From the NCBI GenBank assembly GCA_016285085.1, contig JAEEQA010000005.1, forward strand, positions 1 to 64,000: 64,000 nt of DNA, in the 5' to 3' direction. The notes beneath the pieces were generated by a model. It did not search any database. It had not been told where the DNA came from and saw nothing but the letters and a program-made list of their open reading frames with translations. Shown piece after piece: positions 1-64,000 of the stretch. This stretch comes from Bacteroidales bacterium (GTDB taxonomy: Bacteria > Bacteroidota > Bacteroidia > Bacteroidales > WCHB1-69). The position numbers were made by a program, and so were the translations under genes. Position 1 is the first letter of the stretch, and every line of letters starts with the position of its first letter.

Positions 1-229
1 CGTAGGCAACACGCCCAGTCAGAACAATGCCACCGGCTTTAGTGCGCTACCCGCTGGCTCCTACCGCAGCGATTACCTATATTTCGGCGAATACGCCGTC
101 TTATGGGGTGCTACTGAGAACAACAGTACTGGCGCATACGCCCGCGCCCTGAGCTACGGTGACGCCATCGTCTCTCGCGGCAACTACTATAAGGTCAATG
201 GTTGTTCGGTCCGATGTTTGCGCGACTAA
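1..229 (+). CDS. FISUMP-domain protein, C-terminal fragment
   Basis: Only the last 75 codons are present; the gene enters from the left edge and reads in frame 2 to a TAA at 227-229. The end of the protein (LWGATENN, AYAR and final SVRCLRD) matches the C-terminus of the other FISUMP protein in this window at 41878-43263, which has LWTATEYD, AYAR and SVRCIRD in the same order. FISUMP (Fibrobacter succinogenes major paralogous) domains are found at the C-terminus of secreted or surface proteins of Fibrobacteres and Bacteroidota; their role is unknown. The N-terminal part and any signal peptide lie outside the window. Confidence 0.8.
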   Translation, partial: VGNTPSQNNATGFSALPAGSYRSDYLYFGEYAVLWGATENNSTGAYARALSYGDAIVSRGNYYKVNGCSVRCLRD

Positions 230-306
230 CTAACGCACGAAGGCAGAGGACGGCGGGCGCAACGTGTGCCCCGACCCGATCGTGTAGATTTTACCCAAAT
301 TTATAG

Positions 307-314
307 TATCTTTG
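307..314 (+). promoter_or_regulatory. Bacteroidota -7 promoter element (TATCTTTG)
   Basis: TATCTTTG followed by CCGCC matches TAnnTTTG, and lies 22 bases before the ATG of the serpin-like lipoprotein gene. Confidence 0.7.
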
Positions 315-336
315 CCGCCTAATTTTAGAAAATTTT

Positions 337-1398
337 ATGAGAAATACTATTGCCCTATTTCTGCTGACGCCACTGCTGCTTCTCTCCTGTGGGCATTCAC
401 CAAAAGAAGAAGCCGTTCAGGCACCCGTTTCAAAAGAGGCCTTGATGGAGCAGGCGACCCAGCCGGAAAACCTTTCTGAATATGGGGGTACGGTGTTTGT
501 GCCCACGATGGAACACTTTCTTCCCACCGACAGCAATTCGGTTTATTGCGCCACGCTGCTCGTTGCATGGGAAGAGGTTCGGAAAATCATCGGAACCTCT
601 TTGGCCATCCCGCAAAAATACCAAGACTTGCGGTTGCTCAATGCTTCCACATCTTTCCGAAATGTATTGAAATCCAATGAATACACAGCAAGCGGTGTGG
701 TCTCTGGAGACTACATCTACACCCGTGCCGAATTCAAGAAGTCGCTGCCATTTGATTACCAGTTGAATAAAATGGAACACCGGCTGACCTTCACCAAGCA
801 GAAAGTCGCGGCTTTCGGCGTGATGGGCGATGATAATAACGACTTGACCGACATGGTGAAAATTCTTTACTATAAAAACGATAACAACTTCATTATCAAA
901 CTAAAACCTTCGGATAAGGAACACGAAATCGTCCTGTTCAAAACCACAAAAACCTATCCGACAATGGCCGCGATGGCCGCCGCCGCCGACAGTTTGATTG
1001 AAATCGGACAAAAGGAGCGGAAAATCCAAAGTCTGCGGTGGAAATACCAGTTATGGAGCGATGATGAGGTAGTCATTCCCGACATTGACTTTGATATCAG
1101 CACTACCTTTAAGAAATTGATTGGCAATACTTTTCGTGCCAACTCTTTGGATTACGAGATTTTACAGGCTTGGCAGCGTACTTCGTTCAAACTGAACGAG
1201 ACGGGAGCGGAAATAGCCAGTGAAGCAAAGGTGGAGATATGCCTTAGCCTCGATGAGGAGGAAGAGGAGGTAAAGAAGCCGACTCCTAAAAAGATGGTTT
1301 TCGACAAACCGTTCTTCCTGATGCTGCGCCGCACCGATGCACAGCATCCTTATTTCGTTCTCCATGCGGTCAATGCAGAACTGATGGTGAAGGAATGA
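337..1398 (+). CDS. Lipoprotein, probable divergent serpin-like protein
   Basis: 353 aa with a lipoprotein signal peptide (LLLLSC, Cys18), so probably exported and lipid-anchored. The C-terminal half resembles the serpin fold in order: VVIPDIDFDIS like the serpin strand before helix hI, then QAWQRTSFKLNETGAEIASEA (residues about 277-297) like the s5A strand and hinge (consensus ..Q.a.ievNEeGteAaaaT), then a Lys/Glu-rich stretch (LDEEEEEVKKPTPKK), then DKPFFLMLRR (about 323-332) like the conserved strand DhPFlF.I. The N-terminal half is too divergent for me to align. Serpins inhibit proteases through the reactive-centre loop; Tannerella miropin is a known Bacteroidales lipoprotein serpin. The hinge here has Glu and Ile where inhibitory serpins have small residues, so inhibition is doubtful. 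The serpin assignment is inference from pattern only; otherwise call it an uncharacterised lipoprotein. Confidence 0.5.
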   Translation: MRNTIALFLLTPLLLLSCGHSPKEEAVQAPVSKEALMEQATQPENLSEYGGTVFVPTMEHFLPTDSNSVYCATLLVAWEEVRKIIGTSLAIPQKYQDLRLLNASTSFRNVLKSNEYTASGVVSGDYIYTRAEFKKSLPFDYQLNKMEHRLTFTKQKVAAFGVMGDDNNDLTDMVKILYYKNDNNFIIKLKPSDKEHEIVLFKTTKTYPTMAAMAAAADSLIEIGQKERKIQSLRWKYQLWSDDEVVIPDIDFDISTTFKKLIGNTFRANSLDYEILQAWQRTSFKLNETGAEIASEAKVEICLSLDEEEEEVKKPTPKKMVFDKPFFLMLRRTDAQHPYFVLHAVNAELMVKE

Positions 1399-1449
1399 AC
1401 GGTACCTTCCATACCATAGATTTCTAAAAAGCAAAATGGGAGAGATGGG

Positions 1450-2031
1450 TTATTGGCCGAGGGGGTTCAGGAACTCCTTCAGGGCCTGCATGGCGCGGCC
1501 GCGGTGGCTGATGGCGTTCTTTGCGGCCTCGTCCATCTCGGCGAAGGTGAGGTCGCTGCCGACAGGACGGAAGATGGGATCGTAGCCGAAGCCAGCGGTG
1601 CCGCGCTGCTCGGCGATGATTTCGCCATCGACACGGCCCTCGAAGAAATACTCCTTCCCGTCCAAGATGAGGGCGATGACGGTTTTGAAGCAGGCCTTGC
1701 GGTTGGTCACACCCTCCAGTTCAGACATCACCTTCCGGATATTGTCCTGGAAGCTGCATGCGGGGCCTGCATAGCGGGCGGAATAGACACCGGGGCGTCC
1801 GTCCAACGCCTCGATTTCCAGACCGGTGTCGTCGGAAAAGCAGTTGACACCATACTTGTCGTGGACATATTCCGCTTTTTGTCGGGCGTTACCCAACAAA
1901 GAATCAGCCGTTTCGGGGATTTCCTCGAAACAGCCGAGTTCTGCAATTCCTTTCACGACACAAGAAGCACCTGCGATGGCAACTGCTTCCTGTAGTTTGT
2001 GCTGATTATGTGTTGCGAAGAACAACTCCAT
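1450..2031 (-). CDS. rdgB: XTP/dITP diphosphatase (non-canonical purine NTP pyrophosphatase)
   Basis: 193 aa, the normal length for the RdgB/HAM1 family. The enzyme hydrolyses dITP, dXTP and ITP to monophosphates and so keeps deaminated purines out of DNA and RNA. Visible family motifs: N-terminal FFATHNQHKLQEA (nucleotide-binding loop), SDDTGLEIEALDGRPGVYSARYAG (metal and catalytic region), GYDPIF, and C-terminal SHRGRAMQAL. It is the third gene of a minus-strand run yceD-rpmF-rdgB, starting 20 bases after the rpmF stop, so it is probably cotranscribed from the promoter at 2826-2833. Confidence 0.95.
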   Translation of the reverse strand: MELFFATHNQHKLQEAVAIAGASCVVKGIAELGCFEEIPETADSLLGNARQKAEYVHDKYGVNCFSDDTGLEIEALDGRPGVYSARYAGPACSFQDNIRKVMSELEGVTNRKACFKTVIALILDGKEYFFEGRVDGEIIAEQRGTAGFGYDPIFRPVGSDLTFAEMDEAAKNAISHRGRAMQALKEFLNPLGQ

Positions 2032-2051
2032 CGCACACTGCTTCGTGAAGA

Positions 2052-2240
2052 TTAGGCGTTGGCGCCTTTGATTTCGATGGCCTGCTTATCTCTGTAGTAA
2101 CCGCATTCAGGGCATACTCTGTGAGTAAGGATGGCAGCACCGCAGTGGCTGCATGTGGTCAGCGTGGGAGCGGTGATGAAATCGTGTGCTCTTCTCTTGT
2201 CTCTTCTCATTGCTGAGTGTCTTCTTTTCGGATGTGGCAT
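2052..2240 (-). CDS. rpmF: 50S ribosomal protein bL32
   Basis: 62 aa, basic N-terminus (MPHPKRRHS) followed by a zinc ribbon with two CxxC pairs (CSHC and CPEC), the zinc-binding form of bL32. It follows yceD by 21 bases; the yceD-rpmF pairing is conserved in most bacteria. The usual plsX/fabH genes do not follow; rdgB does instead. Confidence 0.96.
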   Translation of the reverse strand: MPHPKRRHSAMRRDKRRAHDFITAPTLTTCSHCGAAILTHRVCPECGYYRDKQAIEIKGANA

Positions 2241-2261
2241 AACTATCTTTAATTTAAGTGA

Positions 2262-2807
2262 TTAACTTAGTTTAATATTTTTCAGAGCTTCCAAACGAGG
2301 GTCAATGTCACCCATTGTGTTCTCGTGCGGGGTCAGCTCTTCCAGTTTTTTCAATATTTCGGGGTCGCAGGTTGAATTCCCGTTTTCATCCTCAGGGTGG
2401 AGTATCTGGGTGGGCAAGGCCAGTGAAATCGACTCATATACAAAATGGAACAAATCCAGCTCGTAGGTGTTCTCATTCACAATCCACAGGTTGTCCTCCT
2501 CCTCGGGTTCCTCGATCCACGGCATCAACTTTACCACCAGGTTGTCGGTGAAGTCCAAGTCGATGTTGACAGGCTCCATGCAACGGTCGCACGGAAGGGT
2601 GACATAGCCCTTGAAATGGAAATCCAACGTGACGATTTTGTCAGAAATGTCCATCTCAATCTGCAATTTCACATCTCCTTCGTGCAGATCGGGAATCTCT
2701 GCAACTTCAAAGAACGTATTATCACAATCTATTGAAAACGAATGTTTTCCACGTTCAACTCCAGAAATTCTGAGCTTAAATTCCTCTTTTTTATCCCTGC
2801 TTTTCAC
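2262..2807 (-). CDS. yceD: YceD/DUF177 family protein
   Basis: Conserved partner of rpmF, implicated in 23S rRNA maturation/translation. Zinc-site-like LPCDRCMEP lies centrally, as in the family, and the C-terminus ends with DPRLEALKNI as in typical DUF177 proteins. The longest ORF starts at ATG 2870, but a strong -7 promoter motif (TATATTTG, 2826-2833) lies inside that extension, so the real start must be downstream. GTG at 2807 gives a protein beginning MKSRDKKEEFKLRISG, in line with family N-termini; TTG at 2813 is the alternative. I chose 2807. Either way the mRNA leader is short. Confidence 0.88.
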   Translation of the reverse strand: MKSRDKKEEFKLRISGVERGKHSFSIDCDNTFFEVAEIPDLHEGDVKLQIEMDISDKIVTLDFHFKGYVTLPCDRCMEPVNIDLDFTDNLVVKLMPWIEEPEEEDNLWIVNENTYELDLFHFVYESISLALPTQILHPEDENGNSTCDPEILKKLEELTPHENTMGDIDPRLEALKNIKLS

Positions 2808-2825
2808 CTTCAATAAATTGGGGTG

Positions 2826-2833
2826 CAAATATA
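2826..2833 (-). promoter_or_regulatory. Promoter -7 element of the yceD-rpmF-rdgB operon
   Basis: TATATTTG on the minus strand, followed by CACCCC. It falls within the longest yceD reading frame and thereby decides against the ATG at 2870. Confidence 0.65.
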
Positions 2834-2875
2834 CAGCTTTTTTTATGCTGTCTGCCCCCATCAAATACATTTTTC

Positions 2876-2915
2876 TAAAAAAAACAAAACGGGGACACGA
2901 AAGCCGCGTCCCCGT
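2876..2915 (-). terminator. Rho-independent terminator after the DUF1573 gene
   Basis: On the minus strand an ACGGGGAC/GTCCCCGT stem is followed by a T-rich tract (TTTTGTTTTTTTT). It sits 22 bases after the DUF1573 stop and ahead of yceD. Confidence 0.8.
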
Positions 2916-2936
2916 AGAGAATTTCTGTAAAATATC

Positions 2937-4028
2937 CTATTGGACAATCATTCCGTTCACATTGATGATCTGGCTGGAGTTGGTGGGCGAGTTGGAAATG
3001 ACCTCGATGGAGGCGTTCTGTCTGCCGCGGCGGTTCTTCCCGTTGAGGGTGAGGTCGAGGGTGGCGGACTGTCCGGGTGCGATTTCCGTCGCCGAGATCT
3101 TGTAGGTGAGGACTTGAGGCATGCTGGACTCAATCTTGCGGATGATCAGATTGGTTTTGCCGGTGTTGGTGATTTTGATTGTTTCTGAAACGCTGGTGTT
3201 CTGTACAATCGTGTCGAATCTGAAGGCGGTCTTGTCAAAACTGATCTTCGGGGCTTTTTCCAGCTCCTTTTGTGACATTCTGGAGAAGTCTTCTACAAGA
3301 TTTACATTGAAATACAAATACTTGCGGGGTTCAAGCGTATCGTCGGTAACGATGACTGCCTTGTCTTTGAGGTTGCCCCAGTCATTGCGCTTGGTGGCGT
3401 CGTATTTGAGAACGATGTAGCCTTCGTAGTCGGCGGGAAGGGTTTTGCCGAAACTGCGGCCCACTTCCTGGATGTATTCGGGAAGTTCAAGGTTGAAGGT
3501 GGTGGCACGGCCGTTGTCGTAGAAGCTGCGGATATGGAAAGTGTCGATATGGCTGCCCGTGTTCTTGACCTGGAAGCGGACGGTGGACTCCTTCACGCGC
3601 ACCTCGCCGCGACCGGACTTGTAACCGGCGATCTCATACTTTGTGGGGGGGCGTTTGATTACATTGCCCTTGATGAAGATGATGTACGGGTTGGCCTGAT
3701 TGGGCTCGTTGGTCGAAACCTTGATGTTCTTGTTGAACTGTCCGGGACGGCCCCACGGGTCGTAGGTGGCATCGATAAAACCGGTCTGACCGGGCATCAC
3801 GGCTTCCTTGGTGTAGTTGGCCGCAGTGCAACCGCAACCGGGTTTCACGCGGGTAAGCACCAGTGCGCTGTCTCCCACATTCTTGAAGGTGAAACGGGCC
3901 GTTACTTTGCCGCCTTCCTCGCGGATGTCGCCAAATTCATGTGTCTTCTTTTCAAATTCAATCCGAGGTTGGGCCATCGCAAACAAAACGGCCACCATCA
4001 TCACTAATGATAAGAATCCTTTTTTCAT
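2937..4028 (-). CDS. Secreted DUF1573 domain protein
   Basis: 363 aa from the ATG at 4028, which begins a signal peptide (MKKGFLSLVMMVAVLFAMAQ). The longer ORF to 4208 would run through the promoter at 4077-4084, so I reject that start. An N-terminal DUF1573 (about residues 20-120) contains the typical FEKKTHEFGDI and KPGCGCTAANYTKE motifs; a second similar Ig-like beta-sandwich (ISFDKTAFRFDTIVQNTSVSETIKITNTG) occupies the last 90 residues. DUF1573 proteins are abundant exported proteins of Bacteroidota; function is not established. It is transcribed divergently from sppA and ends in its own terminator. Confidence 0.88.
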   Translation of the reverse strand: MKKGFLSLVMMVAVLFAMAQPRIEFEKKTHEFGDIREEGGKVTARFTFKNVGDSALVLTRVKPGCGCTAANYTKEAVMPGQTGFIDATYDPWGRPGQFNKNIKVSTNEPNQANPYIIFIKGNVIKRPPTKYEIAGYKSGRGEVRVKESTVRFQVKNTGSHIDTFHIRSFYDNGRATTFNLELPEYIQEVGRSFGKTLPADYEGYIVLKYDATKRNDWGNLKDKAVIVTDDTLEPRKYLYFNVNLVEDFSRMSQKELEKAPKISFDKTAFRFDTIVQNTSVSETIKITNTGKTNLIIRKIESSMPQVLTYKISATEIAPGQSATLDLTLNGKNRRGRQNASIEVISNSPTNSSQIINVNGMIVQ

Positions 4029-4076
4029 TGTGCTATAATTTTTTACGTTTAAATATCTATTTTCAAAAAACGGCGG

Positions 4077-4084
4077 CAAATATA
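4077..4084 (-). promoter_or_regulatory. Promoter -7 element for the DUF1573 gene
   Basis: TATATTTG followed by CCGCCG on the minus strand, 48 bases before the ATG at 4028. Confidence 0.65.
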
Positions 4085-4217
4085 CTATTATTTTCTGACA
4101 ATGGTTTTCTTTTTGTTTTTTTAACAACGAACTCCCCTTTTTTTTAATTGTTTCACCCATTAAGCATAAAAAAAGAGGCAATGATTGACTTCTTTTACAT
4201 AATTCCAAGTTATTCCG

Positions 4218-4225
4218 TACCTTTG
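4218..4225 (+). promoter_or_regulatory. Promoter -7 element for sppA
   Basis: TACCTTTG followed by CAGCG, 63 bases before the sppA ATG. Confidence 0.65.
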
Positions 4226-4288
4226 CAGCGTTTTTTCAAAAGAATAATCTAATTTGTAAAAAAAGATAATAATTTAAAAATCAACATT

Positions 4289-6151
4289 ATGGAACAGAAT
4301 TTAGACATTGAACAGACCGTCACCCAGCAGGACGGCAAGACCAAGAAATTCAGATATGTGAAGGGAGAGTCGAAGGCGCGGAAGTTTTTCCGGGTCGTTT
4401 TCGGGTCGGCGCTCGGATTTATTCTCGCTTCCGTCATCATCTCCTTCCTTTCCATCCTGATGATGATCGGAATGGTGGCCGCCCTCGGTTCTTCCGACAC
4501 GGAAAAGATCGAGTCCAACTCCGTTCTGGAGCTCACCCTCAACGCACCCATCGACGAACGTGCCGGCGACAACCCGTTTGCCGACATGGACATCCCCTAC
4601 TACAACTCCAACTCCATCGGTTTGGACGACATCCTCGCCTCTCTCGACAACGCTGCCAAGGATGACAAAATCAAAGGTGTCTCCCTGAACGTCAAATCGG
4701 TACAGGCCAGTCCCGCTACTTTGGAGGAGATCCATGACGCCCTCCTTAAGTTCAAAGAGTCCGGCAAGTTTGTCTATGCCTACAGCGACTACTACACACA
4801 GGGCGCCTACTACCTTGCCTCTGTCGCCGACAAAGTGTTCCTCAACCCCAAAGGGGAGATTGACTTCCGCGGCCTCGCCTTCCAAATCATGTTCTACAAA
4901 GGCCTCATTGACAAACTCGACATCGATGTGCAGGTGGTGAAATGCGGCAAATTCAAAAGCGCTGTGGAACCGTACCTCCTCGACAAAATGAGCGAGGCCA
5001 ACCGCGAACAGTTGACCGTCCTCGGCAACTCCATCTGGGGCAAGATGCTGGCCGACATCTCCGCCAGCCGCAACATCTCCGTGGAACAGCTCAATGCCGT
5101 GGCCGACAGCATGCTCATCCTCAAGGATGTCAACAATGCAATCGGAATGGGCCTTGTGGATGCCTTCTCCTATCCCACCGACTACCGCAACACCCTGAAA
5201 AAGCAGCTCGGAGTCAAGGACGAAGACGCGCTGAACCTCGTTTCACTGGCCACCTACCGCAAGTCCTTCAAGGTGGACCTGGGCAAAGGCTCCGACAAAA
5301 TCGCCATCATCTATGCCGTGGGTGAAATCAACGACGGCAAAGGCAGCGACAACACCATCGGCGACGTGACACTCTGCAAGGAGATCCGCCGCGCCTACAA
5401 AGACAAGGACGTGAAGGCCATCGTGCTGCGTGTCAACTCGCCCGGCGGCAGCGCCCTCGCCTCCGAAATCATCTGGAACGAGTTGGAGAACGCCAAAGCA
5501 GCCGGCAAGAAAGTCGTCACCTCCATGGGCGACTATGCAGCTTCCGGCGGTTACTATATCTCCTGCAACTCCGATGCCATCGTGGCCCAGCCCAACACGC
5601 TCACCGGCTCCATCGGTGTCTTCGGCATGATCCCGAGCGTGCAGCGCTGCCTCGAAACCAAACTCGGCGTCACCGTCGATGTGGTGAAAACCAATGCCCA
5701 TTCCGATGCCATCAGCGGCATGCGTCCCATGACCGAAGAGGAGTACAACCTCATGCAGGGCAGTGTGGACAAGACCTACGACACCTTCCTCACACGCGTT
5801 TCCGACGGCCGCAGCCTCACCAAGGCGCAGGTCGATTCCATCGGACAGGGCCGTGTGTGGGCCGGCACCGAAGCCCTCCAGCTCGGCCTCGTCGATAAGC
5901 TCGGCAACCTGAAGGACGCCATCGCCCTCGCCGCCGAACTCGCCGGCACCGACAGCTACAAGCTCGTCTATTACCCCGAGAAAAAGGAGTGGTTTGAAAC
6001 CCTCTTCAACAAGGACCAAGAAGAAAAAGAGATCTCCGCCGCCATCCGCAGCGAACTCGGCGACCTCTACCCGGCCTATAATGGACTGCAGCAGATTATT
6101 AAGGCAAAAGGCGTGCAGGCCAGAATGCCGCTGGAAATCACCATCGAATAG
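4289..6151 (+). CDS. sppA: Signal peptide peptidase SppA, 67K type
   Basis: 620 aa membrane-anchored serine protease that degrades cleaved signal peptides. A cytoplasmic N-terminus is followed by one membrane segment (about residues 40-65) and two tandem S49 domains, as in the long (E. coli-like) form. The first domain carries the general-base lysine in GKFKSAVEPYL (Lys223), the second the nucleophile in GDYAASGGYYIS (Ser419) and the PNTLTGSIGVFG stretch. The ATG at 4289 fits the promoter at 4218. The next gene starts 6 bases after the stop and is probably cotranscribed. Confidence 0.95.
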   Translation: MEQNLDIEQTVTQQDGKTKKFRYVKGESKARKFFRVVFGSALGFILASVIISFLSILMMIGMVAALGSSDTEKIESNSVLELTLNAPIDERAGDNPFADMDIPYYNSNSIGLDDILASLDNAAKDDKIKGVSLNVKSVQASPATLEEIHDALLKFKESGKFVYAYSDYYTQGAYYLASVADKVFLNPKGEIDFRGLAFQIMFYKGLIDKLDIDVQVVKCGKFKSAVEPYLLDKMSEANREQLTVLGNSIWGKMLADISASRNISVEQLNAVADSMLILKDVNNAIGMGLVDAFSYPTDYRNTLKKQLGVKDEDALNLVSLATYRKSFKVDLGKGSDKIAIIYAVGEINDGKGSDNTIGDVTLCKEIRRAYKDKDVKAIVLRVNSPGGSALASEIIWNELENAKAAGKKVVTSMGDYAASGGYYISCNSDAIVAQPNTLTGSIGVFGMIPSVQRCLETKLGVTVDVVKTNAHSDAISGMRPMTEEEYNLMQGSVDKTYDTFLTRVSDGRSLTKAQVDSIGQGRVWAGTEALQLGLVDKLGNLKDAIALAAELAGTDSYKLVYYPEKKEWFETLFNKDQEEKEISAAIRSELGDLYPAYNGLQQIIKAKGVQARMPLEITIE

Positions 6152-6157
6152 CAAATC

Positions 6158-6940
6158 ATGTTCTACATATATTTATATGTGATGATAGCGATTGCTGTCG
6201 TCGTGTTCATTGCCTTGTATTTTGTGGAGGCCGGCTACGGCATGCTGGTCTCCTCCCGTTGGGGCAAGCTCATCAACAACAAGGTGGCGTGGTTCTTTAT
6301 GGAATTTCCCATCTTCGCGGCCATGGCGGGACTGTGGCTGTTCTCGCCGCACCGGTTCGCCATCGTGCCGCTCACATTCTTCGTCATCTTTGAAACCCAC
6401 TATTTCCAGCGGGTCTTCATCTTCCCTTTCCTGATGAAAGGCAACAGCAAGATGCCTGTCGGAATCATGCTCATGGGGATGGCGTTCAACATCCTCAACG
6501 CCGCCATGCAGGGCTACTGGATATTCTACGAGTCCTACAACGTGAACTATTCCGCTTTTGGGCTGACCTACAACGACATCGAGTGGCTTTGGTCGCCATG
6601 GTTCCTCATAGGGCTGTGTTTGTTCATCGGAGGTTTCATCACGAACCTGCACTCCGACTACATCATCCGGCACTTGCGCAAGGACCCGTCCGACACGCGG
6701 CACTACCTTCCGAAGGGCGGAATGTTCAACTACGTCACCTCCGCCAACTACTTCGGCGAGCTGATGGAATGGCTGGGCTTTGCCGTCCTCACGTGGTCGC
6801 TGTCGGGCCTCGTCTTCTTCATTTGGACTGCCGCGAACCTCGTTCCCCGAGCCAACACACTGTACCACAAGTACCAGATCGAGTTCGGTGACGAGATGAA
6901 AGGCCGCCGTCTGAAGCGGGTGATTCCGCTGCTGTATTAA
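6158..6940 (+). CDS. 3-oxo-5-alpha-steroid 4-dehydrogenase (steroid 5-alpha-reductase) family membrane protein
   Basis: 260 aa, strongly hydrophobic with about six membrane segments. The C-terminal part matches the family: YLPKGGMFNYVTSANYFGELMEWLGFA, with the conserved NY..E..EW.G core, and a final YHKYQIEFGDEMKGRRLKRVIP like the nicotinamide-side tail. Family members use NADPH to reduce a C4-C5 enone in 3-oxo-steroids; some gut Bacteroidota members act on steroid or bile-acid intermediates. The physiological substrate here cannot be told from sequence. It lies 6 bases after sppA. A second possible start is ATG 6182, but the first fits the spacing. Confidence 0.85.
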   Translation: MFYIYLYVMIAIAVVVFIALYFVEAGYGMLVSSRWGKLINNKVAWFFMEFPIFAAMAGLWLFSPHRFAIVPLTFFVIFETHYFQRVFIFPFLMKGNSKMPVGIMLMGMAFNILNAAMQGYWIFYESYNVNYSAFGLTYNDIEWLWSPWFLIGLCLFIGGFITNLHSDYIIRHLRKDPSDTRHYLPKGGMFNYVTSANYFGELMEWLGFAVLTWSLSGLVFFIWTAANLVPRANTLYHKYQIEFGDEMKGRRLKRVIPLLY

Positions 6941-7024
6941 CAGGATAGGGACGTTTGACAGGAGAGGGGATCCTTAGTCAAGCAAAAAAGTGTGCCCTTT
7001 TTTATGTAGAAGTTTTAGAATGCG

Positions 7025-7032
7025 TATCTTTG
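7025..7032 (+). promoter_or_regulatory. Promoter -7 element for the histidine kinase gene
   Basis: TATCTTTG followed by CGCCC, 22 bases before the ATG at 7055. Confidence 0.65.
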
Positions 7033-7054
7033 CGCCCTCATTTCAAGAAACCGT

Positions 7055-8557
7055 ATGAACCTCTATACACAGAAAAAACGATGGAAATGGCTGCTGTTCG
7101 TGTCGGCCCTCGTTGTGTTCCTCGTCATGATTTACTATTCCAACGTGCTGTTTAACAGCATCGCCCGCGAGGAACGGCAGAAGGTGAACCTGTGGGCGGA
7201 AGCGGTGACGCAGAAAGCACAGTTGGTGAACTACACCAACCACTTCTTCGACGAGGTGAAGGCGGAGGAGGCGAAACGCGCCACGCAGATGGCGAAGGTC
7301 ATCAAGAAAGTGTTTGACGCGCCCCTCGATGAGGACCTCACCTTCTACGTTGATATGTTGCAGGAAAACAAGACCATCCCGCTGATCATGGTGCAGATGG
7401 ACGGCAGCATCAGCTACACCGCCAACGTGCCGGAGGAAATCGGCAAGATGAAAAACATCTCTGAACTTGGTGACGAAATCAACTCGTTCGAGCAGCTCAA
7501 GGTCTATTACGACCGCCCCAAATACGTGGTGATGTACTACCGTGAATCGAAAATCTACACCGATCTCCGCGAGTACATGGAAAACCTGCAGGAGTCGTTT
7601 TTCGAGGAGGTGGTCATCAACACGGCCTCCATCCCCGTCATCATCACCGACAGCACCGAACAGCGCGTGGTCATCTCCGGCAATGTCGATTCCACGCAAA
7701 TCGCCACGCCCGAAGGGTTGCGCCAGCTGGTTGCAAAGATGAAGTCATCGAACAAGCCCATTGAAATCGACCTTCCCGACCAGGGGCACTGCTACGTCTT
7801 CTATGAGGAGTCGCCCATCCTGACGAGATTGCGCTATTTCCCGTACATCCAATTCTTTATTGTCCTCGTTTTTGTCATCGTGGCGTACCTGCTGTTCAGT
7901 TTTGCCCGCCGCTCCGAACAGAACCGTGTGTGGGTGGGCATGTCGAAGGAGACGGCGCACCAGCTGGGCACACCCATCTCGTCGCTGATGGCATGGACGG
8001 AAATCCTGCGCGAGAGCGACGTCGATCCCTCCATTGTGGGCGAAATCGACAAGGATGTCCACCGGCTGGAAACCATCGCGCAGCGGTTCTCCAAAATCGG
8101 CTCCGTCCCGGAACTCAAGGACGAAAACATCGTGGAGGTGATCGACCAATTCACCAATTATCTCCGCACCCGCATTTCATCGAAAACCACCCTCATCTTC
8201 AACGCTGCCGACTATCCCGAGATTGTTCTGCCCATCAACCGTTATCTTTTTGAGTGGGTCATCGAGAACCTGTGCAAAAACTCCGTGGATGCGATGGAGG
8301 GCGACGGGGTCATCGCCATCAACCTGATCGATGACAAGACGCACGTCCACATCGACATCACCGACACGGGCAAGGGCATCCCGCCGCAGAAGCAGAAGAC
8401 GATTTTCAAACCGGGCTACACCTCCAAAAGCCGCGGCTGGGGCCTGGGGTTGACACTCGCCCGCCGTATTATCAAGGAGTACCACAAAGGCAACCTGTTT
8501 GTCAAATCCTCCATCGTGGGCAAAGGCACTACCATGCGGATCACGCTGAAACGGTAA
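7055..8557 (+). CDS. Membrane sensor histidine kinase (orphan)
   Basis: 500 aa. Membrane segment 1 (about 11-30), an extracytoplasmic sensor region of about 230 residues with no domain I recognise, membrane segment 2 (about 266-284), then a dimerisation/phosphoacceptor helix with KETAHQLGTPISSLMAW (His302) and a GHKL ATPase domain: N box WVIENLCKNSVDAM (Asn405, Asn409), G1 DTGKGI (about 437-442), F-box-like FKPGYTS, G2 GWGLGL (461-466). The HQLGTP H-box is common in Bacteroidota kinases. No response regulator lies next to it, so its partner is elsewhere. Signal unknown. Confidence 0.92.
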   Translation: MNLYTQKKRWKWLLFVSALVVFLVMIYYSNVLFNSIAREERQKVNLWAEAVTQKAQLVNYTNHFFDEVKAEEAKRATQMAKVIKKVFDAPLDEDLTFYVDMLQENKTIPLIMVQMDGSISYTANVPEEIGKMKNISELGDEINSFEQLKVYYDRPKYVVMYYRESKIYTDLREYMENLQESFFEEVVINTASIPVIITDSTEQRVVISGNVDSTQIATPEGLRQLVAKMKSSNKPIEIDLPDQGHCYVFYEESPILTRLRYFPYIQFFIVLVFVIVAYLLFSFARRSEQNRVWVGMSKETAHQLGTPISSLMAWTEILRESDVDPSIVGEIDKDVHRLETIAQRFSKIGSVPELKDENIVEVIDQFTNYLRTRISSKTTLIFNAADYPEIVLPINRYLFEWVIENLCKNSVDAMEGDGVIAINLIDDKTHVHIDITDTGKGIPPQKQKTIFKPGYTSKSRGWGLGLTLARRIIKEYHKGNLFVKSSIVGKGTTMRITLKR

Positions 8558-8563
8558 ATGTTT

Positions 8564-8607
8564 CCCTTCTATGTAGAAGGGGTGGCCGTAGGCCGCGGTA
8601 GTAGAAA
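8564..8607 (+). repeat. Dispersed double-hairpin repeat (family C, copy 1)
   Basis: Hairpin CCCTTCTATGTAGAAGGG, then the small palindrome TGGCCGTAGGCC, then GCGGTAGTAGAAAA. It starts 6 bases after the kinase stop. Other copies are at 23849, 35004 (inverted), 47579 and 47660 (inverted). Confidence 0.8.
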
Positions 8608-8655
8608 AAAGTAAGAGGTATAAAGTATAAGGTAGAAGGTAGGAAGTAGGAGGGG
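8607..8655 (+). repeat. Low-complexity AAGTA/GGTAGA tandem stretch
   Basis: About 45 bases of degenerate 7-11 bp A/G-rich units (AGTAAGAGGTATAAAGTATA and on). Similar stretches occur at 15128-15164 and 23806-23836. Confidence 0.6.
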
Positions 8656-8710
8656 AATGGGGTTTCTGTCGCGACAGAATTTGCAAGGCGGCGCGGGTTC
8701 AATCCCCCGA

Positions 8711-8796
8711 AATGTTCGCGCAAGCGAACCCCAATGCGAACGTCAGTGAGCTAAAATGCGAACGCAGTGAGCCCAAATGCGAGCGATAGCGAGCCC
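8711..8796 (+). repeat. Tandem array of four short palindromes (family A)
   Basis: Four units of about 21 bp, each AATG plus a hairpin: TTCGCGCAAGCGAA, GCGAACGTCAGTGAGC, GCGAACGCAGTGAGC and GCGAGCGATAGCGAGC, separated by CC/AA-rich spacers. The array runs up to the stop codon of the nucleoid-associated protein gene on the other strand. No gene is seen between 8558 and 8795. Confidence 0.75.
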
Positions 8797-9836
8797 TAAT
8801 ACTCCTCGTTGAAGAAAAGCTGGTAGTAGTTCATCCCCGTCTCCGGATCCACACCTTTCTTGATCATCTTGGTGTCGCCGTGGACGTACACATGGAAGTT
8901 TTTGTCCAACTTGATGACACTCTTGAAGTTGCGTGACTGCTTCTTCAACGCGCTGTTGGAAATGCCGAATGAGTCGGGCACCTGCACGTCGTGTTCCAGC
9001 TGGTACTCCTGCTTGTAGTCGTTGAATTTCTCAATCACGTTCGGGTCGCCGATGACCTCCTGCTGGAAGTCGTCCATCTCGAAGGTCTTGTTTTCCTTGA
9101 AGAAGGAAACCGACTTGTTCAAGATTTCGGCCTGGTCGGCACGCGACACTTCGAATTCTTCCGGCATGCACTCGGTGACGAAACTTTTGCACATGTTCAG
9201 AACATGCTGGGTGTTGTAGAATTCGTCCTTGCGCTGGCGGATGTGGAGGAAGTCGTCAGTCCAGTACTGTGCCTCGGCATTCCGGTTCGTATTGTCCACA
9301 ATGGCCACCACATAGCCCTTTTCCTGCTCGGTGTTGAAAATCAAGCAGCCTTTATCCAGTTTGTTGAGCCCGAAGCCAAAGTCGCTCTCCACCACAAAAC
9401 GGTCGTCCTCTTGATGCACCTTGAGAAAGGTGTCTTTCGTTTCCGCCTTGAAAAGCCCCACTGCATCCACCATCTCGTCGTCAATCACACAGTTCTTGAA
9501 ATAAACCACGTAGAACTCACCGTCCTTGATTTTCGGGTGAGTACACTGGTTGTACAGGTGCTGCGCCAGATAGAGCGACTGCTCCAGCAGATTGTCCTGA
9601 TTTTCAAAAATTTCTGTAACCGACTTGTAAACAACATTTTCCTCCACTCCATTCTCGTCATAGAGTTGGAAATATTCATCCGTCTTGAACGGGAAGAGGA
9701 AGTAGGTTTTCAGCATGTTCTTCACCTCCTCGCTGACGTGCAAAAGCTCGTGCGACAGGTTCAGCGGTTCTTCTAACTGTTTGTTGCCGACCGCATGGAG
9801 GGCAATGGATTCAACGGTGGTTTCTGCTAAATGCAT
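8796..9836 (-). CDS. Nucleoid-associated protein, NdpA/YejK (NA37) family
   Basis: 346 aa, near the usual 330-350 aa. N-terminal AIHxVGN-like start (ESIALHAVGNK), central GEFYVVYFKNCVIDDEMVDAVGLFKAE and the C-terminal HDVQVPDSFGISNSALKKQSRNFKSVIKLDKNF are typical of PF04245. E. coli YejK is a nucleoid protein affecting topoisomerase activity; in Bacteroidota the role is untested. ATG 9836 is followed directly by family-like sequence. I see no TAnnTTTG upstream; instead there is a TAGGG-rich tract (9838-9903). Confidence 0.88.
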   Translation of the reverse strand: MHLAETTVESIALHAVGNKQLEEPLNLSHELLHVSEEVKNMLKTYFLFPFKTDEYFQLYDENGVEENVVYKSVTEIFENQDNLLEQSLYLAQHLYNQCTHPKIKDGEFYVVYFKNCVIDDEMVDAVGLFKAETKDTFLKVHQEDDRFVVESDFGFGLNKLDKGCLIFNTEQEKGYVVAIVDNTNRNAEAQYWTDDFLHIRQRKDEFYNTQHVLNMCKSFVTECMPEEFEVSRADQAEILNKSVSFFKENKTFEMDDFQQEVIGDPNVIEKFNDYKQEYQLEHDVQVPDSFGISNSALKKQSRNFKSVIKLDKNFHVYVHGDTKMIKKGVDPETGMNYYQLFFNEEY

Positions 9837-9837
9837 A

Positions 9838-9903
9838 TTAGGGGATAGGGTTTAGGGGTTAGGGTATAGGTTTTAGGGTATAGGGGTTAGGTTTTAGGGA
9901 ATA
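9838..9903. repeat. TTAGGG/ATAGGG-like tandem tract
   Basis: About nine degenerate copies of a 6-8 bp unit (TTAGGGGATAGGGTTTAGGG and on). A shorter tract of the same kind is at 23701-23724; in both places a GAGACG hairpin lies within about 25 bp. Confidence 0.7.
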
Positions 9904-9919
9904 GTTTTTATCGGGGTTT

Positions 9920-9947
9920 GTAGAGACGTTTCATGAAACGTCTCTAC
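9920..9947. repeat. Perfect 28-bp palindrome (family B, copy 1)
   Basis: GTAGAGACGTTTCA and its exact reverse complement, with no loop. It lies 25 bases 3' of the sufB stop. Relatives are at 23725 and 41849, also just 3' of genes. Confidence 0.85.
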
Positions 9948-9971
9948 AGGGTTTTGTTTTTATTCAATGTT

Positions 9972-11420
<1,449 letters not shown>

Positions 11421-11479
11421 TCTTAAAAAATGATTTCCCTCTAAAAAAATGCCGATAGAGGGTTGCTGTTTTGAGGCGG

Positions 11480-11487
11480 CAAAAGTA
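11480..11487 (-). promoter_or_regulatory. Promoter -7 element for sufB
   Basis: TACTTTTG followed by CCGCC on the minus strand, 59 bases before the ATG at 11420. It is back to back with the gph promoter at 11501. Confidence 0.6.
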
Positions 11488-11500
11488 GCAAAAAAAGACG

Positions 11501-11508
11501 TAAGTTTG
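11501..11508 (+). promoter_or_regulatory. Promoter -7 element for the HAD phosphatase gene
   Basis: TAAGTTTG followed by CCACCC, 43 bases before the ATG at 11552. Confidence 0.55.
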
Positions 11509-11551
11509 CCACCCGAAATCTCGTTTTCGGAACATCAAAAACCGACCCGCT

Positions 11552-12190
11552 ATGTTCTACATTTTCGATCTCGACGGAACGCTTCTCAACTCATTGGAAG
11601 ACTTGTGCAACAGCTGCAACCACACGCTCGCGGCGCACGGTTTCCCCACCCATCCGTTGGACGCCTACCGCTATTTTGTGGGCGACGGGATGGCGATGCT
11701 CATTGAGCGGGTACTGCCCGAGCACGCCCGCACGGAGGAAGTGAAAGCGGTGATTTACAGAGAATTCCTTGACCATTACCAGATTCACAAGATGGACCGG
11801 ACCGCCCCGTACGCAGGCATTGTGGAGGTATTGGAAACGCTCCAGCGGCGCGGCGACCAGCTGGCCGTAGCCTCCAACAAGGCGCAGGAGGCGATGGGGG
11901 AACTGATGCGGCACTATTTCCCGACTGTCACCTTTGCGGCGGCGCTGGGCAAGCGTCCCGGCGTGCCCGTGAAACCCGCCCCCGACATCGTGCGGGACAT
12001 TATGGAAATCGCCGCCGCCACCCCGGAGCAGACGTGGTACATCGGCGACACCGCCACCGACATGCGCACGGCGGCCAACGCGGGCTTGCGGAAGGTGGGG
12101 GTTCTCTGGGGTTTCCGGGACCGCGCCGAACTGGAGGCCGCCGGCGCCGACGTCATCATCAGCGAGCCTCGGGAGATACTGGGGCTGTAA
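11552..12190 (+). CDS. gph: HAD-family hydrolase, phosphoglycolate phosphatase-like
   Basis: 212 aa with all HAD motifs: FDLDGTLLNS at residues 4-13 (Asp nucleophile and acid), a helical cap with YRYFVGDGMAMLIERVLPE as in Gph, VASNKAQEAM (motif II/III), and YIGDTATDMRTAANAG (motif IV). The probable reaction is 2-phosphoglycolate to glycolate, which clears a product of DNA 3'-end repair. The exact substrate is inferred from the family only. Single gene between divergent sufB and the next promoter. Confidence 0.85.
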   Translation: MFYIFDLDGTLLNSLEDLCNSCNHTLAAHGFPTHPLDAYRYFVGDGMAMLIERVLPEHARTEEVKAVIYREFLDHYQIHKMDRTAPYAGIVEVLETLQRRGDQLAVASNKAQEAMGELMRHYFPTVTFAAALGKRPGVPVKPAPDIVRDIMEIAAATPEQTWYIGDTATDMRTAANAGLRKVGVLWGFRDRAELEAAGADVIISEPREILGL

Positions 12191-12223
12191 CAACTCCCTT
12201 TTTGCCATCCCAAAATAATGTGG

Positions 12224-12231
12224 TACTTTTG
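12224..12231 (+). promoter_or_regulatory. Promoter -7 element for the 98-aa membrane protein gene
   Basis: TACTTTTG followed by CCGCCC, 68 bases before the ATG at 12300. Confidence 0.6.
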
Positions 12232-12299
12232 CCGCCCGGTTCGGGTTCCCGAAAAAAAGATACATCTATTTGTAAAACAACATTTTCTAAAATAAAACT

Positions 12300-12596
12300 A
12301 TGGCAGATTTCAGCATTTGGGAAGTACTTTTTCTGCTCTGCTTCGCGGTCAGCTGGCCCGTTTCCATCGCAAAGTCGCTGCGCACCAAGGTGGTGATTGG
12401 GAAAAGTCCGTTTTTCATGTCCTTGGTCATACTGGGCTACATCTTCGGCATCATCCATAAGTCGCTGTACAGCCACGACATCGTGATATGGCTTTATGTG
12501 TTCAATGCCACGTTGGTGGCCACCGACCTTGTTCTCTATTGCACCTACATCGGGCGTAACCGCCGCGACCTGATGAACCAAAAGCAGCAGAAGTAA
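12300..12596 (+). CDS. Small membrane protein, PQ-loop-like
   Basis: 98 aa with three hydrophobic segments (about 8-25, 38-56, 62-82). The stretch SWPVSIAKSLRTKVVIGKSP resembles the PQ-loop turn of SWEET/semiSWEET-like proteins (proline plus a following polar helix), and three membrane helices is the size of a bacterial half-transporter. The resemblance is weak, so transport is only a guess. It has its own promoter and shares a bidirectional terminator with the lipoprotein gene opposite. Confidence 0.7.
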   Translation: MADFSIWEVLFLLCFAVSWPVSIAKSLRTKVVIGKSPFFMSLVILGYIFGIIHKSLYSHDIVIWLYVFNATLVATDLVLYCTYIGRNRRDLMNQKQQK

Positions 12597-12631
12597 AAAA
12601 AGCGGGTCGCCTTTCGGAGACCCGCTTTTTT
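12596..12631. terminator. Bidirectional terminator between convergent genes
   Basis: AAAAAGCGGGTC, a 10-base loop, then GACCCGCTTTTTT: a 7-bp GC stem flanked by A and T runs, working on both strands for the genes ending at 12596 and 12650. Confidence 0.88.
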
Positions 12632-12649
12632 ATTATGTGAAACAAAAGC

Positions 12650-13111
12650 TTATTTCGATTCCTTCGTGCCGGTGAAGGTGGCAATCACAATATCGGCTTC
12701 CACTCCAAGGATGGTGGCCTTGTAGTAGATCTTCATTGTAACGGAAGAACCGTCGAACGTGGCCTTGGCCAAAATCTTGTCGATGGTCTGATCGGTGTAC
12801 TCGTCAATGTTGATGAGGCTGGTGGCAGCCTTGATCATCTCCGTGGTGAAGGAGTTCTCAGAGGTTTCGAAAACGCCGGAGGAAGTTTTTTGCATATCAA
12901 TGCAGTATTCCCAAAGGAGGTTTTCCTTGTTGGCGGGATTCTGGGTGAAGTGCAGCTTGCCCTGTTTAGTGGAGGTGCTGCTGTCGGACTGTTTCACGAT
13001 GTTGAAGGTGCCGGCATAGGTGCCCACGTAGTTGGCGGATTCATAGGTGTCATCCTTGCAACCGCAGAATGCGAGTGCAACCACAAATAACATTAAAAAT
13101 ACTTTTTTCAT
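12650..13111 (-). CDS. Small putative lipoprotein, unknown function
   Basis: 153 aa from ATG 13111, which starts a signal peptide (MKKVFLMLFVVALAFCGCKDD) with Cys at positions 16 and 18, either of which could be the lipidated one. The rest is a beta-rich domain (YVGTYAGTFNIV and so on) resembling calycin-like sheets found in many Bacteroidales lipoproteins; I do not recognise a family. The ORF start at 13141 is not favoured because the signal peptide begins at 13111. It follows thrS by 30 bases on the same strand, so it may be cotranscribed, and ends at a terminator. Confidence 0.75.
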   Translation of the reverse strand: MKKVFLMLFVVALAFCGCKDDTYESANYVGTYAGTFNIVKQSDSSTSTKQGKLHFTQNPANKENLLWEYCIDMQKTSSGVFETSENSFTTEMIKAATSLINIDEYTDQTIDKILAKATFDGSSVTMKIYYKATILGVEADIVIATFTGTKESK

Positions 13112-13141
13112 TTTGATAAAATTTAAGTTGTTAATATTCAA

Positions 13142-15079
13142 TTATTTTTGAAGTTCTTGGTCAATAGTTTGCTTGATGAGACTGACAAAATCGGCCACAG
13201 GCATCGTGCCTTTGTCGCCCGCGCCGTGCTGACGCACGGAAACGGTGCCGTCGTTCTCCTCTTTTTCGCCCACGATGACCATGAAGGGCACCTTGCTGAC
13301 CTCGGCGTCGCGGATCTTGCGACCCGCCTTCTCGTTGCGTTCATCGACGATGGCGCGGATGTCCTGATCATCAAGCATTTCACGCACCTTCTGGGCATAA
13401 CCGAGGAACTTTTCGCTGATGGGCAGGATAATGACCTGGTCGGGGGTGAGCCAGAGCGGGAAGTTGCCGCCGGTGTGCTCGAGCAACACGGCTACGAAAC
13501 GCTCCATGGAGCCGAACGGGGCGCGGTGGATCATCACCGGGCGCTGTTTGCTCTGGTCGGGAGCGGTGTATTCCAATTGGAAGCGCTCCGGCAGGTTGTA
13601 GTCAACCTGGACGGTACCCAACTGCCACTTGCGGCCGAGGGCGTCCTTCACCATAAAGTCGAGCTTCGGGCCGTAGAAAGCGGCTTCGCCGTATTCCACC
13701 ACCGTGTTCAGCCCCTTTTCGGCAGCCGCCTCGATGATGGCGCTTTCGGCTTTGTGCCAGTTCTCGTCCGAACCGATGTATTTCTCCTTGTTGTTGGGGT
13801 CGCGGAGGGAAACCTGTGCCACGTAATCCTTGAAATCCAACGTTTTGAAGATGTAAAGGATGATGTCGATCACCTTGCAGAACTCTTCCTTGATCTGGTC
13901 GGAGGTGCAGAAGAGGTGGGCGTCGTCCTGGGTGAAGCTGCGCACGCGGGTGAGGCCGTGGAGTTCACCGCTCTGCTCGTAGCGATAGACGGTGCCGAAT
14001 TCGGCCAGACGGAGCGGGAGGTCGCGGTACGAACGCGGCTTCGAGGCGTAGATTTCGCAGTGGTGGGGACAGTTCATCGGTTTGAGGAAGTAGGCCTCGC
14101 CCTCCTGCGGAGTGGTGATCGGGCGGAAGGAGTCCGCACCGTACTTGGCATAGTGACCGGAGGTTTTGTACAGCTCCACATTTCCGATATGGGGCGTGAT
14201 CACCTGCTGATAACCATATTTTTTCTGCACTTTCGTCAGGAAGTTTTCCAGACGTTTGCGCAGGTCGGTGCCTTTGGGGAGCCACAACGGCAAGCCCTGT
14301 CCCACCTTCTGGGAGAAGGTGAAGAGTTCCATCTCCTTGCCGAGTTTGCGGTGGTCGCGTTTTTTCGCCTCCTCCAGCATCACAAGGTATTCATCCAGCT
14401 CTTTTTTCTTGGGGAAGGTGATACCGTAGATACGGGTGAGCTGTTTGCGCTTCTCGTCGCCGCGCCAGTAGGCACCGGCGGTGTTGATGAGCTTGATGGC
14501 TTTGATGGGGGCCGTGTTGAAGAGGTGCGGTCCACGGCAGAGGTCGGTGAAAGCACCGCTCTCGTAGAAGGTGATGGTGCCGTCTTCCAAGTCGTTGATC
14601 AACTCGACTTTGTAAACCTCGCCTTTCTTGGTGAAATAGTCCAAAGCCTCTTTTTTGGAGACTTCCTTACGGACGAACTGGACCTTTTGGGCGGCGATTT
14701 CCTGCATCTTTGCTTCGATGGCGGGGAAATTGTCGGAGGAGATGGTCTCGTCCATGAAATCGATGTCGTAGTAGAAACCGTTTTCGATGCTCGGACCGAT
14801 TCCGAACTTGGCATTCGGATAAAGTTCGGAGATTGCCGCCGCCATCAAGTGGGCGGAGGAGTGCCAGTAAACGGCCTTCCCTTCGGGGTCGTTCCACGTC
14901 AGCAGGGTGACGGAAGCATCGTCGTTGATTTCATAGTTCAAGGCAACCACTTTGTCGTTCACTTTGGCTGCCAACACGTTACGGGCAAGTCCCTCGCTGA
15001 TTGACAGCGCAATCTGATAGGGGGTCGTCCCTTTTTCGTATTCTTTTACAGAACCGTCAGGTAAAGTAATTTTAATCAT
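13142..15079 (-). CDS. thrS: Threonyl-tRNA synthetase
   Basis: 645 aa full-length class II synthetase that charges tRNA(Thr). Order of domains: TGS (1-60, [17 protein letters not shown]), editing domain with [10 protein letters not shown] (about 73-82) and DLCRGPH, catalytic core with [10 protein letters not shown] (zinc-binding Cys, about 335), [15 protein letters not shown] (motif 2 region) and [18 protein letters not shown] (motif 3), then the anticodon-binding domain. Promoter TATCTTTG at 15115-15122, 35 bases upstream; no T-box is visible, as expected in this phylum. Confidence 0.98.
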
Positions 15080-15114
15080 CTTATAGAGTTTTTTATAATT
15101 TCAAAAACAGGCGG

Positions 15115-15122
15115 CAAAGATA
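15115..15122 (-). promoter_or_regulatory. Promoter -7 element for thrS
   Basis: TATCTTTG followed by CCGCCTG on the minus strand, 35 bases before the thrS ATG. Confidence 0.7.
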
Positions 15123-15126
15123 CAAC

Positions 15127-15164
<38 letters not shown>

Positions 15165-15169
15165 AATTG

Positions 15170-15177
15170 TATCTTTG
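15170..15177 (+). promoter_or_regulatory. Promoter -7 element for hutU
   Basis: TATCTTTG followed by CACCCC, 36 bases before the ATG at 15214. Confidence 0.7.
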
Positions 15178-15213
15178 CACCCCTATTTGGAGAATTATTA
15201 AAACACTGGTTAT

Positions 15214-17214
<2,001 letters not shown>

Positions 17215-17231
17215 TCACAATCTATGGTATG

Positions 17232-17266
17232 AAAAATCCGCCAGCTGGAAAGTTGGCGGATTTTTG
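17232..17266. terminator. Bidirectional terminator between hutU and the ATPase gene
   Basis: AAAAATCCGCCA ... TGGCGGATTTTT, a 9-bp stem with A/T runs on both sides, between two convergent stops. Confidence 0.85.
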
Positions 17267-17269
17267 TTG

Positions 17270-18703
17270 TTACGATTTGGAGGGAGCAAACAAGTCCGCC
17301 AGTGTAATCTGTTTCTGAACTTGTCCGCTATATTTGTTCTTTTTGACTCCAAAGGAGGTTATCAATGTCAGCATCAGGGATTTTCTGGTATTGGTCTGCC
17401 GAATGAAAGTCTCCAACTTATTGTCGAAATCATCCGCATCTGTTCGGGTGATTTCATATTCGGCGCGTGAGAATTTCATTTCGCACACATTGATGGTCTG
17501 GTCGGCGCGATCAATGAGGAGGTCTATTTGTGCACCATTGCCACCGTCGTCTGCTTTGGCGAGCCAACTGCACACACGGCTCTGTACGCCGGCAATACCC
17601 AATGCCTGTTTGATTTGGGCGATATGATTCAGACAGAGCATCTCAAACGCATAACCGCTCCACGCCCGATATCGTGGACTGTTGAGCGAATTAGTCCAAA
17701 AAGTCTCGTCTTGATAGGCGTTTTCGTTGGCAAAATGAAAATGGAAAAGTGTGAATGCGTCCATCAGCTGGTAGAGCACATCGCGTTTGGTCTTTCCAAA
17801 GGGAACATACTGACGGATAAAGCCGCATTTTTCCAATTCATCCAATGTCTTTGTGAATTTTTGGTTGTTGTTCAAGTCTGTTTGTTGCAGTATTTCTTTC
17901 CTTGTCAGCCCTTTCGTCTTGGTTGCCAGTGCCGTCACAATTGCGATATGGTCTCCCGCCTGTTTGTAGAGTGAACGATACAAGTTTTCAAACTCCCCTT
18001 TCAGTTCACCGTTACTTGCAAAAAATAGCCGGTCGATATTTTGGGCCACACTCTCGTCAGGTCTCATCAATGAATAGTAGTAGGCCACTCCCCCCATTGT
18101 CATATAACATTCTGCAATCTCCTCTTGGCGGAAAGAAAATCCGAAGGCTTTAAAATACTGTTCACTTTCGTGAAGAGTGAAGGGAGCAACATATATCTGA
18201 TGTGTTTTGCGGTTATGCAATCCTCCTCTATTGTTGATGATATTGTCAATCATCCAAGAAGTTGCAGAACCACAAACAATGAGCTTGATGTCATTGCGGG
18301 AGGATGCCCAAGCATTCCAAAAATGCTCCAAAGCCCCAATAAAATTGGAACGTACTGTGTCCAACCACGGAAGTTCATCAATAAAAATGATTTTTTTTGT
18401 TTTAGAACAAGTTTCCAAATAATTTTCCAGCTCGTCAAAAGCTTCCAGCCAAGATTTGGGATGGGTAGCCTTTGTATAGACTTTTCGCAAAGCGAAGTAA
18501 AAATTAGCCAGCTGCTCTTGCAGTCCGGAATTCTCCATTCCCGTCAGTGTGAAACAAGCACTCTCTCCTATTGTTTGCCGTACAAGAAATGTTTTGCCGA
18601 CACGTCTTCGGCCATAGATTGCAATAAATTCCGACTTGTCATTGTGGAGGTATTCTTGTAATAATTTGATTTCCAAGTATCTGCCAATTATTTTGTCTTT
18701 CAT
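17270..18703 (-). CDS. ATP-binding protein, ATPase_2 plus DUF234 (PD-(D/E)XK-like)
   Basis: 477 aa. The N-terminal STAND-like AAA ATPase has Walker A YGRRRVGKT (about 29-38) and Walker B KKIIFIDELPWLD (about 103-116). A winged-helix region follows (TKGLTRKEILQQTDLNNNQK). The C-terminal DUF234 domain shows the nuclease-fold pattern GYAFE ... GAQIDLLIDR ... INVCEMKFS, i.e. E, D and ExK. Such proteins are common in Bacteroidales and archaea, often in variable regions; function is unknown (a defence or regulatory role has been suggested only by context). Base composition is clearly more AT-rich than hutU. Four operator-like sites lie upstream (18725-18822). Confidence 0.88.
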   Translation of the reverse strand: MKDKIIGRYLEIKLLQEYLHNDKSEFIAIYGRRRVGKTFLVRQTIGESACFTLTGMENSGLQEQLANFYFALRKVYTKATHPKSWLEAFDELENYLETCSKTKKIIFIDELPWLDTVRSNFIGALEHFWNAWASSRNDIKLIVCGSATSWMIDNIINNRGGLHNRKTHQIYVAPFTLHESEQYFKAFGFSFRQEEIAECYMTMGGVAYYYSLMRPDESVAQNIDRLFFASNGELKGEFENLYRSLYKQAGDHIAIVTALATKTKGLTRKEILQQTDLNNNQKFTKTLDELEKCGFIRQYVPFGKTKRDVLYQLMDAFTLFHFHFANENAYQDETFWTNSLNSPRYRAWSGYAFEMLCLNHIAQIKQALGIAGVQSRVCSWLAKADDGGNGAQIDLLIDRADQTINVCEMKFSRAEYEITRTDADDFDNKLETFIRQTNTRKSLMLTLITSFGVKKNKYSGQVQKQITLADLFAPSKS

Positions 18704-18724
18704 ATTTACTTAATTATCATTAAT

Positions 18725-18822
18725 GAAATCTGCTGCAAAGATATATAAATATTTCATTTCAGCAACTTTCAGTGTTGAAATCTGCTGAAATAACATTATT
18801 GACATCTCATTTGAGCAGATTC
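18725..18822. promoter_or_regulatory. Array of four 16-bp operator-like sites over the ATPase promoter
   Basis: Consensus GAAATCTGCTGAAATG: 18725-18740 (plus strand), 18755-18770 (minus), 18777-18792 (plus), 18807-18822 (minus). Centres are 30, 22 and 30 bp apart, so the array is symmetric and roughly in phase with the helix. The first site overlaps the -7 promoter motif of the ATPase gene, which suggests repression. Confidence 0.6.
18736..18743 (-). promoter_or_regulatory. Promoter -7 element for the ATPase/DUF234 gene
   Basis: TATCTTTG followed by CAGCAG on the minus strand, 32 bases before the ATG at 18703, overlapped by the first operator-like site. Confidence 0.6.
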
Positions 18823-18921
18823 TAAATTGCAATGATCATTATCCCTTTGCGAGATGAAACAATAAAAATCCTTAAAACATTACTTTTTGTAATTTATACT
18901 TGCTTTTTGTAAAGTTTTGTG

Positions 18922-18929
18922 TATTTTTG
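18922..18929 (+). promoter_or_regulatory. Promoter -7 element for the membrane protein/XRE pair
   Basis: TATTTTTG followed by CAGCG, 42 bases before the ATG at 18972. Confidence 0.6.
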
Positions 18930-18971
18930 CAGCGTCAAAAACAAAATGTCCAACCCTTAAATTTTTTAACT

Positions 18972-19451
18972 ATGAAAAACACGAAATTCTTATTGCCAAG
19001 CAATTACAAAAAAGCAGGATGGTGGATACTGGGAATCACCCTCGCATTGATTGTTGTTTATTTTTCTATGGATGGCGACTTGAGTATCAATTATCTTCGG
19101 GAGCTGTTCGGAATGGAGCCTTTGGAGAGCAAGGCGTACTTCTCCTTATTCGGGCCGAACGCCGACCTGCTGCTGACACTGATAGGCATTCTACTCATCG
19201 TGGGCGGCATTTTCATCGGCTTTTCCCGCAATAGGGAAGATGACGAATTTATTGAGCAGCTCCGGTACGAGTCTCTGATCTTGTCGCTGTACATCAACAG
19301 CGGGCTTATGCTGCTCTGTTTGATTTTTGTGTGGGGCTTTGATTTTCTGACGGTAATGCAGTTCAATGTCTTCTCCACCCTATACGTCTTCATTATATGT
19401 TTTTACCTTCGTTTGTATTTTAATAAACGTTCTTTGCGTCATGAAAAATAG
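18972..19451 (+). CDS. Membrane protein paired with an XRE regulator
   Basis: 159 aa from ATG 18972 (the ORF start at 18900 precedes the promoter and is rejected). Four hydrophobic helices (about 16-34, 62-82, 99-121, 124-146) with a charged loop (SRNREDDEFIEQLRYESLIL) between the second and third. I do not recognise a named family. Its last 11 bases overlap the start of an XRE-type regulator gene, an arrangement common for small membrane protein/HTH pairs. Confidence 0.75.
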   Translation: MKNTKFLLPSNYKKAGWWILGITLALIVVYFSMDGDLSINYLRELFGMEPLESKAYFSLFGPNADLLLTLIGILLIVGGIFIGFSRNREDDEFIEQLRYESLILSLYINSGLMLLCLIFVWGFDFLTVMQFNVFSTLYVFIICFYLRLYFNKRSLRHEK

Positions 19452-19641
19452 ACTAAAAGTGGCTCGTGCCGAGATGAATATCACGCAGGGCGAATTGGCA
19501 GAAAAAATCGGTGTGACCCGTCAGGCGGTAAACTCCATTGAATTAGGAAAATACGTTCCCAGCACCTTGCTGGCGCTGAAGATGGCGCACTACTTCGGCA
19601 AGACGGTGGAGGAACTTTTCATGCTGGAAGAGGGAGATTGA
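19441..19641 (+). CDS. Small XRE-family (HTH_3) transcriptional regulator
   Basis: 66 aa, nearly all helix-turn-helix: MKNRLKVARAEMNITQGELAEKIGVTRQAVNSIELGKYVPSTLLALKMA matches the YozG/Cro-type family, which ends with a VEELFMLEEGD-like tail as here. ATG 19441 lies inside the preceding gene (cgtcATGAAAAATAG), so the two are translationally coupled. The likely target is its own operon. Confidence 0.9.
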   Translation: MKNRLKVARAEMNITQGELAEKIGVTRQAVNSIELGKYVPSTLLALKMAHYFGKTVEELFMLEEGD

Positions 19642-19660
19642 TGGATTCTTTGGAATAATT

Positions 19661-21946
19661 CTACTTTACAATCACCTCGTCGCAGAAGATCCAGCAGGGC
19701 TGGCCTACGCCGCGGTGCCATTCCGGATTGGTGCGCAGCGACTCCGCCACCACCCGCACATAACGGCCTTTCTGTTTCAGATTGGAAAATTGGAAACCGA
19801 CAATTTTGCACTCAATCAAATCCTGTCCGTTTTGGTACGTTTTGCTGGCGACTTCTTTCCAATCTTTTTGATTGTCAGAAATATAACAAGTCACTTTCTT
19901 CGGGGCAAAAATCCACGACAGAGGATAGTACAGGAAATCGGCGCTGATTTCGCTGACCTCCTGATCGCTTTCGAGGTCGATGGTGACGTCCATGTCGTGA
20001 CCCCAAAAGCCGAGCCAGTTGTAGTGGAAGTCCATCAGGCCAAAGTTGCCGTCGGTGAGGGCTTTGGGAACGCCCACGTCGTACTGGATGCTCCACTCGG
20101 TGGCGCAGGTGACTTTATGTCCCTTCGAGAGGTTCTTCTCCGTCCCCTTGCGCACATGGTTCTCGATGTTCTCCCACAGCTGTGCCGGGGTGTAGCGGGC
20201 TTCGTCCAGCTGTTTGACACCCAGCCGGTCACAGTCTTTGATGAACCGCTTGGCCATCTCCATCATCTCCGGCCGTGCCTCCCGTTCCCCCTTTCCGTTG
20301 GTGCGGAAGAAGGAGAGCTCCGGCGACAGTTCGTTGAGGGAGAGGTCGAGGATGGCGAAATCGAGCGACAGTTCCAGGAGCCGGAGGCGGTCGTCGTAAA
20401 AACGGCGCTCCCCGGGGGTGCAATCCTCTTCCGGTTCCTCCTTGTAGGCCGCCGCGAACATCGACTGGTAGTACTTGATCTTGTCGGTCGCGAGGTAGCC
20501 GTTGCGTGCGTCCATCGGGTAACCGTAGATGTTGAGCACCTGCTTCGAGTCGAGCAGCGCCTGCCGCATCACGTCGAAGTACTGCTTGATGAAGTCGGAG
20601 CGGTTTTCGCCGTAGTGCGCGTCGAGGAAGCGGTCGCGGAGTTCCTCCACGTTGGCGTTCACGTCCCACAGCAGGTGGGCGAGGAGGAAGGTGCGCCACT
20701 CGCAGTTCTCGGTGATGTTCTGGTTGGAACCCTGCTCAAACACCATCGGGATGCCGTGCTTGTGGAAGTTCTGGAGGTTGGGCTGGAGCACGTGCAGGTT
20801 CGGGAACGGATCCATAAAGTTGCGGAACTGCACCACATAATCCCACAGGAAGATGTTGTGGGTCAGCGCCGTCCAGCCTTCCATATCGTGCTGGAATCCC
20901 TTATCCACCTCGGCGATGGGCCGCTGCCGCGGACATTCGATGGAGCAGAACATGATGTTGACGTTGTCGGCGGGCTTGATGTTTTGGGGTGGACGGCGCG
21001 TTTGCTGGTAGGCCAGCGTCGAAATCACCTTGTCGGGGAAGCGGGCCGCCACTTGGTTGACGAAGTATAGCATGGTGCCGGAAGGGCCGCCGTATAGCGA
21101 GTCGAGGTGGCGGCAGCGGGCGCAGGTGCATGACGATTCGTTGTCATTCTGCGACACCGACCACACCTTTTTGTCGGGTTCGGCTTTCATCCTCTTTTCC
21201 AGATTCTTGCAAAGCTCCTCCAACACGGCGGGGTTGCTGAGACACAGCTGTCCGTCGCGCACCCGCTGCCCGTGGATTTCGGAGAACCATTCGGGGTGTT
21301 TGTCGAAGTAGGTCTCCACGGGAATCAGGTCGCGGAAGGTGTGGACGAACATTCCCCACTCGCGGTTGAAGTCGCTGCGGTTGTGGAGTTTGTGCCAGTC
21401 GGCGTACAGCTGGTCCTGGTTCGGGATGAGGTGCAGCGTTTCGCGGTACTGGAACGAGGGGTTCTGAAGCTCGTGGATGCTGAGCACCACCTCATCGGGA
21501 AGTTTCTCATAATGAATGTGGTTCTGGCAGGTGTAGGTGCAGCCGAGGTGGTTTTCCAGCAGGTGATAAACGCCGTACAGGTTCGACTTGGCGGAGTCGT
21601 TGCCGATGATGTAGAGGTGACTGCCGTCGGTGTGGAGGAGGAAGCCGTCGTCATGTAGCTGTGGTGCGTACTTGCGGTACAGCTTCTCCGACAGTTTGTT
21701 GCGGCCGACGGAGATGGCATGCGGTCCTTTGAAGGTGGCATCGGTGACGATCTCGTACTCCCGCTCGAACAGTTTTTCCATAAAGGATTTCAGTTCGGCG
21801 GCGGCGGCGGCCTCGGCGGGGGTGCGGTTTTCCGCCACCAGAATCACGTAGTCGTCTTTCTCTTTGGAGAAAGCTATCGGTTTCTGTGCCAAAGCATTAA
21901 GAATGAAGCACAGGATAAGGGCAAGGGTAATGGTTAGGTTTTTCAT
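19661..21946 (-). CDS. Secreted DUF4838 protein with C-terminal discoidin-like domain
   Basis: 761 aa from ATG 21946 with a signal peptide (MKNLTITLALILCFILNALAQ). Residues about 20-130 look like the alpha-glucuronidase/hexosaminidase-type N-domain (AENRTPAEAAAAAELKSFME, HISVGRN-like ISVGRNKL); DUF4838 follows in the centre (VWSVSQNDNESSCTCARC, STLAYQQTRRPPQNI, NIMFCSIECPRQRP); the last 140 residues resemble an F5/8 type C carbohydrate-binding module (ALTDGNFGLMDFHYNWLGFWG, VTIDLESDQEVSEIS). Probably an exported glycan-active or glycan-binding protein; activity is not established. The promoter ends only 7 bases before the ATG, so the mRNA may be leaderless. Confidence 0.85.
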   Translation of the reverse strand: MKNLTITLALILCFILNALAQKPIAFSKEKDDYVILVAENRTPAEAAAAAELKSFMEKLFEREYEIVTDATFKGPHAISVGRNKLSEKLYRKYAPQLHDDGFLLHTDGSHLYIIGNDSAKSNLYGVYHLLENHLGCTYTCQNHIHYEKLPDEVVLSIHELQNPSFQYRETLHLIPNQDQLYADWHKLHNRSDFNREWGMFVHTFRDLIPVETYFDKHPEWFSEIHGQRVRDGQLCLSNPAVLEELCKNLEKRMKAEPDKKVWSVSQNDNESSCTCARCRHLDSLYGGPSGTMLYFVNQVAARFPDKVISTLAYQQTRRPPQNIKPADNVNIMFCSIECPRQRPIAEVDKGFQHDMEGWTALTHNIFLWDYVVQFRNFMDPFPNLHVLQPNLQNFHKHGIPMVFEQGSNQNITENCEWRTFLLAHLLWDVNANVEELRDRFLDAHYGENRSDFIKQYFDVMRQALLDSKQVLNIYGYPMDARNGYLATDKIKYYQSMFAAAYKEEPEEDCTPGERRFYDDRLRLLELSLDFAILDLSLNELSPELSFFRTNGKGEREARPEMMEMAKRFIKDCDRLGVKQLDEARYTPAQLWENIENHVRKGTEKNLSKGHKVTCATEWSIQYDVGVPKALTDGNFGLMDFHYNWLGFWGHDMDVTIDLESDQEVSEISADFLYYPLSWIFAPKKVTCYISDNQKDWKEVASKTYQNGQDLIECKIVGFQFSNLKQKGRYVRVVAESLRTNPEWHRGVGQPCWIFCDEVIVK

Positions 21947-21953
21947 ACGGGGG

Positions 21954-21961
21954 CAAAGGTA
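21954..21961 (-). promoter_or_regulatory. Promoter -7 element very close to the DUF4838 start
   Basis: TACCTTTG followed by CCCCCGT and then the ATG at 21946. With a transcription start about 5-7 bases after the -7 box, there would be almost no leader. Confidence 0.65.
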
Positions 21962-22098
21962 CAATAATTTCGTAATGCTTGTGCCAAACTCTTCCGATTC
22001 AGTTATAAAAATCCCGTGTGATGGGACTTCTCAGAAGGCTGCCCGTAAAAAAGCACGTTTTTGAATTCTATACAGTAGCCGTACTCCCCAAAAAGTAG

Positions 22099-22106
22099 TA
22101 TCTTTG
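22099..22106 (+). promoter_or_regulatory. Promoter -7 element for the FKBP lipoprotein gene
   Basis: TATCTTTG followed by CCGCCCG, 38 bases before the ATG at 22145. Confidence 0.7.
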
Positions 22107-22144
22107 CCGCCCGTTTGAAACAAAACCAAAACAGTATAAAAAGT

Positions 22145-22834
22145 ATGAAAAAGTTATTATTAATCCTCGTGTGCGCCACTCTTGCAAGCTGCGGCCACAC
22201 CTCAAAAGCACAAAACGAAATGAAAGAGATGACCGACGACCAGAAAATGAGCTACGCCCTCGGCGTGAACAGCGGCGACCAGTTCCGTAACCTTGGCCTG
22301 AACATTGACGTTGACATGTTCCTCAAGGGTATCAAAGACGGCATTGCCAACAGCAACCAATTCTCCCAGGAAGAGATGCAGGCTGCTTTCGAATACCTCG
22401 AAAAACAGGCCCGCGCCAACCAGAACAAGGCCATGAACGATGAAAAAGCCGCCGGTGCCGCCTTCCTCGCCAAGAACAAAAACGAAGCTGGCGTGAAGGA
22501 AACCGAATCCGGCCTCCAGTACAAAGTGATTACGGAAGGCAAGGGCAAGAAACCCCTCGCCACCGACAAGGTGAAAGTCCACTACAAAGGCACCCTCCTC
22601 GACGGCACCGTCTTCGACTCCTCCTACGACCGCGGCGAACCCATCACCTTCCCGCTCAACGGCGTGATCAAGGGCTGGACCGAAGGCCTCCAGCTGATGA
22701 GCGAAGGCTCCAAGTACATCCTTTACATCCCCTCCGACCTCGCTTACGGCGACAGAGGTGCCGGCGCCCAGATCAAACCCGGTGCTACCCTCATTTTTGA
22801 AGTTGAATTATTAGAAGTCAATCCTGCCAACTAA
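22145..22834 (+). CDS. FKBP-type peptidyl-prolyl isomerase, lipoprotein
   Basis: 229 aa from ATG 22145, which begins the lipoprotein signal [18 protein letters not shown]; the ORF start 30 bases upstream is less likely. An FKBP_N dimerisation domain ([19 protein letters not shown] ... [13 protein letters not shown], about 35-110) precedes a complete FKBP domain (about 120-227: [59 protein letters not shown]). This is the FkpA/Mip type, a folding helper in the periplasm. The BtuF-like gene begins 2 bases after its stop. Confidence 0.94.
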
Positions 22835-22836
22835 CT

Positions 22837-23718
22837 GTGAAAAAACTACTTATTACCCTTATATCCATTCTGCTGCTGGTGTCGTGCCAGCAGCAGAATT
22901 CGTCTGTGGCCGACCACAACTTCTACACCGGCACGGACGCCTACGACCGCACCGTCGTCCTGAAGGAGGAGCCACAGCGCATCATCTCCCTCTCGTCATC
23001 CATCACCGAAATCACCTTCCTGCTCAATGCGGGCGACAAGCTGGTCGGCGTGTCCGACTTCTGCGAATACCCGCCGGAAGTGGAAAAAATTCCAAAGGTC
23101 GGCAAGTTGCTGAACATCAATGTGGAGACCCTGCTGGCACTGAATCCCGACCTTGTCCTCATCACCTCGCATGTCACCAAGGAGGATGTGGCCAAAATCG
23201 AAAATGCCGGCATCCCCGTCTTCTCTGTGAAAGCGGAAGACAACATTGAGGGCCTTTTCTACACCATCGACAAGATGGGTGAGATTCTGAACCGGCAAAA
23301 GGAGGCAACCGCACTCGCCACCGACTACCGGCACAAGATTGACTCGCTGCAGCAGCACAGGCCGGAAGCCACCAAAAGCGTCTATTACGTCGTCGGCTTC
23401 GGCAAAACCGGCGACTTCACCGCGCCGGGCAACAGCTACATCCACGACATCATCACGCTGGCGGGCGGCCGCAACATCGGCGAAGACCTCACCACGTGGA
23501 GCGTCAACCGCGAACACCTCTTCGAGCAGGATCCCGACCTCATCTTCATCCGCGAAGAGGATCTGGAAACCTTCTGCCAGACCTATCCCTACACCCTCCT
23601 CACCGCCGTGAAGGAGCACCGCGTCTATCCCATCAATTCCGGCTGGATCGACACACCCTCGCCGCGCAACATGTTGGCAATCGATTATATCAATCAGGTC
23701 ATAGGGGATAGGGAATAG
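22837..23718 (+). CDS. Periplasmic substrate-binding lipoprotein, BtuF/FhuD type
   Basis: 293 aa, GTG start at 22837, just 2 bases after the FKBP stop, beginning a lipoprotein signal peptide (ILLLVSCQQQ). The class III binding protein fold (PF01497) is shown by PQRIISLSSSITEITFLLNAGDKLVGVSDFCEYP, KVGKLLNINVETLLALNPDLVL and the C-terminal AGGRNIGEDL ... NREHLFEQDPDLIFIR. Ligands of this family are cobalamin or ferric siderophores/haem; the length and SDFCEYP motif fit the cobalamin-type (BtuF) best. No permease or ATPase gene is adjacent. Confidence 0.85.
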   Translation: MKKLLITLISILLLVSCQQQNSSVADHNFYTGTDAYDRTVVLKEEPQRIISLSSSITEITFLLNAGDKLVGVSDFCEYPPEVEKIPKVGKLLNINVETLLALNPDLVLITSHVTKEDVAKIENAGIPVFSVKAEDNIEGLFYTIDKMGEILNRQKEATALATDYRHKIDSLQQHRPEATKSVYYVVGFGKTGDFTAPGNSYIHDIITLAGGRNIGEDLTTWSVNREHLFEQDPDLIFIREEDLETFCQTYPYTLLTAVKEHRVYPINSGWIDTPSPRNMLAIDYINQVIGDRE

Positions 23719-23724
23719 GGTATA
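23701..23724. repeat. Short TAGGG-type tandem tract at a gene end
   Basis: ATAGGGGATAGGGAATAGGG: three 7-8 bp units, overlapping the last codons of the BtuF-like gene. Same type as 9838-9903. Confidence 0.55.
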
Positions 23725-23751
23725 GTAGAGACGTGGTGTACCGCGTCTCTA
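23725..23751 (+). repeat. GAGACG hairpin (family B, copy 2)
   Basis: AGAGACGTGGT/ACCGCGTCTCT imperfect palindrome, 7 bases after the BtuF-like stop; a degenerate half-copy (GGTGTACCGCGTCTCC) follows directly. Confidence 0.7.
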
Positions 23752-23848
23752 TTGGTGTACCGCGTCTCCATCAATATATCGTGTCCCCATGTTCGGTTGT
23801 TTTTTGTAAAAGGTATGAGGTAGAATGTATGAAGGGTGAACGTAAATT

Positions 23849-23893
23849 CCCCTTCTATGTAGAAGGGGTGGCCGCAGGCCGGGGTAGTAGAAA
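23849..23893 (+). repeat. Dispersed double-hairpin repeat (family C, copy 2)
   Basis: CCCCTTCTATGTAGAAGGGG, TGGCCGCAGGCC, GGGGTAGTAGAAA. It ends 16 bases before the PagL-like ATG and follows an A/G-rich tract (23806-23836, AAAAGGTATGAGGTAGAATG). Confidence 0.8.
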
Positions 23894-23909
23894 TTGTAAA
23901 TCGACAACA

Positions 23910-25040
23910 ATGAAATTCCGATGGTTTTTATGGTTGATATTGTTTCCCGTGGCGTTATGTCACGGGCAGGCGAACCTGTACCTGGAGCCGGCGTACCGCA
24001 TGGGGCGGGTGATTCCCAACGCCTCCAACACCAGCTTCCTGTCGCATGTCTCCACCTACGGGGCGGAGCTTCGGCTGGGGCATCAGACCACCGGAAAGCA
24101 TGACTGGGAACGGCTTTTCAACTATCCTGAGTACGGATTGTGTCTCCGCTACGCCCACTTCGACACGATGATGTTTTCGGAAACCGCCGCCCTGTTCGCC
24201 TACTACAACGGCACCATTTGGCGCAACCACCGCTGGACGTTCCACTACCAGTTCGGGGTCGGCGTCTCCTATTGGTCGAACCCGTACAACGAGGTGACGA
24301 ATCCGGGGAACCGCTTCATCGGCTCGCACCTCAACGCCCACATCGACCTGGCCGTCGGCATCGACTGCCGCATCGCGCCGCAGGTGGACCTCACCCTCCG
24401 CGCCAATTTCTCCCATTCGTCGAACGCGGCGATAAAACTTCCCAACATGGGCATCAACCCGCTGTCGGGTGCGGTGGGGGTGAAGTGCTACCTCCACAAG
24501 CAGGACACCCTGGGCTTTTCGTGGCGGCACCGCGATACCAGCTTTGTGAAAAAGAACAGTTTTTACGTGATGGTGAGTGCCGGCACGCGGCAGTCGAAGA
24601 AGGACGCGGCGGTGAAAAACGGTGCGGCGGGCCCCTACTACCTTGGCACATCGCTGCAGATCGGCTACATGCGGCAGCCGCACCCGAAGTTCCGGTATGG
24701 CGGCGGCCTCGACATCAACTACAGCGGTGAACTGGCACGTCACCTGCCGGAGGAGCAGCGGCGCACGGGCAAGTACTTCAACGAGGCCGCCTTCGTCGCC
24801 TTCGAGGTGCTGTACGGGCGGGTGGCGCTGCACCTGAGCGGAGCGGTCTATCTCCACCGCGCCTTCGATTACTACACCCCGTTTTACGAGCGGGCGGGAC
24901 TGCGTGTCCTGTTGGGTAAGAACCGCAACCATTTCGTGGGGGCATCCGTCAAGGCGCACGCCGGCTCCGTCGACTACCTCGAATGGAGCTACGGCTGCCA
25001 CTTCGTCACCTTCGGCGACAAATCCGCACGCAAACGGTGA
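23910..25040 (+). CDS. Acyloxyacyl hydrolase/PagL-like lipid A deacylase
   Basis: 376 aa from ATG 23910, which starts a signal peptide (MKFRWFLWLILFPVALCHGQ). The upstream ORF extension runs through repeat elements and is rejected. PagL (PF09411) outer-membrane barrels remove the 3-O-acyl chain of lipid A. The catalytic strand is recognisable: LTLRANFSHSSNAAIKLPNMGIN has His169 and Ser171 in the H-x-S-N motif. The position of the PagL catalytic Glu (14 residues after His) is Asn183 here. The protein is over twice the length of PagL (about 170 aa), with a second barrel-like half (YLGTSLQIGYMRQPH onward). Modification of LPS is likely but not certain. Confidence 0.7.
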   Translation: MKFRWFLWLILFPVALCHGQANLYLEPAYRMGRVIPNASNTSFLSHVSTYGAELRLGHQTTGKHDWERLFNYPEYGLCLRYAHFDTMMFSETAALFAYYNGTIWRNHRWTFHYQFGVGVSYWSNPYNEVTNPGNRFIGSHLNAHIDLAVGIDCRIAPQVDLTLRANFSHSSNAAIKLPNMGINPLSGAVGVKCYLHKQDTLGFSWRHRDTSFVKKNSFYVMVSAGTRQSKKDAAVKNGAAGPYYLGTSLQIGYMRQPHPKFRYGGGLDINYSGELARHLPEEQRRTGKYFNEAAFVAFEVLYGRVALHLSGAVYLHRAFDYYTPFYERAGLRVLLGKNRNHFVGASVKAHAGSVDYLEWSYGCHFVTFGDKSARKR

Positions 25041-25108
25041 CACAAGTTTCCATAATTTTCTGTTTGTAAAATTTGTTTCTTCCATTGTCGGAAAAGAAAT
25101 AATTGCCG

Positions 25109-25116
25109 TACCTTTG
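25109..25116 (+). promoter_or_regulatory. Promoter -7 element for the 181-aa hypothetical gene
   Basis: TACCTTTG followed by CGACC, 29 bases before the ATG at 25146. Confidence 0.65.
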
Positions 25117-25145
25117 CGACCTTGAATTTCTAAATATAATATTGT

Positions 25146-25691
25146 ATGGAAGAAAGAGATTTTCGCATCGGCACCCGCATCGACCACGAGAAATATGGGG
25201 AAGGCATCATCAGTGAGAATGGCAATTTGACGTACAAGGCCGTTTTCGTGCGCGGCGGCGAGATGGAATTTTCCAAGATGAACGCCGCCTTCACCGTCGT
25301 AACACCCAATGAGGACGGGGATGACGACCAACGACCGAAGCTGGACGTGAAGGAGTTCGAACGCACCCTCACCTTCATCCTCGGCAAGTACAACGCCATC
25401 GAAAACCGCGTGGCACTCGGCAAGAAATGGGAGGGCGGCACCATGGTGCTGCAGCCTGCAAACCCCGAACTCAAACCCAAGGAGATTCCTATCGAGACCT
25501 TTTTCCACAAGATCGTGATGATGCGCGACCGGCTCCGCGTCCTCGAGCAGAACATCAACAGCAGCGACTCGCTCACCGACGAGGAGAAAGTGAACCTTCA
25601 GCAGTACATCACCCGCATCTACGGCTCCATGACCTCCTTCAACATCCTCTTCGACGACAAAAACGACTATTTCGTGGGGAGCAAGATGTAA
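25146..25691 (+). CDS. Conserved hypothetical protein with SH3-like N-terminus
   Basis: 181 aa, soluble, no signal. The first 45 residues (FRIGTRIDHEKYGEGIISE ... YKAVFVRGGEMEFSK) look like the small SH3/KOW-type domain seen at the end of UvrD-like helicases and CarD-like proteins (G..V.H.kyG.G.i). The rest is helical (FERTLTFILGKYNAIENRVALGKKWEGG; IVMMRDRLRVLEQNINSSDSL). I recognise no named family; homologues are to be expected in Bacteroidales. It has its own promoter and is followed by a separate promoter for the peptidase gene. Confidence 0.75.
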   Translation: MEERDFRIGTRIDHEKYGEGIISENGNLTYKAVFVRGGEMEFSKMNAAFTVVTPNEDGDDDQRPKLDVKEFERTLTFILGKYNAIENRVALGKKWEGGTMVLQPANPELKPKEIPIETFFHKIVMMRDRLRVLEQNINSSDSLTDEEKVNLQQYITRIYGSMTSFNILFDDKNDYFVGSKM

Positions 25692-25713
25692 GCCCCGAAA
25701 AATAAAAAAGTGG

Positions 25714-25721
25714 TACCTTTG
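25714..25721 (+). promoter_or_regulatory. Promoter -7 element for the dipeptidyl peptidase gene
   Basis: TACCTTTG followed by CAGCCC, 16 bases before the ATG at 25738. Confidence 0.7.
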
Positions 25722-25737
25722 CAGCCCATTTTTTAAG

Positions 25738-27753
25738 ATGAGTTTTCTGAAAAAAACATTCCTGTTTATGACTGCCCTTCTGCTTTTCGCCGCCTGTTCA
25801 CAGAAGCGCGGCGAACGTCCCGAGGATTTTGCCAACGACACCTTCGAGTTCGTGGTGGACCGCTTTGCCGACATCGAAATCATGCGCTACCGCGTGGACG
25901 GCTGGGAAGACCTCTCCCTTCAGCAGAAAGAGCTGATCTACTATCTTTCCGAAGCCGCGCGCGCCGGACGGGACATCATCTTTGACCAGAATTGCAAATA
26001 CAACTTGCAGATTCGCAGTGCTTTGGATACCATTGTGGCACAATACGACGGGGACAAAAACTGCGACAACTGGCAGAAATTCATCGTGTATGCCAAACGT
26101 TTCTGGTTCTCCAACGGAATGCACCACCACTACTCCAACGAGAAGTTTTTCCCGAAGTGCCCGAAAGAGTATTTCGGCAAGCTGATGGACAGCACGATGC
26201 ACCTTGACAAAGCCGCCCGCACCCAACTTCTGGACATCATCTACAATCCGAAGGTCGCGCCCACCCGCCTCTCGCAGGACACCCGGAAGGACCTCGTCAC
26301 CGCCTCCGCCGTCAACTTCTACGACGGCGTCACCCAGAAGGAGGTCGAAAGGTACTATGCCGACCTGAAAGCCGCCGACACCGGCGCGGATCCGGAACGC
26401 CCCGTCGCCTACGGCCTCAACACCAAGGTGGTGAAACAGGACGGAAAAGTGACGGAAGTGCCCGTTAACGTACTTTACGAAAAGCAGATACAACGCATCA
26501 TCCACTGGCTGAAAAAAGCCGCGGAGGTGGCTGAAAACGACAAGCAGAAAGCCCACATCCTGAAACTGGTCGAGTTCTACCAAACCGGCAGTTTGAAAAC
26601 GTGGGACGACTACAACATCCTATGGGCGGAAGACACGCAGTCGGAGGTGGACTATGTGAACGGCTTCATCGAAGTCTATACCGACCCCCTCGGACAGAAG
26701 GCGACGTGGGAGGGACTGGCCAACTTCAAGGACCAGGTCAGCTCCGAAAGGTCCGCCATCATCAGCCAGAACGCCCAGTGGTTTGAGGATAATTCCCCCA
26801 TTGACGATATGTTCAAGAAGAAATCGGTGAAGGGTGTGGAGGCGAAGGCCATCGTGGTGGCGCAGCTCGGCGGCGACTGCTACCCCGCCACCCCCATCGG
26901 CATCAACCTGCCCAATTCCAACTGGATTCGGAAAGAACACGGCTCCAAGTCGGTGACAATCGAGAACCTGATGTACGCCTACCACAAGGCGGGCATGAAG
27001 AACGGCGTGATGCAGGAGTTCTACTACTCGGAAGAGGAGATCAAGCGGGCCGAAAAGTACGGCTACCAGACTGATAAGCTGCAAGTCGATCTCCACGAGT
27101 GCCTTGGACACGGCTCCGGCCAGATGCTGTACGGCATCGACGAGGGCGAGCTGAAAAACTACCACTCCGTCATCGAGGAGGCCAGAGCCGACCTCTTCTC
27201 ACTCTACTATATCGGCGACCCGAAGATGGTGGAACTGGGACTGCTGCCCGACACGGCCGCGTACAAAGCCTGCTACTACAAGTACATCCTCAACGGCCGG
27301 ATGCTGCAAACCAACCGCATAGAGCTGGGCGGCAGCTTCACGGAGGCGCACATGCAGAACCGCGCCCTCATCACCAACTGGTGCCTCGACAACGACTACG
27401 ACGGTGAAATCTTTGAGGTGGAGACGCGGGACGGCAAGACCTTTATCCGCATCAAGGACTATGAGAAACTGCGCAAATTGTTCGGCAAACTGCTGGCAGA
27501 AGTGCAGAAAATCAAGTCCACCGGCAACTACGAGGAGGCGAAGGTACTGGTGGAACAGTACGGCGTGAAAATCGACAAGAAACTCCACAAGGAGGTCAAA
27601 AGCCGTTACGAGAAACTTGACGTGGCACCCTATGGCGGCTTCCTCAACCCCGAGTTCATCATTGAAAAAGACGGAGAAAACATTAAAGACATAAAACTTT
27701 CGTACCCAACGGATTATATCAAACAAATGTTACAATACGACCAAATGAATTAA
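25738..27753 (+). CDS. Dipeptidyl peptidase III family lipoprotein (M49)
   Basis: 671 aa zinc exopeptidase that releases dipeptides from peptide N-termini. Lipoprotein signal MSFLKKTFLFMTALLLFAACS. The M49 zinc motif HECLGHGSGQ is at residues 453-462 (His453, Glu454, His458) and the third ligand lies in EEARADLFSLYY (Glu481), spacing as in the family, although Bacteroides DppIII also has a cytosolic relatives without a signal. C-terminal RMLQTNRIELGGSFTEAHMQNRALI is typical of bacterial members. Likely attached to the periplasmic face of the outer or inner membrane. A family A repeat array follows the gene. Confidence 0.92.
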   Translation: MSFLKKTFLFMTALLLFAACSQKRGERPEDFANDTFEFVVDRFADIEIMRYRVDGWEDLSLQQKELIYYLSEAARAGRDIIFDQNCKYNLQIRSALDTIVAQYDGDKNCDNWQKFIVYAKRFWFSNGMHHHYSNEKFFPKCPKEYFGKLMDSTMHLDKAARTQLLDIIYNPKVAPTRLSQDTRKDLVTASAVNFYDGVTQKEVERYYADLKAADTGADPERPVAYGLNTKVVKQDGKVTEVPVNVLYEKQIQRIIHWLKKAAEVAENDKQKAHILKLVEFYQTGSLKTWDDYNILWAEDTQSEVDYVNGFIEVYTDPLGQKATWEGLANFKDQVSSERSAIISQNAQWFEDNSPIDDMFKKKSVKGVEAKAIVVAQLGGDCYPATPIGINLPNSNWIRKEHGSKSVTIENLMYAYHKAGMKNGVMQEFYYSEEEIKRAEKYGYQTDKLQVDLHECLGHGSGQMLYGIDEGELKNYHSVIEEARADLFSLYYIGDPKMVELGLLPDTAAYKACYYKYILNGRMLQTNRIELGGSFTEAHMQNRALITNWCLDNDYDGEIFEVETRDGKTFIRIKDYEKLRKLFGKLLAEVQKIKSTGNYEEAKVLVEQYGVKIDKKLHKEVKSRYEKLDVAPYGGFLNPEFIIEKDGENIKDIKLSYPTDYIKQMLQYDQMN

Positions 27754-27866
27754 AAATTAAAAGCTAAAAGTTAAAAATGCGAGCGTAGCGAGCAAAATAA
27801 AAAAATGCAGGCGCAAGCCTGCCAAATGCGAACGCAGTGAGCAAAATGGTGAGCGCAAGCGAACCC
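27754..27866 (+). repeat. A-rich tract and tandem palindrome array (family A)
   Basis: AAAATTAAAAGCTAAAAGTT-type tract, then four units from 27775: GCGAGCGTAGCGAGC, GCAGGCGCAAGCCTGC, GCGAACGCAGTGAGC, GGTGAGCGCAAGCGAACC, each preceded by AAATG or similar. It lies just 3' of the peptidase gene, in the same orientation as the array after the histidine kinase. Confidence 0.75.
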
Positions 27867-27918
27867 AAATCTATAAATCTAAAATTTTTTAAATTCAAAT
27901 TCTAAACCAAAACCAGTT

Positions 27919-28392
27919 ATGATTCAAAGAGTTCAATCCCTGTTATTGTTGGTAGCCGCGGCGGTGGCGATTGCCGTTCTTTTTATTCCCATTGGAAACA
28001 TCATTGATGCGACCGGATTTTCACTTTACCAATACGATGCCTTTTCATTGAAAAAAGAGGGAGTCGGAGTAATGAGCACGCTATACATTGCCCTTTTGTG
28101 GGGCGTTTCCGCCATCCTTTCGTTGGTAACCATCTTCATGTTCAAAAACCGTGCGCTACAGGTTCGGCTGAACGGGATCAACATGCTGGTGATGCTGGCA
28201 GCGCTGGTCACGATGCTGTACATCTATCCGAACTTTGTTTTTGAAAAAAGACAGTTTGTTACCAGCTCCGCAGTTCTTAACTTCAACCGTCTCATCCTCA
28301 TCTCTTTGGTGCCGGCGGTATCGCTTTATTTGGCCAATATGTTCATCAAGAAGGACGAAAAGAAGGTGCGTGCCGCCGACCGTCTCCGCTAA
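27919..28392 (+). CDS. DUF4293 membrane protein
   Basis: 157 aa with four membrane helices (about 5-25, 52-74, 83-102, 120-142) and a short extracytoplasmic loop after the first helix. MIQRVQSLLLLVAA is the characteristic start of DUF4293 proteins, which are restricted to Bacteroidota; function unknown. No TAnnTTTG is seen upstream. cdaA starts 27 bases downstream, so the two are probably cotranscribed. Confidence 0.88.
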   Translation: MIQRVQSLLLLVAAAVAIAVLFIPIGNIIDATGFSLYQYDAFSLKKEGVGVMSTLYIALLWGVSAILSLVTIFMFKNRALQVRLNGINMLVMLAALVTMLYIYPNFVFEKRQFVTSSAVLNFNRLILISLVPAVSLYLANMFIKKDEKKVRAADRLR

Positions 28393-28419
28393 CTTGCAAG
28401 GGTAATCTTTTTATAAAAA

Positions 28420-29223
28420 ATGATAGACTTTATACATTTCGGGATTGCGGATATCGTTGACATACTGTTGTTTGCGATAATCTTATACCAGTTGTACCGC
28501 TTGTTGAAAGGCACGGCGGCATTGCGCATCGTCTGGACCATCTTCATCGTGTTCCTGTTGTGGAAGTTGGCGGGTGCGGCGCACTTGCGGCTTATCACGG
28601 CGATTATGGGGCAGGTCATCAGTGTGGGTGTCATCGCGCTGATTGTCGTGTTCCAGCCGGAAATCCGCAAGTTCCTCCTGATGATCGGCAACACGCACAT
28701 TGTGCGGCTTTTCAGCGGCCGTTTCAGGAAGAATGTGACGACCACCGCCTTTAAGAACGAAATCAACACGGTGGTGCGTGCATGCCGCCGTATGTCGGAC
28801 TCGAAGACAGGCGCCCTCATTGTTTTTGAAAAAGACACCCCGTTGGACGAGATCATCGCCACGGGCGACAAGATTGACGCGGCCATCTCCCGCGAGCTGA
28901 TTGAGAACATCTTTTTCAAAAACAGTCCATTGCACGATGGCGCCCTGATTATCCGCAACCACCGTCTGATGGCGGCGCGGTGCATCCTGCCCGTCTCCGA
29001 CCGTGAGGATATCTCGCCCGACCTCGGTCTGCGCCACCGTTCCGCCATCGGTGTCACCGTCCTCTGCGACGCCATTGCCGTGGTGGTTTCGGAACAAACC
29101 GGCAGTATCTCGTTGTGCCAGGGCGGCAACATCACCCACAACATATCCCCCGTTGTCCTCGAGAAGATGCTGAACGACATCTTCGTCTCGGAGGAGAAGG
29201 GTGAGGATAAAAAACAGAGTTAG
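28420..29223 (+). CDS. cdaA: Diadenylate cyclase, CdaA type
   Basis: 267 aa membrane enzyme making the second messenger c-di-AMP from two ATP. Three N-terminal membrane segments (about 12-30, 36-55, 60-80) precede the DisA_N domain with the catalytic LHDGALI (Asp173-Gly174-Ala175) and RHRSA (Arg205-His206-Arg207) motifs. The C-terminus is short and there is no CdaR-like regulator gene nearby. The pathway controls turgor, potassium transport and wall homeostasis. ATG at 28420 follows DUF4293 by 27 bases. Confidence 0.94.
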   Translation: MIDFIHFGIADIVDILLFAIILYQLYRLLKGTAALRIVWTIFIVFLLWKLAGAAHLRLITAIMGQVISVGVIALIVVFQPEIRKFLLMIGNTHIVRLFSGRFRKNVTTTAFKNEINTVVRACRRMSDSKTGALIVFEKDTPLDEIIATGDKIDAAISRELIENIFFKNSPLHDGALIIRNHRLMAARCILPVSDREDISPDLGLRHRSAIGVTVLCDAIAVVVSEQTGSISLCQGGNITHNISPVVLEKMLNDIFVSEEKGEDKKQS

Positions 29224-29225
29224 TT

Positions 29226-29567
29226 ATGCAAATCATAGAGAAAATAACAAAAGAGGAATTGAGGAAAATTGCCGACCGCACTTTCGGTGATATGGTTAAA
29301 GCCGTGGTTGACATAGCTAAAAAAACCGTAATGATTGATGCCGAACTCCATGCGGATATTGAGCAAACCATGTTGGAAAACGGCTCAAATCAGGAAGATT
29401 TGTGGGGAATAAATATCTATCCTGACGGATTTGATGACAATGGCGTTGTTGAATTTGATTCTTTGATCAATATTCGTCCCTGGCAAAATAACCGGAGCCG
29501 ATATGTGAATGATGAAAATATTCGCAAGCAGATTGTTGAAATAGTGGAAAATAAAATCACAGAATAA
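29226..29567 (+). CDS. DUF5674 family protein
   Basis: 113 aa, cytosolic, no signal. KITKEELRKIADRTFGDMVKAVVDI and LWGINIYPDGFDD ... FDSLINIRPWQNNRSRYVND match what I know of DUF5674, a widely scattered family without known function. It starts 2 bases after the cdaA stop and its own stop overlaps the next start (TAATG), so it is part of a tightly coupled run ending in ruvB. Base composition is more AT-rich than both cdaA and ruvB, which suggests insertion into the operon. Confidence 0.82.
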   Translation: MQIIEKITKEELRKIADRTFGDMVKAVVDIAKKTVMIDAELHADIEQTMLENGSNQEDLWGINIYPDGFDDNGVVEFDSLINIRPWQNNRSRYVNDENIRKQIVEIVENKITE

Positions 29568-29896
29568 TGTTGCATCAAAGTTTGGCAGCCGGGCGTTGGG
29601 CGGACATGAGCTTCCTGAACCAGATGGGAAACATCGGGAGTGAGGTTTCCCGTACACTTAACTGGAAGAAAAAAGGAAATGAGGAACGCTCAAATTCCGC
29701 TTTTGAAAGGACTTTGGAACTAATGGATTTAACCATCCAAAACCACAAAGAATATGCTGTCTTGCGGGAGTTGTGCAGAATGAGGGACTGCTTTTGTGAA
29801 TCCTATTTGAACAACGACATTGACGACCTTGAAAAAATAAACAAGTACTTTTTCTTTTTTGGACTTGCTTATTCAATGCAAAACAGAAATAAATGA
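29567..29896 (+). CDS. Unknown small helical protein coupled to DUF5674 and ruvB
   Basis: 109 aa. The start shares one base with the DUF5674 stop and the stop overlaps the ruvB start (ATGA). Predicted mostly helical; the conserved-looking N-terminus [37 protein letters not shown] and the aromatic FFFFGLAYS near the C-terminus suggest a compact helical bundle. I recall homologues (LAAGRW...GNIGSEV.R...W) next to DUF5674 genes in unrelated bacteria, so the pair may be a mobile two-gene module. No function is known to me. Confidence 0.78.
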
Positions 29897-30921
29897 ACGA
29901 CAACCTCAATCCATCGAAACAGCGGCTTTCCGCAGCGGAAAAGGAGTTCGAGCGCGCCATCCGGCCGGCGGACTTCCACAACTTCTACGGGCAGGAGCAG
30001 GTGATTGAGAACATCATCGTGTTCGTGCAGGCGGCGAAGGCGCGGAAAGAGGCCCTCGACCATGTGCTGCTGCACGGGCCTCCAGGCCTCGGCAAGACCA
30101 CCCTCTCGCACATCATCGCCAACGAGATGGGCGTGAACGTGCGTGTCACCTCCGGCCCCGTCATCGACAAGCCGGGCGAGCTGGCGGGCCTGCTCACCAA
30201 CCTCGAGCCCAACGACGTCCTCTTCATCGACGAGATCCACCGCCTTTCGCCGGTGGTGGAAGAGTACCTCTACTCCGCCATGGAGGACTACAAAATCGAC
30301 ATCATGATTGAGACGGGTCCGAACGCCCGCAGCGTGCAGATTGCCCTCAACCCGTTCACGCTCGTGGGGGCCACCACCCGCAGCGGTCTGCTCACGGCTC
30401 CACTCCGCTCCCGCTTCGGCATCAACCTGCGCCTCCAGTACTACAATGCCGAAACGCTGGCCAAAATCCTGAAGCGGTCGGCGAGCATCATCAAGATTGA
30501 AATCACCGACGATGCGGCCTACGAGATTGCCCGACGCAGCCGCGGAACCCCGCGTATCGCCAACCTGCTGCTGCGCCGCGTCCGCGACTTCGCCCAAATC
30601 AAGGGCAACGGCACCATCGACTACGCCATCACCCAAATCGCCCTCGCCGCCCTCAATGTGGACAAGGACGGCCTCGACGAGATGGACAACCGCATCCTCG
30701 GCACCATCATCGACAAGTTCAAGGGCGGGCCCGTCGGCCTTACCACCATCGCCACGGCGGTGGGCGAGGATGCCGGCACCGTGGAGGAGGTGTATGAGCC
30801 GTTCCTCATCCAGGAGGGCTACCTGATGCGCACCCTGCGCGGCCGCGAAGTCACCGAACTGGCTTACAAGCACCTTGGGAAAAGCCGCTTCGTCATCAAC
30901 GGACAGACGGAACTTTTCTGA
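29893..30921 (+). CDS. ruvB: Holliday junction branch migration helicase RuvB
   Basis: 342 aa, normal length. It drives Holliday junction branch migration with RuvA in recombination and repair. AAA+ motifs: Walker [13 protein letters not shown] (about 61-72), Walker [13 protein letters not shown], sensor 1 [20 protein letters not shown], then the winged-helix C-terminal domain ([33 protein letters not shown]). The ATG overlaps the stop of the preceding small gene by 4 bases, so its translation is coupled to it. Confidence 0.97.
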
Positions 30922-30951
30922 TCGGTTCTTTTTATAGAAAATCATAACATT

Positions 30952-31695
30952 ATGATACGAAATGTTTTAGAAATCATCGGCGAATACTTCCTCTTTCTGA
31001 AGAAAGTGTTTACCAAACCGTCAAAAGCTTCCGAGTTCTTCCGGAAACTGGTGGACGAGATGAACGCGATGGGCGTCGGTTCCCTGCTAATTGTCTGCAT
31101 TGTGGCGGTCTGCATGGGCAGTGTCATCACCACGCAGACGGCGTTGCAGATTGAAAGTCCGTGGATTCCGAAATGGACGCTCGGCTTCACGGTGCGCACC
31201 TCGGTGGTAATGGAACTGTGCCCGACCATCATCACGCTGCTTTTGGTCGGTAATCTCGGTTCGCGCATCACCTCTGAAATTGGCAGTATGCGAGTTACGG
31301 AACAAATTGATGCTTTGGAAGTTATGGGCATCAACTCCGCTTCCTACCTCATCCTTCCCAAGATTGTTTCGGCGGTCATCGTCATCCCTATTCTCATCAT
31401 CATCGCCATCTTCTTCGCGCTCATCGGCGGCTACATCACCGTCATCATCACGCACGTGTCATCACCCTACGAGTTCATTGACGGCCTTACCTCCTTCTTC
31501 CGGATGTACGACTTGGTATATGTGCTCACGAAAACAACCATCTTCGCTTTTATACTTTCTTCTGTATCATCATTTTACGGATACAGAATTGAAGGTGGCG
31601 CACTCGAACTTGGTAAAGCCAACGTGAACGGCATCGTCGTTTCGTCGTTCATCATTCTTGTATTGAATTTGGTCATCACTTCCATAATGCTGTAA
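30952..31695 (+). CDS. mlaE: ABC transporter permease MlaE (phospholipid transport)
   Basis: 247 aa, five membrane helices, DUF140/MlaE family. Motifs: SLLIVCIVAVCMGSVITTQTALQIE, the central GSRITSEIGSMRVTEQIDALEVMGIN (coupling helix, diagnostic), and YRIEGGALELGKANVNGIVVSS. Works with MlaF in intermembrane lipid transport that keeps outer-membrane asymmetry. It begins 30 bases after ruvB and is followed 3 bases later by mlaF. The MCE-domain partner MlaD is not in the window. Confidence 0.93.
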   Translation: MIRNVLEIIGEYFLFLKKVFTKPSKASEFFRKLVDEMNAMGVGSLLIVCIVAVCMGSVITTQTALQIESPWIPKWTLGFTVRTSVVMELCPTIITLLLVGNLGSRITSEIGSMRVTEQIDALEVMGINSASYLILPKIVSAVIVIPILIIIAIFFALIGGYITVIITHVSSPYEFIDGLTSFFRMYDLVYVLTKTTIFAFILSSVSSFYGYRIEGGALELGKANVNGIVVSSFIILVLNLVITSIML

Positions 31696-31698
31696 GCC

Positions 31699-32451
31699 AT
31701 GATAGAACTGATCAATGTATCGAAATACTTCGGGGAGCGTCAGGTGCTGAAGAGCATCAACACCTGCTTCGAGGACGGCAAGGTGAACCTCATCATCGGA
31801 CGGTCCGGCTCCGGCAAGACCGTGATGATGAAGAATCTCATCGGCCTTTTGGCTCCGGAGGAGGGCGAAATCCTATATAACGGACGGAATTTTCACCAGT
31901 TCACCGACAAGGAGAAGGAGTCCATCCGTTCCGAAATGGGGATGGTGTTCCAAGGGTCGGCGCTGTTCGACTCCATGACCATCGAGGAGAACGTGATGTT
32001 CCCGCTCACGATGCTCACCTCCCAAAGCTGGAGCGAGAAAATAGACCGGGTGAACTTCTGCCTCAAACGGGTGGATTTGGAAGGCTCCAACCAGCTGTAC
32101 CCCGCCGAGCTGAGTGGTGGTATGAAGAAGCGCGCCGCCATCGCCCGCGCCATCGCCTGCAACCCCAAGTACCTCTTCTGCGACGAGCCCAACTCCGGCC
32201 TCGACCCCAAAACCTCCCTCCTCATCGACGAGCTGATTTTTGAAATCACCCACGAGTTCAACATCACCACCGTGGTCAACACCCACGACATCAACTCCGT
32301 CATCACCATCGGAGAGACGATTTCCTTCATCTACCAGGGCAACCTCGAATGGCGCGGCAGCAAGGACAACGTGCTCACCTCCGACAACGAACGACTCAAC
32401 GACTTCATCTTTGCCCAACCCCTTACCCAACGAATCAGAGATTTAAGCTAA
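31699..32451 (+). CDS. mlaF: ABC transporter ATP-binding protein MlaF
   Basis: 250 aa ATPase partner of MlaE. Walker A GRSGSGKTVMMKNLIG (about 33-48), Q-loop MVFQGSALFDSMTIEENVMFPL, signature ELSGGMKKRAAIARAIA, Walker B YLFCDEPNSGLDP, switch NTHDINS. The C-terminal extension (LAWRGSKDNVLTS type) is as in MlaF. The cvpA start shares its stop (TAATG). Confidence 0.94.
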   Translation: MIELINVSKYFGERQVLKSINTCFEDGKVNLIIGRSGSGKTVMMKNLIGLLAPEEGEILYNGRNFHQFTDKEKESIRSEMGMVFQGSALFDSMTIEENVMFPLTMLTSQSWSEKIDRVNFCLKRVDLEGSNQLYPAELSGGMKKRAAIARAIACNPKYLFCDEPNSGLDPKTSLLIDELIFEITHEFNITTVVNTHDINSVITIGETISFIYQGNLEWRGSKDNVLTSDNERLNDFIFAQPLTQRIRDLS

Positions 32452-32999
32452 TGATATTGAACGGTTTGGATTACTTACTTTTGGTTCCTCTTTTATGGGC
32501 TGTTTTCAAAGGTTTTAAAAACGGTCTCATCAAGGAGGTGTTTTCATTGCTTGCTCTCATCCTCGGTATCTTTATCACCTATAAGTTCTCCTATTTTGTG
32601 GAAGAAAAACTGGACGGGATGTTCGCCGCCCACTACATCGCCTTTGTCATCACCTTTTTTGCCGTCCTCATCGGAGTACACTTTGTCGGCGTGCTGGTGG
32701 AAAAAGCGGTGAAACTGGCGGTCCCCAACTTCCTCAACCGTCTATTAGGTATCTGCTTTGGAATAGCTAAATGGCTGTTTATCTGTAGCATCCTCCTCAT
32801 CATGCTGAAAACCATCGACACCAAACAGAAAATATTGACTCCGAAACTTACGGAAAACTCCCTCTTTTATCCTTATGTGGAGAAATCCACCCATTTCATC
32901 GCCCATTGGGCTGGAAAAAACGACAACGACAATGAAAAAAACGACTCTTCTGATCCTGACGATACTGATGTGTCTGACGGCGGCTGCCCAGCGCATTGA
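32451..32999 (+). CDS. CvpA family membrane protein
   Basis: 182 aa from ATG 32451, which overlaps the mlaF stop by one base; the ORF start at 32349 lies inside mlaF and is rejected. Four membrane helices and the family pattern GLDYLLLVPLLWAVFKGFKNGLIKEVFSLLALILG at the N-terminus. CvpA proteins are linked to colicin V export and envelope stress; mechanism unknown. The soluble C-terminal tail (KNDNDNEKNDSSDPDDTD) is read from the same DNA as the signal peptide of the next gene, in a different frame. Confidence 0.88.
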   Translation: MILNGLDYLLLVPLLWAVFKGFKNGLIKEVFSLLALILGIFITYKFSYFVEEKLDGMFAAHYIAFVITFFAVLIGVHFVGVLVEKAVKLAVPNFLNRLLGICFGIAKWLFICSILLIMLKTIDTKQKILTPKLTENSLFYPYVEKSTHFIAHWAGKNDNDNEKNDSSDPDDTDVSDGGCPAH

Positions 33000-33549
33000 A
33001 GTCCGCTTCGACAAGGACTTCTCCACCGACTCCCTTCTCAACAAGACGTTAGGGGGCGGTGCTTCTTTCATCATCGACGGATGGCACCCAAACCTCGACT
33101 TCCAGATCAATGTCGATTACGCAGGGCACCGCGGGGAGATTGATTACTGGGGTATCGCACAGAGAATCAACAAGGTAAAAGCAGGTGTTTCGGCACTGTA
33201 CACCCACCCTTTAGGCAAGTACTTCCACATTCGTGTGGGTGGTGACGTGTCCTACAACCTTATCAAAAAGGTAGTTTCCGACCATAACGACACGCTGAAC
33301 ATCTCCAGAAGCGGCATCATCAGCACCACCTACCGGGCACACATGCTCGGCATCGGCGCCATCGTGCAGGTGCAGGCGCAGTTGGGAAAACTTTTCCGTG
33401 TCGGAGTCGGAATTACGCCCACCTATCTCATTCCGCTTACGCAAACGGTGAGTGTCCCCGACAAGCAGCCCTGCTTCAACAAAAAAGGCATTTTCGACTT
33501 TCAATTGCATATAGGATTGGAAATTAAACTAAACAATAACGATAACTAA
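32932..33549 (+). CDS. Probable outer-membrane beta-barrel protein
   Basis: 205 aa from ATG 32932 with a signal peptide (MKKTTLLILTILMCLTAAAQ), followed by alternating beta-strand sequence (VKAGVSALYTHPLGKYFHIRVGGDVSYNL, GIGAIVQVQAQLGKLFRVGVGITPTYLIP, final strand FDFQLHIGLEIKLN). It overlaps the 3' end of cvpA by 68 bases in another frame. Not assigned to a family; a small porin-like or structural barrel is plausible. glmM starts 2 bases after its stop, so the run mlaE-mlaF-cvpA-barrel-glmM is one operon. Confidence 0.75.
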   Translation: MKKTTLLILTILMCLTAAAQRIEVRFDKDFSTDSLLNKTLGGGASFIIDGWHPNLDFQINVDYAGHRGEIDYWGIAQRINKVKAGVSALYTHPLGKYFHIRVGGDVSYNLIKKVVSDHNDTLNISRSGIISTTYRAHMLGIGAIVQVQAQLGKLFRVGVGITPTYLIPLTQTVSVPDKQPCFNKKGIFDFQLHIGLEIKLNNNDN

Positions 33550-33551
33550 CT

Positions 33552-34940
33552 ATGGCATTAATCAAATCCATCTCCGGCATTCGCGGAACCATCGGCGGGA
33601 AAGCGGGCGACAACCTCACCCCGCTTGATGTGGTGCAGTTCGTTTCCGCATTCATTACTTTATTGAAAAACGGCGAGGAAAAACCGCTCACCATCATTAT
33701 CGGGCGCGATGCCCGTGTTTCGGGTGAAATCATCAATAAACTGGCTTGCAGCACGCTGCAGTCGCTTGGAGTGAACGTGGTTGACCTCGGTCTTTCCACC
33801 ACCCCCACCGTGGAAATGGCCGTCATCCAGCACAAGGCCGACGGCGGCATCATCCTCACCGCCTCGCACAACCCGATGCAGTGGAATGCCCTGAAACTGC
33901 TCAACGCGAAGGGCGAGTTCATCTCCGCCGCCGACGGTGCCAAGGTTTTGGACATCATTGAAAAACAGGATTACCAGTTTGCCGAAATCAACCAGCTCGG
34001 TTCGTACAGCACCTACGACCGCGCCATCGAAGACCATATCGACGCCATCCTGAAGCTCGATTTGGTGAACGTGGACGCCATCAAGAAGGCGCACTTTGCC
34101 GTCGCCCTCGACTGTGTCAACTCCACCGGCGGCCTCGCGCTTCCGAAGCTGCTGGAGGCACTGGGGGTCACGAATGTCACCGTCCTGAACGGCGAACCGA
34201 CGGGCATTTTCGCCCACAACCCCGAACCGCTGCCGCAGCACCTGCACGACCTGTCGAACCTCATCGCACGGGGCCGCTTCGATGTGGGCTTCGTCGTGGA
34301 TCCCGACGTGGACCGGCTCGCCATCGTCCGTGAGGACGGCGAGATGTTTGTGGAGGAATATACCCTCGTGGCCGTCGCCGACTACATCCTGCAGCACACC
34401 AAAGGGAACACGGTCTCCAACCTTTCGTCCACCCGCGCCCTTCGCGACGTGAGTGCGCGTTACGGGGTAGAGTACAACGCTTCGGCGGTGGGCGAGGTGA
34501 ACGTGGTGGAGAAGATGAAGGCCACGAATGCCGTCATCGGCGGCGAAGGCAACGGCGGTGTCATCTATCCCGCCCTGCACTACGGCCGCGACGCGCTGGT
34601 CGGCATTGCGCTGTTCCTCAGCTATATGGCCACCTCTGGCAAAAGCTGCACCGAAATCCGCCGTCAGTACCCCGCCTACGTCATATCCAAGAACAAGATC
34701 GAGCTTCGTCCGGGCATGGACGTGAAGGCGATTTTGGCGCACATCGCCGACAAATATTCCGACAAGCAGGTGAACACCATCGACGGTGTGAAGATCGACT
34801 TCGACAACGGCTGGGTACACCTGCGCCCGTCGAACACGGAGCCCATCATCCGCATCTACGCCGAGGGCGAGAACGAGAACCTCGCCGACAACATGGCGAC
34901 TAAGATTATCGGGGACATACGGGAGTTTTTGAGAGGGTAA
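33552..34940 (+). CDS. glmM: Phosphoglucosamine mutase (phosphohexomutase family)
   Basis: 462 aa alpha-D-phosphohexomutase. Phosphoserine loop ILTASHNPMQWN (Ser105), metal loop DPDVDRLA (Asp250, Asp252, Asp254), sugar-binding loop GEGNGGVIYP, phosphate-binding loop RPSNTEPIIRIYAEG. In Bacteroidota this subgroup is annotated GlmM, converting glucosamine-6-P to glucosamine-1-P for peptidoglycan and LPS. A phosphomannomutase role cannot be excluded from sequence. Starts 2 bases after the barrel gene. Confidence 0.88.
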   Translation: MALIKSISGIRGTIGGKAGDNLTPLDVVQFVSAFITLLKNGEEKPLTIIIGRDARVSGEIINKLACSTLQSLGVNVVDLGLSTTPTVEMAVIQHKADGGIILTASHNPMQWNALKLLNAKGEFISAADGAKVLDIIEKQDYQFAEINQLGSYSTYDRAIEDHIDAILKLDLVNVDAIKKAHFAVALDCVNSTGGLALPKLLEALGVTNVTVLNGEPTGIFAHNPEPLPQHLHDLSNLIARGRFDVGFVVDPDVDRLAIVREDGEMFVEEYTLVAVADYILQHTKGNTVSNLSSTRALRDVSARYGVEYNASAVGEVNVVEKMKATNAVIGGEGNGGVIYPALHYGRDALVGIALFLSYMATSGKSCTEIRRQYPAYVISKNKIELRPGMDVKAILAHIADKYSDKQVNTIDGVKIDFDNGWVHLRPSNTEPIIRIYAEGENENLADNMATKIIGDIREFLRG

Positions 34941-35003
34941 TGTAGAATCTTTTCTTGTGAATAATAGACTTATTTTCACAAGGACTTTTTCATTATTCTA
35001 TAC

Positions 35004-35044
35004 TACTACCCCGCCCTTCGGGCACCCCTTCTACATAGAAGGGG
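35004..35044 (-). repeat. Dispersed double-hairpin repeat (family C, copy 3, inverted)
   Basis: Read on the minus strand: CCCCTTCTATGTAGAAGGGG, TGCCCGAAGGGC, GGGGTAGTAG. The middle hairpin differs in sequence but keeps complementarity. Confidence 0.8.
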
Positions 35045-35079
35045 AATTACCGCGCCACATTTCTGTTTTACCGGTCCCT

Positions 35080-35144
35080 GTCCCGGAGGGACGATATCTT
35101 ATTAACCCCAGATAAGTCCGCGAGAAGCGGACGCAATCTGGGGT
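35080..35144. repeat. Palindrome plus nested hairpin element
   Basis: GTCCCGGAGGGAC, linker ATATCTTATTA, then ACCCCAGAT-aag-TCCGC-gagaa-GCGGA-cgca-ATCTGGGGT. I recall similar 'GTCCC...GGGAC + ATATCTTATTA + stem' sequences as dispersed repeats in Bacteroidales, but see only this copy here. Confidence 0.6.
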
Positions 35145-35328
35145 GGGCGATGGCCTGTGCGCCTGTCCGCGGCACGTGCGATAGATACGGAAGAACACCG
35201 CAGGCGATGCCGCGGAAAAGAGAAAGGAACTACATCATTACTCTATCAAAAATAACTTTGATAAAAGCACTTCCATCAAAGCAACTATATTTCATTGAAT
35301 CATAAAATCTTATCCGCTATTTCACCAA

Positions 35329-35973
35329 CTACTTTTGTCTATTACACCGGAATTTTCTCCCGCGAATTATTCGGAAATACCACCAGCCCACGAAAAAAGC
35401 CCCGACCACACTGAGGAACACCGACAGCCATCCCAAGGGAGTTGTCACTTTTCGGTCGCGTTCCTTGCAAAAATCCTGTACTGACATCAACTTGCTCTTG
35501 TCCATACCGGCGCCCCCCCATTTACACTCGCCCGTATGCAGGTCGAGGGAGAAACCCTCCACCCATGGTTTTGCCAGATCATCGAAAGCATATCCATGTA
35601 GGATGTGTCCCTCCATATACAGACGGTCCACCTCTTGTACCACAACACCATTACGGCCATTCAACACATCGCACTTCCCCATCGAGGCATAAGTTATCAC
35701 CGTATAGCGATGCTTCAGCGGTGCTTCATAGTCACCCAAAGGGTCAATTCCAATCATGATCATAAACAGGCTGTTCAATACCACAAAAAGGGTGACAAAA
35801 GAGCCAATGGCAACTGCTGGAACCATCACGGCGGCATAACGTTTCCAGCGGGTTTCCGGCTTGCCATAAGACGACAGAAGCCGGGCAAGGCCGAACAGGA
35901 GGCCGGCGACACCGGAAAGAACTACAATTACCAGCAGGAAGAGCCCCAACCACGCTATCATAGAAAGTCCCAT
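35329..35973 (-). CDS. Hypothetical membrane protein
   Basis: 214 aa from ATG 35973, placed 22 bases after the promoter at 35996-36003 (the longer ORF would run through the promoter). Two N-terminal hydrophobic segments (about 3-30, 48-75), a middle soluble part (YTVITYASMGKCDVLNGRNGVVVQEVDRLYMEGHILHGYAFD) and a C-terminal membrane segment (LGWLSVFLSVVGAFFVGWWYF) ending in a basic tail. No family recognised. Convergent with glmM. Confidence 0.7.
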   Translation of the reverse strand: MGLSMIAWLGLFLLVIVVLSGVAGLLFGLARLLSSYGKPETRWKRYAAVMVPAVAIGSFVTLFVVLNSLFMIMIGIDPLGDYEAPLKHRYTVITYASMGKCDVLNGRNGVVVQEVDRLYMEGHILHGYAFDDLAKPWVEGFSLDLHTGECKWGGAGMDKSKLMSVQDFCKERDRKVTTPLGWLSVFLSVVGAFFVGWWYFRIIRGRKFRCNRQK

Positions 35974-35995
35974 GTTGTTTCGAATTTTATGTGGG

Positions 35996-36003
35996 CAAAG
36001 GTA
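35996..36003 (-). promoter_or_regulatory. Promoter -7 element for the membrane protein gene
   Basis: TACCTTTG followed by CCCACAT on the minus strand; sets the start at 35973. Confidence 0.65.
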
Positions 36004-36065
36004 CAGCTTTAATCTCATTTATTACATAATGTTTCCCGTAGAATGGAATGATTTCATTATTTTTC

Positions 36066-36073
36066 TATTTTTG
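36066..36073 (+). promoter_or_regulatory. Promoter -7 element for the YARHG gene
   Basis: TATTTTTG followed by CGCCTG, 25 bases before the ATG at 36099. Confidence 0.6.
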
Positions 36074-36098
36074 CGCCTGAAAAATAACTACTGTGACG

Positions 36099-37121
36099 AT
36101 GCAAACCAAACTTTTCATAAAAATCATCTTGGGGATGATGTTGCCGCTTGCCATCAATTCTGTTACTGCCCAATCCGGTATGGTCGGTACCTACTGGCAT
36201 GACGGAAAATATTTTTATCCCGTTGAAACAGAGGATGACACGGCAATATGGGTCAACATGTTAAGCCTGCACGAAGGTGGAGGAGCAGATCCGTGGGCGA
36301 AGACCCAAAATCCGAATGTATTTAAATGCTGTTACGAAGGCGGCGATGAAAAAGAATCATGTGACAGCGTTTCAAAGATAAACATTAATGGACTGGATTT
36401 GATGCTTTTGTACGGGCCTGACAAGAAACTCAACAATATTCTGAAGCGTTATGATGGACAATCAAAGAATAAGTATTATGCCTTTTCGCATGGCTTTGAC
36501 ACTATCCAGGAAAAAGACAACCGTACACGTATCAAAGGGCGATATGCCATCCCCAAAACGGATATGGTTTGGATAATCACCGATGACAGTATATTGGTTT
36601 CGGGTACTTCAATCTCCTCTCTGATCAATAAAAACACAAACTATTCCATCTTTTGGGAAATGGATTACACCACGCCAGTTTTACAACTTGGCAACAAACG
36701 ATATATTTACTACGAATTTACAATCAATGGATTAGATATCTTTGAAGGTGTGCTTAACATAGAAGCCGATGGATTTGAGTGGGTGGTTAAGGGTCGTTTT
36801 CGTTATCATTTGTACAAGCAAGACGTGGATAATATTGTGCCGGGTCACTGGCCGGAGGCTTCCACTATGATTCTCACACGAGGATATTTGGATCCCTACC
36901 CCTCAGCAGTTCTTCGATATATGCGAAATGAGATTTACGCACGAAAAGGATATAAATATGAAAATGAGAGTCTTGCATCGTTCTTCTGCCAAAATGGGAA
37001 TTGGTATCATCCTTCCGATAGTCAGGAAAAAGTCCCGCTATCCCTTGTTGAGGAGTTGAACATCCAATTGATCCAATCCATTGAAAGGGAGAGGAAAAAC
37101 AAAAAGACTTCGCAAAATTGA
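36099..37121 (+). CDS. Secreted YARHG-domain protein
   Basis: 340 aa from ATG 36099 (a GTG at 36093 in the same frame is the alternative). Signal peptide MQTKLFIKIILGMMLPLAINSVTAQ, a long middle region without recognisable domains, and a C-terminal YARHG domain (AVLRYMRNEIYARKGYKYENESLASFFCQNGNWYHP), a short extracellular domain of unknown function found in many Bacteroidota and Firmicutes. The gene and the following higBA are clearly more AT-rich than the neighbouring genes. Confidence 0.8.
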   Translation: MQTKLFIKIILGMMLPLAINSVTAQSGMVGTYWHDGKYFYPVETEDDTAIWVNMLSLHEGGGADPWAKTQNPNVFKCCYEGGDEKESCDSVSKININGLDLMLLYGPDKKLNNILKRYDGQSKNKYYAFSHGFDTIQEKDNRTRIKGRYAIPKTDMVWIITDDSILVSGTSISSLINKNTNYSIFWEMDYTTPVLQLGNKRYIYYEFTINGLDIFEGVLNIEADGFEWVVKGRFRYHLYKQDVDNIVPGHWPEASTMILTRGYLDPYPSAVLRYMRNEIYARKGYKYENESLASFFCQNGNWYHPSDSQEKVPLSLVEELNIQLIQSIERERKNKKTSQN

Positions 37122-37141
37122 GAATATTTTGAAAAAAGTTG

Positions 37142-37149
37142 TATTTTTG
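37142..37149 (+). promoter_or_regulatory. Promoter -7 element close to the higB start
   Basis: TATTTTTG followed by CCGCCGTT and the ATG at 37158; only 8 bases between the box and the start codon. Confidence 0.6.
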
Positions 37150-37157
37150 CCGCCGTT

Positions 37158-37475
37158 ATGATAGTAACGTTTGAAAAAGAATATCTACAGGAATTATATG
37201 TTAAAGGAAAGGCATCGGATAAGAAGCACCGTTTTCAACCAGATGTGATTTCACGGTACATAAAAGTGGTGAACATAATGAAAAATGTGGCCGATGTGTT
37301 GGAATTAGTACGATTTAACGGCTTACATTATGAGCATTTACAAGGAGATAAAAGCGGATATTCTTCAGTAAGAGTGAATGACAAGTATAGAATAGAATTT
37401 GTGGAAAGAATTGTCAACGACGAAACAATTGCAACGGTATGCAATATTACAGAATTAACGAACCACTATAAGTAA
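37158..37475 (+). CDS. higB: HigB-type toxin (RelE superfamily)
   Basis: 105 aa. RelE/HigB mRNA-interferase fold: basic N-terminal half, central DVLELVRFNGLHYEHLQGDKSGYSSVRVNDKYRIEFVE (the typical LH.LkGdr.g.ysirin.ryRi.f pattern), short C-terminus. Members cut mRNA at the ribosome. The toxin gene precedes the antitoxin, as in higBA loci, and the antitoxin start follows directly on the toxin stop. Note the promoter only 8 bases upstream. Confidence 0.9.
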   Translation: MIVTFEKEYLQELYVKGKASDKKHRFQPDVISRYIKVVNIMKNVADVLELVRFNGLHYEHLQGDKSGYSSVRVNDKYRIEFVERIVNDETIATVCNITELTNHYK

Positions 37476-37826
37476 ATGATTATGATGCATATAGAAGGAA
37501 TTAAGGACAATATGATAGCAAACAATCTTACGCCTTTTTTCCCCACCCATCCCGGTGAGGTAATTAAAGACGAGATCATAGCGCGTGGCATAACCCAACG
37601 ACAACTGTCTGAGGTTACAGGCATTGCCTATTCCGTTGTGAATGAAGTTCTAAATGGCAAGAGACCTGTCACTGTTGAATATGCATTGTTGATAGCCAAG
37701 GCCCTAGACATTGAAGCGGCCACGTTCATTCGGATGCAGGCAGAATACGACTTGCAAACGACTAAGAGTGATAATTCTTTTATCCGCCGACTCACCGCCG
37801 TCCGCAAGATTGCTTCAGTTCTATAG
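37476..37826 (+). CDS. higA: HigA-type antitoxin, XRE family
   Basis: 116 aa. LTPFFPTHPGEVIKDEIIARGITQRQLSEVTGIAYSVVNEVLNGKRPVTVEYALLIAKALDIEAATFIRMQAEYDL is a typical HigA helix-turn-helix with its PTHPGE.l signature. It neutralises HigB and represses the operon. The ORF start at 37476 directly abuts the higB stop; ATG 37512 is the other possible start, closer to the usual antitoxin N-terminus. Confidence 0.9.
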   Translation: MIMMHIEGIKDNMIANNLTPFFPTHPGEVIKDEIIARGITQRQLSEVTGIAYSVVNEVLNGKRPVTVEYALLIAKALDIEAATFIRMQAEYDLQTTKSDNSFIRRLTAVRKIASVL

Positions 37827-37833
37827 TTTTTAC

Positions 37834-38081
37834 TCAAAAAATCCCTTATAAAACCCTCCCTTTTTACAGTCCTCTTTTTCCTTCTGCTAACCTTCCATGC
37901 GGCAGGGCAGCAGACGGTTGATGCGAGAGATTTCGCTGTGGCGGAAGGACTGGGACTTTGTCAAGGCATTCCCGCATGGGCGATACAAGGGGACACCAAT
38001 CTTTCGTGGATAAGCGATAAGATGCTGTTAGACAGTAAGGCGCGACGTACGTGTACGGGTGGATGCCATTGTGAGGAATGA
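37834..38081 (+). pseudogene. Remnant of a secreted protein gene without a start codon
   Basis: A frame from about 37834 to a TGA at 38079-38081 encodes a signal-peptide-like stretch (SLIKPSLFTVLFFLLLTFHAAGQ) followed by VDARDFAVAEGLGLCQGIPAWAIQGDTNLSWISDKML. The second part loosely resembles the first blade of a two-component-regulator propeller (..GL...v.aI.qD..g..WI...GL). No ATG, GTG or TTG is found at a sensible position; the frame then ends against the 3' end of the methyltransferase gene on the other strand. Probably an N-terminal fragment of a deleted gene. Identity is uncertain. Confidence 0.4.
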
Positions 38082-38084
38082 AGG

Positions 38085-39170
38085 CTAGGTCTTCACGCAC
38101 TGCATGATGCTGTGGCCAAGGCCGAGGTTGTCGTGGATGATTTCGATTTTCAAACCTGATGTTTCCACGCAGCGAGCCATGTCCTCCGAATAGTACATCT
38201 TGCTGTTTCCGTTGGCTAACGCCGTGAAATAGAGGCTGATCTGTGCCAGACAATAGGAGGCCGTCTCGAAACGCTGGCGGTCCCAGAAGGTTTCCATGAT
38301 GTACAGTTTGCTGCCGGCCTTCATCGATTTGGCGGCGCGGCGCAGGATGCTGCACACCTGCTCTTCCGAGAAGCAGTCGAGGAACTGGCTCATCCAGATG
38401 GCGTCGAAGCCTTCGGGGAAGGCCGTGGCCTCGTCCAGCAAGTTGCAGCCGTGCCCGTGAATGCGGTCGGAGCCCTCAAGACCGGCGGTGGCGTGGCGCA
38501 TCATCTCCAGCTGCTGCGGCAGGTCCATGATGGTGACCTCCACTTCCTGATTGTACGATACGCACCGTGTGGCCCAGCGACCGGTGTTGCCGCCCACGTC
38601 CAACAGCGTCTTCGGCCCGTTCTTGAAGACAATCTCCAGCGCCTGGTCGAACGAGTTGTCGGAATAGAAGTGGTCGAAACCGAACCAGCTTTTCTGCACC
38701 TGCGGCGGCAGCTGCGAAAGCCCCTCGTAAATGGTGGGCCAGCTGCCGAACACCTTCAACCCTTCGGGTTTCCCGTTGAGGATGGCCTCCTCCAGGTTGA
38801 AAAGTCCGAGGTAGTTGACGTCGTGGTTGAAGTCCATGTTCACCCGCGCCATCTGGTCGTTAAGCAGGAACCAGCCGGCTTTGGCCAAGTGGAACTTGCC
38901 GTCTTTCAACAAGATAGTGCCGATGGTGAGCGACGATTCCAGCAGCACCTGCGCCCCATAGTGCGACAAATGTGCCTTTTCCGCCACCTCGTCTATCGTC
39001 AGACCCTCCTTGTGGTCGCCCAGCATTTGGAAGATGCCCCACTTCACCATCAGGCGCGACACCTGAAAGACCACGGGTCCGAATGCGATTTCCTGTGCCA
39101 GACGTTGCGCCTGCAACGCCGTAAAACGCTCTTTTGAATATATCTCGTGCATAGTCGTATGTTTTTTCAA
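38085..39170 (-). CDS. SAM-dependent methyltransferase, O-methyltransferase type
   Basis: 361 aa. N-terminal dimerisation/winged-helix part (EIAFGPVVFQVSRLMVKWGIFQML ... LTIDEVAEKAHLSHYGAQVLLESSLTIG) as in plant-type/acetylserotonin O-methyltransferases, then the SAM fold with LLDVGGNTGRWA (motif I), VTIMDLPQQLEMMR (motif II) and FDAIWMSQFLDCFSE. It is the last gene of the polyene-like locus, downstream of the acyltransferase gene, and would methylate the aryl or chain hydroxyl; the substrate is inferred. ATG 39170 has an internal alternative at 39152. Confidence 0.85.
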   Translation of the reverse strand: MKKHTTMHEIYSKERFTALQAQRLAQEIAFGPVVFQVSRLMVKWGIFQMLGDHKEGLTIDEVAEKAHLSHYGAQVLLESSLTIGTILLKDGKFHLAKAGWFLLNDQMARVNMDFNHDVNYLGLFNLEEAILNGKPEGLKVFGSWPTIYEGLSQLPPQVQKSWFGFDHFYSDNSFDQALEIVFKNGPKTLLDVGGNTGRWATRCVSYNQEVEVTIMDLPQQLEMMRHATAGLEGSDRIHGHGCNLLDEATAFPEGFDAIWMSQFLDCFSEEQVCSILRRAAKSMKAGSKLYIMETFWDRQRFETASYCLAQISLYFTALANGNSKMYYSEDMARCVETSGLKIEIIHDNLGLGHSIMQCVKT

Positions 39171-39172
39171 TT

Positions 39173-39245
39173 TGGGTTCACTTCGTGAACATTTTTTGAT
39201 TCTGGTTCGCTATCGCGAACATTTGGGCTCGCTGGCGCGAGCATT
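39173..39245 (-). repeat. Tandem palindrome array (family A, minus orientation)
   Basis: Three units on the minus strand: AATGCTCGCGCCAGCGAGC, AATGTTCGCGATAGCGAAC, AATGTTCACGAAGTGAAC. Lies 3' of the acyltransferase gene and 5' of the methyltransferase gene, oriented with both. Confidence 0.75.
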
Positions 39246-39268
39246 CCATAACTCTATAACTCCATAAC

Positions 39269-40171
39269 TCAAACCCCATCCCAAAAGTCAAAATAGTTGA
39301 ACCATTGTTCGGGGTGCTTCCGCAAGACGGATTCAAGAGACTTCGCGTAGGCAGCAGCAATCTGCTCGCTTTGCTTGCGGATGGGAAGCGACGGGTCGGG
39401 CGAGGGGAGGAGTTGCACGGTGCTGTGGTAGTGCCGTCCGCGCACCTTGGTGTTGACGATGGAAACGACCGGCACCTGCATCTGCGCCGCCAGAAGGAAG
39501 GTGCCCAGCGGGAACTTCGCCTCTTTCCCGAGGAAGTTGACCGTCAGGGTTTTGTTGCTGCCCCAGATGCGGTCGCACAGGATGGTGACGATTTCGCCGT
39601 GTTCCAAAGCATCCTTGATGATGAACAGGTGGGAAAGGTCCTCCTCCACGGGAACCAATCGTATGTTGTTTTGTGTGAACGAGTTGCTGCGCCGTTGCTT
39701 GATGACTGCTGCTTCTCCGCCGTAGATGACGGCATTGATCCGTTTCTTGCTTTGGCGGATACAGTGCCCCGTCAACTCGAAGTGGCCGATGTGCGACCCC
39801 GCGATGATGAAGCCGCCGGGCTGGTCCAACAGCTGCCGGATGACCTCCTCGTTCTCAATATCGAGTTGAAACTGTTCTGTGTTGCCCGCCAGCACCGCGA
39901 ACCGGTCCAGCACCACCTGTCCGAAAATCAGATGGTTCTGGATGGTCTTCCAGAAGGATTTCCATCCTGAATAATGGTGTATTTCTTTGAAATAACGGTA
40001 GATGCAGCCGAAAGCCTTGTGGTTGACCACACAATAGACGGGCACGACCAACGGCAGGACGGGGTATAGCACCGTCACTTTCACGGATTTCAGACAGCCT
40101 AAAACGAAACGCTGCCCGAAATTGCCGCCGCCGGTTTTCCCGGTCCACTGCACTTCCGTCTGCTGCGCCAT
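39269..40171 (-). CDS. Lysophospholipid-acyltransferase-like protein (LpxL/HtrB superfamily, COG4261 type)
   Basis: 300 aa, hydrophobic N-terminal part (VTVLYPVLPLVVPVYCVV) and the H-x4-E catalytic motif in IIAGSHIGHFELTGH. Other regions: VPVEEDLSHLFIIKDALEHGEIVTILCDR and NFLGKEAKFPLGTFLLAAQ, as in lauroyl/myristoyl transferases. COG4261-type members occur in aryl-polyene clusters, where they are thought to attach the acyl chain to the lipid anchor. Its ATG shares a base with the ACP stop (TAATG), so the acyl donor is likely that ACP. Confidence 0.85.
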   Translation of the reverse strand: MAQQTEVQWTGKTGGGNFGQRFVLGCLKSVKVTVLYPVLPLVVPVYCVVNHKAFGCIYRYFKEIHHYSGWKSFWKTIQNHLIFGQVVLDRFAVLAGNTEQFQLDIENEEVIRQLLDQPGGFIIAGSHIGHFELTGHCIRQSKKRINAVIYGGEAAVIKQRRSNSFTQNNIRLVPVEEDLSHLFIIKDALEHGEIVTILCDRIWGSNKTLTVNFLGKEAKFPLGTFLLAAQMQVPVVSIVNTKVRGRHYHSTVQLLPSPDPSLPIRKQSEQIAAAYAKSLESVLRKHPEQWFNYFDFWDGV

Positions 40172-40413
40172 TAGGCCATCTTGTTTTCAACGTAATCGTA
40201 GAACTGCGCCAGCGTCTTCACACCCTTCATGTCCTCGGGCTTGATCTTGATCTTGAAATGCTTCTCCACAATCACGGCAATGTCCACAAAATCAAGGCTG
40301 TCGATTTTGAGGTCTTCCTTCAAAAGCGCATCGTCCTTCAGCTTGTCGGCATCAATTTCCAATTCCTCAATCAAAAAGTCGTTGACAATTTTAATGATTT
40401 CTGTTCTTTCCAT
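40171..40413 (-). CDS. Acyl carrier protein
   Basis: 80 aa acidic helical protein with the phosphopantetheine site IDSLDFVDI (Ser39). Not the fatty-acid AcpP of the cell, which is usually linked to fabF; here it lies between a ketosynthase gene and an acyltransferase gene and is probably dedicated to the polyene-like pathway. A TTTATA/TTATCA tandem tract (40424-40456) lies before it. Confidence 0.92.
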   Translation of the reverse strand: MERTEIIKIVNDFLIEELEIDADKLKDDALLKEDLKIDSLDFVDIAVIVEKHFKIKIKPEDMKGVKTLAQFYDYVENKMA

Positions 40414-40423
40414 AAATTAGTTA

Positions 40424-40456
40424 TAAGGTTTATAAAGTTTATCAGGTTTATCAAGT
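40424..40456. repeat. GTTTATAAA tandem tract
   Basis: AAGGTTTATAAAGTTTATCA and further: three units of 10-11 bp between the ketosynthase and ACP genes. A pyrimidine-rich stretch (TTTCTTCGTTTCTTAATTTC) follows to 40550. Confidence 0.6.
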
Positions 40457-40537
40457 TAAGAAGTTATGCGTGAATAGAGAGTTCGTCTATTTTTAGTTTC
40501 TTCGTTTCTTAATTTCTTCGTTTTCAATTTTCAGTTT

Positions 40538-41761
40538 TCAATTTTCCATTTTCCGAATGACCAGCGCGCTGTTCGTCCCGCCGAAGCCGAAGGAGTTGGA
40601 CAGGTACGTCTTGATGGTTTTGGTCATGGTTTTGGGTACGATGTTGAGGTTCTGTGAATGTTCATCGGGATTTTCGAAGTTGATGTTTGGGGCGATGAAG
40701 TCGTTGAGCATCATGAGGTTGGAATAGACGATTTCGCTGCCGCCCGCCATCCAGCACTCGTGGCCGGTCATCGACTTGGTGGAGGAAATCGGGGTTTTCA
40801 GTTCCCCGAAGAGGTGGTTGAGCGCGTCGGCTTCGAACGCATCGCCCTGCAGCGTGGAGGTGGCGTGGGCGTTGATGTAGTCGATGTCAGTCGGTTGCAC
40901 GCCCGCGTCCTTCATGGCCCGCTCCATGGCGATGCAGGAGCCGAGGTCGCTGGGCTGCGAAATGTTGGCGCCGTTGGACGAGAACCCGTAGCCGATCACC
41001 TCGGCAATGATGGGAGCGCCGCGTTTCACGGCGTGTTCGTACTCTTCCAGAATCACCGTTGCTGCGCCGCCGCTCGGCACCAAGCCGTCGCGGTCGCGAT
41101 CGAACGGGCGGGAGGCCTTGGTGGGGTCGTCCACGCGGGTGGAAAAGGCGCTGATGGCATCGAAGCTGCTCATCGACAGGTAGTTGACCTCCTGTGCGCC
41201 GCCGCAAATCACCATGTCCTGCAGCCCCTGACGGATGAACATCAGTCCCAGTCCGATGGCGTGCGAGCCACTGGCGCAGGCGGCGCTGATGGTCATGTTG
41301 ATGCCTTTCAGTTTGAAGATGGTGGAGAGGTTCATCGTCACGGTGGAGTTCATCGACTGGAAGATGGCGCCGGAGCCCTGCAGGGTGGTGTCCTTCGTCT
41401 CCAGCGTGTGCATGTGGGCCTCAATCACCGACTTCGCCGACGAGTCGTTGCCGTAGAGGACACCGACTTCGTTCTGCTCGAGGTAGTCGAGGTCGATGCC
41501 GGCGTTGCGGAGTGCCTCCGCGGTGGCCATATAGGCGTACTCACCCTCTTCGGCAAGGCAGATGCGGGCGCGGCGGTCGAGCAGTCCCTTCAGTGCCGGG
41601 CGTTCCACGATTCCCGTGAGCGGCGAGCGGTAACCGTACGCAATACGCTCCGGATCAATGCCGATGCCCGACTTCCCGTCATATAACGATTGCCGCACCT
41701 CCTCCAGGTTCTTCCCGAGGCACGACCATATTCCCATTCCTGTGATGACAACTCTTCGCAT
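40538..41761 (-). CDS. Beta-ketoacyl-ACP synthase (type II, polyene-type)
   Basis: 407 aa from ATG 41761 (MRRVVITGMGIWSCLGKN); the ORF start at 41803 lies in a family A repeat and is rejected. Condensing enzyme with the Cys-His-His triad: ISAACASGSHAIG (nucleophile), NAHATSTLQGD and KSMTGHECWMAGG. SYGYRSPLTGIV and FDRDRDGLVPSGGAATVILEEYEHA follow the FabF/APE-KS pattern. It would elongate an aryl starter with malonyl-ACP. Only one ketosynthase gene is present; aryl-polyene clusters usually have several. Confidence 0.92.
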   Translation of the reverse strand: MRRVVITGMGIWSCLGKNLEEVRQSLYDGKSGIGIDPERIAYGYRSPLTGIVERPALKGLLDRRARICLAEEGEYAYMATAEALRNAGIDLDYLEQNEVGVLYGNDSSAKSVIEAHMHTLETKDTTLQGSGAIFQSMNSTVTMNLSTIFKLKGINMTISAACASGSHAIGLGLMFIRQGLQDMVICGGAQEVNYLSMSSFDAISAFSTRVDDPTKASRPFDRDRDGLVPSGGAATVILEEYEHAVKRGAPIIAEVIGYGFSSNGANISQPSDLGSCIAMERAMKDAGVQPTDIDYINAHATSTLQGDAFEADALNHLFGELKTPISSTKSMTGHECWMAGGSEIVYSNLMMLNDFIAPNINFENPDEHSQNLNIVPKTMTKTIKTYLSNSFGFGGTNSALVIRKMEN

Positions 41762-41776
41762 GTTCTGTAATTCTAC

Positions 41777-41836
41777 ATTTGGGCTCACTGCGTGAGCATT
41801 CAATGATTATTTATTTGGGTTCACTTCGTGAACATT
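41777..41836 (-). repeat. Tandem palindrome pair (family A, minus orientation)
   Basis: Units AATGCTCACGCAGTGAGC and AATGTTCACGAAGTGAAC on the minus strand, 3' of the FISUMP gene and 5' of the ketosynthase start. The second AATG-type unit encodes the spurious N-terminal extension of the ketosynthase ORF. Confidence 0.75.
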
Positions 41837-41848
41837 TTTCTTTTTTAT

Positions 41849-41870
41849 GAGACGGTGCACGCACCGTCTC
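41849..41870. repeat. GAGACG hairpin (family B, copy 3)
   Basis: GAGACGGTGC-AC-GCACCGTCTC, perfect 10-bp arms, 7 bases 3' of the FISUMP stop at 41878. Confidence 0.85.
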
Positions 41871-41877
41871 TACTAAT

Positions 41878-43263
41878 TTAATCGCGGATGCAACGCACCG
41901 ATTTACCAATTACCTTTGGATAGTAATCTATGTGAATGGTAGCAGCATCCTGGGTGATATAGCGGGCGTATGCATTTTCATCATCGTATTCAGTAGCGGT
42001 CCAAAGGGCGGCAGAGTCGTGGAAATTGATGGTTGTGTTGACACTGTACGTTCCGGCGGGCATGGCACCGAAGCCAGTGGCATTATTGGCCTCAGGGTTG
42101 TTGCCGACGGCACAATTGTGGTTGTCGCTGTTCCATCCTGTGGTAGAGGCCAGTGCTTTGCTAATGTTTGCTGGGGCGTTTCCGCAGACATAGGTGCTTT
42201 GACTGCTCACATAGTCAGCGAGTTGTATCCATTCTTCATGACTGGGCATGTGCCATCCTAAAGGACAGATGCCCTGTAGCCCATCGGTAGGGTTGGGAGC
42301 AAATGTTCCGCCACGCATCGCTGCCGCCCAGTTGTACAAAAGCCCGTATGTAGGCTTGGTTGTGGCATCTCCATCGGCATAAAACCAAAACGGAGTGTTG
42401 TAAAAGCCGGAGCTTCCCTGCTCGATGACGGTATTGTCGGCATACCTGGTAGTGCGCAGGTTCTCCGCCATCCAGCATTGATTGCCGATTTGGACAGTGG
42501 AATAGCTGTTGCCTTCAATGTCAGTGAGCATTGAAGTTCCGCAATTAAATTGCGGTGGTGTTACCGAAAACTGCAGTACAAAAGTTTGTGAAGTCCCCTG
42601 CTCCTGCGTTATACGCTGACTTTCATATTCATTGCCGTCAATGATGGCATACCCCACATACTCCATTCTGTCACCGAAGGTGAACGGGTTGGAAGTGCCT
42701 CCGCGGGATTTTTGGGTGCTATTATGTAAAGCTGCTATTTCAATAAGACCCATATATTCAATTCTATTGGCTTCACCGATCCCGTTGCACGCCATTTTAA
42801 CAGACGACACATTGCCATTCTGCTTGGCCGTCATCACATAAAGACCTGTTTGGGAAAGGGTGACACGGAATTGATGATTGCCCACTTGCAAGGATGTGGC
42901 ATACAGCGTCTCAACACAACGTCCGGTTACATCCGAAATTTCCAATGTCACCGTACCTGCATCCGCCACCATAAGGTTCACATCTGTAGCACCCTCAAAA
43001 GGATTCGGGTTATTCTGAAACAATTGTAGGGATGCCTGATTCTCCATTTCTGCAATGCCTGTGCCGTTCTGCATCGTCAAAACAGTGTCGGGCCAATATA
43101 GGGTCTCACTCCATCCTTTTGTCAGGTTGGTAATGGTTATTCTGTCCAACTGAATATATTGGTCGGCACTGCCCCTCCCTGAGAAGGTCAAAGAAACCGT
43201 TTGGGCCATAAGCACTAACGGCAAAAAAATAATTAATATGGATGTCAATATCTTTTGTCTCAT
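41878..43263 (-). CDS. Secreted FISUMP-domain protein with internal sorting-signal-like domain
   Basis: 461 aa with a signal peptide (MRQKILTSILIIFLPLVLMAQ). Residues about 80-165 (LFQNNPNPFEGATDVNLMVADAGTVTLEISDVTG ... GLYVMTAKQNG) look like the Por secretion (T9SS C-terminal) sandwich, but it is internal, so the usual cleavage at the end is not expected. Residues about 245-461 form a FISUMP domain (IEGNSYSTVQIGNQCWMAENLRTTRYADN ... GICPLGWHMPSHEEWIQL ... SVRCIRD). It lies between the reductase and ketosynthase genes on the same strand and has no obvious link to that pathway. Confidence 0.85.
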   Translation of the reverse strand: MRQKILTSILIIFLPLVLMAQTVSLTFSGRGSADQYIQLDRITITNLTKGWSETLYWPDTVLTMQNGTGIAEMENQASLQLFQNNPNPFEGATDVNLMVADAGTVTLEISDVTGRCVETLYATSLQVGNHQFRVTLSQTGLYVMTAKQNGNVSSVKMACNGIGEANRIEYMGLIEIAALHNSTQKSRGGTSNPFTFGDRMEYVGYAIIDGNEYESQRITQEQGTSQTFVLQFSVTPPQFNCGTSMLTDIEGNSYSTVQIGNQCWMAENLRTTRYADNTVIEQGSSGFYNTPFWFYADGDATTKPTYGLLYNWAAAMRGGTFAPNPTDGLQGICPLGWHMPSHEEWIQLADYVSSQSTYVCGNAPANISKALASTTGWNSDNHNCAVGNNPEANNATGFGAMPAGTYSVNTTINFHDSAALWTATEYDDENAYARYITQDAATIHIDYYPKVIGKSVRCIRD

Positions 43264-43305
43264 AACAATAAAAATTTTTTCTACTATAACCCTGTCCTCC
43301 GATCC

Positions 43306-44037
43306 CTACGTGTACAAGCCTCCATTAATCGACACCACCTCGCCGTTGATGTAGGCGGCGTTTTCGGAGGCGAGGAAACCCACGAGGGCGGCCACCTCCT
43401 CCGGTTTTCCGAACCGGCCGCACGGAATCTGTTTCTTGAGGGTGTCCTCGTCGAGGTCTTTGGTCATGTCGGTGGCAATGAACCCCGGCGCCACGGCGTT
43501 GACCGTCACCTTGCGGGGAGCCACCTCCTGCGCCAGCGCTTTCGTCGCCCCGATGAGGGCCGCCTTCGCCGTCGAGTAGTTCACCTGCCCGGGCAGTCCC
43601 TTGATGCCCGACAGCGACACCACGTTGACGATACGTCCGTAACGCTTGGTGAGCATGTTTTTCAGCAGCCGCCTCGTGATGTAGAAGAATCCGTTAAGGG
43701 TGGTGTCCAACACATTGTGCCACTGCTCGTTCGACATAAAGACCATCATCGTGTCCTCGCGGATGCCGGCGTTGTTGACCAACACGGAGATGTAGTCGTC
43801 GGGATGGGCGTTCTGCCATGCTTCAATGGCGGCTTCGGCAGCGGCGCCGTCGGCAACGTCAAACGGCATCAGCTCCGCTTGCACGCCTTTCTCTTCCACC
43901 AGCTTCTTGGTCTCTTCGGCAGCCTCGGCGTTGCGGGCGTAGTTGATGACTACGTTGTAGCCCATTTCGGCCAATTGCAGGCATACGGCTCTCCCGATGC
44001 CCCGCGAACCGCCGGTTACAAGTGCATATTTTGTCAT
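43306..44037 (-). CDS. 3-oxoacyl-ACP reductase, FabG-type SDR
   Basis: 243 aa short-chain dehydrogenase. NADPH site TGGSRGIGRAVCLQLAEMG (residues 8-26), NNAG-containing VLVNNAGIRED, catalytic Ser in NVVSLSGIKG and the Tyr-x3-Lys of GQVNYSTAKAAL, GFIATDMTKDL, and C-terminal INGEVVSINGGLYT. Reduces the beta-keto group during chain extension. Its start lies 5 bases after the tyrosine ammonia-lyase stop, so both are cotranscribed. Confidence 0.93.
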   Translation of the reverse strand: MTKYALVTGGSRGIGRAVCLQLAEMGYNVVINYARNAEAAEETKKLVEEKGVQAELMPFDVADGAAAEAAIEAWQNAHPDDYISVLVNNAGIREDTMMVFMSNEQWHNVLDTTLNGFFYITRRLLKNMLTKRYGRIVNVVSLSGIKGLPGQVNYSTAKAALIGATKALAQEVAPRKVTVNAVAPGFIATDMTKDLDEDTLKKQIPCGRFGKPEEVAALVGFLASENAAYINGEVVSINGGLYT

Positions 44038-44042
44038 TTCAA

Positions 44043-45566
44043 TTAATTGTTTTTCAAATAGTTGATAATATTTTCAATCTCCTCGTACTTGGTCGTGTCC
44101 TCCACGAAAACCGGCACGATGGCGCGCACCTCGTCGTAAATCTTGCGGGTGGTGGCCGACAGCTTATTCTTGAGTTTCAGGCAGTCAACCGCCTGCACCA
44201 GACTGATGTAGTGGATGGCCATCACTTGGAAGGCGTTGTCGATGACGCGTTTGGCAAGGATGGCGGAGTTGGTGCCCATGCTCACCACGTCCTGATTGTC
44301 GTTGTTGTTGGGGATGCTGTGGACGTACATCGGGTTCGACAGTGTCTGGCATTCGGCGGTGGTGGAGGTGGCGGTGAACTGCATCGCCTGCACGCCGTAG
44401 TTGAGACCGAGTTTGCCGAGGTTGAGGAACGGCGGCAGCGTCTCGTTGATCTTGTCGTGGCACAGGTAGTTGAGCTGGCGTTCCATCAGCATCGTCAGTT
44501 TGGTGACGGCGATTTTCAGCTTGTCCATCTCGAAACTGACGTAGTCGCCGTGGAAGTTGCCGCCGTGATAGACGGTCTGGGTGTCGATATCCACGATCGG
44601 GTTGTCGTCGGCGGCGTTGAGTTCCTCCTGGAGGATTTTCTCGGTGAAGTTCAACGTATCGAGCACGGGACCAAGGATTTGCGGGGTGCAGCGGAGCGAG
44701 TAGAACGGCTGTACCTTATGTTTGAAGACGGTCTCTTTGTGCTTGTGGTACATCTCCACCTCGCGTTTCAGGAGGCATTTGGAACTCTTGGCGATTTCCG
44801 TCATCTGGCGGGCGATTTCGCTCTGGCCGTTGTGGTTTTTCAGGTCGTTGAGTTCGGGGGCGAGGAAGTCGTCGTAGGAGGCGACCACCTCATTGGCGAG
44901 GACGGAGGCGACGATGGCGTGGCGCAGCAGCACCTTGGCGTAGTGCAGGTTCACGATGCCGACGCCGGTCATCATGGCGGTGCCGTTGGTGAGGGCGAGC
45001 CCTTCGCGGAGGTGCGGGCGGATGGGGGTGAGTTTCAGTTCTTTCAGGACGTCGGCGGTGGGACGGAGTTCGCCTTTGTAGAACACCTGCCCCTCTCCGA
45101 TGAGGGTGAGGGCGAGGTGGGCGAGCTGCACGAGGTCGCCGCTGGAGCCGACGCTGCCGTGCTGCGGGATGTACGGCGTGATGCCGTAGTTGATGAAGTC
45201 GCGGAGCAGTTCCATCGAGTCGATGTGGACACCGGACTTGCCGTTGGCGAAGGTCAGGTAGCGGGAAAGCATGGCCGCCTTCACATAGACGGGGGCGAAC
45301 GGTTCACCGGCACCGGTGGAGTGGCTGCGGATGATGTTGTACTGCAAAGCCAGCAGGTCCTCGTCGCTCACACGGTACTGCGCCATCGGGCCGAAACCTG
45401 TGTTGATGCCGTATATGACTTTATCTTTGGAAAATTCCTTTAAAAACTGGTAACTGTTTTCGATGCGCTGGCGTTGGCTTGCCGTAATCTTCAGCTTCTC
45501 GCCGCCAAAAATGATTTTTTCAGCATCCTGAATTTTCATATCGGATTGTAGTTTGTTTATTCTCAA
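44043..45566 (-). CDS. Tyrosine ammonia-lyase, flexirubin type (histidine ammonia-lyase family)
   Basis: 507 aa. Automatic annotation would say hutH, but the sequence closely follows the Flavobacterium johnsoniae tyrosine ammonia-lyase as I remember it: FLKEFS.KVIYGINTGFGPMAQYR, LQYNIIRSHS (81-82 Ser-His), GDLVQLAHLALTLIGEG, RPTADVL, YSLRCTPQILGPVL, YHGGNFHGDY, NPMYVHSIPNNNDNQD. It converts tyrosine to p-coumarate, the aryl starter. Catalytic Tyr52. The MIO-forming triad is Ser141-Ser142-Gly143 (TCC AGC GGC) in place of Ala-Ser-Gly. Starts at ATG 45566 or 45539; promoter TAACTTTG at 45604-45611. Confidence 0.85.
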   Translation of the reverse strand: MRINKLQSDMKIQDAEKIIFGGEKLKITASQRQRIENSYQFLKEFSKDKVIYGINTGFGPMAQYRVSDEDLLALQYNIIRSHSTGAGEPFAPVYVKAAMLSRYLTFANGKSGVHIDSMELLRDFINYGITPYIPQHGSVGSSGDLVQLAHLALTLIGEGQVFYKGELRPTADVLKELKLTPIRPHLREGLALTNGTAMMTGVGIVNLHYAKVLLRHAIVASVLANEVVASYDDFLAPELNDLKNHNGQSEIARQMTEIAKSSKCLLKREVEMYHKHKETVFKHKVQPFYSLRCTPQILGPVLDTLNFTEKILQEELNAADDNPIVDIDTQTVYHGGNFHGDYVSFEMDKLKIAVTKLTMLMERQLNYLCHDKINETLPPFLNLGKLGLNYGVQAMQFTATSTTAECQTLSNPMYVHSIPNNNDNQDVVSMGTNSAILAKRVIDNAFQVMAIHYISLVQAVDCLKLKNKLSATTRKIYDEVRAIVPVFVEDTTKYEEIENIINYLKNN

Positions 45567-45603
45567 TACATTGCATTTTTCATAAAATAATATGAAAAAC
45601 GGG

Positions 45604-45611
45604 CAAAGTTA
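45604..45611 (-). promoter_or_regulatory. Promoter -7 element for the lyase gene/locus
   Basis: TAACTTTG followed by CCCG on the minus strand, 37 bases before ATG 45566. Confidence 0.55.
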
Positions 45612-45696
45612 AGAAAAAAAGTCACTTATCCAATTATGGAACGACTCAACAAAAGAAGTATAAGGTTTTTACAAGCCGCCAGTTACCGTGCTTGGA

Positions 45697-47559
45697 CTAT
45701 TTCAACAGATTCTTTAAGGTTTCTTCATCTATTATTTCAAAAACCTTCTTTCCGGAAGGGGAAATAGTGGGCATAAGGCAGCTGAAAAGCTGCTGCAAGA
45801 GACTGTCGGCTTCTTCCATGGTGGTGATGGGCTTGAGGAAGGAACGCCGCTGCCGCGCCATGCACAAGGCCAGGTTTTTCTCCGTTTCCAATGTGTGGTT
45901 CATGCGGTTGGAGCGGTAGTCATCGATGAGGTTTTCCACCAGTGTCTGTATGTCGGACACCTCCTCATTGACAGGTGTGCCGTTGACCGCAAAGTTGCCG
46001 CCGGACATCGGCTCGATGTCGTACCCGAGCCGGAACAGGTCGCCCTTTAGCTCGTTCAGGATTTCGGCCTGCGCCGCCGTCAGGGTGACGGTTTCCGGGA
46101 ACAGCGACTGCTGTACCACGACGGGCGTTTCCTTCAATGCCGCGATGTAGCTCTCGTAGATAATGCGTTCGTGGGCACGATATAGGTTGATGAGTAGGAG
46201 TTGCCCCTTCGCCTTGACAATCAGATATTTCTTGTATATCGGGAGGAAGACTTCGGCGGAAATCGGCTCCTCGGCCGGTTCTTCGTCCGCAATTTTCATC
46301 TGCGAGGGCTGCGGTGCGGGTGAAGGGGCCACCTCTGTTTCCTTGATGTCCCTGAGGAAGCTGTCCCAGTCCTGGCTCATCCCGGAGGGCTGTTTCGGGG
46401 CGCTGTAGCCACTGCCTCCGCCAAACGTAACCTTGTGCGTGCTTCCGGTACTGCGGAACGGGTTGTAGTTCGGATCCAGTGTCACCGTCGGCGGCTTGAT
46501 GGGCATTCCGTCAGGCACATTGCCCGGATCCAGGTCCTTGTCGTAGTCGAAGTCCAGCTGCGGCACCAGCGAGAACTCGCCGATGGCCTTCTTGACGGCG
46601 GCGTTGAGGAAGCCAAAAACGAGCCGGTCGTCCTGCAGCTTCACCTCCACTTTCGTGGGGCTGATGTTGACATCCACTGTGGCGGGGTTGATCTCGATGT
46701 AGACGAAATAGGGGGGATGGTGCCCCTCCGGAACTAACTGTGTATAGGCGCTTTCTATGGCGAAATTGAGGGAACTGCTCTTCACGAAGCGGTGGTTGAT
46801 GAATAGGTACTGTTCGCTCCGCTTCTTCTTGGCGTGTTCGGGTTTGCCGAGAAATCCGCCGATTTTCATAAAGTCGGTTTCCTGCTCAATGGGGAAGATG
46901 CGGTCGTTGAAGGCGGTGCCGAAAATGCCGGTAATCCGTTGCTTGAGGTTGCCTGCCGTCAGTTGGAGCACCATCTTTCCGTTATGGTACAGCGTGAAGG
47001 CGATGTCGGGGTGGACGAGCACCACACGGTTGAATTCCTCCTCGATATTGGCGAACTCGGTCGCGTCGGATTTGAGGAAGTTGCGGCGGGCGGGCACATT
47101 GAAAAAGAGGTTGTTGACCGCGATGGAGGTGCCGGCCGGTGCAACGGTAAGGCCATGTTCCTTGATTTGGGAACCCTCGATCACGACGCGGGTGGCGGTT
47201 TCGTCTTCCGCACGGCGGGTCTTGAGTTCCACCTGTGCAATGGCGGCGATGGAGGCCAATGCTTCGCCGCGGAAGCCCTTCGTCCGGATGGCGAAAAGGT
47301 CGTCGGCGCAGGAGATCTTGGAGGTGGCGTGCCGCTCGAAACAGAGCCGCGCGTCGTTGAACGACATTCCCTTGCCGTCGTCCACCACCTGGATGAGCGT
47401 ACGGCCCGCATCCTTGATGATCAGCTGGATGTGGCGTGCACCGGCATCCACCGCATTCTCAAGGAGCTCCTTGACGGCAGAGGCAGGACGCTGCACCACC
47501 TCGCCCGCCGCGATTTGGTTCGCGACAGCATCGGGTAACAGATGGATAATGTCGTTCAT
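45697..47559 (-). CDS. mutL: DNA mismatch repair protein MutL
   Basis: 620 aa. N-terminal GHKL ATPase (residues 1-330) with AIAAGEVVQRPASAVKELLENAVDAGA (Glu34-Asn35 region), VDDGKGM and RTKGFRGEALASIAA; linker rich in P, S and G (about 380-430); C-terminal dimerisation domain. In most non-E. coli bacteria the C-terminus has an endonuclease motif DQHA(x)2E(x)4E; the same place here (about residues 456-467) is NLYRAHERIIYE, so the Asp and first His are lost, and the CPHGRP-type metal motif is also not seen (MPTISPSGKK). Ordinary MutL in the ATPase part. Confidence 0.96.
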   Translation of the reverse strand: MNDIIHLLPDAVANQIAAGEVVQRPASAVKELLENAVDAGARHIQLIIKDAGRTLIQVVDDGKGMSFNDARLCFERHATSKISCADDLFAIRTKGFRGEALASIAAIAQVELKTRRAEDETATRVVIEGSQIKEHGLTVAPAGTSIAVNNLFFNVPARRNFLKSDATEFANIEEEFNRVVLVHPDIAFTLYHNGKMVLQLTAGNLKQRITGIFGTAFNDRIFPIEQETDFMKIGGFLGKPEHAKKKRSEQYLFINHRFVKSSSLNFAIESAYTQLVPEGHHPPYFVYIEINPATVDVNISPTKVEVKLQDDRLVFGFLNAAVKKAIGEFSLVPQLDFDYDKDLDPGNVPDGMPIKPPTVTLDPNYNPFRSTGSTHKVTFGGGSGYSAPKQPSGMSQDWDSFLRDIKETEVAPSPAPQPSQMKIADEEPAEEPISAEVFLPIYKKYLIVKAKGQLLLINLYRAHERIIYESYIAALKETPVVVQQSLFPETVTLTAAQAEILNELKGDLFRLGYDIEPMSGGNFAVNGTPVNEEVSDIQTLVENLIDDYRSNRMNHTLETEKNLALCMARQRRSFLKPITTMEEADSLLQQLFSCLMPTISPSGKKVFEIIDEETLKNLLK

Positions 47560-47578
47560 GATATTACGGTTAATAATT

Positions 47579-47623
47579 CCCCTTCTATGTAGAGGGGGTG
47601 GCCGTAGGCCGGGGTAGTAGAAA
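47579..47623 (+). repeat. Dispersed double-hairpin repeat (family C, copy 4)
   Basis: CCCCTTCTATGTAGAGGGGG, TGGCCGTAGGCC, GGGGTAGTAGAAA, between the mutL start and copy 5. Confidence 0.8.
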
Positions 47624-47659
47624 ATTTTATTTTACAAGGTATTCTATATTTTTATACAT

Positions 47660-47700
47660 CTACCCCGCACTTCGTGCACCCCTTCTTCAAAAAGAAGGGG
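47660..47700 (-). repeat. Dispersed double-hairpin repeat (family C, copy 5, inverted)
   Basis: Minus strand: CCCCTTCTTTTTGAAGAAGGGG, TGCACGAAGTGC, GGGGTAG. With copy 4 it forms an inverted pair 37 bp apart, able to fold through CTACCCC/GGGGTAG. Confidence 0.8.
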
Positions 47701-47726
47701 AAATAAGGCCGGGCAATAGAAACGGC

Positions 47727-48020
47727 CTACGCCAGTCCGCCGTCGCCTCCGATGGGCAGACGGGCCGTGGTGTTTGCGTTGATGGCCCCGTGGGTTTCCT
47801 CGAATTTGCGGATGTTGTCGGAAAGGGCAGCCAGCAGACGTTTGGCGTTCTGCGGGGTCATGATCACGCGGGAGCGGACGTTGCTTTTCTGCAAGCCGGG
47901 CAGCATGGCCACGAAGTCAAGGATGAATTCGTTGTCGGAGTGGGTGATGACGGCGAGGTTGGAGTAGATGCCCTGCGCCACTTCTTCGGTCAGGTTAAGG
48001 TCTAATTTTTGTTCTGGCAT
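47727..48020 (-). CDS. DUF3467 protein
   Basis: 97 aa cytosolic protein, no motifs of known function. LNLTEEVAQGIYSNLAVITHSDNEFILDFVAMLPGLQKSNVRSRVIMTPQNAKRLLAAL matches DUF3467, which occurs next to rpoC in many Bacteroidota. It lies 62 bases after the rpoC stop, beyond the terminator at 48046-48076. Confidence 0.9.
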   Translation of the reverse strand: MPEQKLDLNLTEEVAQGIYSNLAVITHSDNEFILDFVAMLPGLQKSNVRSRVIMTPQNAKRLLAALSDNIRKFEETHGAINANTTARLPIGGDGGLA

Positions 48021-48045
48021 GGATTCTTGTTTTAAAAAATGGGTG

Positions 48046-48076
48046 AAAAAAAAAGGGGATGTTTTCGCATCCCCTT
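48046..48076 (-). terminator. Strong terminator after rpoC
   Basis: On the minus strand AAGGGGATG-cgaaaa-CATCCCCTT is followed by TTTTTTTTT. It lies 7 bases after the rpoC stop and ends the secE-rpoC operon. Confidence 0.92.
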
Positions 48077-48082
48077 CATTTG

Positions 48083-52381
<4,299 letters not shown>

Positions 52382-52403
52382 AGTTCTATATCAAAAAATG
52401 TTA

Positions 52404-56216
<3,813 letters not shown>

Positions 56217-56325
56217 TAACTTTTTAAGGGTTGTTAAAAAAGCGTTTCGGTAAGTAGTGGAGTCACCGGAGGCATGTAATAAGTAAAAAGGATAGGGGAG
56301 TTGGGGGAAGGTTAGGAGTGGATTA

Positions 56326-56380
56326 GAAAAAAATAGCAATAAGCACAAGGGTCCCGGCGGGACACCTTGCGCTTATTGCT
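56326..56380 (-). terminator. Attenuator-like terminator between rplL and rpoB
   Basis: On the minus strand AGCAATAAGC-g-CAAGG-TCCC-GGGA-CCTTG-t-GCTTATTGCT forms a long stem, followed directly by ATTTTTTTC. It begins 15 bases after the rplL stop. Its place inside an otherwise continuous operon suggests partial termination, which would lower rpoBC relative to L12. Confidence 0.82.
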
Positions 56381-56394
56381 TGACGCAAAATGAA

Positions 56395-56775
56395 TTATTT
56401 CACTTCGATTTCGGCGCCGGCTTCTTCGAGGGATTTCTTCAAGCCCTCAGCCTCATCTTTGGTAACGCCTTCCTTGACCGGTTTCGGGCAGGAGTCAACG
56501 AGTTCCTTAGCCTCTTTCAGTCCGAGGCCGGTGAGTTCCTTCACCAGTTTCACGACGGCCAGTTTGCTGGCGCCGGCGGATTTCAGGATAACGTCGAAGG
56601 AGGTCTTCTCTTCGGCGGCTTCGGCGGCACCACCAGCGGCGGGACCAGCGGCGACGGCCACTGCTGCGGCTGCGGGTTCGATACCGTACTCTTCCTTCAA
56701 AATTTGAGCCAGTTCGTTAACTTCCTTAACGGTCAAATTCACTAATTGTTCTGCGAATGCTTTCAGATCTGCCAT
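56395..56775 (-). CDS. rplL: 50S ribosomal protein bL12
   Basis: 126 aa. Helical N-terminus and the C-terminal [42 protein letters not shown] typical of L7/L12, with the Ala-rich hinge ([20 protein letters not shown]). Forms the stalk with L10. Confidence 0.99.
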
Positions 56776-56830
56776 GATTCTATTTTTTTAAATGGTTTTT
56801 ACTAAATTGATTTTGTTTTTTTGATTTTTT

Positions 56831-57349
56831 TTATTCTCTCTCGGAGAGAGTTTTCACGATGCCGGCTAACTTGCCGCCGCCAGACTGAAGGGCGGAGATG
56901 ACGTTCTTGGCCGGTGATTGCAACAGACCGACGATGTCGCCGATAAGTTCCTCTCTGGACTTGATGTTGCAAAGTGCATCTAATTGATCATCGCCGAAGT
57001 AGGTGGCACTCTCGATGAATGCGGCCTTGATGAGGGGCTTCTTGTTCTTCGCACGGAAATCCTTGATCAGTTTCGCCGGTGCGTTGCCCGTCGTGGACAG
57101 CATGATGGAGGTGACGCCTTTCAGGGCGGGATAGATCTCGGAATAGTCAACTTCGGACTGCTCCATGGCGCGTTTCAGCAGGGTGTTCTTCACAACCTTG
57201 AGCTTGATGTTGCGTTTGAAGCACTGTCTTCTCAGCTGGTTCACAGTCTCGACCGTGAATCCGGAGATATCCGTCACATACACATTCGGGTAATCAGCTA
57301 AATCCTTCGCAATCGCGTCAATAATAACACTTTTCTGTTCTTGTTTCAT
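56831..57349 (-). CDS. rplJ: 50S ribosomal protein uL10
   Basis: 172 aa. N-terminal KQEQKSVIIDAIAKDLADYPNVYVTDISGFTVETVNQLRRQC and KVVKNTLLKRAM as in L10; C-terminal helix binds L12. 20 bases after rplA. Confidence 0.98.
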   Translation of the reverse strand: MKQEQKSVIIDAIAKDLADYPNVYVTDISGFTVETVNQLRRQCFKRNIKLKVVKNTLLKRAMEQSEVDYSEIYPALKGVTSIMLSTTGNAPAKLIKDFRAKNKKPLIKAAFIESATYFGDDQLDALCNIKSREELIGDIVGLLQSPAKNVISALQSGGGKLAGIVKTLSERE

Positions 57350-57369
57350 AGTAATTTAGCTTTTTAAAA

Positions 57370-58065
57370 TTAGATGGTTACCGATTTCACATCGACTTGC
57401 ACGCCGGGGCTCATCGTCGAGGAGATGTAGATGCTCTTGATGTAGGTACCCTTGGCGGCGGTCGGTTTCAGCTTGATGATGGTGGCCATCATTTCGCGGG
57501 CGTTGTCCACGAGCTTTTCGGCGGGGAAGTTAATCTTGCCGATGCCGGTGTGGATGATACCGTACTTGTCCACCTTGAAGTCGATCTTACCGGCCTTCAC
57601 TTCAGCGACGGCCTTGCCGATCTCCATGGTGACGGTGCCAGCTTTCGGGTTCGGCATCAGTCCGCGGGGACCGAGGATCTTACCCAGGGCACCAATCTTC
57701 GGCATCACGCTCGGCATGGTGATGATGACGTCGACGTCGGTCCAGCCTTTCTTGATCTTGTCGACGTATTCCTCCAAGCCTACATAATCAGCGCCGGCTG
57801 CCTTTGCCTCTTCCTCCTTGTCGGGGGTGCAGAGGACCAGGACGCGCACTACCTTACCTGTGCCGTGCGGGAGGGTCACAATACCTCTCACCATCTGGTT
57901 GGCCTTGCGGGGGTCAACACCCAGACGGACGTCAATATCGAAGGATGCATCGAACTTGGTGTAGGTGATGCCTTTTACGATATTTACGGCTTCAGCGAGC
58001 GGGTAGGCCTGGTTCTTATCAAACTTGGCAAGCGCTTCTTTGCGTTTCTTTGATATTTTAGCCAT
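57370..58065 (-). CDS. rplA: 50S ribosomal protein uL1
   Basis: 231 aa. [35 protein letters not shown] and [26 protein letters not shown] are the L1 signature. Follows rplK by 20 bases. Confidence 0.99.
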
Positions 58066-58085
58066 GGTTCTGTTTTTTTAATTGA

Positions 58086-58535
58086 TTAATTGTTTTCAAA
58101 CGGGTTGGTGCCGCCTTTGACGACGATACCCATGCTGCGTGCCGTACCGGCCACCATGGACATGGCGGACTCGGTGGTGAAGCAGTTGAGGTCGGGCATC
58201 TTCACTTCGGCGATTTCCCTCACCTGGTCCCACGAGATGGTGGCAACCTTGTCGCGGTTCGGTTCCTTCGAACCCTTTTGAACTTTCGTCGCTTCCAGCA
58301 ACTGTACGGCGACCGGAGGAGTCTTGATGATGAAGTCGAACGACTTGTCCTTGTAAACAGTGATGATGACGGGCACAACCTTGCCAGCCTTGTCCTGCGT
58401 ACGGGCGTTGAACTGCTTACAGAACTCCATGATGTTGACGCCCTTCGAACCCAGTGCGGGGCCTACCGGCGGCGATGGATTAGCGGCACCTCCTTTGATT
58501 TGTAACTTAATAAGTCCAGCTACTTCTTTTGCCAT
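58086..58535 (-). CDS. rplK: 50S ribosomal protein uL11
   Basis: 149 aa. [37 protein letters not shown] and the C-terminal ARSMGIVV are diagnostic. Binds the GTPase-associated region of 23S rRNA. Confidence 0.99.
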
Positions 58536-58582
58536 TTTCTGTGTAGATTAATAAATTGATTGATAATTGTTTGCGCTGCACA

Positions 58583-59134
58583 TTATACCTTTTCAACCTG
58601 CATGAAACCCAGCTCAAGCGGGGTCTTCCGCCCGAAGATTTTCACCGTAACCTTCAGTTTCTTCTTCTCCGCGTTGATCTCCTCGATCACCCCGGTGAAG
58701 GAGTTGAAAGGCCCGTCAGTCACCTTGATTTCCTCGCCGACGATGAAGGGGATCACGAGCGACTCGTCTTGACTCATCCTCGTATCCTCGTCACCGAGCA
58801 TGCGCTGAACCTCGTCAGCATGGAGCGGAGGCGGCGTGTCGGTCTTGTGCTTGCAGCCAACGAACCCCAGCACGCCCGGAATGCTCAGCAGCAGGTGCAT
58901 CACCTTGTCCAGCCCGGCCGCCTCCACGAAGAGGTAGCCCGGATAGAGGGTGTTCTCCTTGCTCACTTTCTTTCCGTTGCGGATCTGGTAAACCTTCTCG
59001 GTCGGGATCAGGATGCGTGTCACAAACTCGCCAAGATGGGAAGCCTCAACCTCGTTCTCGATGTTCTGCTTCACCTTCTTCTCGGTGCTCGACGCAACCC
59101 TGAGCGCATACCATTTCTTTTCAATCTCTGCCAT
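58583..59134 (-). CDS. nusG: Transcription termination/antitermination protein NusG
   Basis: 183 aa. NGN domain (KKWYALRVASSTEKKVKQNIENEVE ... GYLFVEAAGLDKVMHLLLSIPGVLGFVG) and KOW domain (VGEEIKVTDGPFNSFTGVIEEINAEKKKLKV). Normal length. The first half of the operon, 47 bases after secE. Confidence 0.98.
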   Translation of the reverse strand: MAEIEKKWYALRVASSTEKKVKQNIENEVEASHLGEFVTRILIPTEKVYQIRNGKKVSKENTLYPGYLFVEAAGLDKVMHLLLSIPGVLGFVGCKHKTDTPPPLHADEVQRMLGDEDTRMSQDESLVIPFIVGEEIKVTDGPFNSFTGVIEEINAEKKKLKVTVKIFGRKTPLELGFMQVEKV

Positions 59135-59181
59135 ACTGCGATAGGTTTTGACTAATGTACAACTGATTACTCAAGAAACTA

Positions 59182-59379
59182 CTAAAGTTTCGGCATCGGG
59201 AACAATGAGGTCATCCCCAAGTTGAAGATCCAGTCCATCAAACACACCACTAACGCGATGATAAGGGAAGCAATGGACACGACCACAACACTACTTTGCA
59301 GATCCTTTGCCGACGGCCAGGTCACCTTGTTCGCCAGCTCGTCGTACGTCTCCTTAAAATAATTGACTATCTTTTTCAT
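59182..59379 (-). CDS. secE: Preprotein translocase subunit SecE
   Basis: 65 aa single-spanning SecE: NYFKETYDELANKVTWPSAKDLQSSVVVVSIASLIIALVVCLMDWIFN with the conserved W(T)WPS turn before the membrane helix. First gene of the operon. Confidence 0.95.
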   Translation of the reverse strand: MKKIVNYFKETYDELANKVTWPSAKDLQSSVVVVSIASLIIALVVCLMDWIFNLGMTSLFPMPKL

Positions 59380-59415
59380 TTCTGAATAATTTTCGGTGTT
59401 ATATACTTTTCTCTT

Positions 59416-59463
59416 TTACTTCAACACTTTCGTTTTGGAAATTTTCGGAGTTTTTTCTGCCAT
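59416..59463 (-). CDS. Possible 15-aa leader peptide upstream of secE
   Basis: ATG at 59463 gives MAEKTPKISKTKVLK and a TAA, a Lys-rich peptide in the secE leader, 36 bases before the secE ATG. It might be a leader peptide or chance; no known homologue. Confidence 0.2.
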   Translation of the reverse strand: MAEKTPKISKTKVLK

Positions 59464-59588
59464 TCTCACGCAAATAATTATAAACAACAAGAATGTTGAT
59501 TACTTTTAAAACGTATTGTAACTCAACACATTATTGCCTATAAAAAATCATACCCCCCGCCGCTTTCTCCTATTATCCAATAAGCCTG

Positions 59589-59596
59589 CAAATATA
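59589..59596 (-). promoter_or_regulatory. Promoter -7 element of the secE-rpoC operon
   Basis: TATATTTG followed by CAGGC on the minus strand, about 210 bases before the secE ATG, so a long leader is transcribed. Confidence 0.6.
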
Positions 59597-59746
59597 CAAC
59601 TATTTTTATTCCACCGACAATGTTGAAAATTTTATTGAAAAATTTTTTTCGGAGCGGATTTTGGCACGGTTTGGGTCATTTTCCTTGACTTTTATGCAAC
59701 AAAGTACATGCAAAGTATTCTCTCGTGTGGGAAAAGGCAACAAGTG

Positions 59747-59754
59747 CAAAAATA
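59747..59754 (-). promoter_or_regulatory. Second -7-like motif upstream of secE
   Basis: TATTTTTG followed by CACTTG on the minus strand, right beside the stop of the large FISUMP gene. A second operon promoter is possible; weaker evidence than 59589. Confidence 0.35.
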
Positions 59755-59769
59755 GAAGGACTCTTCATT

Positions 59770-62700
59770 TTACTCCCCGCAGTAATTTTTGACACATCGG
59801 ATGCTCAACCCGTAGTTTTTCTGCTGCGGGTCGGTTTCCATATCGCAGAACGCGGGCATGACGACGGACGTGGATGCGGGGTTGCGGGTGATGTCCACAG
59901 CCCAGAAGGCGGCGCTGGTCATCAGGCTCTCGTAGCGGCCAAGGGCGGCATTATAGATGCCTCCGCCCCGGGCGTTGAACCCGGAGTTGGGAGTCGCGCC
60001 TTCTGTGTCCGGAACCCAGAAGCGGGTGTCGGCCTCCTTGACTAGGGCCAGCCTTTCGCCGGCGTTGAAATAGAGTATCTCGAAGTCTTCAACGGTGGGC
60101 ACGCCCCAACCCTCGGGGCAGATGCCCTGCACGAAAGTCCGTGCACCGTCGGTCGAGAGCAGCGGCACGGCAAGGTCGTCGTTCTCAGGCACGCGGGCGG
60201 CGGAATACCAGCTGTAGAGGTATCCGTACAGGTCGCGGAGCGAGTCGCTGCCGTTGTAGGAGCTGTAACTGGCGACGGGGGTTCCGTCGGAGTAGAAGGC
60301 ACTGCGGATGTTGGTCTGCGTCCAGCACTGGCATCCGATGCGGATGGCGGGATAGACGTTGCCTTCAAAATCGACGGCGTCGTTGCAAGGGGGCAGCACT
60401 CTCACGCACTGCGTGCAGGTGACGGTGTCGCCGCACTCGTTGACGGCCGACCACGTGACGGTGTGGTCGCCGAGCGGGTACCTGCCGTCCGAAGGGGCGT
60501 TGTTGAAGAGGGTGTCCGGCGTGAACGAGGTTGTCGGTATGCCGAGTTCGGAGGCGGTGATGAGGACGTGGGTTTCGCCGTCCGCCAGCCCGCGCACCAC
60601 GGTGTCGGGGCAGGAAAGCCCGGTGGAGGGGGCGGTAACGGTGAGCAGCAGGCGGACGACGCTGTCGCAGCCGTTGGCAGCGGTGAACACGGAGTCGATT
60701 ACATACTCTCCGGGCACGGAAATGTCGATGTTGTTGAACCCTTCGTAGGAGAGGAGGACGGTGTCGGGGCAGGTGCTGTACACGAACAGCGTGGTGTCCA
60801 AAGCAGGCTGTACGTACACGGAGGCTTTCGCCGGTGTGAGGTTGGCTTCAACATCGGTCGTAATGCTTCCGCTCCATCCGTCCCTTCGATAGTAAGTTCC
60901 AGAATTGAAATACACATGCAATTTACCCGATGTGGAGGTGAATGTACGGGGCGCGGTGAAACCTTGGCTAAAGTAACCCAGCGAACGAGCACGCCAACTA
61001 TCACCGTCATAGACAGCGAATGTGCCAATCCCGGTGTAGACATTGAGATAATCCATGGTCAGCACCACCTGCGCTCCCTCTTCTGCCACAAAAGTGTGAT
61101 GATAGGTTTTATAGGCGGTATACACACCGTCAGGTCCGCCGTCGTCATAAAACGGAATGGAGTCCATATACGCCACGATGGTGGTTTGGTCGTTTTTTGA
61201 GTCGTTGAGAAGGAAATCTCCGGTCACGTTCTTGCGGAAAGCCTCCTTCCGGTAGGGGCAGGTCGTCCGGTTTGAAACGGAAACATAGAGTGTGGTGTCC
61301 GTTGTCAGGCTGGCAAAATTCAGAAGGGATATGTTTCCCGAGGATACGGTGTCGCAAAGAAGCACGCTGTCAAGCGAGGCGTTCCACCACTCGTAATACT
61401 GCGGGAGTTCAATGTCCGAAGAGGCAGAGATGGTGGCAGATTTCCCGAAGCAGATGGAGTCGTTGGTGGTGGTCACAAGAGGCAGATACGGCATCGTATA
61501 TACCACTTTGACGGGTGTGGTCTCAGGAAGGCAGTTGCTGTCATTGTCCACCTTCACATAATAAGTGAAGGTGTTCAAAACATTAGGCAGGGAGAGCCGT
61601 GCCATCTCCGCTGCTGTATGAAGTGTGTCCGACTGAATGAGATGGTTGTGGGTGTCGTCGTACCAATTGAAATATTGTGGGAAGGATATTCCTGCGATGG
61701 GGTTTGCCGACAGGGTTGCCGTCTGCATATAGCAGACGGTGTCGGGAATAACGGTCGGTTGCGCGTAGGAGTAAGGGAAAGAGAAGAATTGTGCCGTGTC
61801 CTCGTCTGCCTGCCGTGGGTTTCCGTTCCAGTCCCAGTCGCCATAGACCACATCCGTTGCGGCATCCCCATACAGGCACGACCAGATCTGTGCTTTGGGA
61901 ATGTAGGTGGTGTATGATGTAGGTAGCGAGGAAAGTTTCATATTGAAGGGGAAGGTGACGCTGTCGCCGGGAGCGATATTGCTGATGTTGTATATGCCGC
62001 GATAGGTGTCATTGAAGGCACAGTTCTGCGGAAGCCGCAATCGGACAGACACTTCGCTTGCGGCTCCGGTGCCAGCGTTGCGGACAGTGAGCTTGCCAGT
62101 ATAGATTTCGCTGCAGTGTTGGGGCGGATCCATTTCAAGTGTCAGCGAGAGACGTATGTCGGAAACGGGAATGTAGTAGTATGCGGTATCTTTCTCATTG
62201 CAAGCGTCGGGCGAACGGTCGGCAACGGCCACGCGTACATACAAGCTTTCTGTGAGAGGATCGAGCCGGAGTTCGGAGGTGTCGGTGGCTTCCGTGAGTG
62301 CAGGAATCCAGTTCGTTTCATCGGTGGATGTTTCCCATGTGTATTGATAGAGGACACCCCGCCCGCCCGAAGCGGCGGCCTGCAGGGTGACATCCCCGTT
62401 GTAGCGGAAAGGTGCAGGAGTGAGGGAAGTAATTGCCACTTTAACACTGTCCAATGCCTTTGCTATCGCATTGACTGTTTCAAAGTCACTTCCGATTTGC
62501 GCGTCCCATCCCGCTGAAGTACTATATAGATTGGAGAGGAACCACAGGGTCATGCTGCTCCCGTTGGATACGATGGGCGCGGGCAGACGGGTGTTCAGAT
62601 TTCCCGTCAGTTCGGCAATCAGTGAGTCGGGATGAGTGGTGTCGCCTGAATAGACCAGCAGCTTGTCAGGAGATTCTACTGAAAAACTACTGAATATCAA

Positions 62701-63999
62701 TGTAATAGGAGTGTTATCTGTGGAAAAGAAGGTATGTTTGACACTCTCATTGTTGCGATATTCACCCTCGTTGCCGCCAGAGTCGCGGAACAATATCGAT
62801 TTGCCGCATTCAATCGAAGTGTTTCCGGCTGCCATGTTCATTTGCGAGAAAATGGTCTGGGGATGGGATTCGCAGTATTCACTGTTCTCGGCGGTGACAT
62901 AAACTGCAGTGTCTTCTGTAAGGCCGAAGAAATGGAAGTCTGCATAATCGGTGGCTGACGAGATGATATCCGACCGCAATAACTGTTGGTGATTATTGTC
63001 TCTGTACCAGTGCAATGTATAAGGAGGTGTCAGGGAGGAGCGGGCATGGACGGTCGCGTCATCCCCTTGGCAGACAGTGTCGTGAAGGGCGGAAACCATA
63101 CAAGAGGAGGCATACCTTGTGCGCAGTGTAATATGCACCGTGTCTTCCGGGATGGTATAGGTGCAGTTGTCGTCCTGCACACTATGGACCCAGAAGATTC
63201 CTTCAGAGTAGGGAACGTAGGAGTGTCCGCTGCTGTTGGTATAGTTCTGGAAGGTGGTTCCCGAAGGCTGCTGGTGTCCGATGGTGTAGTGTACATCCCC
63301 GACCCCGCTGGACGTGTAGGTGAGCGATACTGTGTCGCCGGGGCATATTATGGCATCATCGGCGATATGCACGGACGGAGCGGGTTTGACTTGGATCGAA
63401 ATGCTGTCTTCGACGATACCGCACCCTGTGCCTGAAAACTGCACCTTGTAGGTGCCGCCGGATGCGCCCCTCTGCAAAAACAAGGAGGTGTCGCGTGCCG
63501 CGCTGGCAAAGCCGTCAGGCCCTTCCCACCGATAGATCACGTCATCCCCGAAATTCAGGGAATTCAGGTGGACAAGAGTGCCTTCACATTCTTCAGATGC
63601 ATACACCCCTCCACCAAGCCAGCACTTGTGTAGGTTCTCCAAGTCATGGACAGTAGTGTTGACATGGAAACTGGCGAGGCACTGGTCAATGCTCTCCACG
63701 CTTACCACCTGGCCGCTGCGGACGGGCACGTTGTCGAACCGTCCGGTCTGGTTGGAAGCGAGCAGGGTGCCTGTCTTGTCGGGACCGGAATAGAGGTTGT
63801 AGGTGTAGGGGGCGGTTCCGTTGATACTCTTGACACGCACGAAACCCTCGGTCGATGCTGCATTGCAGGTATAGGCGATGTCGTATTCGTGTTCAACGGT
63901 TCCGCCGGAAAAGTAGATAGTATCGTCTATGTGGTAAGAGTCACTCGACGGGCACTCATCGGCATACATCCTTACCACATAGGTTCCAGGACGAGTCAA
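59770..63999 (-). CDS. Large secreted multidomain FISUMP protein (partial, start outside window)
   Basis: 1409 residues to the right edge with no start or signal peptide in the window. In order: beta-sandwich/Ig-like repeats with a C-G-x-x-A core (DTVCQGDDATVHA, DTVCYMQTATLSA, DSICFGKSATISA, near residues 305, 755 and 845), two CUB-like segments (CGKSILFRDSGGNEGEYRNNES near 400 and IPFYDDGGPDGVYTAYKTYHHTF near 950, each ending in a W..I/W-G motif), an HYR-like domain (about 1125-1205, GRYPLGDHTVTWSAVNECGD) and a C-terminal FISUMP domain (from about 1205, CNDAVDFEGNVYPAIRIGCQCW, GICPEGWGVPT, SIRCVKNYCGE). Probably a surface adhesin-like protein of unknown role; the largest gene in the window. 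Confidence 0.85.
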   Translation of the reverse strand: MTRPGTYVVRMYADECPSSDSYHIDDTIYFSGGTVEHEYDIAYTCNAASTEGFVRVKSINGTAPYTYNLYSGPDKTGTLLASNQTGRFDNVPVRSGQVVSVESIDQCLASFHVNTTVHDLENLHKCWLGGGVYASEECEGTLVHLNSLNFGDDVIYRWEGPDGFASAARDTSLFLQRGASGGTYKVQFSGTGCGIVEDSISIQVKPAPSVHIADDAIICPGDTVSLTYTSSGVGDVHYTIGHQQPSGTTFQNYTNSSGHSYVPYSEGIFWVHSVQDDNCTYTIPEDTVHITLRTRYASSCMVSALHDTVCQGDDATVHARSSLTPPYTLHWYRDNNHQQLLRSDIISSATDYADFHFFGLTEDTAVYVTAENSEYCESHPQTIFSQMNMAAGNTSIECGKSILFRDSGGNEGEYRNNESVKHTFFSTDNTPITLIFSSFSVESPDKLLVYSGDTTHPDSLIAELTGNLNTRLPAPIVSNGSSMTLWFLSNLYSTSAGWDAQIGSDFETVNAIAKALDSVKVAITSLTPAPFRYNGDVTLQAAASGGRGVLYQYTWETSTDETNWIPALTEATDTSELRLDPLTESLYVRVAVADRSPDACNEKDTAYYYIPVSDIRLSLTLEMDPPQHCSEIYTGKLTVRNAGTGAASEVSVRLRLPQNCAFNDTYRGIYNISNIAPGDSVTFPFNMKLSSLPTSYTTYIPKAQIWSCLYGDAATDVVYGDWDWNGNPRQADEDTAQFFSFPYSYAQPTVIPDTVCYMQTATLSANPIAGISFPQYFNWYDDTHNHLIQSDTLHTAAEMARLSLPNVLNTFTYYVKVDNDSNCLPETTPVKVVYTMPYLPLVTTTNDSICFGKSATISASSDIELPQYYEWWNASLDSVLLCDTVSSGNISLLNFASLTTDTTLYVSVSNRTTCPYRKEAFRKNVTGDFLLNDSKNDQTTIVAYMDSIPFYDDGGPDGVYTAYKTYHHTFVAEEGAQVVLTMDYLNVYTGIGTFAVYDGDSWRARSLGYFSQGFTAPRTFTSTSGKLHVYFNSGTYYRRDGWSGSITTDVEANLTPAKASVYVQPALDTTLFVYSTCPDTVLLSYEGFNNIDISVPGEYVIDSVFTAANGCDSVVRLLLTVTAPSTGLSCPDTVVRGLADGETHVLITASELGIPTTSFTPDTLFNNAPSDGRYPLGDHTVTWSAVNECGDTVTCTQCVRVLPPCNDAVDFEGNVYPAIRIGCQCWTQTNIRSAFYSDGTPVASYSSYNGSDSLRDLYGYLYSWYSAARVPENDDLAVPLLSTDGARTFVQGICPEGWGVPTVEDFEILYFNAGERLALVKEADTRFWVPDTEGATPNSGFNARGGGIYNAALGRYESLMTSAAFWAVDITRNPASTSVVMPAFCDMETDPQQKNYGLSIRCVKNYCGE

Positions 64000-64000
64000 G

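Follow-up and report, generated by a model that had tools for sequence, protein, structure and literature searches.

How a single operon can supply many copies of L12 yet far fewer RNA polymerase subunits is a classic question, to which, to our knowledge, a detailed answer exists only for E. coli. The question arises again in a Bacteroidales bacterium (GCA_016285085.1), where secE-nusG-rplK-rplA-rplJ-rplL-rpoB-rpoC follow one another on the minus strand of the window, the 64,000-nucleotide stretch (positions 1 to 64,000 of contig JAEEQA010000005.1) analysed here. An earlier note on this DNA proposed an attenuator-type terminator of the E. coli kind between rplL and rpoB. The hairpin and U-run found there (Table 1) are probably a leaky intrinsic terminator inside the secE-nusG-rplKAJL-rpoBC unit, a reading supported by conservation of the hairpin, by the absence of a promoter ahead of rpoB, and by how the locus differs in genomes where rpoB is separated from rplL.

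Table 1. Features of the operon and of the rplL-rpoB junction in the window.
Feature	Position	Strand	Basis or remarks
Consensus Bacteroidota promoter upstream of secE	59589..59620	minus	TTG-N21-TATATTTG
rplL (ribosomal protein L7/L12), preceding the hairpin	56395..56775	minus	Gene list and homologues
Putative attenuator hairpin	56335..56380	minus	21 bp with a single bulged base; loop GCC; fold and covariation in 34 family relatives
Tail A-T7-C	56326..56334	minus	U-run after a one-base spacer; A 56334, T7 56333-56327, C 56326
Promoterless rpoB leader	56217..56334	minus	C-rich, G-poor, without TAnnTTTG
rpoB	52404..56216	minus	ATG at 56216, or TTG at 56210 aligned with the relatives' start codon
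rpoC	48083..52381	minus	Gene list
Canonical terminator after rpoC, end of the unit	48046..48074	minus	GGGGATG-CGAAAA-CATCCCC-T9, 7-bp stem

The GC-rich stem and T-run that the earlier note placed at 56326-56380 have exactly those coordinates, and the distance from the rplL stop codon, which ends at 56395, to the hairpin is 14 nt on the minus strand. Read from 56380 to 56335, the hairpin is AGCAATAAGCGCAAGGTGTCCC-GCC-GGGACCCTTGTGCTTATTGCT, followed by ATTTTTTTC to 56326; its sequence occurs once in the genome. The fold of 21 pairs and one bulge reaches -35.4 kcal/mol, where shuffled sequences give -13.9 (sd 2.6; z -8.4), and none of 200 shuffles is as stable. A simple terminator scan with a consensus is uninformative, with 12 sites found and 13 expected by chance, and the full stem is missing from its output because it is bulged.

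No TAnnTTTG promoter had been seen ahead of rpoB, and a scan of the window's rplL-rpoB spacer agrees, finding neither TTG-N17-23-TAnnTTTG nor even a bare TAnnTTTG; a consensus promoter stands before secE. Between that promoter and secE lies a leader of about 200 nt (59380-59589). Farther upstream on the same strand, a very large ORF of more than 1400 aa (59770-63999) extends beyond the window and resembles a repeat-rich surface protein. At the other end of the spacer, the probable start of rpoB is a TTG codon within 56208-56216, with an ATG lying two codons ahead of it in the window. TTG occupies the aligned start in 10/10 members of the window's genus, in 38/39 other members of the family and in about half of the phylum sample, the others having ATG.

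The part of the rpoB leader directly past the hairpin (56283-56326, minus strand) is markedly C-rich and G-poor (CTAATCCACTCCTAACCTTCCCCCAACTCCCCTATCC). C exceeds twice G in all 10 rpoB leaders of the window's genus (C 0.32, G 0.11), and a bias toward C of this strength is absent in other families. The composition suggests a resemblance to a Rho utilisation site in the leaders of this genus, and would hint at a Rho-dependent variant of the element there.

The earlier note had named conservation in related genomes as a check on its reading, and the hairpin proves to be nearly universal at this junction. Loci of rplL were gathered from the genus, family, order and phylum, and about 300 Bacteroidota loci were compared, including named genomes of Bacteroides, Parabacteroides, Flavobacterium, Capnocytophaga, Pedobacter, Hymenobacter and Algoriphagus. 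The gene next in line after rplL is rpoB in 214/228 relatives. A hairpin of dG <= -15 kcal/mol within 110 nt of the stop is present at 97% of 213 distinct rplL-rpoB junctions, compared with 9% at rplJ-rplL, 15% at rplA-rplJ and 24% in shuffled spacers; a handful of short-spacer loci are without it (L209, L226, L228, L272). Two of the records with Bacteroidota-like rplL-rpoB loci, JAMPDC010000001.1 ('Staphylococcus sp.', L289) and CANLEQ010000002.1 ('uncultured Rhodobacteraceae', L307), are probably mislabelled or mis-binned.

The letters of the stem vary between lineages, with pairing maintained by compensatory change. Within the window's family (34 relatives), compensatory changes affect 10 of 14 pairs (59 cells vs 15 in shuffles), and none of 500 shuffles reaches the covariation score. 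Across 75 Bacteroidales and Flavobacteria sequences they affect 7 of 11 pairs (165 cells vs 53). Judged from this covariation, the structure is kept by selection.

The U-run behaves differently from the stem. When it is scored as the T count of 8 with a bulge-tolerant helix scan, at least 7 T are present at 13% of loci with adjacent rplL and rpoB (n=274), at least 6 at 57%, and 4 or fewer at 16%. Measures that took the single most stable hairpin, or only unbulged stems, were set aside; they blurred the contrast or missed sites, because unrelated stable hairpins were chosen or bulged stems overlooked. One member of the window's genus (L008) has the stem and no U-run, ending in TATAATCCC. As judged from these comparisons, the U-run is conserved less than the stem, and termination thus cannot be the sole selected feature everywhere.

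That observation keeps alive a role in RNA processing, instead of or besides termination, since several relatives combine a long stem with a poor U-run. RNase III would cut the stem, or the stem would block 3' exonucleases, with little or no termination, and rplKAJL and rpoBC would become two mRNAs, the first stable and the second decaying on its own. In favour of this, the stems at rplL-rpoB are long (median 19 bp) and almost fully paired, as suits RNase III; the genome encodes that enzyme; in E. coli the rplL-rpoB spacer is one of its substrates (PMC2777011); and the stem is conserved where the U-run is not, both in L008 and in lineages ending in ATTGGCGTCTATA. True operon ends, however, have similar stems when measured alike (median 18 bp), and processing would need no T7-8 right behind the stem, yet most members of the window's genus keep one and 57% of adjacent loci retain at least 6 T of 8. 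Processing with little or no termination is therefore an unlikely account of the site, though one with a real chance of being right. A point against leakiness is the window's own U7, which resembles that of a strong rather than a leaky terminator, as does the U7-8 typical of its genus; with T7-8 behind the stem in most members, set off in the window by a one-base spacer, this site could terminate strongly.

A natural experiment is offered by about 20 genomes from several lineages (families f111, f112 and f67, one genus of the window's family, and named Cytophagales and Chitinophagaceae), in which rpoB is not directly behind rplL. At least 7 T of 8 follow the hairpin after rplL in 75% of these separated cases (n=20) and in 67% of rplQ operon ends (n=30), against 13% where rpoB is adjacent; the contrasts of adjacent with separated loci and with rplQ ends give p of about 1e-6 and 1.5e-5, figures that ignore kinship, as do all these separated-versus-adjacent counts, to which f111 contributes many of the separated cases. 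The promoter TTG-N18-22-TAnnTTTG precedes 7/17 separated rpoB genes (41%; shuffled 1.3%), and a bare TAnnTTTG precedes 13/17. Before adjacent rpoB the same promoter occurs at 2/274 loci (0.7%), which equals the background (shuffled 0.8%), a contrast of p=2e-8 with kinship again ignored. In these comparisons, a predicted full terminator after rplL and a predicted promoter for rpoB are found together when the genes are separated. One locus with no rpoB in reach (L164) retains a hairpin of the adjacent type; it is uninformative because its assembly shows no rpoB at all.

In several Cytophagales and Chitinophagaceae with separated rpoB (L236-L244, L300, L315), these genes have a promoter block in common, resembling TTG...TACCTTTG, about 160-230 nt upstream of the start. 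Many of their leaders also close with a stretch resembling AAAACCGGTTTAA ahead of the ATG.

Might the window's hairpin be a full terminator, with rpoBC transcribed from an unrecognised promoter of its own downstream? The stem and U7 look strong enough, and a leader of 118 nt leaves room for a promoter. The window's spacer nevertheless lacks TAnnTTTG, adjacent loci carry the consensus promoter no more often than shuffled sequence although 7/17 of the separated ones have it, and adjacent loci with strong T-runs likewise lack it (1/35), all of which makes this arrangement highly improbable. Judged from sequence, adjacent rpoB, normally without a promoter of its own, must be reached by read-through past the hairpin.

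In the attenuator reading, RNA polymerase from the secE promoter would arrive at the end of rplL, where the nascent hairpin would fold and a fraction of the polymerases would be released at the U-run. Release would leave plentiful rplKAJL mRNA whose 3' end the hairpin protects, while the remaining polymerases would read through and be the sole source of rpoBC mRNA. The presumed purpose is to hold RNA polymerase subunits well below ribosomal proteins. By analogy with E. coli, termination at this site, its partial nature and its role in setting the L12:RNAP ratio are most likely, and a second role as an RNase III processing site, as in E. coli, is possible. No description of attenuation at rplL-rpoB in Bacteroidota appeared in the literature searched, a body that includes only a minority of subscription papers. 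On the comparative evidence, the element is the predicted phylum-wide Bacteroidota counterpart of a known kind of attenuator. The same solution would then operate across Bacteroidota, and the genomes in which a full terminator and a new promoter coincide with the separation of rpoB give a natural test of the model. The loci also offer ready candidate read-through terminators for Bacteroides genetics.

Conservation of letters as well as pairing raises the further question of whether the stem is recognised by a protein. In the 75 Bacteroidales and Flavobacteria sequences, the letters themselves are conserved as GGTTTAG...CTAAACC-W-TTTT-G-YGTATATA, with GG, A, CC and TTT invariant. Many Bacteroidales have two hairpins in the same order as E. 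coli, CCTG...CAGG and GGTTAAG...CTTAACC, then TTTTTGYG; the first, smaller hairpin and the tail CCTTTTTGYG are features that they share with E. coli. The E. coli locus has a hairpin from about 40 nt after rplL and then the tail CCTTTTTGCG; its anatomy is a small hairpin, CAGCCTG-AGAAAT-CAGGCTG, then GGCTGGTGACT-TTTT-AGTCACCAGCC, then TTTTTGCG. When 49 kb of E. coli are searched with a model of 29 Bacteroidales, the attenuator is the best match (E 0.02). The next match (E 0.16) lies about 170 nt past a 5S rRNA gene, where we would expect an rrn terminator, and has the tail TTTTTGCG too. The claim that homology to the E. coli element is proven was accordingly rejected: given the weak E of 0.02 and an identical tail at the second match, common descent is suggestive only.

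A regulated antiterminator or protein-binding element, in which a factor such as L10-L12, or RNA polymerase with NusG, would bind the stem and control read-through, could draw on this conservation beyond pairing and on the small leading hairpin (CCTG-N5-CAGG) of many Bacteroidales and E. coli. It is quite improbable, given that no alternative fold was identified for an antiterminator and that in the window's family the stem has another sequence and the small leading hairpin is absent, so any such recognition does not extend through the phylum in that form. The same tail also adjoins an rrn operon at another E. coli site, and the similarity is therefore partly generic. A bolder proposal is that Bacteroidota and Proteobacteria have in common an ancient regulatory RNA, its stem specific in sequence and its weak tail fixed as UUUUGYG, and that a trans-acting factor reads it and so couples RNA polymerase synthesis to ribosome synthesis; it seems unlikely.

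Among known systems, the rpoBC leader of marine cyanobacteria (cluster 245) was predicted computationally as an attenuator like that of E. coli (Axmann, 2005, PMC1242208). Like the window's element, it is predicted between rpl genes and rpoBC, but it belongs to another phylum, has '-' in the column for experimental detection, and is likened here by description rather than sequence. Lacto-rpoB RNA (Rfam RF01709) is a candidate structured RNA named after rpoB (PMC2864571) and restricted to Lactobacillales, whereas no Rfam family, Lacto-rpoB and the L10 leader included, reaches its gathering score in the window, and 11 relatives are likewise unmatched; the search of 11 loci returned chance-level matches alone (E up to 5). 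Canonical Bacteroidota intrinsic terminators, at the ends of rplQ and rpoC, combine a stem with a U-run as the window does, but at least 7 T of 8 is the rule at rplQ ends (67%) and not at adjacent rplL-rpoB sites (13%).

The closest comparison is the E. coli rplL-rpoB attenuator (Barry, Squires & Squires, 1980; Steward & Linn, 1992; as cited in PMC1242208 and PMC5371410), which uncouples rpl from rpoBC expression (PMC4670729). Partial termination is proven in E. coli only, where its efficiency is also reported to be regulated. The stem is 21 bp in the window and 11 in E. coli, the spacer to rpoB is 178 nt rather than 319, and, unlike E. coli, the window lacks a small leading hairpin and has a single base between the stem and its U7 tail. 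The two nonetheless share the junction, the orientation, a GC-rich hairpin soon after the rplL stop, a U-run and predicted read-through into rpoBC.
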